From: Spiroplasma sp. SV19
GTDB lineage: Bacteria; Bacillota_I; Bacilli_A; Mycoplasmatales; Mycoplasmataceae
Length of the DNA stretch: 64,000 bases
Assembly: GCF_030060925.1 (NCBI RefSeq)
Contig: NZ_CP045455.1
Span: forward strand, 1,178,001 to 1,242,000
Reading direction: 5' to 3'
Position 1 is the stretch's first letter. Every line of letters starts with the position of its first letter. A program made the position numbers and the translations under genes. Under the pieces are notes generated by a model. That model was not told where the DNA came from. It searched no databases and saw only the letters and a list, made by a program, of their open reading frames with translations. Shown here piece by piece: positions 1-64,000 of this stretch.

Positions 1-2
1 AA

Positions 3-1142
3 ATGGGGAAACGAGACTATTATGATGTATTAGGTGTCAAGCGAGATGCAACTGATGATGAAATTAAGCGTGCATTTCGCCAACTAGCGAAAAAATACCA
101 CCCAGATGTTTCAAAAGAAAAGGATGCTGAGGCGAAATTCAAAGAAATTAATGAAGCTTACGAAGTATTATCTGATCCTAATAAACGTCAAAACTATGAT
201 CAGTTTGGTCATGCTGCAAATGATCCAAATGGTTTTGGTGGTTTTGGTGGCTTTAGTCAAGGTTTTAGTAGTAATGGTGGTTTTGAAGATATTTTTTCTG
301 GTGGTTTTGGTGATATTTTTGAAAACTTTTTTGGTGGTAGCGCTAAAAAACGGCGTGGTTTTAGTAACCAACCAATTAAAGGAGAAAATGTTGCCGCACA
401 TGTTACAGTTACTTTAAAAGAACAAATGTTTGGAAAAACAGTGAAACTTGATTTGAATGTTGATAAGACTTGTGAAGCGTGTGATGGAACAGGGGCAAAA
501 GATCCCAAAAAAGATATTCATACTTGTACAACTTGTGATGGATATGGATATGTTAACATTGAACAACGTAGTTTATTTGGCATAATTCAATCACAACAAC
601 CTTGTCCTGATTGTAAGGGGCGTGGAAAAGTTATCACAAGTAAATGTCCAAAATGTAAGGGTCAAGGCCATTATCGTGGCAAAGAAATCGTTGAAATTGA
701 ATTGCCAAAATCAATTTATGAGAACCAACAATTACGGATTCGTGAAAAGGGCAATTATGGTTTAAATAATGGCCCGCGGGGAGATATTTATTTAGAAATT
801 TCAGTTAAACCAAATAAATACTTTAAACGAATTAATGATAATTTGCATTTAGATTTACCAGTTTCTTATTTAGATGCCTTATTGGGAGCTGAAATTAAAG
901 TGCCAACTTTTGATGGTGATGTTCATTTGAAATTACCAGCAAACACAAAAACAAACAGTGTTTTTAGTATTCCAAACCATGGATTTTTTAAAAGCCCAAC
1001 ATCCAATAAACGGGGTGATTTAATTGTCAATGTTATCGTTACAATCCCTACTAAATTATCGGCAGAAGAAAAAGCCAAAATACAGGAATTAAAAGATATT
1101 AGTTCATTTCAAATTACCGATAATTTCTATGAAAATTTATAA
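3..1142 (+). CDS. dnaJ: Chaperone protein DnaJ
   Basis: Hsp40 co-chaperone that stimulates the ATPase of DnaK and delivers unfolded clients in the cytosol. The 379-residue protein has the complete type I layout. A J domain (about 1-70) carries the HPD triad at 33-35. A Gly/Phe-rich linker (about 75-120) follows, then a zinc-finger domain (about 155-235) with four CxxCxGxG-type motifs ([32 protein letters not shown]), and the C-terminal substrate-binding domain. The ATG is three bases into the window, so its ribosome site and any upstream partner (dnaK or grpE would be usual) are outside. No defect is seen. The gene ends just before a bidirectional terminator-like structure. Identification is firm. 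Confidence 0.97.
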
Positions 1143-1147
1143 TAACT

Positions 1148-1218
1148 AAAAAAGAGCACTCTAAAAAGGAAGGAAAGTGATAAAGACTTTGCCAATCTCT
1201 GCTAGGGGGTGCTTTTTT
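1148..1218 (+). terminator. Structured terminator after dnaJ
   Basis: An outer stem AGCAC (1155-1159) pairs with GTGCT (1209-1213), flanked by A-rich sequence on one side and a T run on the other, so it could end transcription from both dnaJ and the convergent rhodanese gene. The roughly 50-base interior holds a second hairpin, GGAAAGT with ACTTTGCC (1172-1193). That is more structure than a simple terminator needs. Confidence 0.6.
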
Positions 1219-1259
1219 ATATGGTAAAAAGAAATCTTCACACAAGATTTTAATGCTTG

Positions 1260-1586
1260 TTATTTTTTATTTTCGTGCTCTTTTCAACGATAATAACCAT
1301 AAATGCCAGTTGATAAAACATACACATTAGAATAACCAAGTTCTCGTAATTCTAATGCTGCTTCACTACTACGATTACCACCATTGCACAAGGTAATAAT
1401 TAACTGGTCTTTATCTGGTAAATAATAAGCGGGGTTTTGTAATAAATCAAAGATATAAACATTTGTTGAATTTGGCATTTGATGCAAAGTTTTAAATTCA
1501 ACATTAGTTCGGACATCTAACAAGTAGGCTTGATCTTTTAATGTTTCAAAGGTTGGATTATCAATATAGACTGATTGCTGTTTCAT
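1260..1586 (-). CDS. Single-domain rhodanese-like sulfurtransferase
   Basis: A 108-residue single rhodanese domain. It has the early LLDVRTNVEF motif and the active-site loop CNGGNR (67-72), whose Cys67 would carry the persulfide sulfur. The C-terminus reads through a TGA (Trp) at 1284-1286 and stops at TAA 1260-1262, so the protein ends GYYRWKEHENKK. Members of this family move sulfur between small thiols and proteins in the cytosol; the substrate here is unknown. It is convergent with dnaJ and divergent from pnp, and is transcribed alone. A ribosome site, GAGGAAC, lies just upstream of the ATG. The family is clear, the exact role is not. Confidence 0.88.
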
Positions 1587-1665
1587 ATTAGGTTCCTCAA
1601 CTTTTTCGCTATATTTATATCATATCGTAAATATCAAAATAATGTGTGATAAAATTAAAAAGGTT

Positions 1666-1671
1666 TATAAT
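1666..1671 (+). promoter_or_regulatory. -10 box upstream of pnp
   Basis: TATAAT about 25 bases before the chosen pnp start. No good -35 hexamer is visible. It lies downstream of the alternative upstream ATG at 1642, which supports initiation at 1696. Confidence 0.45.
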
Positions 1672-1695
1672 AACAGAGAGGAATTAAGAGTTTTG

Positions 1696-3804
1696 ATGGC
1701 AAAACAAGTTTTTAAAAAAATAATTAATAATCGGCAATTGATTGTCGAACATGGGCAATTAGCAAAACAAGCCAGTGGCGCGGTGTTAGTCCGTTATGGT
1801 GAAACGGTGGTCTTAGTAACAGCAACAGTTAGTAATAAAGTTAGTGAAACTGATTTTTTTCCATTAACAGTTGTTTTTCAAGAAAAGTTATATTCGGTTG
1901 GAAAAATTCCGGGGGGATTTTTAAAACGAGAAGGAAAGCCATCAGAATATGGAACTTTATCAGCGCGGGTGATTGATCGGGTTTTACGTCCCTTATTTTC
2001 AGAAAATTTTCGCAACGAAGTGCAAATTATTATTAATGTTTTAGCTGTTGATAATGATAGTGATGTTCGAATTGCTAGTTTATTTGGAGCATCATTAGCC
2101 CTTGGTATTTCCAAAATTCCGTTTGCGGGACCAGTGGCGGGCGCATTATTAACCGTTGATCAAGCACAAAATATTATTGTTGATCCAACCTTAGAGCAAT
2201 TAAGCAATGGGCAAATGGAATTAATTGTGGCGGGAACTGCTGAGGCAATTAATATGGTTGAAGCGGGGGCAAAAGAAGTTTCTGAAACAACAATGTTAGA
2301 AGCTATTTTAATGGGGCATAAAGTTATTACTGAGTTAGTGGCTTTTCAACAAAAAATCATTGCCGAAATTGGCCAATCCAAAATGGCAGTAACATTATTT
2401 ACTGTTCGTGCAGAAATTACTGATTATGTTAAGAAGGATTATGCAGCTAAGTTAATTGCTGCTGCGCAAATTAAGGAAAAAGTTGTTCGGTATGAAACAA
2501 TTCAAGTTCTAATTGAACAGGCCGTGGAACATTATCCTATTGATAATAATGTGACCGAAAAAGAACAGCAACGAATTGTCTTGGAATTAAAAACAGCGTT
2601 GCATGATGTTGTTCGTCAGGAAGTTCGTCGGCAAATTTTAATTGATAAAACACGGTTAGATGGTCGGCAACTTGATGAAATTCGCCCTTTAACGAGTGAA
2701 ATTGATATATTACCAGTTGTCCATGGCAGTGCCTTATTTGCCCGAGGAGAAACACAAGTCTTATCTGTTGTGACTTTAGGTGCCTTAGGGGAAAACCAAA
2801 TTATTGATGGTATTACTGATGAAGATGGGAAACGATTTATGCATCATTATAATTTTCCGCCTTTTTCTGTTGGTGAAACAGGGCGAATGGGACCGCCATC
2901 ACGGCGTGAAATTGGGCATGGTGCCTTAGGAGAAAAAGCATTGTTACAAATTATTCCTAGTGAAAAGGTCTTTCCATATACGATCCGAATTGTGTCAGAA
3001 GTATTAGAGTCGAATGGAAGTACTTCGCAGGCCTCAATTTGCGCGGCAACTTTGGCTTTAATGGCTGCTGGAGTTCCCATTACCGCACCGGTGGTTGGGA
3101 TTGCAATGGGTCTGGTCAAAGAAAATGATAATTATACCATTTTAACTGATATTCAAGGGATGGAAGATCATCTTGGCGATATGGATTTTAAAGTGGCTGG
3201 AACAGCACAAGGAATTTGTGCTTTACAAATGGATATTAAAATTGCTGGAATTAGTGAAGCAATTTTACAAGAAGCATTATTAGCAGCCAAAAAAGCGCGA
3301 CTACAAATTCTTGATAATGTTTTAGCAACAATTGCAGTTCCACGAGCAGAATTAGCGCCAACAGCGCCAAAGATGAAAACATTTATGATTCCAGTTGATA
3401 AAATTCGCGAAGTGATTGGTCCTGGTGGTAAGATGATTACAGCTATTATTGAAAAAGCTGATGATGTGAAGATTGATATTGAAGATGATGGGCAAGTGAC
3501 AATTTATCATAAGGATTATCCTGCGATTGAAAAGGCTTATGAATTAATTAAAGCGATTGCAATGCCTGTTGAAATTGGGGTTGAAATAACAGGACCGGTT
3601 GTTAAAATTGAAAAATTTGGTGCTTTTGTTAATTTAAAAGAAAATGTTGATGGTTTAATTCATATTTCAAAATTAGCGGAGAAACGGGTTGAAAAAACAG
3701 AAGATATTATGCAATTGAATGATATTGTTAAAGTTAAGGTTTTAGAAGTTGATAGTAAAGGAAAGATTAAGTTACAATTAATTGAAGTTTTATCAAAAAA
3801 ATAA
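1696..3804 (+). CDS. pnp: Polyribonucleotide nucleotidyltransferase (PNPase)
   Basis: Phosphorolytic 3'-5' exoribonuclease of the RNA degradosome. The 702-residue chain has two RNase PH domains separated by an alpha-helical domain, then a KH domain (around the DKIREVIGPGGK motif) and a C-terminal S1 domain (around ITGPVVKIEKFGAFVNL). The start at 1696 gives the usual MAKQVF N-terminus. It is preceded by GAGAGGAATTAAGAG, and a TATAAT at 1666 lies inside the longer alternative ORF beginning at 1642, so the upstream ATG is probably not used. No internal TGA or frame disruption is present. It is a stand-alone gene before plsX. Identification is secure. Confidence 0.96.
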   Translation: MAKQVFKKIINNRQLIVEHGQLAKQASGAVLVRYGETVVLVTATVSNKVSETDFFPLTVVFQEKLYSVGKIPGGFLKREGKPSEYGTLSARVIDRVLRPLFSENFRNEVQIIINVLAVDNDSDVRIASLFGASLALGISKIPFAGPVAGALLTVDQAQNIIVDPTLEQLSNGQMELIVAGTAEAINMVEAGAKEVSETTMLEAILMGHKVITELVAFQQKIIAEIGQSKMAVTLFTVRAEITDYVKKDYAAKLIAAAQIKEKVVRYETIQVLIEQAVEHYPIDNNVTEKEQQRIVLELKTALHDVVRQEVRRQILIDKTRLDGRQLDEIRPLTSEIDILPVVHGSALFARGETQVLSVVTLGALGENQIIDGITDEDGKRFMHHYNFPPFSVGETGRMGPPSRREIGHGALGEKALLQIIPSEKVFPYTIRIVSEVLESNGSTSQASICAATLALMAAGVPITAPVVGIAMGLVKENDNYTILTDIQGMEDHLGDMDFKVAGTAQGICALQMDIKIAGISEAILQEALLAAKKARLQILDNVLATIAVPRAELAPTAPKMKTFMIPVDKIREVIGPGGKMITAIIEKADDVKIDIEDDGQVTIYHKDYPAIEKAYELIKAIAMPVEIGVEITGPVVKIEKFGAFVNLKENVDGLIHISKLAEKRVEKTEDIMQLNDIVKVKVLEVDSKGKIKLQLIEVLSKK

Positions 3805-3853
3805 TTATAAATTATCCCCAATCTTTTCAGAAAAAAACTATTTAATTATTTGT

Positions 3854-3859
3854 TATAAT
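3854..3859 (+). promoter_or_regulatory. -10 box upstream of plsX
   Basis: TATAAT located 26 bases before the plsX ATG, within an AT-rich gap after pnp. The -35 region is weak. It is the likely start of the plsX-rnc transcript. Confidence 0.5.
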
Positions 3860-3884
3860 TAAAAGTAAGTTAGGAGATTTAATT

Positions 3885-4889
3885 ATGAGTAAAATTGCGA
3901 TTGATATGATGGGAACCGATTTAGGAATTAATCCAATTATTGATGCGTTAAAAGTTTTTATGAAAAAATATCAAGATGTTACATTTATGTTAGTCGGAAA
4001 TGAAAGTGAAATTCAGTCTGCTGCTGTTAAAGCAAAATTAGATTCAACAAGGTATGAAATTGTTGCAACAACAGAAGTTATTCTGATGACGGAAGGGTTA
4101 ATGGAGGTTCGACGTAAACCAAATAGTTCAATGGTTCGTGCCGCCGAATTATTACGTGACCAAAAAGCAAATGCGTTTCTTTCTGGTGGTTCAACAGCAG
4201 CTTTTTTAGCGGCGTGTCATTTTATTGTTGGGGAAATTCCTGGTATTTCTCGCCCAGCTTTTATGCCCTTTATTCCAACTATTAAAAAAGAAAAATCAGT
4301 TTTAATGTTAGATGTTGGTGCTAATTTAGAAAATGATGCCCAAGATCTTGTTAATTTTGCAATTATGGCTAGTATCTATGCCCAAGCAATTATGAACAAT
4401 CCTACCCCAACGGTTGCTATCTTAAATATTGGCGAAGAGGCGTCAAAAGGAAAAGACTATCATAAGGAAGCTTATAAATTATTATCTACAAACAATAAAG
4501 TTAATTTTAAAGGAAATGTTGAACCACGAGATATTACAAGTAATCTTGTTGATATTATTGTAACCGATGGTTTTACTGGGAACATTACTTTAAAAACCTT
4601 AGAAGGAATGGCAAAAAACTTAATGGGAGTTATTAAACATGAATTAACTAAAAATATTTATCGCAAATTAAAAGCGTTATCTCTTCGTAAAGCGTTTCGG
4701 GGAGTTCGAGAAACATTTGATTATCGAAATAATGCTTCCGCTTTAGTTCTAGGGTTAAAGGCAATTGCCATTAAAACACATGGTAGTAGCGATGAGAAAT
4801 CATGAATTAGTACATTAGAAATGGCACGTACTGCAATTGTTAATGACTTTGTCCAAAAAATGACAGTAAAATTGTTAAAGGAGGATTAA
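3885..4889 (+). CDS. plsX: Phosphate acyltransferase PlsX
   Basis: Converts acyl-ACP to acyl-phosphate, the first step of phosphatidic acid synthesis in bacteria that use PlsY. The 334-residue protein begins with the typical IAIDMMGTDLG motif and contains the family's SGGSTAAF and DVGANLEND segments. One TGA (4803-4805) is read as Trp, extending the chain by 28 residues to TAA at 4887. The start follows TTAGGAG. The 3' end of plsX carries the AAGGAGG ribosome site of rnc, so the two genes are tightly packed, an arrangement also common in Firmicutes (plsX near rnc). Identification is firm. Confidence 0.95.
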
Positions 4890-4896
4890 TTTTACG

Positions 4897-5643
4897 ATGC
4901 AGTTTATAAACAAACAACCTGACCAATTATTTGCTGAATTAAAAAAGTTTTTTAAACAATATAATATTTTGTTGCAAGAGCAAAAATATTATTTAGAGGC
5001 TTTAACGCATAATTCTTATGCTAATGAAAATAATTTAAATTATACTTATCAACGAATGGAATTCTTAGGTGATGCTATTCTTGCAAAAGAGATTTCATTA
5101 TATTTATTTTTAACTTTTCCTGACAAGAATGAGGGAGAAATTACTAATTTACGGAGCAAAGTGGTTCGGGAAGGGACCCTAGCAGAATTAGTACGGCAAA
5201 TGAATTGGGCTCCTTTTTTATTGTTAGGAAAAGGTGAGATTAAAACAAAAGGCTATGAAAAAAATCGTATTTTAGCAGATATTTACGAATCAATGCTAGC
5301 GGCGTTGTACCTTGACTTAGGAGAAGAAACAGTTCGGACATTTATTGATCAAACTTTAATTAAAATGGTTTCAAACCCCGGTTTTTTTGATCAAATTCGT
5401 GATTACAAAACGGAGTTACAAGAGTTTTTACAAGCTGGTGATGTCCGCACATTAGAATATAAGTTGGTAAAAGAATCACCACCATTAGAAGGCAATCGTG
5501 TATTGTATACTATGATAGCGGAAATTGATGGAATTCGTTATGGCGAGGGCCATGGTTATACCCACAAGGAGGCAGAACAATTAGCGGCACGAGACGCTTT
5601 ACAAAAATTAGCAAAAAATCCAAAATATAACTTTGAAAAATAA
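4897..5643 (+). CDS. rnc: Ribonuclease III
   Basis: Double-strand-specific endoribonuclease that matures rRNA precursors and cuts structured mRNAs. The 248-residue protein has the catalytic RIIID domain with the signature RMEFLGDAILA (acidic residues Glu55 and Asp59) and the second acidic cluster in ILADIYESMLAALYLD. A C-terminal double-stranded-RNA-binding domain follows (about 165-242, ending in KEAEQLAARDALQKL). AAGGAGG lies 8 bases ahead of the ATG, inside the end of plsX. A second, shorter RNase III-domain gene lacking the dsRBD is at 53751-54206. Identification is firm. Confidence 0.96.
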   Translation: MQFINKQPDQLFAELKKFFKQYNILLQEQKYYLEALTHNSYANENNLNYTYQRMEFLGDAILAKEISLYLFLTFPDKNEGEITNLRSKVVREGTLAELVRQMNWAPFLLLGKGEIKTKGYEKNRILADIYESMLAALYLDLGEETVRTFIDQTLIKMVSNPGFFDQIRDYKTELQEFLQAGDVRTLEYKLVKESPPLEGNRVLYTMIAEIDGIRYGEGHGYTHKEAEQLAARDALQKLAKNPKYNFEK

Positions 5644-5684
5644 ATAATAATGCATTATGATTAATTATATGGAGATGAAAACTA

Positions 5685-8600
5685 ATGATAAGACATTTGT
5701 TCAAAAATTTTTGATTAAGTTTTACCAAAAATAGTTTACAGGTTTTGGGGTTGTTTTTAATGTTAGGTGTTGTTATTACTCTTTTTGGGGGAATGATTAT
5801 GTCAAATGATTTAAGCACTAGTCAATTAGCTGTAATTGGAAAAAACTTGTATAATACCAATATTTCTTTTCGATTTAGTGAACAATTGAAAATTGCTTCT
5901 AATAACAAAAATTTATCATATGGGTTAAGTAACATTAACTATATTAATCCTAATCAAACGATTGATCTTACTAAAGCAGAAAGTTCTTATTTTTTGTTAC
6001 AAAAAGGACCAAATGATAGTTATCAAATTTATTTAGATTCAACAAAAAATCCGCAATATACTGGAAAATGACTTGCTTCGAATAGTTCGAATCCTTATTT
6101 TGTTGAGCAACTAAAAACAACAGGAGATGTTGTTTTAAATTTTACGAGTAATATTTTACCGCAGAGTGATTATTTTTTAAATCAATCCGATTATATTGAA
6201 CTACTGGGATATTTAAAAAATCCCAATGGTTTAATTCCATTTGTTAGTTCACCAGATAATCAGAAGTTAGTAACTGATACTAATGTTTTTAAGAGTGCTT
6301 ATCAAGATTTTGCACAAAACCAAGCTCGCATTTACCAGTTAGAGTTACGGTTATTAAATTCAGTTATTATAGGTTCAGTTGCTGATCGTGCAATCATGAA
6401 TGAAACAATGCAGGTTTATGATATTTTTAAAGCAGAGAATTTTTATATTCAAAGTGATCGCCCGTATTATTGAACAACCCCAATTATGGTTAAGGGTAGT
6501 TATCAAACTTTTTTAGATTATAATGCCACAAGTGACTATCCACCAATTATTGTTAATAATTCTTATGCTTCGCATAATAAAATTAACATTGGTGATCTTT
6601 TTACAATTTATGGGTTTAAATACCGCGTTGTTGGGTTTGCGACTAATGCTTATGTTAATAGTGCTTCCAATGATTCATCGTTTACTTATAATCCATATTT
6701 ATGAATTCGTGGAGATGAGTATGATCACTTACAACAGAATATGAAAGCAGCGGCCCGCATTATGAGTAGTGGTGTTACAATTAATGCTGCGTTGGCAAAA
6801 GACCAATGAAATAATAATCTTTTAACAACAAAGAATAGTTGAAGTGATATGGCTAATGTTTATGATAATGCTAATTTTTCATATTCAAGTAGAGCTTATA
6901 GTCCATTAAATCATATGAAAGAATTGATTTCGAATAAAGAGGAAATTATTTGATCAATTTTAGTCGCAATTTCATTATTATTAGTAATTTCATCATTTAT
7001 TATGATCAGTATGATTGTTAATAAATTGTTATTTGTTAACCGAGGAATTATTGGAAATTTAAAAGCCCAAGGTTATGGAACAGGAACTGTTGCTTTTTTA
7101 CTGTTATCTTGTTTTCTACTATTAATGTTTGTGATTGCTACGTTATCGTTAGTAACTAGTTGGGTTTTTGCCTTTATTTTAAATATTACTTACAAAGGCT
7201 TTTTAGAATTTACAACTTATATTTCGATTCCACCGTGGTGGTTAATTATGGGGACATATTTGTTACCAACGCTAGTTGTTTGTGCTTATGCCTTTTTATT
7301 TATTATCATTGAAGTATCACGACCAACCTTAGTCTTGTTAAAGCCAAAAGTACTAAAAACCCACATTCCAAAAATAAATTTCTTGCATTTAAATTTTAAA
7401 TATAAGATCAGTCTTAAGTTTGCCTTAGATGCTAAATGAAAATTATTATTAACAATTGTGGTAACAACTTTAACCGGGGCAATGTTGTTTACTGGTTTAA
7501 CAACTATTATTAATTTTAGTCAGATCAATCTTAATTTAAAAGCTAATACAAATTGAAAATATGTTTATCGTTATGATACGAACTATAATTATAGTGCTAA
7601 TCAAACCCCACCATATGATTACTTAGTGTATGAAAGCCCAGCGGCAGTTAAAGACCCTAATGTTTCAGGCTATCTGTTATTAAACCCACAGCAAAGAATT
7701 TTTACCGAAGAAATGGTTTTAAAAAAATATCCTGATATTGGGACCTCACAACCAGTGTGTGGGCCATTTGTTGGTAATAGTAGTATTATTCCTTCGCTAA
7801 AACACTTATGGTTTAAAGCTAATTCTTATGAGTGATATTTACAAAATTGTAAAAACACCAAATATTATGATCAAATTACAAGTTTTATTCAAGGGTCAGT
7901 TTATGAATATTTTATTAATGAGTTAAGTCATGAAGATGGAATTATTACATTAGGTTATCAACCAATTATTTATGGACCATCTCAATCAGAAATTTTTGCA
8001 GATACCCAAAGTCTTTATGCCCAAGAAGCAATTAACTATCATAATTTAGAACAATTCTTAACTAATTATCAAGCGGCAAATAGTGGGTCAACAATTGATT
8101 TATCAATTCCAACTTTCTATCGTAATTTTATTAGTGGGCAAAATTTGAAATCCTTAACGGGGAATGCAATTGAGTTTTATGATTATAAAAATAATACTAC
8201 TTTATTTTATCCAAATGTTGAAAATAAGACAGATATTGCTTGATTCTTTAATAAAATAACTAGTTTTGATCAAAATAGTGATGATAATAGTTTATTACGT
8301 GCTGCACAAACAAACAGTTTTAGTGCTAAAGTTAACTATGCGATTTTGCAAGTGAATGAGATGAAAAAACTAATCCAAAGTGAAAATTGATTCCATAGTA
8401 AGGATCCAAGTTGAGATCCAACTAACTATCAGGTGCAACTATATCCAATTATTATAAATAAGGCCTATCAATTTTTACGGGGTGTTAATATTGGCGATAT
8501 TTTAGCAAGTAATTTTAATGATAACAATGTTACTTTTTATGTTGTTGTTGATCAGTTTGATAATGGGATGAAAAATATGTTTTTAATTAATCGGTATAAT

Positions 8601-9209
8601 AATCAGGCTTTAACCCCAAAACGGTTAGCAACATTATACTCATCCTTAACACAAAATGAAACATATCATTATATTGGTGTTTATGAGAAGAACAATAATT
8701 ATAATATTTTACCTGACCCTTCTCAATATCAACCTTCGCCAATTTATAATGGAACACAAAATTTAAAAATATTGTTACAACAAACGATTAATTTGCAAAT
8801 TATTTTATTCTTTATTTATTTATTAATTCTTGTGGCCTCAATTGTGGCTTGTATTTTCCAAATCTTTATTATTACTAATATCATTTTAAAAGATAATTTA
8901 AAAGTTTTAAATAGTTTTAAAGCGTTAGGCTACTCTGATTTTTGAATTTTTAACAGAATGTTTTTAATTTATTTGCCAATTATTTTAATTAGTTGAGTCA
9001 TTTCAATTCCAATTGGGGCGATGGTTATTAATTTAATTCGCTATCAAATTGTCTTTAATATGTTATCTTATGTGTCAGGAACAGTTAATGTTGGTGATTA
9101 CTTAATTAGTTTCTTAGGTTTATTAGTAATGTTTATTGTTGCTTTTGTGTTAAATAAACGCTTTATGAATCGCCGTTATCCAATTTTAAAAACAATGAAC
9201 TGATCGTAA
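5685..9209 (+). CDS. Large FtsX-like ABC transporter permease
   Basis: A 1174-residue membrane protein that is continuous only when its many TGA codons are read as Trp. I see a transmembrane segment near residues 20-45, a large extracellular region, then three helices (about 423-445, 465-500, 518-546). The pattern repeats: a helix near 586-606, about 400 extracellular residues, and three helices near 1035-1068, 1085-1113 and 1136-1160. This doubled one-plus-three layout is that of FtsX/MacB/LolCE-type permeases, which couple a cytosolic ATPase to mechanical work on extracellular substrates. No ATPase gene is adjacent. ATGGAGATGAAA precedes the ATG at 5685. The substrate is unknown; surface lipoprotein or envelope handling is an inference. 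Confidence 0.8.
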
Positions 9210-9263
9210 ACAATTGCCCGTTATGTTGGATGTTGGTCCTAATAATTCTAAGGAGGATTGAAG

Positions 9264-10058
9264 ATGGATACTGCTTTATTAAAACAATTACAAATGTTAG
9301 CGGTTGATGAAAAGAACTTAACAAATCAAACAATTGCGCGCTATATTTTAACAAATCTTGCTATAATTAATAACTTAACAACAAGTGAGTTAGCTAGTAA
9401 TTGTTTTACTTCGCCGGCAGGGATTATTCGCTTTTGTCAAAAACTTGGGTTGGAAGGAATTAATGAATTAAAGTTTAAGGTCAAGTATTTATTAGAGCAT
9501 GTGTCATTAGATGTTCAACAATTTAATGCTAATAAGCAATTAATTCAAGATGAAATGGCTTTTTTTAACGAGTACTTAAAAATTAAAATTGAATCAGCTC
9601 AATTGATGCATACTACTTTTTTTCAAAATGATTTAACAATGTTAATTGAAAAAATTACGACTGCGAAAACTGTCTTTATTTTTGCTTTTAACTTAGCATA
9701 TAATGTTTCTCGTAATTTTGTGCAACGGTTACGATGAATTAATAAAAATGTTATTCATCAAAATGATTTAAACTCAATTGAGTCTTATTTACCAATGATT
9801 ACGGTTGATGATATGGTTTTTTACATAACTTTGAGTGGACAATCAAATTTTATTGCTTCAATTGCTAAACAAGTTAATTCTGATGTATATTCCTTTGGGA
9901 TTATTGGTAAAAAAACAGCTTTAACAAACCATTTAACAGACTACTTTGTTATCAATTCTCGTGAAAATGAAATCTGAGATGTTTTTTCAATTCGTTCGCA
10001 AACGGTAATGCAATTCTTAGATTATTTATATGCAAAAATTATTCGCAAGTATTTTTAA
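9264..10058 (+). CDS. RpiR/MurR-family transcriptional regulator (HTH plus SIS)
   Basis: A 264-residue regulator with an N-terminal helix-turn-helix of the RpiR type (about 20-75, including TTSELASNCFTSPAGIIRFCQKLG) and a C-terminal sugar-isomerase (SIS) domain (about 115-250) that in this family binds phosphosugars. The ATG at 9264 sits 7 bases after AGGAGG; the in-frame TTG six bases earlier is too close to it. TGA codons are read as Trp. It lies 120 bases upstream of the fructose PTS gene with a terminator between them, so it may regulate that permease, although this is inference. Unlike the two RpiR-type genes at 35-37 kb, this one is intact. Confidence 0.88.
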
Positions 10059-10080
10059 TAAAATTCATTTCATTTTTCAG

Positions 10081-10108
10081 AACTATATTTCAAAATATAG
10101 TTTTTTTA
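10081..10108 (+). terminator. Intrinsic terminator after the RpiR gene
   Basis: AACTATATTT and AAATATAGTT form a 10-bp stem with a two-base spacer, followed directly by a T run. Confidence 0.8.
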
Positions 10109-10179
10109 TTGTTTCTACTGCTTTTTTTGTTTTAATTAAAGAAAGGGCAACAAGATATTATTAAAATAAGGAGGTTAAA

Positions 10180-12342
10180 ATGAGTAATAAAAATAAGGAT
10201 AATCTTTTTGCAATTGAACAAATTATTTTAGATTCATCAGCAACAACACAAGATGAAGCTTTTCAAGAATTAGCAACCGTTGCCTATAAGGCAGGCTGTA
10301 TTGATAATATTGAAAAATTAATAAAAGCATTATGAGCACGTGAAAATGAAACATCAACGGGTTTAGAAGATGGGTTTGCGATTCCGCATGCACGAATTAA
10401 AGATATTAAAAAACCAGCTGTTATTTTTGTCCGATATCAGACGGGGTTACAATGACCAACATTTGATAATAGTGCTGTTCAAGTTGCGATTGCTTTAATT
10501 ATTCCAACAAATAAGCAAAATGATATTCATTTGGAAGTATTAAGTAATGTTGCTAAGAAATTATTAAATCCTGATCTTCGTAAGATGTTAAAAACAGAAA
10601 CCGATAAAGCAAAAATTCTAGCATTATTACAAGCAGAAGATGAGGTAGCAGCATCAACTACTGAAAATTATAAGGGGTATGTTTTAGGCATCACAGCTTG
10701 TCCAGCGGGAGTTGCACATACTTATATGGCAGCGAAAAAGATTGAAGATGAAGCAAAACGCTTGGGTTATGCTGTTAAAGTTGAAAAACAAGGGGCAAAT
10801 GGTTTTGAAGATAAATTAACTGCAGAAGATATTCAAAATGCGAATGTCTTAATTATTGCTGCTGCTGTTGTTATTGGTGAACAAGAACGATTTGTTGGTA
10901 TTCCAATTTTAAAAGTAGCAGTTAGTGAACCATTGCATGATGTTGATGGTGTTTTTAAAAAAGCATTGCAAATTATGCGTCAGCTTTCAAATCAACAAAT
11001 TCCTACAACAAAACAAGTTAAAATTAAAAAGGAAAAAGGGTGGTTTAAATTACATTTTAAAGCGGGAGCTGTTAGTTTAAAAAATGCTGTTTTAACTGGA
11101 ATTTCTTATGCTGTTCCTGTTATTGTGGCGGGAACAGCAATTCAAGCTTTAATTACAATTATTATTCAAATTGCAGGAGCTGATTATATTACGCAACATG
11201 CTAATTGGTTAAACACTTTAAGTAATGTTGCTGGGAAAAGTTTAAGTATTTTGTTAGCACCAGTTTTAGCGGCTTATATTGCTTATGCGATGGCTGATAA
11301 ACCAGGATTAACCCCCGGTTTTCTTGGTGGATTAGCGTGTGTTTATGTCACAAAAACAGCTGCTGATGGGACAGTGATTGTTGATGGCCTGGGGTTCTTA
11401 GGGGGCTTGATTACAGGGATTCTGGTTGGATATATGATGAAACTATTTAAAAAATATTTAGTTAGTCAAAAAATGCAAGGCGTCTTAACATGATTTGTTT
11501 ATCCGGTGTTAGGATCATTAATTAGTATGTGTGTAATTTTATTTGTCATTGGTCAACCGTTAGCTTTATTAATTAATGTTATTTTTAGTGGATTAACAAC
11601 GCTCCAAACATCTAATTTAGCAGCCTTATTAGGAATCATTATTGGAATGATGTGTGTTTTTGATTTGGGAGGACCGTTTAATAAAGTGGCATGAGCTTTC
11701 TCATTTGCCTCGTTTTCACAGGCCTTTACTGGTGGACAATTAACTAATCCAACGTTATTAGTACCATATGCTTGTTTTTGAGCAGCCGGAATTGGCACAG
11801 GGTGGACAACAGCGTTAGTAACTTTTATTGGTCGTCGTTTTTCAAATCAGTATGAAAAAGAAGCAGGAAAAATGGCGTGGATTTTATCATCATTAGGAAT
11901 CACAGAAGGGGCGATTCCCTTTGCCTTATCAGATCCATTCCGTGTTATTCCTTCGTTTATGCTAGGAGGAGCTGTTTCGGGAGGCTTATGTGCTGCCTTT
12001 AATTTAGGCTCAACCATTACTGGTGGGGGCTTTATTACAATGGCAGGAATGCAATCAACAACGGGAGCACTTTCAATTGGTGTAGCAATCTTACTGTGGT
12101 TAATTTTTGCTATAATTGGTTGTGCAATATCAACAACATTATTATTAGGTTTAAAATATATTAAGACAAAACCAGTCTTAGAGCAAAAAGTGCAGACTTG
12201 AACAGCTAATATTTTATCATTAGGAATTGTCCCAGCTGTTAAGAAACAGCATTTAAAAAAATTCAATAAATTATCGCCAAGTGAACAAGAACAATATTTA
12301 AATCGAAAACAAAAACGAAGTAATCCTAAGTTAGAAAGGTAA
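10180..12342 (+). CDS. fruA: Fructose-type PTS permease EIIABC
   Basis: A 720-residue fused phosphotransferase that imports and phosphorylates a ketohexose, most likely fructose to fructose-1-phosphate. The EIIA domain (about 1-150) has the phospho-acceptor His70 in GFAIPHARI. The EIIB domain (about 165-265) has Cys174 in ITACPAGVAHTYMAA. The EIIC membrane domain (about 295-690) contains the GGLACVYVTKT and GGAVSGGLCAAF segments. Several TGA codons are read as Trp. The start follows TAAGGAGG. Substrate prediction rests on the fructose-type A-B-C order and motifs. An aminotransferase and ridA follow closely downstream. Confident for family, good for substrate. Confidence 0.92.
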
Positions 12343-12353
12343 AAGTGAGCATT

Positions 12354-13550
12354 ATGAAATATAATTTTGATATTATCATTGATCGTAGTCAAAATTTAGA
12401 TCGGAAATGAGACCAAACTTACATTGCAAAAAACTATCATTTGACTGGTGATAATATCATTAATTCATCAATTGCGGATTTAGATTTTATAACACCATTA
12501 CCAATTATGAATGCTATCTTAGAACGAGCAAAAAAAGGCGTTTACAGTTATAGTTATGTTAGTGATGAACTTTATCAAACAATTAGTGATTGATATCTTC
12601 ATCAGCATCAAGTTATTGTTCCAGTTGATAAAATTAAGTTAGTTCATGGAACTGTTAATGCGTTGCATCAGTTAGTTCAGTGCTTAACAGATATTAATGA
12701 TTATGTTTTAGTTCAAACCCCAGTTTATGGTCCCTTTGGGCACGCGATTATTAATAATAAACGTCGTCTTTTGACAAATCAATTACAATGAGTAGATAAA
12801 AGTTATCAAATTGATTTTGCAATGTTTGAAGCAATTATTCAAAAATATCGGCCAAAATTATTTATTTTATGTAATCCACATAACCCAGGAGGGCGGGTTT
12901 GAACAAGAGAAGAATTACAAAAAATAATTGTTATTTGTCAGCAATATCGTGTTTTAATAATATCAGATGAAGTACACGGAGATTTAGCCTTACCAAATGT
13001 TAAATTTCATTCGTTACTATCATTTACAATGCCAGATAATTATCTAATTGTTTGTAATTCACCAAATAAGGCTTTTAATCTTGGTGGTTTAAAATCATCA
13101 TATGTAATTACTCATAATGAGATGTTAAGAACTAAAATTGATGAACAATATCAACGTGGTTCAATTACATCCCCGAATGTTTTTACAATTCCAGCCTATC
13201 TTGCTGCTTATAATAATTCAGAAGTAGTAATGTGAAAGACAACAATGTTAAGTTATGTTGCAAAAAATTATAATTATGTTCAAGAAAAACTAGCGAGCAT
13301 TTCTGGTTTAAAAATTATGCAACTAGAAGCGTCGTATTTGGTTTGAATTAATTATGCGGAAACTAACATGACTTCACAAGAAGTCAATGAACTATTATGA
13401 AAACATAAACTAATTGTTAGTAAAGATGATGATTTTGTTGAAGCACCACCATCGTGTTTTAGAATTAATATTGGAACATCATTTGCGATGGTGGTAAAAT
13501 TAGTTAATATTTTAGTAACAATTTTTACGAAAGAAGAAAGGAAAATTTAA
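12354..13550 (+). CDS. PatB/MalY-type PLP aminotransferase (cystathionine beta-lyase-like)
   Basis: A 398-residue fold-type I pyridoxal-phosphate enzyme. It has the [18 protein letters not shown] signature, the aspartate motif ISDEVHGDL, and the PLP lysine Lys239 in [10 protein letters not shown]. This is the MalY/PatB subgroup, whose members cleave cystathionine or act as C-S lyases; general aminotransferase activity is also possible. It begins 11 bases after the fructose PTS gene and ends one base before ridA, so the three are probably co-transcribed. RidA removes the enamine/imine intermediates made by PLP lyases, which suits the pairing. Five or more TGA codons are Trp. Confidence 0.85.
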
Positions 13551-13551
13551 G

Positions 13552-13935
13552 ATGAGTAAAAGAATTATCGCAACTAGCTTAGCTCCTGAGGCGATTGGCC
13601 CATATTCACAAGCAATTAAAGCGGGGAACTTTTTATATATTTCAGGGCAACTACCGTTAGATCCATCAACAATGACTTTTGGGGGAACAACAATTACTGA
13701 ACAAACAAAATGGTCATTGGAGAATCTGAAAGCAATTATTCAATCAGCTGGTTATAGTTTGGTAAATGTTGTTAAAGTTAACATTTTCTTAAAAGATATC
13801 AATGATTTTGCCGCAATGAATGAAGTGTACAAAACATATTTTACGGCGGATTTCCCAGCTCGGTCAGCCGTAGCGGTTGCAGGGTTGCCAAAAGATGCCT
13901 TAGTTGAAATTGAGGCAGTTGCTTATTTAGAATAA
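13552..13935 (+). CDS. ridA: RidA-family reactive intermediate deaminase
   Basis: A 127-residue RidA/YjgF/UK114 protein that hydrolyses reactive 2-aminoacrylate-type enamines to keto acids. Family motifs are visible: [15 protein letters not shown] near the N-terminus, the central ISGQLPLDP, and the C-terminal [23 protein letters not shown] with the conserved arginine of the active cleft. The length is typical. It follows the PLP lyase by one base, and its AAAGGA ribosome site lies inside the lyase's 3' end. Functional pairing with the lyase is inference from context; the family call is secure. Confidence 0.94.
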
Positions 13936-13956
13936 TTAATTACATTTTATGTTAAG

Positions 13957-13982
13957 ACAAAGAAAAGAGTTTCTTTGTTTTT
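13957..13982 (+). terminator. Intrinsic terminator after ridA
   Basis: ACAAAGAAA and TTTCTTTGT form a 9-bp stem around AGAG, followed by T-rich sequence. It closes the PTS-lyase-ridA transcript. Confidence 0.8.
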
Positions 13983-14066
13983 ATTATGTATTTTTATTTG
14001 TAAAAGTTTATTTAATAAGAAGATTTTACAAAGTAATGTTAAAATATTAAATTTCTTAAATTAGGG

Positions 14067-14103
14067 TTATCTCGTTATTTATTATGAGATAAAGTGTTAT
14101 AAT
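14067..14103 (+). promoter_or_regulatory. Promoter region with inverted repeat, hypothetical gene 14128
   Basis: TTATCTC (14067-14073) and GAGATAA (14086-14092) form a 7-bp inverted repeat just upstream of a TATAAT -10 box (14098-14103). The repeat covers the expected -35 area and could be an operator. The start codon is 24 bases after the -10 box. Confidence 0.5.
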
Positions 14104-14127
14104 TATTTGTAACGAGGGATTAAAATT

Positions 14128-14331
14128 ATGAAAAAAGAACAAGAAAATAACCAATTAACTGCAGCTGAAATTCAACAAAAACTACAAGAAATTGAAAATA
14201 ATTTTAAATGTGTACCAGAAGTTTTAAATGGTGTTGGGTTTTGTGCTAAATCATTTGATGAAAATGGAAAACTAATTACACAAGAAGTGGGAGCAGAGTC
14301 TAAAAATAACATTTTTAAATGTTATTTTTAA
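14128..14331 (+). CDS. Small hypothetical protein
   Basis: A 67-residue soluble protein that I do not recognise. The N-terminal half is charged and probably helical (QLTAAEIQQKLQEIENN); the C-terminal half has a Gly-rich GVGFCAKSFDENGK segment and ends NIFKCYF. Its last codons overlap a hairpin (AAAAATAACATTT with its complement) that may act as the transcript terminator. It has its own promoter and an AACGAGGG ribosome site. It sits directly upstream of the poly-T tracts and the restriction-modification genes, so it could be a control protein for them, but no HTH is evident and this is only positional. Confidence 0.5.
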   Translation: MKKEQENNQLTAAEIQQKLQEIENNFKCVPEVLNGVGFCAKSFDENGKLITQEVGAESKNNIFKCYF

Positions 14332-14340
14332 ATAAAATGC

Positions 14341-14380
14341 TTTTTTTTTTTTTTTTTTACTTTTTTTTTTTTTTTTTTTT
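14341..14380 (+). repeat. Two long poly-T tracts (18 and 20 T)
   Basis: 18 T residues (14341-14358), then AC, then 20 T residues (14361-14380). Such tracts are prone to slipped-strand length change. They lie immediately upstream of a TATAAT at 14384, so their length sets the distance between upstream promoter sequence and the -10 box of the methyltransferase gene. Confidence 0.9.
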
Positions 14381-14383
14381 CAT

Positions 14384-14389
14384 TATAAT
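14384..14389 (+). promoter_or_regulatory. -10 box of the restriction-modification genes
   Basis: TATAAT starting three bases after the 20-T tract and 26 bases before the methyltransferase ATG. The -35 position falls inside the T tract. Confidence 0.55.
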
Positions 14390-14414
14390 AAAAAATAAAA
14401 AGCAAGGAGGTTCT

Positions 14415-15038
14415 ATGTATAGAGTAGATAGAAATAATTTTTATAAAAATGAAAAAAAGTCAAATATTTATACTCCCAATTATGTATCTGAGTTTTTATT
14501 TAAAATTCTAAGCACCCATATAAAAGAGGGATATATTTTTGATCCATGTGTTGGGAAAGGTTCCTTATTAATTCCTTGGGAAAAAGCGGGATGAAAAATT
14601 AAAGGTGTTGATATTGAAGATCATAACTTTTCTAATACAATTATTAAAAATTATTTAGAATTAACAAACAACGATTTAGAAAACAAAATTCCATCATTAG
14701 TAATAATGAATCCACCTTTTAATATTGATGAAAAAACAAAAGAATATATTTGAAAATTTTATGGGAGTAGACCCTTACTACCTGAAGTTTGATTTAGAAA
14801 AGTTATTGAATTATTTGGAAAAGATATTCCTATTGTTATGTTTACACCATATGGTTTTAGATTAAATCAATCAGGTGAAAGCAAGCGATGAATGAATTTT
14901 ATTAATAAAAATTATCCTGAAATATCTTCTATTATTTCTTTACCAAAAAATGTTTTTGATAATGTTTTATTTCATTCTGAAATTCTTATTTTTAATATTA
15001 AAACACTTAAACCACATTATTTTTTAGGAGAGAAATAA
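14415..15038 (+). CDS. N6-adenine DNA methyltransferase (type II-like)
   Basis: A 207-residue DNA methyltransferase. The AdoMet-binding motif I is DPCVGKG (43-49) and the catalytic motif IV is NPPF (99-102), the N6-adenine form. It is short for a complete type II enzyme, but both core motifs are intact and no obvious truncation is seen. GCAAGGAGG precedes the ATG. It ends one base before the endonuclease GTG, as expected for a restriction-modification pair. With the endonuclease frameshifted it may now act as a solitary methylase. The target is probably the sequence shared with the EcoRI-like partner, containing AATT, but that is inference. Confidence 0.82.
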
Positions 15039-15039
15039 C

Positions 15040-15767
15040 GTGGCAACTTCAGAGCAATTAAGAATGAATAAAAATCAACATAGACCAAAAAATCTAAATA
15101 GTAAAAAAGATGATAAAGAAATATACTATGCAATGCAAAAAGTTATTAAGTACTTAGTAAAACGATTTGAAAACATTTCAAACATTGATGAAAAAAATAA
15201 GGAATTTTATATTGAATATTCTAAAACTATATCAATTGGTTTTATGAATAAAATGATTAAAAATAAGTGTATAAGACGAGAATATTTTAATGCTTTTGAT
15301 GATAGAAGCATTAAACCTGATGGAGGAATTCTATTATTAAAATCTACTTCTGATGAAGAATTTTGTAGAGTGTTACTAGTTTCTGAGATAAAACGTCAAG
15401 GAACTAATGACCAGCTAGAAAAAGAAGGAAAACCAAAACAGGCTAAAGGAAATGCAATTGAAAGACTTGGCAAAAATTTGATTGGCATTAGGACAATGAT
15501 GATGCATGAAAGTATAACACCTTTTGTTTGTTTTGGTTGAGGCTGTGATTTTAATCATGAAGATAGTTATATTGATTCAAAAATATTATGATGAATGAAT
15601 TTTATCCCTTAAATAAAACTTATGTTTTTAAAAAAGATGGTTCATCAGGTTATAATTATTTTTCTCCAGTATCTATGTACTTTAGAGAACAAATGTGAAG
15701 TGAAGATGAAATGTATGATATTTTAAAAGAAGTTGCTGAAACATCATTTCGTTATTATACGCAGTAA
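15040..15767 (+). pseudogene. EcoRI-family restriction endonuclease, frameshifted
   Basis: The first frame (GTG at 15040, AGGAG ribosome site, stop at 15610) gives 190 residues with the EcoRI-family core: SIKPDGGI (catalytic Asp94), VLLVSEIKRQG (Glu116 and Lys118) and GNAIER (137-142). From memory of R.EcoRI these match SIKPDGGI, VLVAEAKHQG and GNAIER, the last being its AATT-recognition segment. After about 15590 the similarity continues in another frame (15597-15767), which encodes NEFYPLNKTYVFKKDG and then YFREQMWSEDEMYDILKEVA, resembling the EcoRI C-terminus. A single indel near 15590-15600 therefore separates catalytic core from C-terminus. Reconstructed length is about 240 residues against 277 for EcoRI. 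Confidence 0.82.
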
Positions 15768-15875
15768 TATTTAAAAATATTTTTAATACTTTTTACTTGT
15801 AAAATAATTAATTTTAAAAGTTGTTTTTATTAAAGGATAAGGTAAGATTTATATGTGAGGAGAATGTGATTAAAA

Positions 15876-16556
15876 ATGTTTGGATTAGCACAAATAACAG
15901 GGTTAGTTTACTTTGTTTTTATTATAATTACAGGTTTGTTTATTTTAGGATGATTAACATTTAGTTTTGTTCTACTTGGATATAAAAAGCGGAAAACAGA
16001 TTTAGAACCACGAAAATTATTACGAAAAATGTTAGATGATAATGATTTTGAAGATGTTAATATTGGGGAACGAAAACATGTTATTAAAGCACATAATTTT
16101 TCTAAAATAAGTAATGCCGTAGTTATTCGCCAAAGTGACTATAAAGATCAAAGTATTACTAAGATTTATGATATGATTTTTCATTTTTATTATGTTTATA
16201 ATAAAAAAACAAAAGAATCAAAGTCTTTTTTTTGACTGAAATTTTTATCATGATTTTTAGTGATTACTTTATTTTTATTTATTGGGACAACAATCTTAGT
16301 TGTTTTAACACAATATTTAAAAGACAATGATGTTATTAATGGAATCGGGATTGCAATTCAGGTTTTATCAATTATGGGTGTTATTTTCTTAATTCTTGGT
16401 TGGTTTTGTTGAACAAATTTAGTAGAACATTATCGACAAGATTTAATAACATTGGCAACAGAATATTTATCAGATAAAGATTTAAAGACTTTTAAAATTT
16501 ACACTAGTTTTAAAGCTTTCTTTCCATTTTCTGAAAATGTCATTTGTTTTTGTTAA
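15876..16556 (+). CDS. Hypothetical membrane protein
   Basis: A 226-residue protein, unrecognised. It has one N-terminal membrane helix (about 5-28), a charged cytosolic loop (about 30-120) with a basic KKRKTDLEPRKLLRK stretch, and two more helices near 125-145 and 160-180, then a soluble tail. The ATG at 15876 was chosen over one at 15864 because the AGGAG at 15858-15862 abuts the earlier ATG; spacing to 15876 is long but workable. TGA codons are Trp. It is located between the restriction genes and the guanine riboswitch and is probably transcribed alone. The topology superficially resembles DUF3137-type proteins; I would not assign a function. Confidence 0.7.
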
Positions 16557-16561
16557 AGGGA

Positions 16562-16590
16562 TTGAATTTTATAATTTAATTCGGTATATT
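16562..16590 (+). promoter_or_regulatory. Promoter of the guanine riboswitch transcript
   Basis: TTGAAT (16562-16567) and TATATT (16585-16590) with a 17-bp spacer, placing the transcript start about 18 bases before the riboswitch P1 stem. Confidence 0.7.
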
Positions 16591-16614
16591 TAAAGAGTAA
16601 ATATATTAAACACC

Positions 16615-16682
16615 ACCTGTATATGCTAGTAATATGGTCTAGCGTTTCTACGTCTTACCACTGTAATAAAGACTCTATAGGT
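16615..16682 (+). ncRNA. Guanine (purine-class) riboswitch
   Basis: P1 pairs ACCTGTA (16615-16621) with TATAGGT (16676-16682). The conserved loop and junction segments are present: TAATATGG in L2, GTTTCTAC in J2/3 and ACCACTGTAATA in L3, with P3 stems GTCTT and AAGAC. The discriminating base in J3/1 is C (16675, in TCTATAGG), which pairs with guanine; adenine riboswitches have U there. The downstream gene is an NCS2 purine permease. An expression-platform hairpin, GTTAATGC with GCGTTAAC (16681-16705), overlaps the 3' side of P1, so ligand binding and hairpin formation appear mutually dependent. Confidence 0.93.
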
Positions 16683-16705
16683 TAATGCTTTCTTTTTGCG
16701 TTAAC
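16681..16705 (+). promoter_or_regulatory. Expression-platform hairpin of the guanine riboswitch
   Basis: GTTAATGC and GCGTTAAC form an 8-bp stem (one G-T pair) sharing its first bases with the 3' strand of riboswitch P1. Only a weak T-rich tail follows, so attenuation by termination is plausible but not certain. Confidence 0.6.
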
Positions 16706-16770
16706 TTATGTTTATAAACAAGGTTAATGTTTTTTATTTTTACAATAAATTTGAATGGAGAGTTAGATAT

Positions 16771-18201
16771 ATGTTTAAAAAAAAGATTGAGACTTTTTTT
16801 CGATTTGATGATTTCAAAACTACTTTTAAAAAAGAAATTATTGGTGGTTTAACAACGTTTTTAGCAATGTTATATATTTTATCAGTCCAGCCAAATATGT
16901 TATCGGCTGCACCAGATATTAATCATCCAACAGATCCAAGTCAGAATATGGCTTTTGGAGGAATTTTTATTGCAACAGCTCTTGCATCTTTTATTGCAAC
17001 ATTAATTATGGGTTTATCAGCTAATATGCCAGTTGGCTTAGCGCCAGGAATGGGATTAAATGCTGTTTTTACTTTTAATGTCGCTAATAATGGTTTGGGT
17101 TATCAAGGAGCTTTAATTGCAGTTATGATTTCTGCTATTATTTTCTGTCTTATTTCAGTAACAAAATTACGAACAATTGTTATTAATGCGATTACAAATT
17201 CATTAAAATTAGCAATTGGAGCTGGAATAGGATTTTTTATTGCCTATATTGGTTTACATAATATTGGTTTTGTTGGTGATAATGCTGTTACTCCCGGCGG
17301 AATTGTTGTTAATGGTGGAATTCCAGTTGCAACATTAGGAAATTTAAAGACTAATTGGCCAATGATTTTAATGGGCTTTGGAGTCTTAATTTTAATTTTT
17401 ATTTTGCACTTTAATAAAATACCTGGTGCAATTGCAATTGCAATTTTAGGTGGTTTGGGTGTTTCGCTAATTATTGGTAATGTGATTGATAGTGATTTTA
17501 TTCGCACAAATTTTGCCTACTGAAGAGGGTGAAGTTATAGCGATTTTAATGGTTTTGGTACTAATTTAAAATCAACTTTTTCGGAATTTACTAATCTGAA
17601 AATTTGAACATCACCAATTATGTATATTTCAATTTTTGTTTTTTTATTTGTGGACTTTTTTGATACAACAGGAACGTTATATTCTGTTTCAACACAAATT
17701 TCAGCAGCAACAGGACGAGAATATGAATTAAAACCACGAGCTTTAATTGCGGATTCAGTCGGAACTTTAGTTGGGGGAACATTAGGGTGTTCGTCTGTCA
17801 CAAGTTTTGTTGAATCAACAACAGGAGTTTCTCAGGGCGCACGAACTGGTTTTTCAGCAATTATTACTGGAACAATGTTTTTAGTTGCAATCCCGCTATT
17901 TCCAATTTTTAAATTAATTACGCCAGCCATTGCTGGTGCGGCGGTTATTTTTGTTGGAACATTAATGGTTAGTCAAATTAAAGATATTGAATGAGCAAAA
18001 CCAGAATTTGGGATTACTGCTTTCTTTACTATTATTACAATGATTGTTACCTTTTCAATTACAAATGGTCTAGCACTTGGTTTCATTGCGTATGCCTTAA
18101 TTTGTTTAATTACCAAAAAAGCAAAAACGGTTGCAATTCCAATTTATATTTTAGATCTCTGTTTTATTGGCTATTTTATTGCTTTTGCCTTTGTACAGTA
18201 A
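16771..18201 (+). CDS. NCS2-family guanine/hypoxanthine permease
   Basis: A 476-residue integral membrane transporter of the AzgA/PbuG-like NCS2 branch, importing purine bases for salvage. Visible features are KKEIIGGLTTFLAMLYILSV at the N-terminus, the NMPVGLAPGMGLNAVF segment and the DFFDTTGTL motif with its catalytic-site acidic residues. The start at 16771 (MFKKKIETF) follows GGAGAG by 8 bases; an in-frame ATG at 16708 lies inside the riboswitch leader and has no ribosome site. TGA codons are Trp. The guanine riboswitch upstream indicates repression when guanine is abundant, and a purine nucleoside phosphorylase follows after a terminator. Confidence 0.93.
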
Positions 18202-18222
18202 AATTGAAAAAGATAAATTTAT

Positions 18223-18252
18223 AAAAAAACTCTTTAAAAAAGAGTTTTTTTA
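18223..18252 (+). terminator. Intrinsic terminator after the purine permease
   Basis: AAAAAACTCTTT pairs with AAAGAGTTTTTT around a short A-rich loop and ends in a T run. Confidence 0.85.
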
Positions 18253-18333
18253 TTAAAAATAATATCCAAGAATAATTGTATTAATAATAACTTTATTTTA
18301 AAATATAATAGAAAGAACAAGGAGGCCAACAAT

Positions 18334-19173
18334 ATGCGTTTAGATAATAAACTTTATGATGAAAATTTAACAGCAGCCGTTAATTTTTTGCAACAAAAAG
18401 TAACTGATTGAAAAGACTATCAAGTCTTAATGGTGCTTGGTTCGGGATATAATCATCTTGCTGATTCATTCAAGATTAATCATAGTATTAAATATGCTGA
18501 TATTCCATTTTGACCAATTTGTACAGCACCATATCACTTTGGCAATTTAGTTTTTGCTGAACACAATGGTAAAAAAGTGGTTTTTATGCAAGGACGGCAC
18601 CATTATTGTGAGGGCTATAGTATGAGTGAAATTGCTTTTCCAATTTATACTTTATCGTTATTAAATGTGCAAATAATGATAGCATCTAATGCGGCAGCTA
18701 GTTTAAATGCCCAAGCAATTAAAATTGGTGAAATATGTGCAATCACAGATCACATTAATGCTTTTGGTGATAATCCCATTATTGGGTTAAATAACCCACG
18801 GTTAGGAATTCGCTGACCAATTCCTCAAAATTTATATGATGATAAGTTGCGACAATTATTATTAACGGTTGCTGAAAAAAATGATATTAAATTAAGAACA
18901 GGAGTATATGTTGGTTATCCAGGGGGAATATTTGAAACAGCTAGTGAAGCAAGGATGTATAAACCATATGCTCAAATGATTGGAATGAGTATTGTTCCTG
19001 AAGCAATCGCGGCATTTCATAGTGGCATGAAAGTTGCTGGTTTAACAACAGCAACCGTTTGTTCAATTGGTGATAATCCTGATTTTGTTGATGATGACTA
19101 TATTATGAAACAAACCCAAAAAATGGCAGTTGATTTAAAAGTTTTATTAGTGGAATTGTTAGCAGTAATTTAA
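18334..19173 (+). CDS. punA: Purine nucleoside phosphorylase, type II (trimeric)
   Basis: Cleaves guanosine and inosine with phosphate to free base and ribose-1-phosphate in purine salvage. The 279-residue chain fits the NP-II trimeric family rather than the hexameric DeoD type. It has LMVLGSGYNHL at the phosphate site, FMQGRHHYCEGYSMSEIAFP, SNAAASLN, the MSIVPEAIAAFHSGM substrate region and the late DDDYIMK segment. AAGGAGG precedes the ATG by 9 bases. TGA codons at three places are Trp. Co-location with the riboswitch-controlled permease marks this stretch as a purine-salvage cluster, though a terminator separates the two transcripts. Confidence 0.92.
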
Positions 19174-19176
19174 AAA

Positions 19177-19200
19177 AACAGAATTATTATTCTGTTTTTT
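19177..19200. terminator. Terminator shared by punA and pnuC
   Basis: AACAGAAT and ATTCTGTT form an 8-bp stem with a TATT loop and T run. The stop codon of the convergent pnuC gene (19187-19189) lies inside the hairpin, and A-rich flanks on the left make it usable on both strands. Confidence 0.85.
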
Positions 19201-20101
19201 CTTTGTTTAAATAACCACTTCAAATTAAAAAACCAATAACTGTATTAACAGTAAAGAAACTCATTTGAATTAACATATTAATATTGATTGATATTGGATG
19301 ATTAGCACCAATACTATTTATTCCAGCAAACATTGAGAACTGTAAAACATTAGAAATTAATCACAAAATTCATTGCTCTTTTAATCGTAAAAACATTAGA
19401 ATTGACGCAACAATCGCAATACTATTAGTAATACTATCAAAAACATGTGGAACTGGTTGATATAAATAAGCATAATCTGTTTTAACAATAGCATAATGAA
19501 AAGCAGGAATCTCATAGTATCAAGCAACTGTTAAAACAGCACAAGCACTTAGGGCAATTGGTGTTATAATTCATCATTTTGAGGTTCTAATATTTAAAGA
19601 AGAATTTTGTTCAAAGACTAATGTTTTTTGTCAAATGTATCATCCAATAAATTGAAAGGGTAAATAAAAAAATAAGTTTAATTGGGCATCACCGGTATAA
19701 CCAAAATCAAATGCAAATAATCCAAAAGTTGTAACATTAATTAAACCTCAGAAAAAGTTACTCATTTTTCCAAAACTAATTAAAAAAACATTTAAAATAC
19801 CAGTAAAACTAACTAACCCACTTAAAGAATAAAGAGTTGCGTCGATTCATTTTGGCATATTCCCTAAATAAGGCTTTGGAGTGTTTAGAACATTTACAAT
19901 ACTAAAAAAAGAGGGATTATTATAAGGATCAATAAAATGATTAAAATCAAAAAAAGATAATAATGTCACAATAATTCCAATACATATTAAAAGAATTTTA
20001 AAAGTCTTTGGTAATTCTTTAATATCTTTCCAAATTGTCTTTATACCCAGAAAATTAATTGGTCGGGTAATTATGAATCATTTCTGCTGTTTATTTTTCA
20101 T
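19187..20101 (-). CDS. pnuC: PnuC-like nicotinamide riboside/vitamin transporter
   Basis: A 304-residue membrane protein with about seven hydrophobic helices, open only with TGA = Trp. PnuC-family features are present: the FFWGLINVTTFGLFAFDFGYTGDAQLN core with its Trp-x-x-Asn pattern, FQFIGWYIWQ, and a later VFDSITNSIAIVASILMFLRLKEQWILWLISN segment. These facilitators take up nicotinamide riboside, trapped afterwards by phosphorylation, which fits an organism lacking de novo NAD synthesis; an NAD kinase is at 27750. Substrate could instead be another vitamin (riboflavin or thiamine Pnu proteins), so the exact ligand is uncertain. The gene has no standard-code open frame, so it is easily missed. 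Confidence 0.85.
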
Positions 20102-20108
20102 TTTAGAT

Positions 20109-20280
20109 AACTATCTTAAACTTTCTTTTTGCTTATCTTCTTAAATCTATAAGTATATCTTAACAAAAAAATAATATTTTTGTTATATTTCAATTGAACT
20201 TGCTACAATAAAATCAAGAGAAAGTTATAATGATTGTTTTATTTTTTTACAATTTTTTAGTTTTTTTTCTTAAGATAGTT
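20109..20280. repeat. 11-bp inverted repeat pair
   Basis: AACTATCTTAA (20109-20119) and its exact complement TTAAGATAGTT (20270-20280) bracket about 150 gene-free bases immediately before a transposase remnant. It could be a relic of element ends. No coding sequence is seen between them. Confidence 0.4.
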
Positions 20281-20347
20281 TATGTAATTAGTGTTATTTT
20301 ATTTATTTGATTCTAATACTTTTAATAAAAATAATAATCAAAAAAAA

Positions 20348-20660
20348 GTTGTAGGTTGAAGCTGCATTTTTCAATGCGATTAATCATAATTTAACTGAAA
20401 ATATCTTAAAAGGATTAATTATACAAAGTGATAATGGAGCAGAATTTAGGAGCTGTCAATATAATATAATGTTAAAATATGCAGGAATTAAATTAGCATG
20501 TCTCAAATAGGGGTGTCTAAGGATAATTCTTATATTTAATCATTATGAAATATTTATAAAAAAGAGGCATTAGACAAATTGGAATATACGTTTGATGAAT
20601 TCAAATATCAAACAAATTTATATTTTAATTGATATAATCTTGAAGGATTAACAACATAAA
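20348..20660 (+). pseudogene. IS3-type transposase remnant (integrase core)
   Basis: Degenerate fragment of the rve catalytic domain of an IS3-family OrfB. Across shifting frames one reads VVGW, then LIIQSDNGAEF, then KLSMSQIGVSKDNSYIES-like and KKEALDKLEYTFDEFKYQ and YFNWYN. These are the DNG and E-containing blocks of the DDE catalytic triad plus the usual C-terminal YNxxR-like region. Multiple stops and frameshifts make it inactive, and the N-terminus and terminal repeats are missing. It lies upstream of a tRNA array. The rest of 20120-20790 is AT-rich with no gene. Confidence 0.75.
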
Positions 20661-20736
20661 GTTATTATCTAATAAAGTGCCCGAAACAAGGTTTCGCATC
20701 AGATTTTATAAAAATTAAAAAAATGGCTAAAAATAG

Positions 20737-20766
20737 TTGCTTGTTTTTCAATATTTAGTATATAAT
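20737..20766 (+). promoter_or_regulatory. Promoter of the tRNA array
   Basis: TTGCTT (20737-20742) and TATAAT (20761-20766), 18-bp spacer, 24 bases ahead of the first tRNA. Confidence 0.65.
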
Positions 20767-20790
20767 AAATAAGGCTAAAAAGTATGCCAT

Positions 20791-20866
20791 GCCTAGTTAG
20801 CTCAGTCGGTAGAGCACTCGGCTGTTAACCGATCGGTCGCAGGTTCGAGTCCTGCACTAGGCGCCA
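20791..20866 (+). tRNA. tRNA-Asn (GTT)
   Basis: Acceptor GCCTAGT pairs with ACTAGGC, discriminator G, encoded CCA. Anticodon loop CTGTTAA gives GTT. The T arm holds GGTTCGAGTCC. First of six tRNAs in one transcript. Confidence 0.96.
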
Positions 20867-20899
20867 TTATTTTTTTTGACAATTTTTACGAATATTACC

Positions 20900-20975
20900 G
20901 GCCTGTTGGTGAAGCGGTTAACACACATGCCTTTCACGCATGCATTCACGGGTTCAAACCCCGTACAGGTCACCA
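20900..20975 (+). tRNA. tRNA-Glu (TTC)
   Basis: Acceptor GGCCTGT pairs with ACAGGTC (one G-T), encoded CCA. Anticodon loop CTTTCAC gives TTC; the T arm has GGTTCAAACCC. Confidence 0.95.
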
Positions 20976-20979
20976 TTTT

Positions 20980-21055
20980 CGGGTGTTAGCTCAGTTGGGA
21001 GAGCGCCTGCCTTACAAGCAGGTGGTCAGCGGTTCAAGTCCGTTACACCCGACCA
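20980..21055 (+). tRNA. tRNA-Val (TAC)
   Basis: Acceptor CGGGTGT pairs with ACACCCG, discriminator A, encoded CCA. Anticodon loop CTTACAA gives TAC. It starts only four bases after tRNA-Glu. Confidence 0.96.
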
Positions 21056-21069
21056 TTTTTTAATTATAG

Positions 21070-21145
<76 letters not shown>

Positions 21146-21153
21146 TTGACTTT

Positions 21154-21229
21154 CTCCTGTTAGCTCAGTTGGTAGAGCATCTGGCTTTTAACCAGTGGGT
21201 CAAAGGTTCAAGTCCTTTACAGGAGACCA
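21154..21229 (+). tRNA. tRNA-Lys (TTT)
   Basis: Acceptor CTCCTGT pairs with ACAGGAG, discriminator A, encoded CCA. Anticodon loop CTTTTAA gives TTT. Confidence 0.96.
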
Positions 21230-21248
21230 TTTTTTAAAAACCGAATAC

Positions 21249-21333
21249 CCGGGTGTGGCGGAACTGGCAGACGCACCAGACTTAGGATCTGGCGGGGTAA
21301 CTCGTGGGGGTTCAAGTCCCTTCACCCGGACCA
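21249..21333 (+). tRNA. tRNA-Leu (TAG)
   Basis: Acceptor CCGGGTG pairs with CACCCGG, discriminator A, encoded CCA. Anticodon loop CTTAGGA gives TAG. A long variable arm (class II, 85 nt) is present. Last tRNA of the array. Confidence 0.96.
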
Positions 21334-21348
21334 TAAAAAGAAACAAAA

Positions 21349-21371
21349 TAACACTTTATAAGTGTTTTTTT
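21349..21371 (+). terminator. Terminator of the tRNA array
   Basis: ACACTT and AAGTGT stem with a TAT loop and a T run, 17 bases after tRNA-Leu. Confidence 0.8.
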
Positions 21372-21494
21372 ATTTTATAAAAATTTTGTTAATTTTAGTG
21401 TTTTTCCACTATAATTAATAAAACTATAAAATAATGTCTAATATATATCTTAAATAATTGATTATGCAGTTTTTGGTTAGAAAGAAGGATACAA

Positions 21495-22304
21495 ATGAAA
21501 AAAGCAGTTTTTTCAGATTTAGATGGAACTTTATTAAAAGATAATCATCGTTTTAGTAAGTTAACAAAGAAAACCGTTAATTCAGTGCAAAAAAAAGGTA
21601 TTCCATTTGTTGTAACAACGGGACGATTAGCAAATGATGCCATTCGCCAAGCTCGTAAACTAAAAGTTCATAAATATAATGGTTATGTTTTAGCAAATAA
21701 TGGGGCAAGTGCATATTCATTTAAAACAAATAGTTTTTTATGAATGATGATTTTTACCACTGCTGAAATTAAAACGCTTTTTCAATTTACTTATCAAAAG
21801 TATAAAGTCCATTTTTTTAGTAATAATAGCACTTATGTTTATGAATATGGTGAGAATTCTTATTATTGATCAAAAATAATGCGAACTAAATATAAGGTTA
21901 TTACTAAACCAGAAGAAATTATTGAAGATATTACCCATGCTAGTGTTATTACTCATCAATCATTAGATGATAATGCTGCTGGTGTGTTAATACAGGAGTT
22001 ACGACAATTATTACCACAATTAGATATTACACAGTATAATAATCGTGTTTTTGAAATTGCTTGTAAAGGAATTTCAAAAGGGAGTGCATTACAGTTTTTA
22101 TCACATCATATTGGGATTGACATTAGTCAGACTTATTCATTTGGTGATTCGTATAATGATCTTGAATTAATTCGCCAAGCTGGGGTTGGAATTGCCGTTG
22201 GTAATGCAATTGATGAATTAAAAGCTATGGCGAATGAAGTAACTTTGTCAAATCGCGAAGATGGACCAGCAAAATATTTGCAGCAGTTTTTCTTAAAAAA
22301 ATAG
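21495..22304 (+). CDS. Cof-type HAD-family hydrolase
   Basis: A 269-residue haloacid dehalogenase-superfamily phosphatase of the Cof/YidA type. Motif I is DLDGTLL with the nucleophile Asp8 and general acid Asp10. Motif II lies in VVTTGR, and the conserved KGISKGSAL lysine precedes motif IV, FGDSYNDLEL. The C2 cap sits between motifs. Members dephosphorylate sugar phosphates, flavin mononucleotide or PLP; the substrate cannot be told from sequence. Two TGA codons are Trp. The start follows AGAAAGAAGG. It is followed by trxA about 55 bases later, probably under the same or an overlapping promoter. Confidence 0.9.
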
Positions 22305-22359
22305 AACTTTTGTGATATGATAAAAAAAGCAAGAAAGTTCAGTAAAGGAGAGAATAAAA

Positions 22360-22671
22360 ATGGCTGTAAATGAAATAAAAACTGTTAATGATTTTGAAAA
22401 AGCAATTGCTGACAGTAAATTAACATTAGTTGATTTTTATGCTGATTGATGTGGACCATGTAAAATGATTGCACCAGTAATTAGTGAGTTAGCAAAAGAC
22501 CGTGGTGATGTTAATTTCATTAAAATTAATGTTGATGAATTGCAAGATCTTGCTCAAAATTATGGAATTTTATCAATTCCAACATTAATTACATTTCAAA
22601 ATGGAAATGAATTGAAACGAAAAACTGGATTTGTAACCCGTAATGAAATTGAACAAGAATTATTAAGTTAA
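22360..22671 (+). CDS. trxA: Thioredoxin
   Basis: A 103-residue thioredoxin with the redox-active WCGPC motif (Cys31 and Cys34). The first W of this motif is coded by TGA. The conserved cis-proline lies in SIPTLITF. It is a cytosolic disulfide reductant, partner of thioredoxin reductase (not in this window). AAAGGAGAG lies 9 bases before the ATG. Length and layout are standard; no anomaly. Confidence 0.96.
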
Positions 22672-22722
22672 AATTAGTTGTTAAAGAATTAATAGCAAAC
22701 TAAAAGAAGAAGGTGAATAAAA

Positions 22723-22851
22723 ATGGCAATGGCAATGAAAAAGCGCCGTCGTTTAATTGCAGCGAAAAAAGCAGCGAAAGCCTTAGCACGAAAAGAAGCT
22801 GCAAAAAAAGAGAAAAATAAAGATAACTTAGAAGCAAAAGTTTCAAAATAA
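22723..22851 (+). CDS. Small Lys/Arg/Ala-rich basic protein
   Basis: A 42-residue protein, MAMAMKKRRRLIAAKKAAKA and onward, with about 16 basic residues, rich in alanine and ending in a more acidic tail. GAAGGTG precedes the ATG by 8 bases and a strong terminator overlaps the stop, so the reading frame is well delimited. It is likely helical and nucleic-acid binding by composition, but I know no family and assign no function. It lies 51 bases after trxA and could be co-transcribed with it. It is too short for routine ORF cut-offs. Confidence 0.7.
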   Translation: MAMAMKKRRRLIAAKKAAKALARKEAAKKEKNKDNLEAKVSK

Positions 22852-22880
22852 AAAAAGAAAATAATAATATTTTCTTTTTT
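22851..22880 (+). terminator. Intrinsic terminator after the basic protein gene
   Basis: AAAAAAGAAAATA pairs with TATTTTCTTTTTT around ATAA, giving a 13-bp AT-rich stem and T run. It also faces the end of the convergent gene at 22885. Confidence 0.85.
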
Positions 22881-22884
22881 TTAT

Positions 22885-23301
22885 TTACCCTAAAATAGAA
22901 AAAATAACAGCCGCAATTAAAGCATAACTAAAATTAATCCCCAGAGTTGTTAGCAGAATAAATCCCTTTTTCTTTAAATACCAAGTATAACCTTCATATT
23001 CTGTTTGCAAATGTGAATATTTGGTTATAATATTAAATCCTAAATCCGCTTGTCAGGGTGTTAATTCCTTAGTCTTGCTTAATTTTCGTAATGGATTTCG
23101 AACTATAATTCAGTTACTGATAAACATCGTTAGAATAATGACGATTAAAATTCCAAAGAAAATCTGTGATAAATCGCTATTACTTAAGGATAAGACATTT
23201 TTATATAATACTAAAGGAATTGTTATTACAATTTGTAGTAATAGAAAAATAACATTACAACTTAAACTAATAATTCAAAAAGTTTTAAGTGTTGTTTTCA
23301 T
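22885..23301 (-). CDS. Hypothetical membrane protein, three helices
   Basis: A 138-residue protein on the minus strand, open only with TGA = Trp. It has three hydrophobic helices: near residues 8-30 (IISLSCNVIFLLLQIVITIP), 45-68 (IFFGILIVIILTMFISNWI) and 112-136 (FILLTTLGINFSYALIAAVIF). A basic loop RNPLRKLSKTKEL and a stretch NIITKYSHLQTEYEGYTWY lie between helices 2 and 3. No family is recognised. The start is supported only by a weak GAAAG upstream. It is convergent with the trxA cluster and upstream of no obvious partner. Confidence 0.65.
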
Positions 23302-23346
23302 GGTTATATTGTAACTTTCTAATCAATTGTGATAGGTGGTTATATT

Positions 23347-23985
23347 TTAAAAAATAGTAACAAATTCATCTTCTGGAATTCGTAAGCGGGGGAAACTTGT
23401 TTCTGCTATGTTATCATCATAATACCCAAAAAGCATTCCTAAGGCTAAATGTCATTTTGTGGTGTCCACAATATTGTGTTCTTTAAAAAATGGAATTGCT
23501 TTGACGGGGGTAATCCCTCCCATAATACTTGAACCAATTTTTAAATCAGCGGCTTGCAATGCCATAAAACTAGCAACAATATGTGTTTGTTCGTCTGAAA
23601 ACATATCTGGACTGGGATAAGTTTTTAAATAATTGCTCATTCCCGTTACATTACTTGTTAGTGCTTCACCTTTAAAAATTCGCCCCATACGTTTTGTTAG
23701 AAATTCTTCAGAAGTTAAATAATCTCCGTTTGCCCCCAATAATAATGCTAAAATTGGTGCATCTTTTACTTTTTGTTGGTTTCCTGCCATAAAACAATTT
23801 AGTGCTGCTTGTTCTTTTAATTTTTGATCCTTAATAATAATAACTTTGACTGGTTCTAATCCGTTTGAACTGGGCGCTAAAGCACCTGTTGCTAGAATTG
23901 TTTTTAAATCAGCATCGTTAACTGTTTTTGTTTTATCATAAATTTTAATTGCTTTTCGAAATTGTGCTGCTTGTTGTACACTCAT
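23347..23985 (-). CDS. Nitroreductase-family FMN oxidoreductase
   Basis: A 212-residue nitroreductase-fold protein, an FMN-dependent NAD(P)H oxidoreductase in the cytosol. It has the N-terminal FRKAIKIYD region (Arg for FMN phosphate), the ALAPSSNGLEPVKVIII helix-strand unit, ASFMALQAADLKIGSSIMGG, and the C-terminal LALGMLFGY followed by RLRIPEDEFV. The C-terminal 34 residues are added by reading TGA as Trp at 23450-23452. GAGGAAAAAAC precedes the ATG. It is divergent from leuS. Likely roles are quinone or nitro-compound reduction and redox defence; the substrate is unknown. Confidence 0.88.
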
Positions 23986-24085
23986 CGTTTTTTCCTCTAC
24001 TTTCTTGTTTTACAATAATTTTATTATACGTGAATAAAATTAAATTAATAGTGTTTAAACTGCAAATAAACGATAGGAACAATGT

Positions 24086-24091
24086 TATAAT
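24086..24091 (+). promoter_or_regulatory. -10 box upstream of leuS
   Basis: TATAAT 33 bases before the leuS ATG; the -35 region is not recognisable. Confidence 0.45.
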
Positions 24092-24124
24092 TAAAAAAGA
24101 TAAAATTAAGAAGGGATTATAAAA

Positions 24125-26542
24125 ATGGAATTTTCGCATAAGGCAATTGAGCAAAAATGACAACAATATTGAGAAGAGCATCAGACTTTTAAAACAACCA
24201 ATAACTCTGATAAAAAAGCTTATATTTTAGATATGTTCCCATATCCTTCGGGAGCTGGTTTGCATGTTGGACATCCAAAAGGATATGTCGCAACCGATGT
24301 TGTTAGTCGTCTGCGAAAATTACAAGGTTATGATGTCTTACATCCAATTGGATGAGATGCTTTTGGGTTGCCAGCTGAACAATATGCCTTACAAACAGGG
24401 AATGATCCTGCTGAATTTACCTTACAAAATATTGCTAATTTTCGTCACCAATTAAAAGCTCTTGGATTTAGTTATGATTATAATAAAGAAGTTAATACTT
24501 CTTCACCTGGTTTTTTTAAAACAACACAATTAATTTTTGAATTATTATATCAAAATGGCTTAGCTGAAATGCGTGATGTTGATGTTAATTGGTGTCCTGA
24601 CTTAGGAACTGTTTTAGCAAATGAAGAAGTTTTAAATATTGATGGCAAAATGGTTTCAGAACGAGGCCATTATCCTGTTTATAAAAAACCAATGCGTCAG
24701 TGGGTTTTAAAAATTACTGCTTATGCTGAAAAATTGTTAGAAGGACTTGATGAAGTTGATTGACCAGAATCGGTGAAGGATTTGCAACGTAATTGAATTG
24801 GTAAATCAGTTGGCGCTGAAATTAAATTTGCTGTGCAAGATAGTTCAGAAATTATTGAAGTTTTTACAACTCGTGCGGATACTATTTTTGGTGTTGAGTA
24901 CTTAGTGTTAGCACCAGAACATCCGTTGGTAACAAAATTAACTACATCAGAATATCAAGTAAAAGTAACAGAATTTTTAGCCACAACAAAAGCAAAAAGT
25001 GATTTAGAACGACAAGATAATAGTAAAGAAAAAACGGGAATGTTTATTGGTAGTTATGCAATTAATCCTGTTAATAAGAAAGTTGTGCCAATTTGGATTG
25101 CTGATTATGTCCTGCCATTTTATGCAACGGGAGCAGTAATGGCTGTTCCTGGTCATGATGAACGTGATTATCTGTTTGCCCTAAAATATCAATTACCAAT
25201 TAGTTATGTAATTGAAGGTGAGTATCACCAGCAGTTACATAATAAGGATGGGAAACATATTAATTCTGAGTTTTTAAATGGTTTAACAACTAATGAAGCA
25301 ATTGCAAAGGCAATTGCAGTTTTAACAGAAACAGGTCATGCCACAGCAAAGATAACTTATAAACTTCGCGATTGATTATTTTCACGACAACGTTATTGAG
25401 GAGAACCATTTCCAGTTATTCATTGAGAAGATGGTTCAATTAGTTTAGTTGATGAAAAAGAATTACCATTAGAATTACCAAAAATGACAAATATTAAACC
25501 TTCGCAAACAGGAGAATCACCACTAGCTAATGCAACCGATTGGTTGACGGTTGTTGATAGTACTGGTAAAAAAGGACGCCGTGAAACTAATACAATGCCG
25601 CAATGAGCAGGTAGTTGCTGGTATTACCTGGGATATATTTTAATGGAAAATAATGAAATGCTAGATTTACGGAGTTCAGAAGCCCAAAAATTATTTAAAA
25701 AATGGTTACCTGTTGATTTATATGTTGGTGGTCAAGAACATGCTGTTTTACATTTATTATATTCTCGTTTTTGACATAAGTTTTTATATGATCAAAAGTT
25801 AGTTCCAACTTCTGAACCATTTTATAAATTAGTTAACCAAGGGATGATTTTGGGTGCTGATGGGACAAAAATGAGTAAATCAAAAGGGAATGTTATTAAT
25901 CCTGATGATATTATTAAATCACATGGAGCTGATACTTTACGGTTATATGAAATGTTTATGGGTCCAATTGAGGCATCATTGCCGTGGAATCCAAGTGGGT
26001 TAGATTCAGCACGGAAATGATTAGACCGTGTTTATCGGCTTGTTAAAAACAATAATTTTACGCAAGTTAATAATCATCAATTAGATTTTATTTATCATAA
26101 TATGGTTAAAAAGGGCACAGAAATGATTGAAAAACTAAGTTTTAATACTGCTATTTCGCAATTGATGGTTTTTATTAATGCTTGTTATAAAGATGATACC
26201 CCAATTTATCAACCATATTTTGAAGGGTTTACGAAAATGCTAAGTCTTTTTGCTCCACATTTAGCAGAAGAAATATGAGTTAATTTACAACAAAAATCAT
26301 CAATTGCTTTAGCAACTTGACCAAGTTATGAAGAAAAATATTTGCAAAAAAAAGAAGTTGTAATTGCCGTTCAAGTTAATGGTAAATTACGTGCTAAATT
26401 AGAAGTTGCCGTTGATACTTCGGAAGGGGACTTGCTAGCCTTGGCAAAAACAAACCCGAATGTTCAGGGTTTTTTAAGGGGTCATCAAATTGTGAAGGAA
26501 ATTGTTATTAAAAACAAAATTGTTAATTTTGTTGTAAAATAA
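24125..26542 (+). CDS. leuS: Leucyl-tRNA synthetase
   Basis: An 805-residue class Ia aminoacyl-tRNA synthetase charging tRNA-Leu. The HIGH motif is HVGH (47-50) after [11 protein letters not shown], and the KMSKS motif is intact at 582-586. The CP1 editing domain is present between them ([24 protein letters not shown]), so mischarged isoleucine and norvaline can be hydrolysed. The C-terminal domain ends at VNFVVK. About fifteen TGA codons are Trp, including in the catalytic half. The ATG follows GAAGGGA. The next gene starts 41 bases downstream and may be co-transcribed. Confidence 0.97.
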
Positions 26543-26583
26543 GATTACAAAATTATTTTAGGTAAAGGAGAAAAGGGAAGAAG

Positions 26584-27651
26584 ATGAAATTTGTTCGTTC
26601 TAGTGATGGACCATGAGGTTTTTTTGACCCAGCAGGTTCATATGTACCAGGGGCAGATTGAACTGACCAGTGATTTTTTAAAGGACATAGTTATATTTTC
26701 CAATTAGTGGGAATTGCTATTTTTGTTTTAATTATTGGCTCATTATTTTTTTGCAGAAAATATTATGCTAAAACTGTTAATTGAAAATGATTTCGAATTT
26801 CAATTGGAGTTTATCAAATTGCCACTTATTTTTTAACTTATGCCATTTGGGTATCATACTTAGCAATTGTTTTAAAAACGGAGTGAATTTGAGGCCCGGT
26901 TGGTCCGTCACAAGTTCGTGGTTTAAGTGAATTAATGCCATTACATTTATGTAGTATTCACCAATTATTATCGGGATTTATTTTAATTTTTCCTAGTCGG
27001 AAATTTTTTGAAGTTGTTGCCCCATCAGCAATTATTTTGCCAATTTTAGCAATTATTAGCCCTGTTAATGGATATTGAAGTTTGGACAATTTCTTTTATT
27101 ATAATTACTTTATTTTACATACCTTAATTATTTTTGCTTATTTATATGTTTATAAATATGGTTTAGTTGGTCGTCCTTATAGTGGTTTATTGTTTAAATG
27201 ACAATTATTATGATTAACATTGTTTTCGATTGTGACGGTAATTTGAGATTGAATTTTTAAAACCAACCAGTTATTTGTTGGTCCAAGTAGTGGTGAACCA
27301 TGAAACAATGGTGGATTTAATGTTGGCGGTTGAAATACAAACTTTATTGGGGCAAAATATATGTGGCCATTTGCCTGATTGCCAATGTTTATTTTAGGAA
27401 TTGTAATGATTTCTATTACCCATATCTTGTTATTTTATATTCCACAAAGTTTCTTATACAATATGAAAACAAAAGAACTAATAGCCGTTCCGCGTGGTTC
27501 ATGTAATAAGTTTCGAACAAAACAAGGATTAACTTATATTGGTTTTACTTTTACTTATATTTTTTGACCAGATAATAAAATTCACCATCATTTAAATCAC
27601 ACTAATTTATTACAGTTTACCGATGTTGAATTATTAACTCTTTCACGTTAA
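26584..27651 (+). CDS. YwaF/TIGR02206-like integral membrane protein
   Basis: A 355-residue protein with about seven to eight membrane helices. The segment ELMPLHLCSIHQLLSGFILI is the hallmark of the YwaF/TIGR02206 membrane family, in which a conserved histidine-cysteine pair sits within a helix; function is unknown. An N-terminal non-membrane stretch (FVRSSDGPWGFFDPAGSYVP) is rich in tryptophan, most of it coded by TGA. AAAGGAG and GGGAAGAAG precede the ATG. It is close behind leuS and ends at a clear terminator. Family assignment is good, role unassigned. Confidence 0.75.
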
Positions 27652-27678
27652 AATAGTCTGGTTTTCTGACTATTTTTT
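27650..27678 (+). terminator. Intrinsic terminator after the YwaF-like gene
   Basis: AAATAGTC (27651-27658) and GACTATTT (27668-27675) form the stem, followed by a T run. Confidence 0.85.
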
Positions 27679-27749
27679 AATTAATAAGATTTACCATTTA
27701 AAATAAAGGTATAATATAACTAATTGCTAAGAAAAGGTGGATGATAACA

Positions 27750-28553
27750 ATGTTTAAATATGCAATTATTGCAAATGATTATCAAGAATCAACCAAATTG
27801 GTTAGTAAAATAACAAAAACACTGCAGAATTATCGCTTAGAAGAAGATATTGTTAATCCCGAATATGTATTTGTGATTGGTGGTGATGGTACTTTATTAC
27901 GGGCTGTTAATGAGTTTCAAGATATTATTGATGAGGTTTGTTTTATTGTTATTAAGTCGGGATCATTAGGTTTTTATGCTAATTATGATGAAAACACATA
28001 TCCGCGGGCAATTAATGCAATTATTAAGGATACAGTTCGAATTCGCCAAATGCCCTTATTAGAAATTAAATATAACAATAATATTATTCGCTATGCTTTA
28101 AATGAAGCTAAAGTTGTTGACCATGTTAAAACAATTCGTACTGATATTTATGTGAATGATGATTTGTTAGAACATTTTCGTGGGAGTGGTTTAGTATTTG
28201 CAACAAAAACGGGGTCAACTGGTTATATGCGGGCAATTAATGGGTCAATTATTGCGGCAAGTATGACAACGTTATGACAGTTGAAAGAAATTGCCCCGGT
28301 TGCTAATTCAACATTTTCAACAATTAATGCTTCAATTATTTTGGACCAAGAACAAGTTGTTCGTTTAGCGGGTGAATTAGTTGGAAAAAGTTTAGTCATT
28401 GATACTTATGAGTCAGAAATTTTAAGTTCGCAAATAGAATTAAAAATTAGTCAAAAAACATTAAATTTATTTTATGATGAAGAAAATAATTTGAGTATGA
28501 TTGCTAAAATGAAGATGTTATTTGCCCATTGTAATAATAGAAGGGATGATTAG
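27750..28553 (+). CDS. nadK: NAD kinase
   Basis: Phosphorylates NAD to NADP. The 267-residue chain has the GGDG motif at 44-47 (FVIGGDGTLL), the SGSLGFYANY loop, LNEAKVVDH and FRGSGLVFATKTGSTGYMRA, all typical of bacterial NadK. The ATG at 27750 is 9 bases after AGGTGG; an in-frame ATG at 27741 abuts the ribosome site and is not favoured. A TGA at 28275 is Trp. The next gene starts two bases after the TAG, suggesting an operon of nadK, the EIIB-like protein and perhaps the J-domain protein. Confidence 0.93.
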
Positions 28554-28555
28554 AG

Positions 28556-28924
28556 ATGCGCGCAGAATATATCATTATTATTGTTGTCGCGATGATTTTA
28601 ATGTTATTATTTATTTTAATGATGGTTTTTCGCAAAAAGATTTTTAATTTTCAAAAAATCTTAATTCCAAAGCAAAAAATCTCTTTTTCGGTGAATGATC
28701 TAATCACGATTTTAGGTACAGTTGATAATATTATTATGGTTAAAGCAACATTGACACGGTTACGAGTAACAGTAAAAGATTTAGAAGAAGTTGATTTTGA
28801 ATTATTAAAAACCAAATTTAAATTGAAACATATTGATACTGTTTTACAAACAGTAATTATGCCATTTGGTAATATTAGTTTAGCTGTTAAAATTGAAATT
28901 GATAAAGTGATGAAAAAAGAATAG
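28556..28924 (+). CDS. Membrane-anchored PTS EIIB-like protein lacking the active cysteine
   Basis: A 122-residue protein with one N-terminal helix (about 4-26) followed by a domain that aligns with glucose-type EIIB. VNDLITILGTVDNIIMVKAT then TLTRLRVTVKD parallels GGKENILSITSCATRLRVTVKE of the true EIICB at 37689. The phosphorylated cysteine is replaced by threonine, so it cannot relay phosphate in the usual way. It probably acts as a binding or sensory module, or tethers a partner at the membrane; that is inference. It follows nadK by two bases. The family fold is likely; the role is unknown. Confidence 0.75.
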   Translation: MRAEYIIIIVVAMILMLLFILMMVFRKKIFNFQKILIPKQKISFSVNDLITILGTVDNIIMVKATLTRLRVTVKDLEEVDFELLKTKFKLKHIDTVLQTVIMPFGNISLAVKIEIDKVMKKE

Positions 28925-28999
28925 TAGTTTTTACTGTTATAGTATTTGGCTAATAAAATAGGGTTAATGTAATTTTTATAAAAAGGAGAAAATATCACG

Positions 29000-29950
29000 A
29001 TGACTTGAGTAATTATAGTTTTAGTACTTGTTGGTTTTTCTTTAGTGGGGGCTTTAATTCGTTTTTGTTTTCGAAAAGCAAAATATCATTTTAAAAATGA
29101 GGAATATACTACTAATGGTAAAAAACAAGCTGATAAAAATTATGACCTTATGATGACTATTATTAGTGAAGATGAGTCAATAGCCAAATATTTGTTACCA
29201 TTACCACGTTATGTTGATACTACAATTTCAAACTATCAAATTGATTTTAATTTAGGATTATTTATGTCTGATTATTGAGAATTAATTCATTATTTAAATA
29301 AAACAACAGATCCAATTGCCAATGATATTTTTGTGGAATATTTTACGACAATTAATGAAGAATTAAATAATTTGTTAACTGAAGTTATTAGTAATAATAT
29401 TGAACCATTAGCCACTGTGTTTGTTGCATTATATGGTCAAGAAGCATGAGATAAATCTTTTGTTGAGTATTTTTTAAAACCATATGTATTATTAACTCGC
29501 AAGATGTTAGCAACTCAATTAATTCCAGATAGTTTTGCAATTTTGCAACAAATTAAATTTTATTTACGATGAAAAGATCGCCAAATTTTTAATGAGTTAG
29601 AAGCAGTTTTTTCTGCTGCTTTAAATGAACATCTTACTTTGGTAAATGAGATTTATCAAGAGTTTATTCAAAAATTAGAAATTGATTTTAATACTTTTTT
29701 TGATTCACAAACATGGGAAAACTTTGAGCAACCAACTTCAACAGCATCAGAATTAGAAGAATTATACCAATTGTTTGGGTTAGATTCATCGGCTTCAAGC
29801 AGTGATATTAAACGAGCATATCGTCAGTTAGCAAAAAAATATCATCCTGATTTAAATAAGAGTTTTGATAGTGAAGAACTAATGCGCAAAATTAATGATG
29901 GGTATGAGAAATTATTAGCTAATCACCAGCAAGAAGAAGCTGAAACTTAA
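29000..29950 (+). CDS. Membrane-anchored J-domain protein
   Basis: A 316-residue DnaJ-like co-chaperone. It has one N-terminal helix (about 3-22) and a long, mostly helical middle region of unknown fold. A C-terminal J domain follows (about 252-312) with the HPD triad at 282-284 in [13 protein letters not shown]. There is no Gly/Phe region or zinc finger, so it is a type III J protein. The J domain faces the cytosol if the N-terminal helix spans the membrane with its N-terminus outside. It would recruit DnaK to a membrane site; the client is unknown. AAAAGGAG precedes the ATG. Distinct from dnaJ at the window's start. Confidence 0.85.
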
Positions 29951-30068
29951 AATTTATTAGTTGCAAATTATTTTCACTAAAATTAAGAGTATAATTTTAT
30001 TAACTTAAAAAACAAAACAATTTATTTTAATATAACAAACAGTTATAGTTAGAAAGGGAACAATAAAG

Positions 30069-30590
30069 ATGGCTACGCAAAAAGTAATAAAATGATACTA
30101 TACTAATTTAAAATTTAATAATTGAGATTTATATCTTGCTGTTTCTGACCAAGGGGTTACTTTTATTGGTTCTAATCATAAGGGTTTTAGTGAGTTAGAA
30201 TATTGACAGAAGAAAAAAGGGGCAAATATTATATTAGTTCCTGACCAAGAAGATAAAACAGCAGCAGTAGTTACGCAACTGACAGAATATTTAGCAGGAA
30301 AACGAACAACTTTTACCTTGCCGTGTGATTTTATTGGCACATTGTTTCAGCAAAAAGTTTGACGAGAGGTTGTTAAAATCCCCTATGGAACAACAGCTTG
30401 TTATTCTGATATTGCCCAAAAAATTGGTCATCCGCGGGCTGTGCGGGCTGTTGGTACTGCAATTGGGAATAATTCAATGACAATTATTGTACCATGTCAC
30501 CGTGTGCTTGGTAAGAATAATGCTTTACGAGGTTATCGGGGTGGTTTGGAAATGAAAGCATCATTGTTACAATTAGAAAACATTTGATAA
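30069..30590 (+). CDS. ogt: Methylated-DNA--protein-cysteine methyltransferase
   Basis: A suicide repair protein that removes O6-alkyl groups from guanine. The 173-residue chain has the helix-turn-helix region (GTTACYSDIAQKIGHPRAVRAVG with the arginine finger) and the acceptor motif PCHRV, with Cys143. The C-terminal GYRGGLEMKASLLQLE is also typical. Several TGA codons are Trp, including the penultimate codon. The ATG follows AGAAAGGG at normal spacing. It stands alone between the J-domain gene and the surface protease gene. Confidence 0.94.
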
Positions 30591-30700
30591 TTTGTAATAC
30601 TATTTTATTTTATTTTGTTATTTTTTTGCTAAAATGAAGAAGTATATTATTTTAACTACAGTAATATTTAGGACCCATTAATATTAAAAGGAGAAAAACT

Positions 30701-32368
30701 ATGAAAAAATTTCAGACAATAATAAGTAGTTTATTAGTGTTTAGTTCAATTAGTACAGCATTAATTCCCACTACTAGTTTTATTATTCAAACAGGAGCAT
30801 ATAAAGAGCGAATATCTGGTTCAAATAATGTTGATGATTATGTTTATTCTGGTTATTTATTACGTTATTTTATTTACAAATCTTCAAATATTAGTGAAAA
30901 TGAAACGGTTGAAAAATTAGAAGAAAATATTATTAATAATAAAGCCATCATTTATCCAACAATAAATAATACAAATGTTACGAGCCAAAATGTGAACGTA
31001 TTTGAAACAGCATTAATGGCATCAATTGTGAATATTAGTATTTATGGAATGACTAGTTGAAAAGAGTTTTTTGCTGAGGCATATTCAAAATGGATTACAA
31101 CTCCAGATGCTATGAAAAATAAGAGTTGAGAAATTTTAAATAATTTTTTTGTAGATATTTATCCGCATTTGCAGAGTAAGGTTTTTGGCGCAAGACCACA
31201 AACCTTGCAAGAAAGTTTAAAGTATATTAATGAGTATTTTACTAATTCGACTTTATCAACGCATCCAGCAGTTTATAATACAAAGCTAGATATAAAACCA
31301 ACTGATGCGGTTAATTTACAATATCAATCACCTGGTTTTGGTACAAAATTTGGATTACAACAAGCAATTCCAAATGTTCCTGATTTTTGACAGATGAGTT
31401 ATACCTATAATGCTCTTTCAGTAAGTTTATTAATGTGACAAACAAAAGCTGCTAATGATGTTGAAAATGATGTTATTAAATTTGATGGTAACATCTTACA
31501 AAATTATATTATTAATTTTAATGGTAATGATTTATCAGCTGGTTTAGCAAATATGATGAATGATTCATATACTAAAGCATCACAGACATCATTGCAAAAA
31601 TATGAGGATTTTGTCAAACAAGCGACACAAAGTCACTATTCATCATTTGATAAGTTAGATAGTGAATTAAAAAATGTAACCAAATATGAAACACTTGATT
31701 ATCAAACGGGTAGCACCATTTTCTTAAAAGATAGTGTTACGGCAATGCAAAATTATTATGAATGAAAAGACAGTACTGTTAACACTTTTAAACAACAACT
31801 TTTAAATTTGTTTAATATTACGTATACAATAACGGGTAATAATTTTAAATATTTTTTAGCGGGCTTCTTATTTTCACCAAATGCTCCATTAATTGGTCAA
31901 AAAGGCGAGACTGCGGCTTACACTGCCTATAATTTTAAGAGAGATAAAAATACGAGTCAGATTTTATCAACTTCGGAAGCTTTTATTGTGTTTTCGGCAA
32001 AAGGGTTTAATAATTATGTAAAATATGGTATTAGTCAAGAGTATCAAATGGGATGATGAAGTTCACCAAATATTTTTTGTACATTAGATCATGAAATGGG
32101 GCATGCTGTTGATATTTATTATGGAATGATAGAATCAGCGCGGAACGATGCACCAAGTAAATTTAGTAAAATTTTAAATAGCTCGGGAATTAGAGGCGAA
32201 TATCGTGGTAATGTTTTTGGCTATGATAGTATTGTGAATTATAATAAAAAAGCCAGTGCTATGAAAATGGCGTTACTTATTATTTTTGGTGTTTTTTGTG
32301 CCAGCATCATTATTGCTATTATTTGAAGTGCTGTTCGTAGAAAAACAATTCGGAAAAAAACAGAGTAA
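30701..32368 (+). CDS. Membrane-anchored HExxH metalloprotease-like surface protein
   Basis: A 555-residue exported protein. The N-terminal 25 residues (KKFQTIISSLLVFSSISTALI) look like an uncleaved or Sec-type signal. A C-terminal helix (about 522-543) with a basic tail anchors it. Between them the protein is mostly extracellular. A zinc-metalloprotease motif, HEMGH, lies at 464-468 within FCTLDHEMGHAVDIYYG, with hydrophobic residues flanking it as in active zincins. I do not recognise the family. It is open only with TGA = Trp. AAAAGGAG precedes the ATG. A host- or self-directed surface protease is an inference from the motif and topology. Confidence 0.72.
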
Positions 32369-32370
32369 TA

Positions 32371-32394
32371 AAAATGCAATTATTGCATTTTTTA
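32371..32394 (+). terminator. Intrinsic terminator after the metalloprotease gene
   Basis: AAAATGCAAT pairs with ATTGCATTTT, followed by T residues; the perfect 10-bp stem begins two bases after the stop codon. Confidence 0.85.
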
Positions 32395-32417
32395 TTTAAA
32401 TAAGAAAGGAGATTAAA

Positions 32418-33959
32418 ATGAATAATAAGAAGCAAATGACAAAGTTTGGATTTATTGTTTCATCATTAGGTGCTGCAATTGGGTTAGGAGTAATTTGAGG
32501 ATTACCTGGGTATATTAATAAAAACGGTGGATTTTATTTTTTCCTAATTTATATTGTTGCAATGCTAATTGTAGGAGTGCCATTATTAATTTTTGAATTT
32601 AACTTAGGGAATCTTCGACGTAAGAGTGTTATTAATATTTTTGATAAGGAAAATGTTTGTTTTAGTAAGTTTGTTGGTTGATTTCAGTCAACTTTAATGA
32701 TTATTATTCCAATATATTATGCTGTTTTAGTTGGATATACGGTTATTTCAATTGGGATTGAATTTAGTCCTACTTTAATTAGTAATGTTAATGGTAATGT
32801 TTTTAACCGGCAAATTTTACAGCATGTTGGGTTTGGTGTCACTAATAATGGTGGCTTTCAATGAATTGTTTTTTTAGCGTTTCTTTTTGTTGTCTTATTA
32901 GTTGGTTTAGTGTTATTATTTGGGATTAAAGGAATTGAAAAACTTAATAAGGTTTTTATGCCGTTATTGTTTTTAATTATTTTAGTTTTAGCAATTTATA
33001 TTTTAACAGTACCAGGCAGTAGTCAAGGTCTCGCAACATTGTTTTTAGTAGAAAATTTAGAGAAATTAAAACAAAGTCAAACTTGAAGTAGTGTTTTCTC
33101 TTTAGCGTTTTTTACAACATCATTAGGAATGGGAATGATGATGCGGTTTGCTGGGGTTGGACCGCACAACCAAGATAATGCTTCAAAAGCTTATTTATTA
33201 GTAATTGGAATTTTATTTTTATCAATTACTAATCTGATCTTTATTTTTGGTGCTTCTGGGGCAATTGTTAATAATTTAATTTCAGATAAAAATAATATTT
33301 CATTATTTCAAGAACAAATTACAAATAAATTTGGAAATGATTCAATGGTTTTTGTCTTTAATGTTTTACCAGAGACTTTTCATATTATTAATCAAAATAC
33401 CGTCATTGGTTTTGGCAATTTTTTAGGTATTTTATTCTTTTTAGCATTATTTATTGCTGGATTAAGTACTACTGTCGGGAATGTTGAGGTTATTGTTGAT
33501 GCAATTGAAACACAATATGATATTAGTAATCAAAAAGTAATTTGTGGAATTTGTGTAACAATTATTGTTGTTGGTTTATCATTAGTTTTTGAAAACACTT
33601 ATCAGTTAATAAATTCATTTCAATTATTAGCAGCAGGGTTAGACTTAATTTTAGTATCGTTAAGTCAAATTATCTTTTTTGTCTGATATGCAAAAAAACT
33701 ATCCATTATAATTAATTATAACAATCAAGTATCATGAATTAAGATTGGAAAACTATATCAATTTATGATGCGTTATTTAATTCCTTTAATTTTAGTAATT
33801 ATTGTTGGATTTTCTGTGTATGATTTTATTATAAGCTGTACTGTTAATGCTTGATACATTTCTGTGTTAGCCTTTGTCTTAGGAATTTTAATACCAATTT
33901 TAGTAGCAGTATTTAATAGCTACTATGGTAAGAAAAAAATAAAGGAGGAAATTAAATAA
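32418..33959 (+). CDS. Neurotransmitter:sodium symporter (NSS/SNF) family transporter
   Basis: A 513-residue LeuT-fold transporter with about eleven to twelve helices, importing amino acids with sodium. The first helix has the unwound binding-site sequence SSLGAAIGLGVIWGLPGYINKNGG, close to the family's GxxVGLGNxWRFP pattern, and helix 6 is around TTSLGMGMMMRFAG. AGAAAGGAG lies at good spacing before the ATG. The stop overlaps the start of a 46-residue membrane protein (TAATG), the arrangement seen for MetP-MetS-type methionine/alanine importers, so amino-acid uptake with a small accessory subunit is the best guess. Confidence 0.9.
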
Positions 33960-34099
33960 TGTTAGTTGTTGTGTCTGTTGTTGTTTTATTAGTATTAGCA
34001 GTTTTATTAGCCATTGCGTTTGGTTTTTTTATTTATAAGGATTGACAACGTAGTCAGCATGTATCAGATGCTGGTCAAAAATTAATAAATGAAGAGTAA
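33959..34099 (+). CDS. Single-helix small protein coupled to the NSS transporter
   Basis: A 46-residue protein with one long hydrophobic helix (about 2-26) and a short hydrophilic tail, KDWQRSQHVSDAGQ and so on. Its ATG overlaps the TAA of the NSS transporter gene (TAATG), a translational-coupling arrangement, and AAAGGAGG lies inside the transporter's end. Small subunits of this kind (MetS type) accompany some NSS importers. I see position and topology but no clear sequence family, so the subunit role is inference. Too short for routine ORF detection. Confidence 0.68.
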
Positions 34100-34573
34100 A
34101 TAGGAGAAGATTTGTAATATAGTTTAATTATAGAATCAATAAGAGTTAATTATTTAACATTATTTACATTACTTTGGCAATTTTTTTGTAAATTAATTTA
34201 ATTCAACCAAATTTAAAGTATTCACAGAGATTAATAGTAAATATATTTATAAAAAGTAATTTGAACTAATAAGATATGTAATAACATCGGACAAATAATA
34301 ATTAATAATTTAGTTAAGACAATTTTTGGTAATGCATTTAAAAAAATCACAGAACAAAATCATTACTAATTAACAATAATATTGTTAATTTCAAATAATA
34401 AATTAATTAATATTCCCACTTTTTCTTCAATTATTTAAATTACCATAGAATTTTTAATAATTGAACAAATAGTTTTTGTAAATTTTTACACTATAAAATG
34501 CAGTTAAAAAAATGTAAGAATTTCAACTAATATTGCAAGTGTATCAATAATTATGTTTTTATAAAAAGTTAAA
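34100..34573 (-). pseudogene. Possible decayed PTS EIIC (UlaA/SgaT-like) remnant
   Basis: About 470 bases without an open frame. On the minus strand, across stops and shifts, one can read DTLAILVEI, then FTKTICSIIKN and EEKVGILINLL and ALPKIVLTKLL. The first two blocks loosely resemble the start of ascorbate-type EIIC proteins (PAILVGL, FxxVxxGTIKT). The position, just downstream of an UlaC-like EIIA, fits a lost EIIC gene. The match is weak; the alternative is simply AT-rich spacer. An AACAATA/TATTGTT repeat lies within it. Confidence 0.3.
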
Positions 34574-34585
34574 AATTCTGTTTCT

Positions 34586-35032
34586 TTAATTATCATATTT
34601 TTTTACAATATTAATTAATTCAGTTGTTGAAGAACATTTTTTAATATCGGTTAAAAATTCTTTTTTTGCAAATAGTTTTGCGATTTGTTGTAGTAATTCA
34701 ATATGTGAGAAATTATCTTCTGCAGAAAGAGCTAAGCAATATTTAATATGATATTTTTCCTCTTCTTGAAAAGCGACTGGAATTTTAAAATATGTAAAAC
34801 TAATTCCAGTTCTTAAAATTGTTGAATCGGGCATAATGTGTAATAATGCTAATTTTGATGCTAAAATATAATATGGTCCTAAATCATTTGTGATTTCTAT
34901 AATTTTATTTGGGAAATCATTTTGAACATAATCATTTTCAATTAGTAAATTAGATCCTATTTTAATTGCTTCCTCTCATTTTTTAATTGGTTTATCAATA
35001 TATTGCAATAATTTTTCATCAAAGATTTTCAT
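34586..35032 (-). CDS. PTS EIIA component, ascorbate/mannitol type (UlaC-like)
   Basis: A 148-residue cytosolic EIIA of the fructose/mannitol superfamily. The phospho-acceptor is His65 in LALLHIMPD. The flanking GPYYILASK and LRTGISFTYFKIPVAF, plus the LALSAEDNFSHIELLQQIAKLF segment, match UlaC-like proteins. The usual proline before the histidine is leucine here. One TGA is Trp. No EIIB or EIIC is intact nearby, so it is probably an orphan unless it serves another permease. It is divergent from a frameshifted RpiR-type regulator, with a palindrome between them. Its ATG follows a GAAAGG site. Confidence 0.8.
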
Positions 35033-35102
35033 TTTTCTATGCCTTTCTATTTTTTATTTACATTTTAAAAATAATTTTATAAATTACAATAAAATTAGTA
35101 TT

Positions 35103-35128
35103 TTTGCATTTTTTTATTAAAATGCAAA
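35103..35128. promoter_or_regulatory. Palindromic operator between EIIA and RpiR-type pseudogene
   Basis: TTTGCATTTT (35103-35112) and AAAATGCAAA (35119-35128) form a perfect 10-bp inverted repeat with a 6-base spacer, midway between divergent genes. It is a plausible binding site of the RpiR-type protein encoded next to it. Confidence 0.6.
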
Positions 35129-35176
35129 TTTTTTGAAAATTTGGTACATTATAAATTTTAATAAAGGAGGAATTAA

Positions 35177-36012
35177 ATGATTCCAATAATTATTGTGGAT
35201 CTACACAATTTAACATCTTTAGAAAAAAATAGTAACTGAAATTAATAAACAACCAGAATTTTTTTGAGTAATTCTATAACAATAATTTGTAAAAACTTTG
35301 GAGTATCAACATCTATTATATCTAGGTTATCAAAAAATAGGATATAAAAATTTTAAAGAACTCAAAGTATTTATTTCTCAAAAAGTTAAGCAGATCAAAA
35401 CTAGTTTTAATTTTAGATATAATGATAAACTACCTAATATAATTCAAAAAATTAAAAATGTTAGTTTATGTTCTATTTTTGAAACAATTAATAATTTAAA
35501 TTTATTAGAAATAAGTAATATTATTAATTGTATTTTTATTTCTAAACGTATTTTTATTTTTGGAATGGAGTTATCTACCATGATTTGTTCTGAATTAAAT
35601 AAGAGTTTAATTAAACTAGGATTTAATTCTTATATGTCACAAGATTTTTATGAGCAATTACTATTCTTAAATTCATTTAAGGAAAATGCCTTAATGATTT
35701 TATTTTCAAAGTCTTCATATACTCGTGAAGTTTGTGAATTACTTAAATTATCGAAAAGAATAGTGTAAAAACTATTTTAATTATGGATGAACATCAAAAT
35801 AATGATTTCATTCAATCAGATTATAAAATAACATATTATAGTTGTTATAATGAATGAAATTATTTTCCAATTATTTCTAATAAAATATCTCAATTAATTA
35901 TAGTTGATCTTTTAGTAGCAATGTTGGCAGAAAAAAACCAGAAAAATATCAAGAAATTTTAAAAGTAAAAACTTTACTTGATAAGTGAAATACAATAGGA
36001 ACTGTTATGTAA
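35177..36012 (+). pseudogene. RpiR-family regulator, multiply frameshifted
   Basis: AAAGGAGG and ATG at 35177 start MIPIIIVDLHNLTSLEK. The frame then shifts at 35220-35240 (an A run), again near 35270, again near 35330 and once more near 35755. Reassembled, the pieces give an RpiR helix-turn-helix (ICKNFGVSTSIISRLSK, then GYKNFKELKVF) and a SIS domain (RIFIFGMELS, MILFSKSSYTREVCELLK, then NKISQLIIVDLLVAML). No frame spans the gene, so it is inactive. It presumably once regulated the divergent EIIA/PTS unit. Confidence 0.82.
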
Positions 36013-36064
36013 ATTTAAGAATTAATTTTGTTTCAATTTTTAATTATGTTATTACCTTTTAAAA

Positions 36065-36848
36065 TTATTTCCTTAAATTTATTTTTTCTTTCCATAATTT
36101 GTTGAACACAATATCAACAAATAATAACTGTGTAATTTTGGATGATACAGCTGAGTATCTAAAAAGTTGCTCCAATGTTCGAAAAATAATTTTATTATAT
36201 AAATATTTTTCATATCCACAATTTAAATTTGAAGTTATTAAAGTAATTGGAATTTTATACTTAATTCCATTTTTTAATATTTCAAGAACTTCACGGGTAC
36301 GTCCAGATTTTGAAAAAAGTATGATATGGTCTTTTTCAGTTAAAGATGGAATTGTTAGCAATTGTGTATGAAAGTCTTTATTACACACTATATTAATTCC
36401 AATTTTTGTAAATTATTTGATAATTCTTCACAAGGAATTCATGATGAACCAACACCAAATAAAAATATTTTACTTGCTGTTATTATATTAGTAATCAATA
36501 ATTCTAATTTAGTATGATCAATATTTTTATTGTTTCATTAATTGCATATATATTGTATGTAGAAATATTGTTAATAGTATCACTTAAATTTGTTCCATCT
36601 GATAAATTATAATGCTTTTTTTGATATTCATATTTTTCGTAAATATATTGTTGTAATTTTTTAAATGTTTTAAAATTATTTTTATTTGCAAAACGACTAA
36701 TTGATGCAGTTGAAGTATGACATTTTTTTGCTATCTCTTTAATATTTTTATTAATAAAATATTCTGTTTCATTATTAACAAAATTAATAATATCTTCATC
36801 TGTTGCAGTTTTTTTCGAATTAGTTATTTCTAATATTTTCTGTTTCAT
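36065..36848 (-). pseudogene. RpiR-family regulator, frameshifted (NanR-like position)
   Basis: The N-terminal part (36504-36848) is an intact RpiR HTH: NINKEIAKKCHTSTASISRFANK-type sequence, then FKTFKKLQQYI. A frameshift near 36515 moves the SIS domain into another frame (KIFLFGVGSSWIPCEELSNNLQK), and a second near 36390 leads into LTEKDHIILFSKSGRTREVLEILKNG, ending KEKINLRK at 36065. The gene is therefore broken twice. It is divergent from nanE with a perfect 19-bp palindrome between, as expected for the local regulator of ManNAc/GlcNAc use. Confidence 0.85.
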
Positions 36849-36880
36849 TATTACTCACCTCATATCTAATTGTAATATTT

Positions 36881-36899
36881 TTTGTAAATAATTTACAAA
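36881..36899. promoter_or_regulatory. Perfect 19-bp palindrome, putative RpiR/NanR operator
   Basis: TTTGTAAATAATTTACAAA is a perfect inverted repeat between the divergent RpiR pseudogene and nanE. It lies upstream of a possible nanE promoter (TTGTAA at 36914, TAAAAT at 36936, 16-bp spacer). Confidence 0.7.
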
Positions 36900-36913
36900 T
36901 TTTATTATTTTTA

Positions 36914-36941
36914 TTGTAAAAAAGTTATTTTTTCATAAAAT
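36914..36941 (+). promoter_or_regulatory. Promoter of the nanE-PTS operon
   Basis: TTGTAA (36914-36919) and TAAAAT (36936-36941) with a 16-bp spacer, 10 bases before the AGGAGG ribosome site. The palindrome ends 14 bases upstream of the -35 box. Confidence 0.5.
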
Positions 36942-36965
36942 GAAGTAGAAAGGAGGGGAAAAATT

Positions 36966-37655
36966 ATTAATTTTTTAGATAAAATAAGGAAAAAAATTAT
37001 TGTTTCATGCCAAGCTGTTGATAATGAGATTTTAAATGATAGTTATATTATGCAAAAAATTGCTTTGGCTTGTGTAATGGGGGGTGCAGAAGTGCTACGT
37101 TTAAGTCAAAAAAATCACATTATGGCAGTTCAAAAAGTACTGAATGTACCTATTATTGGTTTAATTAAGCAACATTATAAAAATAGTGAGGTTTTTATTA
37201 CACCAACAAGAGAAGAAATAGATGTTTTACTTAATTTAAATGTTGATGTAATTGCTTTAGATGCCACACTACGAATAAGACCATATGATAATTTAGAAAC
37301 ACTTGTTAGTTATATTAGAGAAAAGGCTCCAACAAAATTAATTTTAGCTGATTGTTCTAATATCGAAGATATAAAAAATGCTGACAGACTTGGATTTGAT
37401 TTAGTTGCTACTACTTTACGTGGATATACTAATGAAACAACTAAATTATCTAATTTAGAAAATAATTATGAATTCATAAAATCTTTAGATGATGTTTTAG
37501 AAAAGGCAGTTTTAATTGTGGAAGGTGGAATTTGGACACCAGAAGAAGCTTATGACTTATTGCATTTTAACCATGTTCATGCCGTTGTTGTTGGAAGTGC
37601 TATTACACGGCCACAGTTAATAACAGAACGATTTATAAAAATAACAAAAGAATAA
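36966..37655 (+). CDS. nanE: N-acetylmannosamine-6-phosphate 2-epimerase
   Basis: Converts ManNAc-6-phosphate to GlcNAc-6-phosphate in the cytosol. The TIM-barrel protein has KIIVSCQAVDNEILNDS at the N-terminus, the NanE-typical VIALDAT and LILADCSN strands, and VEGGIWTPEEA with VVVGSAITRP at the phosphate site. No ATG lies in frame before residue 29, yet the SCQA strand is part of the fold. The AGGAGG at 36951-36956 is followed by in-frame ATT codons at 36963 and 36966, so a non-standard ATT start is inferred; 36966 has the better spacing. About 229 residues. It is co-directional with the downstream PTS gene (33-base gap). Confidence 0.86.
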   Translation: MNFLDKIRKKIIVSCQAVDNEILNDSYIMQKIALACVMGGAEVLRLSQKNHIMAVQKVLNVPIIGLIKQHYKNSEVFITPTREEIDVLLNLNVDVIALDATLRIRPYDNLETLVSYIREKAPTKLILADCSNIEDIKNADRLGFDLVATTLRGYTNETTKLSNLENNYEFIKSLDDVLEKAVLIVEGGIWTPEEAYDLLHFNHVHAVVVGSAITRPQLITERFIKITKE

Positions 37656-37688
37656 TTATTTAAAAAAGAAAGGAAAATATATTTGTAA

Positions 37689-39428
37689 ATGAATACAGAA
37701 GTACGGGGGGAAAAGTTTTTTACTTTTAAAAAATGATGAAAAAACAAAAAAAATAATTGGTCTTCAAATTTACAAAAATTTGCTCGTGGTTTAATGCTAC
37801 CTATTTCAATTTTACCATTTGCCGGATTATTGCTTGGAATTGGTGGTGCAATAGGGGCAAATACAAATACAGATGCTGGTCTTTTAGCAGCTAATATTTT
37901 TAAGGGAATGAGTGAAATTATTTTTGCAAATTTTGCAATAATGTTTTGTATAGCAGTTACTAGTACTTTTACGAATGACTCTGGATCAGCTGCTTTTATT
38001 GCAATTATTTCTTATTTAGTATTTTCTTCATCTCAAATACCTTTTATACATTTTGAAGGAGAAAAATTTAAGGATATAATGTGATTTCATAGTGATGAAA
38101 ATTTAAAAAGTTTAATTACTAAAAACTTGGGAGTTACATCATTACAAACATCAATTTTTGGAGGAATTATTATTGGGGGTATTACTGCATATTTTTATAA
38201 TAAGTTTCATTTAATAAAATTACCTTCAGCAATCAGTTTTTTTAGTGGCGTTCGTTTTTTACCTTTTATTATTATTCCAATAAGTTTTTTATTAGCGATA
38301 GGATTTTTAATTTTTTGACCATGAATTGGCCAAGGGATTAATATAATTGGTGAAAACATTGCCAAAGCACCAGGCGGTGTTGATGGATTTCTTTATGGTG
38401 TTTTTACAAGAGCTTTAATGCCATTTGGTTTACACCAGATTGTAATTGCGGTAGCATTTACTACTCCATTTGGAGGAATTTTGGATACTAATATTTTTTT
38501 AAATGCAGTTAAAAATGCCCAGGTTAATACAAATACTGAACAAATTCAATATATTTTAAGTCTGTTGTCGAACAGAAGTATTGAAGGAGATCAATCAATT
38601 TGAAATTTTATTAATTCGCTGCCTTATAATTCATTGCCTATAAATAATGGTTTAGAAAACATTCCTATTTTCGAATGATTTGCCAAATATGCTAATATTT
38701 ACGCAGGAAGATTTACTCAAGATTATCCAACTTATTTAGGAGTATGTATGGGGATTGGCGCTGCATTTATTTTAACAGCTAATAAATCAAATCGTAAAAA
38801 TACTATTTCCGTTATTGGTTCAGCAATGTTAGTTGCTTTTCTAACTGGAATAACAGAACCGCTAGAATTTAGTTTTCTATTTATTGCTCCATATTTGTAT
38901 TATTTGGTTTATGTACCATTTTCGGGATTGTCATATATGTTAATGCAATTGGTGGGTGCTCATATTGGTGTTGGTTTTGCTCGTGGTTTTATTGATTTAA
39001 TAATTTACGGAGCACTACCGATTATGAAAGGAACTAAGTTTTATTATGCATTTATTTTTGCAATTTTAGAAGGTGCATTAGTTTTTGGAATATTTTATTT
39101 TAGTATTAAACATTGAAATTTATCTACCCCAGGACGTGATGGAAATGAAATTAAATTAATTAAAAAAGATGAATTTAAGTTGCAAAAATATGAAAATCAA
39201 AGAATCAATAATATTATTTTTGCTTTAGGGGGTAAAGAAAATATATTATCTATTACATCTTGTGCAACACGTTTACGTGTAACAGTTAAGGAACCAACGA
39301 AAATAAATGCTGAACTTTTTAAACAAGAAGGTGCTAGCGGAACAATCATTAAAGGAAACAATATTCAAATTATTTTTGGTGGAGAAGTTGTTGTTCTAAA
39401 TGATATGATAAAAAAATTCTTGGAATAA
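37689..39428 (+). CDS. PTS permease EIICB, glucose/N-acetylglucosamine type
   Basis: A 579-residue fused sugar permease. The EIIC domain (about 35-490) has FARGLMLPISILPFAGLLLGIG, the GLHQIVIAVAF segment and the TEPLEFSFLFIAPYLY motif. The EIIB domain (about 498-579) has the phospho-cysteine Cys525 in SITSCATRLRVTVK. No EIIA domain is fused, so a separate EIIA or Crr is required. Next to nanE, the likely substrate is ManNAc or another amino sugar, but GlcNAc or glucose cannot be excluded. The ATG at 37689 follows AAAGGA at long spacing. Four TGA codons are Trp. Confidence 0.88.
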
Positions 39429-40127
39429 AATGCTTTGTATTTAAAATTTCTGTTAGTATATCTTTAATAATAAATGAATTAACTAATCATATATATTTTA
39501 AAAAGCAAATATAGAAAATTATAGGATTCTTAATATTATAAAAATGTACATAGCAAAAAATTTTTGGAATGTAAACTATGGTGCTAAAATATGATTTAAA
39601 AAATATAGGAATATGATATAGATAATTAATTTTATAGTAACTTTAACTAAAAGGTCATTTAGTAGTGCAATTAGAAATTTTAAAAATAGATAAAGCATTT
39701 AATAAATTATAGAATCCTATTATTGAATTTTATATTAAATTTAAATAATTTTAATTATACGATTTAATAACTATAGAATAGTTAAGAATTATAATTAAAA
39801 AATAAGAATGGTAAAAGAGAATTTAATTTTTAAGAAAGGCAAATAAATTTGCTTTTTTTTTTTTTTTTTTTTTTATAATTAAATAGGAAAAAACATAGAC
39901 TGTAGTATGAAAACAATATATTAGTTAATAAATTTTTAATTTTGTTTCCAATAAATAAAGTATGTTATTAATATATTTTAAAAAATTTTAATTATTAACT
40001 GTTTTTCAGAATAGTCTAAAATTTTTATCAAACTGGTATCTAAAATAATATGTAAATATAATATTTTTTAAAAAGTAGCATATGTTTAATATAAATAAAA
40101 AGGCACAAAAAGGATAGAATAAAATTT
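39429..40127. other. Gene-free AT-rich region
   Basis: About 700 bases with no supportable gene. A short in-frame stretch (VVQLEILKIDKAFNKL, near 39660-39712) is not conserved enough to call. The only structured element is the hairpin and T tract at 39837-39874. It separates the amino-sugar PTS operon from the maltodextrin locus. Confidence 0.6.
39837..39874 (+). terminator. Hairpin with a 22-T tract
   Basis: GGCAAAT and ATTTGCT form a short stem followed by 22 consecutive T residues (39853-39874). It looks like an intrinsic terminator with an overgrown T tail, followed at once by TATAAT (39874-39879). The T run would be length-unstable. Confidence 0.5.
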
Positions 40128-40814
40128 ATGGATAATACAATAAAAAAATTATTACAAACTATATTTTAGAAAAAATCTATAGTAAAGAAAATTATACACA
40201 AGATCTTTTATTACCTAGTGAAAAGACTTTAATGACTAAGTTTAAAACAACACGAACAACAGTCCGCTTTTGTTTACAAAAATTGTTAAATCAAGGCATT
40301 ATTTATGCAAAAAAAGGAAGTGGATACTATTTAAATTCTTTTTATTATTTCAATAAAATTGGTTTAAAAGATACTAATATTTTAGTGACATATTATAAAA
40401 TTGTTGAAGTAAATATTGAAAAGGATATTTTGAATGATATTTTAAATACTTTAAATATTAATCCAGAAGAAATTAATTTTGATGATTATATTGGTTATGT
40501 TAAAATTTTGTTCAATAAGAGTAATAAAGCGATGGGATATTTCAAGTCTTTTTTATTAAAAACATGTTTTGATAAAATTGATTTTAAAGCAATTGAAATT
40601 AGTTTAATGAATTTTATTAGAAAAAACAACATTATGTTAAGTCACTCGCCAAATGTAATTACTATTGAAAATGCGGATAATAATGATCACAAGTATTTGA
40701 GTAAAAATATTGAGAAAGTTGTGGTCATTAATTCGGTAATTTTTGATAAAAATAATTTAATTATTGAAATTGTTGAAAAACATATTGATTGTGATTATTT
40801 TCAATCAAGTCATA

Positions 40815-40828
<14 letters not shown>
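40128..40828 (+). pseudogene. GntR-family (TreR/HutC-like) regulator, frameshifted at an A7 tract
   Basis: The ATG at 40128 opens MDNTIKK, then stops at a TAG 42 bases on. The rest of the regulator is in another frame: ITNYILEKIYSKENYTQDLL and LPSEKTLMTKFKTTRTTVRF complete the winged HTH, and an effector domain follows to TAA at 40826. One additional A in the seven-A run at about 40141-40147 would restore a single open frame of about 233 residues. The HTH has the GntR LPSE and TRTTVR signatures. It may be a true pseudogene, a transcriptional-slippage gene or a sequencing artefact. It faces the neopullulanase gene with a 14-base overlap of stops and probably regulated the maltodextrin genes. 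Confidence 0.75.
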
Positions 40829-42611
<1,783 letters not shown>

Positions 42612-42683
42612 TTCGTGCTTCCTCCTTATAAGATAAATAGTACCTAATATTTTATAATAATTTAAAGACTGATAAACAGAAGT

Positions 42684-42726
42684 TGTATACATAACTTTTG
42701 GATAGCGACGGTAGTTAAAACCGTTG
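42684..42726. promoter_or_regulatory. Operators in the divergent maltodextrin promoter region
   Basis: TGTATACA (42684-42691) is a perfect palindrome in the style of GntR/TreR (HutC) binding sites. CGACGGT (42706-42712) and ACCGTTG (42720-42726) form a second inverted repeat. Both lie between the divergent neopullulanase gene and malE and probably control both. Confidence 0.55.
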
Positions 42727-42763
42727 TTTTTAAGTATAAATATATTTATAAGGAGGAATATAT

Positions 42764-44182
42764 ATGCGAAAATTAATGAAATTATTAAGTGCTGTCGTTG
42801 TTGTTGGATCGTCATCATTAACAGCAATAGCATGTAAAAGAACTACTGATAAAACATATACTATTCAAGTGCAAGCTGAAAAAGAATGAAGGCCATTTTA
42901 TGAAAAAGCTGCTAAGGTAATAAACACTAAGTTAGCAGCGGACAAATCTAAATTTAAAATTGAAATTAAAGAAATTGGGACATTTGATGAATTAGGTTTG
43001 TTTGATAAACTACCATTTACCGATAGCAACCTAACAGATGTTTTTGCTTTACCGTTTGACCGTTTTACTAGTTATGTTAGTGAAAACAAATTAGCAGATA
43101 TGTCAACTGTTAGCATTGGTGAATTTGACGAACGTCTGGGGGGCGATGTTGATAAAGATGTCGCAACTGCTAGTGATGGTAAAAAATATGGCGTTACATT
43201 AAATATTGAAAGTTTAATTACTGTTTATAATAAGACAAAACTTGGTCAAGATTTAGTTAAAAACTTAGAAGATATGACAGCTAAAAATGTCGCAGAAAAA
43301 AGACCAGTATATAATGCAACATTGGGTGACTTATGATATGGATCACTATTATATAACACATTAGCAACAAAAGGTTTAGTTAATGTCGTTGAAGAGAATA
43401 ATCAAATTAAAAGTGTTGAAACTGTTTTTGATTATAACAATGATGATTTCAAAAAAGTTGCAACAAGTAGTTATGATTTTGCACAAACATTACCAGAAAG
43501 TATGTTTAATGTTGCCACACGTTGAGTTGGGGGAAAAGGATTATATGATGCTGTTTTAGATGGCAAAACTGACTGATTTATTGCCGGACCATGAGATTAT
43601 TCAAAAAAAGATGCTTCTGGAAGAATTTTGAAAACTGCTGGATTTAGTGACGAAGATACTGTTTTTGGAATGAAACGAAAAGATATTGCTTTTGAATCAA
43701 TTGATAACTATCGTGTTAATAATAAACAATGAAAACATTTTAAGGGTGGTTTTACTTTATCAATGAACAATCGGCTAGATCGTCAGCAAGCCAAAATTCA
43801 ATCAGCTGGTAAAACTAAAAAAGAAGTAGCAACTTTATTTATTCAAGAAATATTAGGTGAAACTTATGCTTATGATTGGTATAAATATGCTGGAAAGATA
43901 ACACCATATAAAAATGGATTAGCAGCATTACTTGCTGAAGCTAAAAAAGAAGATCAATTAATTGAATCTTTTGTGGAAAGTATTATTAATGGTTATGCAA
44001 ATAGTACATCGCGACCAATCCATAGTATTTTTAATGGCTTCTGAGGGGTTTATGAAGATAACTACAATAGTCGTGCTTTTAGTGGGGCAGCTCCTAACAA
44101 AAGTAAAACTGGCGATGATTATGCTAGAACATTAAGTCATGATATTGCAAATTACATCCGTACTTTTACCTTTAAAAAGTAA
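42764..44182 (+). CDS. Maltodextrin ABC transporter substrate-binding lipoprotein
   Basis: A 472-residue lipoprotein. The signal peptide ends in SLTAIAC, with Cys24 as the lipidated residue. The body resembles MalE-like solute-binding proteins: TYTIQVQAEKEWRPFYEKAA at the start, TDVFALPFDRFTSYVSENKL and AGPWDYSKKDASGR in ligand-contact regions. It captures the sugar outside and feeds the MalFG permease encoded downstream. AAGGAGG precedes the ATG. It is the first gene of the operon and is divergent from the neopullulanase, with operator-like palindromes between. Substrate specificity is inferred from the neighbouring GH13 and GH31 enzymes. Confidence 0.88.
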
Positions 44183-44212
44183 ATAATTAGGTTATAGTTG
44201 TAAAGACTTTTT

Positions 44213-44719
44213 ATGCAAATCACAAAAAATAACTATCATCAAAATAAAAAAATAAATTTATCGAATACAACTTTTTATATTTTTTTAATTGGCGCGGCAA
44301 TTTATATTTTATCAATTTCTATTGGTTTAATAATAAATTTTTCCGCTGAAAAATTAAGCGACAAGGCAAATACCATTTTATTATCAAATCAAACAATGAA
44401 TATCCAAGATATTATTTTAGAATTAAAACGAAGATATCTGATTTCATATCTTGTTAGTGCACTATTAATTATTTCATTTATTGTTTATAGTGTTTTAGCA
44501 AAAAATCGCATTAGAATTGGTTATGGTTATTGTTTAATTTGGGCAATAGTTTGATTGGCAGTAATTGTCGCTCCAATTATTTTAACAAAAGTTTATGATG
44601 TATTTTATATTATAAATTGTATGGCAACAGCTAGTATTTTTATTGGCATGTTTTTGGTAGTTAAAGACTTATATTTACATCGAGAATTACTGCGGACAAA
44701 GATGGCCCGCTTAAAGTAA
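44213..44719 (+). CDS. Hypothetical four-helix membrane protein in the maltose operon
   Basis: A 168-residue protein with four hydrophobic segments (about 21-45, 78-98, 106-128, 135-152) and a basic C-terminus HRELLRTKMARLK. It is unrecognised. It is placed between the binding protein and MalF (31 and 23 bases apart), so it is certainly in the operon and might assist the transporter or regulate it. The ribosome site is weak. The interhelix region DKANTILLSNQTMNIQDIIL between helices 1 and 2 is polar. No known MalE-MalF operon component of this kind comes to mind. Confidence 0.68.
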
Positions 44720-44742
44720 TGCAAAGAAAAGGATAATAATAA

Positions 44743-46908
44743 ATGAAAGATCTAGTAGTTTTAGAAAATAAAATTTCGCAACTAGAAATAGAGACAGTTA
44801 TTTCATATGCTCAAATCAAAGCAAAACTCACTTTAGAAAAGTTATCTTTAAAATCAAAACTTCGTGAATTAAAAGGAACGGTAAAACCTTTTAATAAAAC
44901 AGCTTATAAAACAGCAGTCCAAGAAGCATTAACAAGTCATCATCTTAATATTTTAGAAATAAAGTTAAATGGGAAAGTTGCAAATCGAATTTTAAAAAAA
45001 CGGCATATCCTAATAACAAATGAAGGTAAATGATATGAAGCAAAAAAGCATAATTTATTAACATCTGATAAAATAACATTAAAACAAGATTTTAATGTTC
45101 AACAACAAAATCTGAAAAAAGAACTATATGCAAACCTTGCAAAAGTAAAATCAAGATCGGAAAGATGGTCTTTAAAATTACAATATCAAATGGATAAATA
45201 TAATTTAACAAAAGAAACGTCGTATCAAGCAGAGTATTTGTATTATTTGTACCAATTTAAATTAAATTATTATAAAAACAAATACGATTTGAAAAAAGAA
45301 TGAAAGGCAAAAATTTCAACTGCAAAACAAAACTTTTTAAAAATTAAGCCCGACAAGAAATTATATTTGCAAAAATATAAAAATGATAAAAATATTTGTC
45401 AAAACGAATTTAAGACAAAAATAAAAAATGAAAAATTAACACGACAAGAAATTAAATTTTTAAAACATCAATTAAGAATTCAAACAAAGGAAATCAAATA
45501 TCAAAATAAATTTTATTTAATAAAAAATAATGTTATTTATGAAAAGCACCAATTTAAGAAAGCATTAAAAATTTTACTTAACACATATACCAGTGATATT
45601 AATAATTTAAAAAATAACATTCCATATGAATGTAATAAAATTCGAAAATGATGAGTAACAACATTAGGAATTATTCCTGGTGTTGGTCAAATCGTTAACA
45701 AGCAACTTTTTAAAGGATTATTAATTATGTTTACTGTTATTCCAATTATAAGTGTTTTTCTATTATATTCGTTTGGAATTGGTAATATTGGGGGTAATGG
45801 TTTATTTGGATTGCGTAGTTTTGGAACTGGCGAAGATAACTGGCCAGATTCTAATTATTATTTAATTGAGGGTGTGATTAGTTTAATATTGTTTACGTTA
45901 GTGTTAATTATGTTAATGTTAATTGTCCGTGATACTTACTATGGGGCAATTAAATTAGAAAAAGGGTCACGGTTACATAATTGAAGTGAAACAAGACGAT
46001 ATCTCCAAAATGAAGGGTTTCCTTATATGTTATCAATTCCGGCATTATTTTTAATTTTATTTATTGTTATTGTGCCGGTTTTATCAACAATTTTAATTTC
46101 ATTTACAAACTATGGGGCTGGACATATGCCCCCTGGTAATACTTATGATTGAGTTGGTTTGGAAAACTATAGGGTTATTTTTTCTGGACCATGAGGTGAA
46201 TCATTTCGTAATGTTCTCAGCTGAACTGTTCTTTGAACAATTTTTGCAACAATGGGAGGGTTAATTGCCGGAGCATGTGCTGCTTTTTTATTAGCAAATA
46301 AAAGAATTAAAGGGCAAATCTTTTTTAGAATCGTATTAATTTTGCCATGAGCAGTTCCTGCTTTTATTACAATTATGTTATTTTCCATTTTATTTGGTGA
46401 TAATAATATAATTGATAGTATTACGAGAAATTTTGGTATTCAATATTGAAAGCGGAGTGAATTATTAACTAAAATTGCCTTAATCTTTGTTCAATCCTGA
46501 TTAGGACAATCATACATTTTTTTATTAACAACTGGGGTGATGCAGGGTATCTCAAAGGATCTGTATGATGCTGCCAAAATTGATGGGGCAACAACATTTC
46601 GCCAAATCATTAAAATTACAATTCCAATTATTGTAATTCAAATTGCACCATTATTACTAGGTTCATTTACTTTTAATTTTAATAATTTTGCGATTATTTG
46701 ATTATTTAATGGTGGTGGGCCAAGTCCAGTTGTATCAACAATTGGTTCACCGGGAACAACAGATATTTTATTATCCTTTATTTTTAAATTATCAACTGGT
46801 ACCAATAATAATGCTTCAATGGGAGCGGCCTTTGCCTTATTAACATCAGTGTTTGTAATAGCAGTATCATCAATTAGTTTTCGAAATATGAAAGCATTTA
46901 AGAATTAG
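44743..46908 (+). CDS. malF: MalF-type permease with long coiled-coil N-terminus
   Basis: A 721-residue inner-membrane permease subunit. Residues about 1-300 are highly charged and helical (many Lys, Leu and Gln; likely coiled coil) with no membrane segment. About 301-721 is the permease, with helices starting at TTLGIIPGVGQIVNKQLFKG, the loop GAGHMPPGNTYDWVGLENY, and the EAA-like coupling motif DLYDAAKIDGATTFRQIIKI that contacts MalK. The usual MalF is near 430-510 residues, so about 300 are extra. Eighteen or so TGA codons are Trp. Its TAG overlaps the region of the malG ribosome site. Confidence 0.88.
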
Positions 46909-46919
46909 GAGGTATTATC

Positions 46920-48623
46920 ATGCGGTTATGAATTAAAAAAGCAACTTTTAACCCAAAAACAATTAAAAGTTTCTTTAGTAATTGGAAAAAACGTTATAAA
47001 TATCGGTTAGATATTTCTGAAGACTATTTGAATGGGATTAAACAAGATTTTAATGTGTTGCAAAAAAATGAGTCTAAAACATTAACAATAAAGCACGATC
47101 TCTATCATTATACCCGTCAAGAATTTCGCTCGGCAAAAGTAATTTATGCCAAATATGATCAAGATCATTTGTTAATGGCATTATTTGCTAACCTTAGTGA
47201 GGTTTTAAAAATTAAGCATCCGCAATTAGAAACTATGATAAAGTTAATCAAATATGCGACAGTAATGAATTTATATCCTTTAACAAAAAAAGATTCTAAA
47301 AGTGAAATTTCTAATGGGTATAATGTTTTTAAAATATTATTCTTAAAAAATGCCGCACTAATAAGTAATGAATTTTATTTACAAAGTAAAGAAATTTTAT
47401 TTAACAATAAAAATATTAATCAGCCATTTGAATTTATTAATGACTTAAAATTAAATGATTTTTCTTATGTAAATAATTGACAGCGGTTATTAAGTTTAAG
47501 CACATTAGTTTTAAAAACGTTACAAATACCACAGGCAAGCGATATTGCATATTATACTATTGGTTATTATATTCTAAAACGTGAAATGGCAGTTGTTAAT
47601 GAACGTAAGAATCATTCAGTTATTAGCACTCACAATATTGAGTACGCAACATTGTCTGATTATCAATTAATTTATTATGATCATTGTAAGAATATTTTAA
47701 AAACTCTTGATAATGAATTTCAAGTTAAGTATATGCGCTTTTTGAGTGAAACGGAAGGAAAAATTTATTTATCAGATGTTCCATCCTTAACTGTTAGTGG
47801 TTGAATTGGGTTAATTCTTAATTACATCATTTTAATTTGTTGAGCTGTCATTATTCTCTGACCAATTTATCATTTAATAAAAGCTTCTTTTAATACATTT
47901 TCGAAAGAAACAATTAACACTGATAACTTTGAGTTTTCATTTTCAAATTTTAAATATCTTTTTGCTGAAACATATTATGGGCAATGATTACAAAATTCAA
48001 TTATTGTTGCTTCCTTGACAATGATATTTACTGTTATTGTTATTTCCTTAATTGGCTATGCCTTTTCTCGTTTTCGTTTTCGTGGGAAAAGATCAGGCTT
48101 AATGGCCATTATGCTTTTACAAATGATTCCAACCTTTACCGCTATTATTGCTTTTTATGTTATTTTCCAATTGTTAAAAGAAGGTGTTAATATGCCACCA
48201 TTAGTTGTTATGACAATCATTTATACTGGGGGTGGAATTGCTGGTAATACTTTTGTCTTAAAAGGTTATTTAGATAATATTTCTAGTGAAATTGATGATG
48301 CCGCCAGAATTGATGGCTGTGGTAATTGAAAAATTTATTTGCAAATTATTATTCCATTAGCACGCCCAATGTTAGCCATCATTGCCTTATGAAGTTTTAT
48401 TGGTCCCTTTGGTGATATTATTTTGCCACAATTATTATTACCATCAGTGGAAAATTATACTGTGGCATCGGGATTAAACACCTTAATTAGTAATCCCAAT
48501 AATATGGCGCAAGGAGCGTATGCAGCAGGAGCCTTAATTATTGGATTACCAATTACAATTTTATTTATTGCATTGCAGAAGAATATTACTGGGGGATTAT
48601 CCGCAGCTGGTGTGAAAGGATAA
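46920..48623 (+). CDS. malG: MalG-type permease with N-terminal extension
   Basis: A 567-residue permease subunit. About 290 residues precede the first helix (near WIGLILNYIILICWAVIILW) and have no membrane segment. The remainder is a normal MalG with five to six helices, including YGQWLQNSIIVASLTMIFTV, and the coupling motif SSEIDDAARIDGCGNWKIYL. Like MalF it carries a large extra N-terminal cytosolic domain of unknown fold. The ATG lies 7 bases after TTAGGAGG. It ends 7 bases before malK. Trp codons are largely TGA. Sugar specificity is inferred from the operon. Confidence 0.88.
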
Positions 48624-48630
48624 TGAAGAT

Positions 48631-49722
48631 ATGAAAGTTGAATTAAGAAATATCGGAAAAAAATATGAAGGGAACCCGTATTACACATTAGAAAACATTA
48701 ATTTAACAGTTAATAATAATGAATTTTGCATTATTCTTGGTCCATCCGGATGTGGCAAAACAACCTTATTACGGATTATTGCCGGATTAAGTTCTGTGAC
48801 AAAAGGCGACTTATTATTTGATACAAAACGGGTAAATAATTTTTTACCAAAGGACCGTAATATTGCGATGGTTTTTCAAAGTTATGCCTTATATCCGCAT
48901 ATGAATGTTTTTAAAAATTTAGCTTTTGGTTTAAAAATGCAAAAAGAGAAAAAAGATGTTATTTTACGTCGTGTTCAAAATGTCGCCACAATTTTAAACA
49001 TTGAAGGTTTACTATATAAAAAACCAAAAGAATTATCGGGAGGACAACGTCAGCGGGTTGCTTTAGGGCGAGCGATTGTTCGGAAACCCAAATTATTTTT
49101 AATGGATGAACCATTAAGCAATTTAGATGCCAAATTACGTGAACATATGCGTACAGAATTAGTACGAATTCACCGGGCAATTGATACGACAACAATTTAT
49201 GTCACCCATGATCAATTAGAGGCCATGACAATGGCGACTAAAATTGTTTTGATGAATAATCAAAAAATTCAACAAGTTGGTGCGCCACGGGAATTATATG
49301 AGAAACCAATTAATTTGTTTACCGCCCGTTTTATTGGTACGCCAACAATGAATGTTTATCGTGGCAAATATGTTGGTGATTCTTTTATCTCTAATTGTCA
49401 AAATATTAAAATTAAATTAGATCCTACTGATCTTGAGAAATTAAATGCTTATCAAACTAATGAAATTTATGTTGGAATTCGAAGTGAAGACATTAAAGTT
49501 GTTGATAAACACGAAAGTGATTGTGTCGGTGAAATTGTTAATATTGAGTTATTAGGGAAAGAACAAGAATTGAAAGTATTAATTTCACAAACTAATTTGG
49601 AAACAAATAATGCTGTTATCACAGTCCCCGTTAGTTACACCAATGATATTGGGGCAAAAATTTATTTAAAATATACAAATATCCATATTTTTGATACAAA
49701 AACAGAAGGGAGAATTAATTAA
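48631..49722 (+). CDS. malK: Maltodextrin ABC transporter ATPase (MalK/MsmX-like)
   Basis: A 363-residue ATP-binding subunit. The Walker A is GPSGCGKTT (37-45), the Q-loop follows in MVFQSYALYPHMNV, the signature LSGGQRQRVALGRA and Walker B LFLMDEPLSNLDAK are intact, and the switch histidine lies in TIYVTHDQLEAM. The C-terminal OB-type regulatory domain (about 240-360) is of the MalK/UgpC type. It powers MalF-MalG. Its stop overlaps the ATG of the GH31 gene (TAATG). The ATG is preceded by a GGATAATGAAG region with a weak ribosome site. Confidence 0.93.
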   Translation: MKVELRNIGKKYEGNPYYTLENINLTVNNNEFCIILGPSGCGKTTLLRIIAGLSSVTKGDLLFDTKRVNNFLPKDRNIAMVFQSYALYPHMNVFKNLAFGLKMQKEKKDVILRRVQNVATILNIEGLLYKKPKELSGGQRQRVALGRAIVRKPKLFLMDEPLSNLDAKLREHMRTELVRIHRAIDTTTIYVTHDQLEAMTMATKIVLMNNQKIQQVGAPRELYEKPINLFTARFIGTPTMNVYRGKYVGDSFISNCQNIKIKLDPTDLEKLNAYQTNEIYVGIRSEDIKVVDKHESDCVGEIVNIELLGKEQELKVLISQTNLETNNAVITVPVSYTNDIGAKIYLKYTNIHIFDTKTEGRIN

Positions 49723-52014
49723 TGGATAGTTCCTCAAGTATTCAAGTAAAACCAACAGAGTATAAAAAACCAGAGCAAATTAAATCTTTTGGCAAAATTA
49801 AGAAACTTATTAAGGGAAAAGATTATCTTACTTTTCAATATGAAAATGGCAATTTACTAGTAGCGTTTTATCAAAACATCATTCGCTTGAATTTTTATCA
49901 TGCTGATAAAATGACTCTTGATTCTGATATTATTTTATTACCAAGACAACAAAATTATCAAGTAGACAACCAACAAGATAATTACATGGTTGGTTATAAA
50001 GACTATTTGGTCAAGGTATCAACTGCAATAGTGCAAATTTTTTACCAAGAACAAGAAATCTTTACTGCTCCAATTCCAAACTTTGTTGATGATCGTCTAA
50101 CAATTAAAGTTAAAACTAAACCAGATGTTCGTTATTTTGGTTTTGGTGAAAAACCAGGACAAGTTCTTAATAAAAAAGGAACTAAAACAAGTAATTGAGC
50201 TACAGATATTTATGCTCCCCATTGTGAAATTAATCAAGAAATGTATACGGCAATTAATTTTAGTATTTTAAATTATCATTTTAATAGTAATAAAGGAATT
50301 TTTGTTGATAATCCTAGTCGGGTCTTTTATGATATGACGAATGATAATGAATTTAAGATTGCAGTTGACCAAAATAGTTTGGATTTATATTTTATTGGGG
50401 GGTTAACAATCAAAGATATTATTACAAATTATACCAATTTAACAGGAAAACCATTTTTACCACCAAAATGAGCCTTAGGACATCATCAATCACGTCATAC
50501 TTATCAAAATGAAAATGAATTCTTAAAGATTATTGAAAATTATCACAAATTTAATTTACCATTATCAGCAATTTATTTAGATATTCTTTATATGGATCGG
50601 TACCGTGTTTTTACTTTTGACCAAGAAAGATTTCCAAATATTAAAAAAATTATTGCACAATTAATAGATAAAAAGATTAATACTGTCCCAATTGTTGATC
50701 CAGGGATTGCCATTGCTGAAGATAATCAGGTTTATAATGATGGTTGTAAAAAAGATATGTTTGTTTATCGTGATAAAACCCGAACAGAATATGAAACTGG
50801 TGAAGTTTGGCCCGGTAATTGTGTTTTCCCAGATTTGTTTAACCCAAAAGTACAAAAATGGTGAGGAGAATTACATAAGTTTTATACTGATTTAGGAATT
50901 ACTGGGATTTGAAATGATATGAATGAACCAGCAGTTTTTAATGCTGCAAAAACAATTAGTGGTGATGCAGTTCATCAAACAACAACCGGTTTACAATTAC
51001 ACAAAGAAGTTCATAATAAATATGGTTTTTATACATCAGTAGCAACTTATCATGGGTTAAAAACCTTATTGGCAAAAGCTAATTTACGCCCTTTTTTAAT
51101 CACAAGAAGTGCATATGCTGGTAGTCAAAAATATGCTACTGTGTGAACAGGGGATAATTTTAGTTATTGATGGCAGTTAAAACAAACAATTCCAATGTGT
51201 TTAAACCTTAGTTTAAGTGGTTTTAACATGATTGGAACTGATATTGGAGGTTTTGCTGGTGACAGTAATGGGGCATTGTTAACACGATGATATCAAGCTA
51301 ATATTTTCTTTCCGTTTTTACGGAATCATGCTGCTTTTGAGGCAGTTAATCAAGAACCATGAGCGTTTGGAGATAAATATTTGCAAATTATTAAAAAATA
51401 TTTATATTTAAGATATCAATTTTTACCAACAATTTATTCTCTAGCATTTGAAGCACATCAAACGGGAATTGGAAGTATTCGCCCATTATTTTTAGAATAT
51501 GGTGATGATGTAGAAACTTATAAAATTAGTGATGAATATTTACTAGGGGATAATATTTTAGTTGCCCCCATTTTAGAACAAGAACAAACACAACGGTTAG
51601 TTTATTTACCACAAGGTAATTGATATGATTATTGAACAAAAACAGTTTATCAAGGACAACAATGAATTATTGTTCAAGCTGATTTAACACAATTACCAAT
51701 TTTTGTTAAAAGCAATTCCATTATAATGAAAACTAATGAACAGCAAAAAGATGTTGATTATCAAAATGTTAACATTTATGTTTATTTAGACTCTAATATT
51801 AATAAAGATATTACAGCACAATATTATAATGATGATGGTAAAACTTATGCTTATTTAGATGATAAAGCAACTAAGTTAACAATTAAATATCATGATGATA
51901 AAGTATTTTTAATTGCAAAGAATCAATTATTAGCTACAAATGAACAATTTCGTGCCTATACAATTAAAAATGAAGGAACAAGTGAAATTCCAGTAGAATG
52001 AGTGTTTGAAAAAA

Positions 52015-52025
<11 letters not shown>
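49722..52025 (+). CDS. GH31 alpha-glucosidase
   Basis: A 767-residue glycoside hydrolase of family 31 that releases glucose from the non-reducing end of imported maltodextrins. The nucleophile is Asp399 in GIWNDMNEPA and the acid/base is Asp478 in WTGDNFSYW. RYFGFGEKPG and the PTIYSLAFEAHQTG, IRPLFLEYG and VYLPQGNWYDYW segments are typical. There is no signal peptide. It is translationally coupled to malK by a TAATG overlap, and its own 3' end overlaps the start of the next GH13 gene (the ATG at 52015 is 9 bases before its stop). About 24 TGA codons are Trp. Confidence 0.93.
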
Positions 52026-53541
<1,516 letters not shown>

Positions 53542-53656
53542 CAGATGTTCAAAAATTATTTTAACAAATTATGAAAATTATAATGTTAATAATTTGCTTA
53601 ACAAGAAATGCAAATTAAAACCTTGACAATTTATTATTTGTGAACTTAAAATTTAG
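53542..53656 (+). pseudogene. Frameshifted C-terminal tail of the GH13 enzyme
   Basis: After the stop at 53539, DEQNYYSDLLTDVQKLF is read in one frame and ILTNYENYNVNNLLNKKCK then LKPWQFIICELKI in another, ending with TAG at 53654. This is the C-terminal beta-domain of the enzyme at 52015 cut by two indels (near 53500 and 53560). Confidence 0.65.
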
Positions 53657-53726
53657 TAATTTTATGATATCAAAAATAAGATTATGGGTAATTTATTAAA
53701 TTAACGGTTGTATTTAATAGTCATTA

Positions 53727-53752
53727 AAAACAGTAAATTAATACTGTTTTTT
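53727..53752 (+). terminator. Terminator of the maltodextrin operon
   Basis: AAACAGTA and TACTGTTT with an AATTAA loop and T run. The stop codon of the convergent RNase III-domain gene lies at its right edge. Confidence 0.8.
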
Positions 53753-54206
53753 AATTCGTATATTTTTTTATTAAATTATTAATAAATTCAACTGTTTTGC
53801 TCATTCCTAATTCTATATACATTGCTCCTACAATTGACTCAATAATATCACTAGCTGGTTTTCCCATATATTGTTTTTGGTTATATTCTCCTTTATTCAT
53901 TCTAAGTAAATTATCAAATTCATATTCTTTACTAATTTTTTGCTGAAATTTATTATTTGTTAATTTTTTATATTCAAGTTCAATGTCTTTAATTTCTTTT
54001 TTTGAAGTTTTATTATATAAATTAAGAGCAATGCAAAAATTTCAAATTCTATCTCCAAGAAACTCTAATTTTTGATAACTTTCTAAAGAATTGTTTTCAT
54101 TAACACAGCCTTTGGTAGTGCATGCATTTGATCATAAAGATTCATTACTTATATAAATGCCTAATTTTTCCATAAATTCTTTTACTTTATTAAATGTTCA
54201 ATTCAT
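53751..54206 (-). CDS. Stand-alone RNase III-domain protein without dsRBD
   Basis: A 151-residue protein containing only the RNase III catalytic fold. The signature YQKLEFLGDRIWNF holds the first acidic pair and SDIIESIVGAMYIELG the second, so the catalytic carboxylates look complete. No double-stranded-RNA-binding domain follows, unlike rnc at 4897. It could be an element-borne or mini-III-like nuclease. AAGGAGAT lies at good spacing before the ATG. One or two TGA codons are Trp. It borders the decayed conjugative region and is convergent with the sugar operon. Family clear; physiological target unknown. Confidence 0.8.
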
Positions 54207-54580
54207 AATATTATCTCCTTATAAAAATCATAAGATTATTTAATAAAATTTTATACTATTCTTTATACTTTTTTAAAGTATATTAATTGTTAGTGTAACA
54301 AAACTTGGTTTTTTGAATTATTAGAAATACATTATTTTGTCTCTTCTAACTTACTTTAAAAATTTAGGTAGTCCCAAATGTGTATGATTTTCAGTAAAAC
54401 AAGGGTAAAGTAATGGACTTATTTTACTATAAATATTTATTTTTAAATAAAATTATGTTATTCTAAAAATATCATTTAAGCAATATTATCCTTAAATGGC
54501 GTTCTTAGCAAAAACTATGAAAAGAATGGTTTTTAAATTTATATAATTTTAAGAATAAAAAATAAGAAAGAAGATTAAAA
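54207..54580. other. Gene-free spacer
   Basis: About 370 AT-rich bases between the RNase III-domain gene and the broken membrane-protein gene. I see nothing coding, and no clear terminator or repeat. Confidence 0.5.
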
Positions 54581-54980
54581 ATGAATTCAATAAAAAATGA
54601 TTGATTGTATGATTAATAATTTTTATAGTTTTTTATTTTATTTTATTAATTCCTATTATTTTAAAAATGAATCTTTTTATAATATTTTTAAAATAATTAC
54701 TTTTGTAAAAAGTTCAGAATTAACTTATTTAACGGTGGTAACTTTTTGAACAATATACAATATTTTTATAGTTGTTCTGCTTTTTCTGATGTATAAAGGT
54801 TATTTATGAACAGTAAATATTATTTTAGTAGTATTGTTAATTTCGTTATTATTCATATTATTTATGTCATTATTTAAAATTCAAGTTTCAAATGAAACAA
54901 ATGTCATTATTTTGCTTAATTTTATTTTGTTATTTTATTTTCCAATACTAAATACTAATAGGTATTTCAAGTTATTTTAA
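54581..54980 (+). pseudogene. Decayed membrane-protein gene
   Basis: An AGAAAGAAG site and ATG at 54581 start MNSIKNDWLYD, which stops after eleven codons. Two other frames continue with hydrophobic sequence (IFIVFYFILLIPIILKMNLF, then KIITFVKSSELTYLTVVTFW and NIILVVLLISLLFILFMSLF), ending at TAA 54978. Read together they describe a membrane protein of about 130 residues with four helices, interrupted by at least two frameshifts. From an ATG at 54597 one frame is open to the end, but its first part loses the hydrophobic pattern. No family is recognised. Confidence 0.5.
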
Positions 54981-55349
54981 AGTACTAAATAAAAAAATAA
55001 TCTTAAAAAAGAAGTAGCATTCTATGATAATTTAAATTTTTAAACTTTTATCTAAAGTTTAAAAGAGCTAATGGACTATTAAGACATAGCGAAACATAAC
55101 ACATTCTGTAGAAACTCTAATTGTTGCTTTTAATAATTCTTTATGTTATTTTTAAATGGATAATATTATATCCTTTGATAGTAAAATATCAAATCATATA
55201 AAACTATGGTAATAGCTTATTTGAAATAATTAGTTGTTATAACTTAGCAATTATTAATAATATCAAACTTTATAAATTAGAAAAAATTATTTCTATCAAA
55301 AATATTAAAATCATAATTAATAAAAATATTAATGGAGGAATTAGTTTTT
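54981..55349. other. Gene-free spacer before the lipoprotein gene
   Basis: About 370 AT-rich bases with no supportable ORF; nothing recognisable apart from the GGAGG ribosome site at the right end. Confidence 0.5.
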
Positions 55350-56240
55350 ATGAAAAATTTTTTAGCGTTGTTAACGGCAGCAGGAATAACAGCGGCTGGT
55401 GTGGGGCCAGTTGTTAGTTGTCAAACAGGTAATAATGATAGTAATAATGTTAAAGTACCAATTACAACCGAGAATTTGACTGCTTTTTTTGCGGCTAACC
55501 AGACATTTGAGTATAGGGGTGAATTTTTCTTTAAGGATAAATTACTTCAGACTCCAGAAGATACTAAACGAATGGAATCTGGTTGAGTATCAAATCTTTA
55601 TAGTTCTTTAATTAATGATATATTTAGTCAAAAATTTAATGCGTATTTTACTTATTTGCCAAACGAGTATGTTTTCAAGTTATGAAATGTAAAAACAGGT
55701 TATGAATATACTTTAAATCAAACTTATGAATTTAACTTTACCATAGCAATAAAAAGTAATAAAAATAATATAGATTTTAAGGCAGAAAATTTAGTTTTAA
55801 AGTTTACCGAAACTAAACAATTTGCTGAACAACAGTGACTTGATGAATATATTGATTACTATATTAGGTTAGGAAATGCAATGTGAATACCAAAATTTCC
55901 GGATTTTCGCCCTCATTTATTAGATAGTCCGCTTGCTGTTTGAAATGATCAATTTCCGCAGAAAAAGTATGAGGAAAATAATAATCCAGAGATTTTAAAG
56001 GCAATTTCTGAATATTATGTTCAAGCTTTTTCTGATGAGACAGATACGAATGCAAAATGATTTTATCGTGAGAAGAGAATTAGTGTTGTGGCTAATAATT
56101 ATGAGTATTTAGGGGAAATTCCGGCAGGTCTTCCTAAGGGTGTGCGTGCGAAAACAAATTTGACTTTTTCATATTTGAATAATAACCAAATAACAGCAAC
56201 AAGAGATGTAGAACTATGAATGAAGTACTGATATAATTAG
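55350..56240 (+). CDS. Spiroplasma-type lipoprotein
   Basis: A 296-residue exported lipoprotein. The signal peptide MKNFLALLTAAGITAAGVGP ends in VVSC, with Cys24 as the lipid attachment site. The mature part is polar with aromatic-rich segments (NQTFEYRGEFFFKDKLLQ, FNAYFTYLPNEYVFKLW). The first of these echoes the RYEMAGSFFTKDQIL stretch of the neighbouring conjugation protein remnant. The ATG at 55350 follows GGAGG; an in-frame ATG at 55332 lies before that site. TGA codons are Trp. It is the first gene of the mobile-element-like block and is probably surface-exposed; function unknown. Confidence 0.8.
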
Positions 56241-56248
56241 AATATAAA

Positions 56249-58226
56249 ATGATAAATAAATTTTTTAAATCAAAAAAAGTTATTTCTATTTTTAGTTCAA
56301 TCTCAATTTTAGGTGTTGGAACTGTTATTGCAACTGTTTCAACAATAGTTGCTAGTAGAAAAACAGCAGATAATGTTTATTATAAATTTGATAGCAATGT
56401 TTTTCGTTCAAATGCTGCTTTAATGCAATATGTTAATAATAATATGAAAGTAGAATCATATTCAACACAAAATAATTACTATTTATATAACAATAAGAGT
56501 TATGGTATGAATGATTTTGCTAAATTGGAAGCTGATATGATAGCTAAAACACCAATTAAGGAATATCATACTTATCGTAACCCATATAATTATTTAATTG
56601 ATAGTGGTAATCAACTATCTAACCAAGTTTTAACATCAAATGTTGATCAGTTAACTTCTGTCTATAAAGGAAAGGATGGTAATGCTTATTTATCAAAAAA
56701 TGAGGCAATTCAGACTTATACTGATTTTCAGAAGGTTTATCAATTAGGAAATAGTAACAATAATGATACTAGTATTGAATTTCAAAATAAATATGAGGCA
56801 ATTCAATATTTAGAAAATATTGTCACAAAAAACTTAGAAAATAATATTCAAACTGATCGTTATGAAATGGCAGGGTCTTTCTTTACAAAAGATCAAATTT
56901 TATCATAATTAAAATCAACTACTGATATTCAATATAACTATAATGGTTATCGCTGATCAAAATTAAGTCATCCTGATTTATCACAAATGTTATTAACAGA
57001 AAGTGATAAAAATAATTATATTAAATCTTATCAACCATCAAATCAAACTTATTGGTTAAATCTATTTATATCATATTGGTGATCCAAATGGATTAATTGG
57101 TCCAACACCAGGTAATTTTGGTCCACCAGCAAATATTCTCGATTACAATATGTTTATTGAAATATTTGGAGTATTATTTATGTTCTTTGCCATTGCAATG
57201 GTAGGGTTACAATTAGTACAAAAAGTAATCGAATTATTCTTTTTATTAATAATTTCCCCAGTTGTCTGTGTTGTAATGGTTATTGATGATGGCCAACGTG
57301 CATATAAATGAAAAGACATGGTAATAGCTAAGTTTTTAGCAACAACCGCTACTTTAATTGGATTTTATGTCTTTATATCAGCTTTACAAGCAATCGTATC
57401 ATCAGGTATGGGTGGTCTTGAAGGTGGATGAGCAGCACATAGTTTATTCTTATTATTATTTATGGCCGGTGGTGGACTTGCAATGTTATCATTTTCAACT
57501 ATTATTGCCTCATTAATTGGTGAAGCAGTCGGAATTGCTGAAGGAATGTCATCGATTAAATCAACTATGGCAGCAGGAATGTTTGCAGCAGGTGCTGGTA
57601 AATTAACTGCTCGTGCATTAGGAATTGGTAAAAATAAAAAAGCTCAAAAACTACAAAATAGTCCTGGTATGGGTGGGGATATTCCATATGGTCAACAAGT
57701 GATGGAACAAAATAGAAGTATGGGACAACCAATGCCAAAAAGAAGTAGTAGTTTATATCAACGTCCTGGATTAGTTCAAACATTTGCTCGTGCAGCTGCA
57801 ATTACAGCAGGAGTATCAACAAGTATTAATACTTTACACCAAGCAAGAAAAGCTGGTGGAGCAAAAGGCTTCTTTAAACAAGTTGGTAAAGGAATGACAA
57901 GTCCTTTTGTAAAAATGGGACAGGCATTAAATCCAGCTATGGTTACAGAATTACGACAATCTAAACGTGAAACTAATAAAAAACTTATGAAATTAGCAGA
58001 TGCAAAAGTTTCAAAAATACAATCAAAAATGAAAAATATAAATTTTGATGATAAACATTATGGAAAATATTCATATAAACTAGATAAGGCATTAAAAGTA
58101 CAAAATAAAATTATAAATAATAAACGTATAGAAAAAGCAAAAACTAAATGAAAAGAAAATAATAGAAAAGCTACAGTACAGTCAGTTATGGAAAAAATAA
58201 ATGAAAAAAAAGATAAGAATATATAA
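56249..58226 (+). pseudogene. VirB6/TrbL-like conjugation membrane protein, broken
   Basis: The first open part (56249-56908) gives 219 residues: one N-terminal helix (IFSSISILGVGTVIATVSTI) and a polar extracellular region. A TAA at 56906 interrupts it, but the same frame continues (LKSTTDIQYNYNGYRW to NQTYWLN) to about 57060, where a one-base shift leads into a long frame ending at 58224. That frame has HIGDPNGLIGPTPGNFG, then about five helices (GVLFMFFAIAMVGLQLVQ, LFFLLIISPVVCVVMVI, LATTATLIGFYVFISALQ, FLLLFMAGGGLAML) and a basic C-terminal tail. This is the TrbL/VirB6 layout, close to the ICE transmembrane family of other mollicutes (Mbov_0396). Decayed by one nonsense codon and one frameshift. 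Confidence 0.68.
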
Positions 58227-58240
58227 TTTCTTATCTTTTT
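58207..58240 (+). terminator. Intrinsic terminator after the VirB6-like gene
   Basis: AAAAAGATAAGAA pairs with TTCTTATCTTTTT around an AT-rich loop, overlapping the stop codon. Confidence 0.8.
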
Positions 58241-58256
58241 ATTATATAATTATTAT

Positions 58257-58514
58257 ATGAAAGTTGGTGTTTTTATGGGACTAGGTAAATTACTAGGATT
58301 TGGTATCAACGAAAAAGGTTATAGAAAACAATTAGAAAAAGAAAATAAATATTTTCAAACTCATTTAGAATTGATTGAATTATTTGGTTATGAAGATACA
58401 GTATTAGAATGAAAAAAGGAAGATGAAGTAAAATATGCTTGATCATGTTATCCAGAAATTGTTGATAAAGAAACAAATAAAAATTATTATGAATATTTTA
58501 ATGTTGAAAAATAG
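58257..58514 (+). CDS. Hypothetical small soluble protein
   Basis: An 85-residue charged protein with many Lys, Glu and Tyr residues, unrecognised. Motif-like parts are MGLGKLLGFGINEKGYRKQL, then a helix-prone ENKYFQTHLELIELFGYEDTVLEW, and the end SCYPEIVDKETNKNYYEYF. TGA is Trp twice. The first ATG (58257) lies only seven bases after a TATAAT, so its message would be nearly leaderless; the next in-frame ATG (58275) would leave a 12-base leader without a clear ribosome site. It sits between the VirB6-like remnant and the PRTase gene and is part of the element. Confidence 0.6.
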
Positions 58515-58621
58515 ATTAATAATAATTATTTTGCCATTTTTTATAGAGAAATAGTTTATTATTTAATTAAATATAATGTGTATCAATATTTACAGAAATA
58601 GAAGGAACTGATTTTATAAAT

Positions 58622-59885
58622 ATGGTTTTAATTTTAGATGATTCAGAATTTGCAAAGAATCAATCACGTATATTTAATAGTTTAGAAATTAATAAAATTA
58701 ATGATCTTAATAATATTAAAAAATGTTTTTCTAAAATTTGTTTATTGTCAGAATTGCAGGATACAAATATTTTAGATTATTATGAATATACAAGTACAGA
58801 GTATGATTGTACTAATTCAATAATTTTAACAAAGATGAATAATATTAGTTATATAAACTTCACATCATTAATAATTAGTATATCTAATTTAGAAAATATA
58901 TGAGCAAATTATAACTGTCCTTATATTGACGGAGTTACTAAATCAATAGAAAATTTTTTTGAAGGAGCAATTTTTACATTATTAGGTGAAAAGTTTACAT
59001 ATTGAAAAAATGGAATCTATAGTTTTGAAAAACCTCCTAAGGATTTGTTGTTATCAGCAGTCATTAAAGATTTTATTGTTATGGATAAATATCCAGATAT
59101 AGAAATTGAGCATTATTCATTAGGGCGATATTTTGTAGATAAAACTAATGAAAAAAATACATTTACAAATTCTATTTATTATTATAATAGAGCTATTATA
59201 ATAAATAAATTTAATAATAATAACCAAAATCAAAATGATGCATTTAATGATTCCCAAAATGCAAAAAACTCATTTTTTTTAACAATTTTTAATCGTTTTA
59301 TAGAGTGATATAAATTAGTAGTAGATAAAGAATTTGATATAAATAATTATATTTATGGATATCCACCTGTTTTTCAATATGAACTTAATAGATTTAAATA
59401 CTTGTCAGAAAATAATATATTTGAATTATGCAAAAACCATTAAAAAGAATAAAGAACTTACTACAAAAGAAGATAGAACGAACAATTTAGAAGGTTGTTA
59501 TAAAATTAGAGAACAAATTAGTCAAGAATCTTTATTGTCTAGTAAAATTATAATTATTGATGATGTAAAAACTACAGGTGCTACACTTGAAACTTTAATA
59601 TCTATACTTTTAAATGCAGGGATACCTAGTCAAAATATTATTGCAGTTTCATTTTCTAAAGATTATAGTTATGATAAAAATTTTCCAAAATTTACATGTG
59701 ATAATCCAAATTGTGATGGAAAGCTTACTGTCGTCTTATCATATAAAACAAATAATTATGGACAAATTAAATTAAACTGTATGCCTCCAGGTATTAGAAA
59801 ATGTGATACTTATTATAAAGATTATAAAATCTCAACTTATGACTTTATTATGAAACATCTTGTTAATAATAAAAAACTTTTCTAA
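58622..59885 (+). pseudogene. ComF-like phosphoribosyltransferase, frameshifted
   Basis: The first frame (58622-59443) encodes 273 residues of a poorly recognisable N-terminal region. It ends with YGYPPVFQYELNRFKYLS; a frameshift near 59420-59440 moves the rest into frame 59355-59885. That part has YAKTIKKNKELTTKEDRTNN, the PRPP-binding motif IIIIDDVKTTGATLE, and a late cysteine set (CDNPNCDGKLTV and then CMPPGIRKC) suggestive of a zinc site. ComF/ComFC-type PRTases next to DprA-like genes are known in mobile elements. The active-site motif is intact, but the protein is split. Reconstructed length about 415 residues. Confidence 0.7.
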
Positions 59886-59919
59886 ATTAAGGTAAAATTA
59901 TTTAAAGGAGTATAGGATT

Positions 59920-61022
59920 ATGCAAAGTCAAAGAACAACAAAAATAATTAATTATTTTTATTTAATTAAATTATTTAATGGGAATAGGGATTATGCTGCA
60001 AAATTTTATATTGCACTTGATAACTTTTTAAAACTATTTTCTTCTACTAGTATAGAATATTCACAATTGTCTATATTTGATGATACATTAACAAATAGAT
60101 TTAGTATAAATGAATTAAATTTATTAGATATTTGATCAAATGATTTCATTTCAATTGTTCAATATTTAATAAAAAATAAAATAAAAATTAAGTGAAATCA
60201 GAACGAGTACACAAATGTAATAGATATAATTAAAAATAATATTAAGAGCAAATATAATAATATAGAAGTTATAAATAATATTATGGAATTTATTTCAGAT
60301 GTTAAAGATGAAATAGATATTAATAAAATTCTATATCAAAGTGGTAATATTGTTCATTATGATGATAAGTTATACCCAGAATATTTTAAAAATAATATTG
60401 ATTCACCTCCAATTTGTTTTTTTTATGAAGGTAATATTGATCTTTTGAATCAAATAAATAAAATTAGTATCGTAGGGACAAGAATTCCATCAGAACAAGG
60501 TATTAAATATACAGAAAAATAACTGAGGAATTAATTAATTTAAAATTTATTATAGTTTCGGGGTTAGCTAAAGGAATTGATTATTTGACGCATGAAATAT
60601 GTAAAAATTATGAATATAAAAATATAATTGCTGTTATTGGAACTCCGTTATCAAAATTTTATCCAAAAGAAAATAAAAATTTGCAAATATGGATTAAATC
60701 AAATGGTTTATTATTATCTGAATATGCAATATTTGAAAATACACTGAAATATAATTTTTTAAGAAGAAATAATTTTATGAGTATAGTATCTATAGCATCG
60801 CTAGTAGTTGAAGCATCGGATACGAGTGGAACAATTTCACAAGCAAGAAGTAGTTTAAAAAATGGAAGACATTTATTAACAACAAAGTTATCATTTGAAA
60901 ATAAAGAAAATAGTTGGCCATCTAAATTTAGAGATAAATATAGTGATTTAGTTCATGTATTTAATGATAGAAATGATTTTTTAATTACAATTAATTATGT
61001 TTTTAAAAAAAGTATTACATAA
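59920..61022 (+). pseudogene. dprA: DprA/Smf-like DNA-processing protein, frameshifted at an A run
   Basis: The first frame (59920-60522, AAAGGAG before the ATG) ends with INKISIVGTRIPSEQGIKYTEK, the start of the DprA Rossmann fold. The stop TAA at 60520 follows a five-A run. One extra A restores the frame that continues ITEELINLKFIIVSGLAKG and IDYLTHEICKNYEYKNIIAV, with the RRNN and ASDTSGTISQARSSLKNGRH motifs, to TAA at 61020. These are the GLAKGID, RN and SGT signatures of DprA. DprA protects and loads incoming single-stranded DNA; in a conjugative element it may guard transferred DNA. The N-terminal half is element-specific. Confidence 0.75.
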
Positions 61023-61063
61023 TTTCATTATCTTAAAGATGCTAAATTTGTAAAAAAGTCTGT

Positions 61064-61069
61064 TATAAT
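61064..61069 (+). promoter_or_regulatory. -10 box of the first structured RNA
   Basis: TATAAT about 33 bases before the long hairpin. A TTGTAA (61048-61053) is only 10 bases upstream, too close to be the -35. Confidence 0.4.
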
Positions 61070-61074
61070 TTAAT

Positions 61075-61170
61075 TGTAAAAATTAAATAGGCCATCGTGT
61101 ACTTCGAGTACCGGCAAATAAATATATACTTTTAAGTATATGTTTGTGCTGGTGTTCGGAGTTTTTTATT
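61075..61170 (+). ncRNA. Predicted small RNA or leader 1, long hairpin with T tail
   Basis: CTTCGAGTACCGGCA (61102-61116) pairs fully, with several G-U pairs, to TGCTGGTGTTCGGAG (61147-61161). Inside, AAATATATACTT (61120-61131) pairs with AAGTATATGTTT (61134-61145). The result is about 27 base pairs with one bulge, ending in TTTTTT. It lies between dprA and the next gene, beyond a -10 box. It may be a stand-alone RNA, an attenuator or an antisense regulator; no family is recognised. Confidence 0.55.
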
Positions 61171-61192
61171 TTTACATAAATATTAAGAAGTG

Positions 61193-61312
61193 GTTTACAA
61201 ATATTATTAATATGTTATTATATTAATGAGGATTGCTCATATGAGCCAGGCACTTAGAAATAAGTAGCGCACGATTAAAATCACTTCTTAGTAAAGTGAT
61301 TTTTTAATTGTG
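61193..61312 (+). ncRNA. Predicted small RNA or leader 2, three hairpins
   Basis: TTTACA (61193-61198) and an AT-rich -10 region (TATATT) precede three hairpins: GCTCATATGAGC, then ACTTA-GAAA-TAAGT, then AAAATCACTT with AAGTGATTTT and a T run as terminator. The transcript would be about 90 nt and end before the gene at 61325, or serve as its leader. No known family matches. Confidence 0.5.
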
Positions 61313-61324
61313 AGGAAATAAAGT

Positions 61325-61906
61325 ATGAATAAAGATTATCGTATATATAATATTGTATGATTTTGAAAAATACATCGAGATGTATTAGCAAAAGAGTTAA
61401 ATAATAAAAATATTAAAATTATTCAAATTAATAAAACAAGTACTGATGGAGTTGGACAATGCCATGTTACATATGCTAAAAAACGACCAGGTGTAGTAGT
61501 TGGAAAAATTGGAAATCTATATAAAGTTATTCCATTTGAAACTGTTAAGAAAAGTAGTGGAAAAGAAGTAAAATATCATCCTAATATTCATGTTAAATAT
61601 AATAATAAAGGTAGAGAAGTATTTTTAGATATTGATGAGATGTAGAATTTAACTAAAGATGAAATAATTGGCAATGATATCACACGTAATAAATTCAATG
61701 TTATCAAAGATGAAAAAGTTAAACAGGAGATAATAAATAAAATTTATGATGTACATGTTAATACACTATCATCTGTTCCAGATATTTTCATCGAAATGAA
61801 AATGCAAATTGAAGAGTTGAAAAATAAATTGGATCAAGAAAAACAAATTAATCAAGAATTGAATAATAATTTATTACAAATGCAAAACAAAGGTCGTGGT
61901 AGATAA
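61325..61906 (+). pseudogene. Element gene cut by an in-frame TAG
   Basis: A GTGAGGAAA site and ATG at 61325 open a 106-residue protein (MNKDYRIYNIVWFWKIHRDV and onward) with a repeated basic beta-strand-like core, GVVVGKIGNLYKVIPFETVKK. A TAG at 61643 stops it, but the same frame runs on with NLTKDEIIGNDITRNKF and a helical tail rich in Glu, Lys and Gln (MKMQIEELKNKLDQEKQINQ), ending at 61904. The second part has no start codon of its own in a good context. One nonsense change splits a protein of about 193 residues. Its end overlaps the traG ATG (TAATG), so both belong to one operon. Confidence 0.6.
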
Positions 61907-63900
61907 TGAAACAGAAATTAAAAGCTAAAAAACATTTGTTAATCTTCTTTACCATTTTATTTCCTTTTTACTTAACTTTTGTATTGTTTAGTTCAGCATT
62001 TCTATTATCTTTAATAAAAATAAGAAGAATAGGTTTAGATATAGTAATTGATTATATTAAAACCAATGAAAATAATACTTTATTGTATATAGTCCTATTT
62101 TCAATTGTTATTTACTTAGTTTTTGTATTTTATAAGATATTTGCAAGTAAAAGCAAAATATATAGTAAAGAAAGTAAGAATAATACATATGGTTCAGCTA
62201 AATGATTATCAGATAAAGAAATTGATGAAAAATATGCTAAAGTTGATTTATTTAATCCTAAAAATAATTATGGGATTGTTGTAAAAAGTGAAGAAAACAA
62301 AAAAGGAAAAATTCAAGTAAACATCAGAAAAGATGCACATACTATTATTGTTGCTGGTACACGAGCAGGTAAAACACAAGGTTTTGTTAAACCTACTTTA
62401 CAAGTTATGGCCCGTTGTAGTGTTAAACCAAGTTTATGCATAACTGATCCAAAAGGGGAATTGTATAGTAAAGATTCACAAATATTTAAAGATAATGGAT
62501 ATAACGTTATTAAAATTGACTTACGTAATCCAGAACATTCATATTCATGAAATGTCTTAGCAAGTGCATTTAGTAATTGGGAAGAATATTGTAGATTGGA
62601 AAAAGATGAGAAAGAATTAAATCAAAACTTCAAATCATTTTTATATAAGCAAAAAGCTATTGATTATATTAATGATATTTGTGAAACATTATTTTTTTCA
62701 ACTAATTCAAAAGATGAGTTTTGAAATTCTGGGGCACGTGATATTACAAAAGGCATCTTATTAGGAATACTATATGAAATGAAAGAAAGCAATTCTCTTG
62801 ATCAAAACAAATTTAATTTAGCAGAAATAATCCCTATCGTTAATAATATTGCAGCATTGAAGGACTACTTTCTTAGTTTACCTTCAACACATGTGGCTAG
62901 AATCGCAGCAGGATCAATTGATGCTAGTGGTGATGCTTTAAATGACATAGCTTCTACATTAAAAAATAGATTAAATAAATTTAGTGATCCAATTATTAGG
63001 AATTTAATTAGCCAAAATGAAATTGATTTATCAAAAATAATATCTGAACCTACTGTGATATTTTTAGTATCACCTGATGATAAAAAAGATAAAGATATAT
63101 TTGCCAGTTTGTTTATTACGCAATTATATAAATTATTAATAGAACAAGCAGATAATGCTAAAGGTAAATTAACTAGACCATTTTATTTTATGTTAGATGA
63201 GTTTCCAACATTAGTTATTCCAGATATGGATAGAAAAATAACTGTTAGTGGAGGTAGAAATATTTGATTCACTTTAGTAATTCAAAGTAGAACACAATTA
63301 AATACAAATTATAAAGAAGCAGCAGAAACTATTTTAGATAATTGTCATATGCATATAATTATTCAAACTATGAATGCTAAAACTGCTGAATATTATTCAA
63401 AATTTGTAGGTAAAAAAACAATTGAATCATATTCATACTCAAATAAAAATAAACAGAGTCAAGAAAAAGGAATAGAATTAATATCATCAGATCAAGTAAT
63501 GAAATTTGAAAAAAATGAAGGGATTGTAATTTATACAAATGAGAATCCCTTGCGTACTAAATTTATACCAATGTGAGAAGTAGATGATTATCCAATTGGA
63601 GCAGTTCCAGACATTGATAAAATTCCAATGACTGATGATGAATTCGCCAATAATTATTTCTTTGATTTAAGTGATTGTGTTAAAGAAAATAAGATAGAAA
63701 GTAGCAATGAGTTAGTAGAAGAAAAACTTACAGTTAAGGACCTTCAAAAACAAAAGATTGATTTAGTTACATTATTAGAAGATTTACTTGAAGAAGAAAA
63801 ATTTCATTCATCAAGAGAAATTAAAGAGCAAATTAAAGCTGTACGTATTCAAATAGATGAAATAAGTGTACAAATTAAATCATTAGTGATAGCAAAGTAA
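61906..63900 (+). CDS. traG: VirD4/TraG-type conjugative coupling protein
   Basis: A 664-residue type IV coupling ATPase that brings relaxosome-bound DNA to the conjugation channel. Two N-terminal helices (about 8-35 and 58-78) anchor it. The Walker A is GTRAGKTQG (from residue 151) and the Walker B is FMLDEFPTL, followed by the arginine-finger-like SRTQLNTNYKEAAETIL region. A charged helical tail ends the protein (TVKDLQKQKIDLVTLLEDLL and onward). Trp codons are TGA. The ATG overlaps the preceding gene's stop. It is the one intact transfer gene in the block, so mobilisation with help in trans is possible. No relaxase gene is visible in the window. Confidence 0.9.
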
Positions 63901-63907
63901 TAAACGA

Positions 63908-63930
63908 TTAAGGACGAAAGTCCTTTTTTT
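63908..63930 (+). terminator. Intrinsic terminator after traG
   Basis: AAGGAC and GTCCTT with a GAAA loop and T run, immediately after the traG stop. Confidence 0.85.
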
Positions 63931-63932
63931 GA

Positions 63933-63978
63933 AACTTGGTTTTCCAAGTTGTCCAAAGTATGCGCAGAGTTGTCCACA
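63933..63978. repeat. Inverted repeat and DnaA-box-like direct repeats
   Basis: AACTTGG and CCAAGTT form an inverted repeat around TTTT. GTTGTCCA occurs at 63948-63955 and 63969-63976, 21 bases apart; the second copy extends to TTGTCCACA, one base from the DnaA-box consensus TTATCCACA. It lies at the window's edge, so more copies may follow. Confidence 0.4.
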
Positions 63979-64000
63979 CATATATTAAATACCCAATAAA

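What the first reader, a model, noticed from the sequence alone, without database searches (positions are those of the whole stretch)
58622..61022. ComF-like PRTase paired with a DprA-like protein inside a conjugative element
The PRTase has an intact IIIIDDVKTTGATLE PRPP loop and a cysteine cluster; the DprA-like protein has GLAKGID and SGT motifs plus an unrecognised N-terminal half. Both genes are adjacent in the same direction. DprA loads RecA on incoming single-stranded DNA and ComF-type proteins act in DNA uptake, so together they may protect transferred DNA or defend the host. Both are frameshifted here, and the pair is little described in mollicutes.
Basis: partly seen in the sequence, partly recalled or inferred. 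Interest (0 to 1): 0.7.

Follow-up and report, generated by a model that had tools for sequence, protein, structure and literature searches.

The report
Broken ShosTA anti-phage gene pair
A Spiroplasma conjugative element carries a decayed copy of ShosTA, a known two-gene anti-phage toxin-antitoxin system (a DprA-like antitoxin next to a phosphoribosyltransferase toxin), in a slot where related elements carry other defence genes or nothing.

Summary
Two adjacent same-strand genes, a phosphoribosyltransferase (PRTase, 58622-59885) and a DprA-like protein (59920-61022), each split by one frameshift, lie between conjugation genes. Both DprA halves match PADLOC ShosA (6e-13, 7e-30); the PRTase half matches ShosT (3e-7). 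In a tree the DprA falls inside the PRTase-linked clade (100/98; sister group 100/100), apart from canonical chromosomal DprA. The pairing recurs in 54 of 61 non-redundant viral-contig relatives and beside none of about 26 canonical-type DprA genes. E. coli ShosA and ShosT structures are solved, and the E. coli pair is published to stop T7 and lambda. Of 60 Spiroplasmataceae genomes only this one has the pair. Related elements have a TrlF-like gene (G022) or nothing (G016, G019) in the same place, and a more distant one has SIR2-HerA plus a methyltransferase beside VirD4 (G021). The copy looks like real decay: about 20 long genes in the window are open, and a neighbouring gene has an in-frame TAG. 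A new, probably dead member of a known kind; the modest novelty is a possible defence slot in Spiroplasma conjugative elements.

The parts
58622..59443 (+). ShosT-like PRTase, first frame: N-terminal domain of unknown fold and start of the PRT domain (273 aa, table 4)
   Evidence: best relative L023 PRTase, 29% over 106 aa; GC3 0.10 in this frame
59440..59885 (+). ShosT-like PRTase, second frame: PRPP loop IIIIDDVKTTGAT (59547-59585) and four-cysteine zinc-ribbon-like tail (59697-59804)
   Evidence: PADLOC ShosT 3.4e-7, PsyrT 3.2e-6; Pfam Pribosyltran 9.3e-6
59920..60522 (+). ShosA-like DprA, first frame, up to SIVGTR, ending at a TAA
   Evidence: PADLOC ShosA PDLC03961 6.2e-13; Pfam DNA_processg_A 6.2e-12
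60516..61022 (+). ShosA-like DprA, second frame: GLAKGID, VIGTP, DTSGT and C-terminus
   Evidence: PADLOC ShosA 7e-30; 56% to L022 and 55% to L023
57150..58226 (+). conjugation membrane protein (Mbov_0396 / MMCAP2_0566 family, TrbL/VirB6-like), left flank of the cargo slot; begins about 180 residues into the profile
   Evidence: NCBIfam NF045889 4.5e-31, NF045848 1.8e-29; 44-55% to G019, G016, G022
58257..58514 (+). small element ORF that borders the cargo slot on the left
   Evidence: 71% over 85 aa to L202 2202-2456, at the same place in the G022 element
61061..61316 (+). conserved non-coding block (strong hairpins ending in T-runs) that borders the slot on the right
   Evidence: 80% to L202 6316-6575; fold z-score -7.2; first 136 bp (from 61048) repeated at G000:C1:1243178-1243313, 90%
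61325..61906 (+). element gene interrupted by an in-frame TAG at 61643-61645
   Evidence: intact 205-aa orthologue in G022, 66% and 41% for the two parts
61906..63900 (+). VirD4/TraG coupling protein, intact
   Evidence: Pfam T4SS-DNA_transf 3.3e-52; 42% to G019 and G016 elements

Best explanation
The pair is a decayed ShosTA system carried as cargo in a variable slot of a Spiroplasma conjugative element. In its working form the PRTase (ShosT) would be the toxin, using PRPP to disturb the nucleotide pool, and the DprA-like protein (ShosA) the DNA-binding antitoxin that counters it until a phage upsets the balance. The outcome would be abortive defence, which would also favour cells that keep the element. 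Family membership, the recurring pairing and the slot comparison are shown here by sequence. Toxin action, trigger and defence are inferred from published E. coli work. In this genome both genes are split in two frames, so the copy is most likely dead.
For: PADLOC ShosA 6e-13 and 7e-30, ShosT 3e-7. Intact closest relatives L022/L058 and L023 score ShosA 1e-63 and 2e-63 with a ShosT-matching PRTase directly downstream. Tree: the window lies inside the PRTase-linked DprA clade, 100/98, sister group 100/100, away from canonical DprA. Pairing in 54 of 61 clusters, none beside about 26 canonical-type DprA genes. Model of the intact ShosA relative (pLDDT 88.5) matches DprA 3uqz and ShosA 8zva; PRT domain of the intact PRTase relative matches ShosT 8zvc, Z 11.1. 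The PRTase beside a DprA in an E. coli P2-like phage is the crystallised ShosT, E 7e-294 over its whole length, and such a pair stops T7 and lambda (PMC9122126). Mechanism summary in PMC12593503. Slot comparison: G022, G021, G019, G016.
Against: Gene order is PRTase then DprA, whereas 50 of 54 viral relatives have DprA then PRTase. The PRTase has C-terminal cysteines (a zinc ribbon in relatives) that the E. coli ShosT (L057) lacks, and its N-terminal domain could not be identified; the fold model is poor there. The ShosT scores are modest, and the PRT domain is somewhat closer in fold to ComFC (Z 13.3) than to ShosT (Z 11.1). Both genes are broken, so nothing can be inferred about present function.
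Confidence: 0.85

Rival explanations
1. The pair is a ComF/DprA-like module that handles incoming single-stranded DNA during conjugation and loads RecA.
For: Fold: the PRT domain of the intact relative is closest to H. pylori ComFC (Z 13.3); DprA is a ssDNA-binding fold; host RecA has an open core domain; ComFC and DprA interact in competent bacteria (PMC9005727).
Against: ComF model 31 bits against a cut-off of 233; cysteine cluster at the C-terminal rather than the N-terminal end; ShosA-type DprA; the pair is common in phage contigs, where uptake is not needed; related conjugative elements lack it.
Confidence: 0.07
2. The pair belongs to PsyrTA/RqlHI, the related system in which a helicase-type toxin is paired with a DprA-like antitoxin.
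For: PsyrA and PsyrT are second-best PADLOC matches.
Against: Only the last 70 or so of 689 PsyrT positions match (the PRT part); no helicase domain in the window gene or its relatives. That the PsyrT/RqlH toxin is a helicase is from memory.
Confidence: 0.04
3. The frameshifts are assembly errors and the pair is intact and working in the living strain.
For: Both frame changes fall near short A-runs (sequence); codon-position bias is preserved on both sides.
Against: About 20 long genes elsewhere in the window, some 40 kb, are open, whereas two errors in 2.4 kb would predict about 30. The neighbouring gene carries an in-frame TAG rather than an indel, and the chromosomal dprA of this genome is also broken.
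Confidence: 0.15
4. The split genes are a programmed switch: translational frameshifting or phase variation at the A-runs turns the system on and off.
For: Both genes change frame near A-runs and keep coding bias on both sides.
Against: None of the intact relatives looked at in detail is split there; the element shows ordinary decay; no second allele was available.
Confidence: 0.03

Closest known systems
ShosTA (E. coli; PDB 8zva, 9vzo ShosA; 8zvb-8zvd, 9w2p, 9w2q ShosT; also the DprA-PRTase pair of P2-like phages)
   Same: DprA-like antitoxin next to a PRTase with PRPP loop; about 300-370 aa plus about 420-430 aa; carried by mobile elements; ShosA profile match 7e-30
   Different: Gene order reversed; C-terminal cysteine cluster (zinc ribbon in relatives) added; N-terminal domain not recognisable; sequence identity low; both genes broken
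DprA-PRTase pairs of Geobacillus phage phiOH2 (L054), Bacillus tequilensis (L061), Holdemania (L059)
   Same: Long PRTase with C-terminal cysteine cluster; same larger clade in the tree (90/73)
   Different: These DprA proteins carry an extra N-terminal domain of about 90-100 aa that looks like an HTH (by eye); order DprA then PRTase
Anaeroplasmataceae MAG pair (L022/L058) and G157 prophage pair (L023/L099)
   Same: Closest relatives: 56% and 55% over the second DprA half; sister group 100/100
   Different: Intact; order DprA then PRTase; L023 lies among genes that look like phage terminase, portal and capsid genes (by eye)
PsyrTA / RqlHI
   Same: DprA-like antitoxin
   Different: Toxin is much larger (PADLOC model 689 positions), only its PRT part matches
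ComFC and canonical DprA (natural transformation)
   Same: Fold of the PRT domain and of DprA
   Different: ComFC has an N-terminal zinc finger; the canonical DprA clade is separate in the tree and has no adjacent PRTase

Membership tests
ShosTA | DprA-like protein matching the ShosA profile | tested here: met
   PDLC03961 6e-13 and 7e-30 on the two halves; intact relatives 1e-63
ShosTA | PRTase matching the ShosT profile with PRPP-binding loop | tested here: met
   PDLC03962 3.4e-7 on the C-terminal half; loop IIIIDDVKTTGAT intact; modest score
ShosTA | The two genes adjacent on one strand | tested here: met
   34 bp apart; same pairing in 54 of 61 relatives
ShosTA | Gene order antitoxin (DprA) then toxin (PRTase); usual, not defining | tested here: not met
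   Order is reversed; the reverse order occurs in 2 of 54 viral clusters and in L050, so it is not a defining feature
ShosTA | DprA phylogeny: inside the PRTase-linked clade | tested here: met
   100/98 clade, sister group 100/100
ShosTA | PRT domain with the ShosT fold | tested here: met
   Model of the intact relative L058 against 8zvc, Z 11.1, rmsd 2.9, 159 residues; the window protein itself was not modelled
ShosTA | PRTase toxic alone, neutralised by the DprA-like partner | not testable with these tools
   needs expression
ShosTA | Phage protection | not testable with these tools
   needs plaque assays
PsyrTA / RqlHI | Helicase domain in the toxin | tested here: not met
   No helicase match in the window or in intact relatives
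ComF | Score above the ComF cut-off | tested here: not met
   TIGR00201 31.5 bits, cut-off 233.6, on the broken half; 49.9 bits on intact L058
ComF | N-terminal four-cysteine zinc finger before the PRT domain | tested here: not met
   Cysteines lie after the PRT loop (59697-59804); ComFC arrangement from PMC9005727
Canonical DprA | Groups with chromosomal DprA of the same family of bacteria | tested here: not met
   Separate clade; TIGR00732 96 bits against a cut-off of 191 on the broken half, 163.5 on intact L058

The most novel reading that the evidence does not exclude
Spiroplasma conjugative elements have a dedicated defence slot between a TrbL/VirB6-like gene and VirD4, bordered by a small ORF on the left and a conserved non-coding hairpin block on the right, in which anti-phage systems (ShosTA, TrlF-like, possibly SIR2-HerA with a methyltransferase) are exchanged and then decay.
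Probability: 0.45. Interest if true: 0.45.

Novelty: new member of a known kind. Interest (0 to 1): 0.3.

Why it matters
It extends ShosTA to wall-less Spiroplasma, where defence systems are little catalogued, and shows that conjugative elements, not only phages and plasmids, carry it there. The comparison across four related elements points to a defence slot that could be mined for more systems. The family also has a PRTase form with a topoisomerase-type zinc ribbon that the solved E. coli ShosT lacks, a lead on how the toxin might be guided to nucleic acid.

Tried and rejected
ComF/DprA uptake module: profile and zinc-finger position do not fit. PsyrTA: no helicase. Another copy in the same genome: none. 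Plasmid or phage records with close relatives: best below 45% identity. ORF 61325-61645 as a MazF/PemK toxin: no Pfam, PADLOC, NCBIfam or plasmid match. Rfam for the hairpin block: only chance microRNA matches. N-terminal domain of the PRTase: no Pfam, PADLOC, PHROG or NCBIfam match for the window half and pLDDT mostly below 50 in the relative's model; a HAD domain is seen in one distant relative (L189) but not here, so it stays unidentified. Literature search for a ShosTA mechanism paper: the primary paper (Pu et al. 2025) is not in the library; only a review's summary could be read.

Full report
What is there. The window lies at G000:C1:1178001-1242000 of a 1.46-Mb single-contig genome. It reads in table 4, and the nearest plasmid relatives of its VirD4 are from Spiroplasma; I take it to be a Spiroplasma. 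At 58622-61022 two genes run in the same direction. The PRTase begins at 58622, hits a stop at 59443 and goes on in another frame to 59885. The DprA-like gene begins at 59920, hits a stop at 60522 and goes on in another frame to 61022. Each is preceded by a purine-rich ribosome-binding-type sequence (AGAAGGA and AAAGGAG). Third-position GC is about 0.1 in all four pieces in the stated frames, against 0.21-0.32 at the other positions, so both frames of each gene were coding.

What family. Both DprA halves match Pfam DNA_processg_A (6e-12, 3e-23), but the best defence-library match is ShosA (6e-13, 7e-30), and the second PRTase half matches ShosT (3e-7) ahead of PsyrT (3e-6). The closest intact relatives, 56% and 55% over the second DprA half, are an Anaeroplasmataceae MAG (L022, the same contig as L058) and a prophage-like region in G157 (L023/L099). 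Their DprA proteins score ShosA at 1e-63 and 2e-63, and each is followed at once by a PRTase that matches ShosT and PsyrT. In a 45-row tree the window protein (second half only) lies with L022 and L023 (100/100) inside the PRTase-linked clade (100/98), and the chromosomal DprA proteins of the same bacterial family lie in the other, canonical clade.

Is the pairing general? In viral contigs, ShosA-like hits collapse to 61 clusters at 90% identity. 54 have an adjacent PRTase, 50 with DprA first and 2 with PRTase first on the same strand; 2 of the 7 without one are cut off by the contig end. Of the 27 clusters from the class-level search, 4 have the PRTase (L022, L023, L024, L050); those without one are the canonical-type genes plus L025 and L026, and 4 chromosomal family genes have none nearby. 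The PRTase profile was refined on hits next to DprA, which favours finding them there, but the same profile found none beside canonical DprA. Annotated records agree: phage Riah, phage Mana, phiOH2, and E. coli and Enterobacter plasmids.

Structure. The intact L058 DprA relative was modelled at pLDDT 88.5 and matches S. pneumoniae DprA 3uqz and ShosA 8zva. The L058 PRTase was modelled well only over the PRT domain (mean pLDDT 61). That domain matches H. pylori ComFC (Z 13.3) and ShosT (Z 11.1, 10.2, 9.2) above all other entries. The PRTase of an E. coli P2-like phage that sits next to a DprA (L057) is the crystallised ShosT (E 7e-294). So the DprA-PRTase pair that Rousset and co-workers found in the P2 hotspot, protective against T7 and lambda (PMC9122126), and the solved ShosTA appear to be the same system.

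How it most likely works. Published summary: ShosT acts as a phosphoribosyltransferase and pyrophosphatase that disturbs purine metabolism, leading to DNA duplications, filamentation and death; ShosA binds DNA and counteracts it; T7 Gp0.7 is a trigger (PMC12593503, reporting Pu et al. 2025; an earlier suggestion that replication or recombination intermediates are sensed is in PMC10732053). By homology the Spiroplasma pair worked the same way when intact. Shown here: family, pairing, preserved PRPP loop, and the DprA fold in the relative. Inferred: toxicity, neutralisation, trigger, defence. Host RecA has an open core domain, so a recombination-linked role of ShosA is not excluded.

Where it sits. 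The pair lies in a conjugative element: TrbL/VirB6-like gene 57150-58226, VirD4 61906-63900, then a MobL relaxase and a TraG-type ATPase beyond the window (L096). In G019 and G016 the related TrbL-like gene is followed after 32 bp by VirD4, with no cargo. In G022 the same borders occur: TrbL 55%, small ORF 71%, non-coding block 80%, then an intact orthologue of the gene at 61325. Between the small ORF and the block, G022 has a protein with weak but consistent matches to TrlF (2e-14) and PDC-M49A (7e-16), plus an insertion sequence. In the more distant G021 element, a split SIR2 gene, HerA (3e-72) and a C5 methyltransferase lie just upstream of VirD4. ShosTA here is therefore exchangeable cargo, probably in a defence slot. 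Four comparison elements are few, so the slot idea is put at 0.45.

Alive or dead. In this assembly both genes are interrupted. Sequencing error is possible, since both frame changes lie near short A-runs, but about 20 long genes in the window are open, the neighbouring gene at 61325-61906 has an in-frame TAG where G022 is open, and the chromosomal dprA at 626090-626638 is also broken. Decay is more likely. Intact relatives exist elsewhere; no change that would restore either gene was worked out.

Novelty. The kind is known. New are the occurrence in Spiroplasmataceae (1 of 60 genomes), the reversed gene order, and a PRTase form with C-terminal cysteines, a topoisomerase-type zinc ribbon in L022, L023, phiOH2 and L189 (PF01396; below the curated cut-off in L022 and phiOH2), absent from E. 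coli ShosT (sequence of L057).

Noticed in passing
window 61061-61316: Non-coding block after a TATAAT-like box: one long hairpin ending in a T-run, then a second conserved hairpin region and a terminator-like stem; 80% conserved in G022, first half repeated 4 kb away upstream of the MobL relaxase gene; no Rfam family. May be a leader or attenuator controlling element genes.
   Followed up: partly
L202 2604-3869 (G022:C1:757000-771000): TrlF-like gene, apparently cut by an insertion sequence, in the slot that holds ShosTA in the window.
   Followed up: partly
L095 7597-12100 (G021:C1:500000-518000): Split SIR2, HerA and C5 DNA methyltransferase directly upstream of VirD4 in another Spiroplasma conjugative element.
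   Followed up: partly
G000:C1:626090-626638 (L204): The chromosomal dprA of this genome is broken (one TAA inside); several genomes of the genus lack a full dprA, so canonical DprA seems to be on its way out.
   Followed up: partly
window 55332-57063: Stretch duplicated at G000:C1:412-414 kb (lipoprotein gene 80%, next gene 98%, where the other copy is a full 929-aa gene and the window copy is cut to 219 aa); the left end of the conjugative element seems to have recombined here, and the TrbL-like gene lacks the start of its profile.
   Followed up: partly
window 52006-53541: The alpha-glucosidase-like gene ends in a tail ([20 protein letters not shown]) that looks like a frameshift.
   Followed up: no
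window 53751-54206: A second RNase III-like ORF on the minus strand, much shorter and diverged from the rnc gene at 4897-5643.
   Followed up: no
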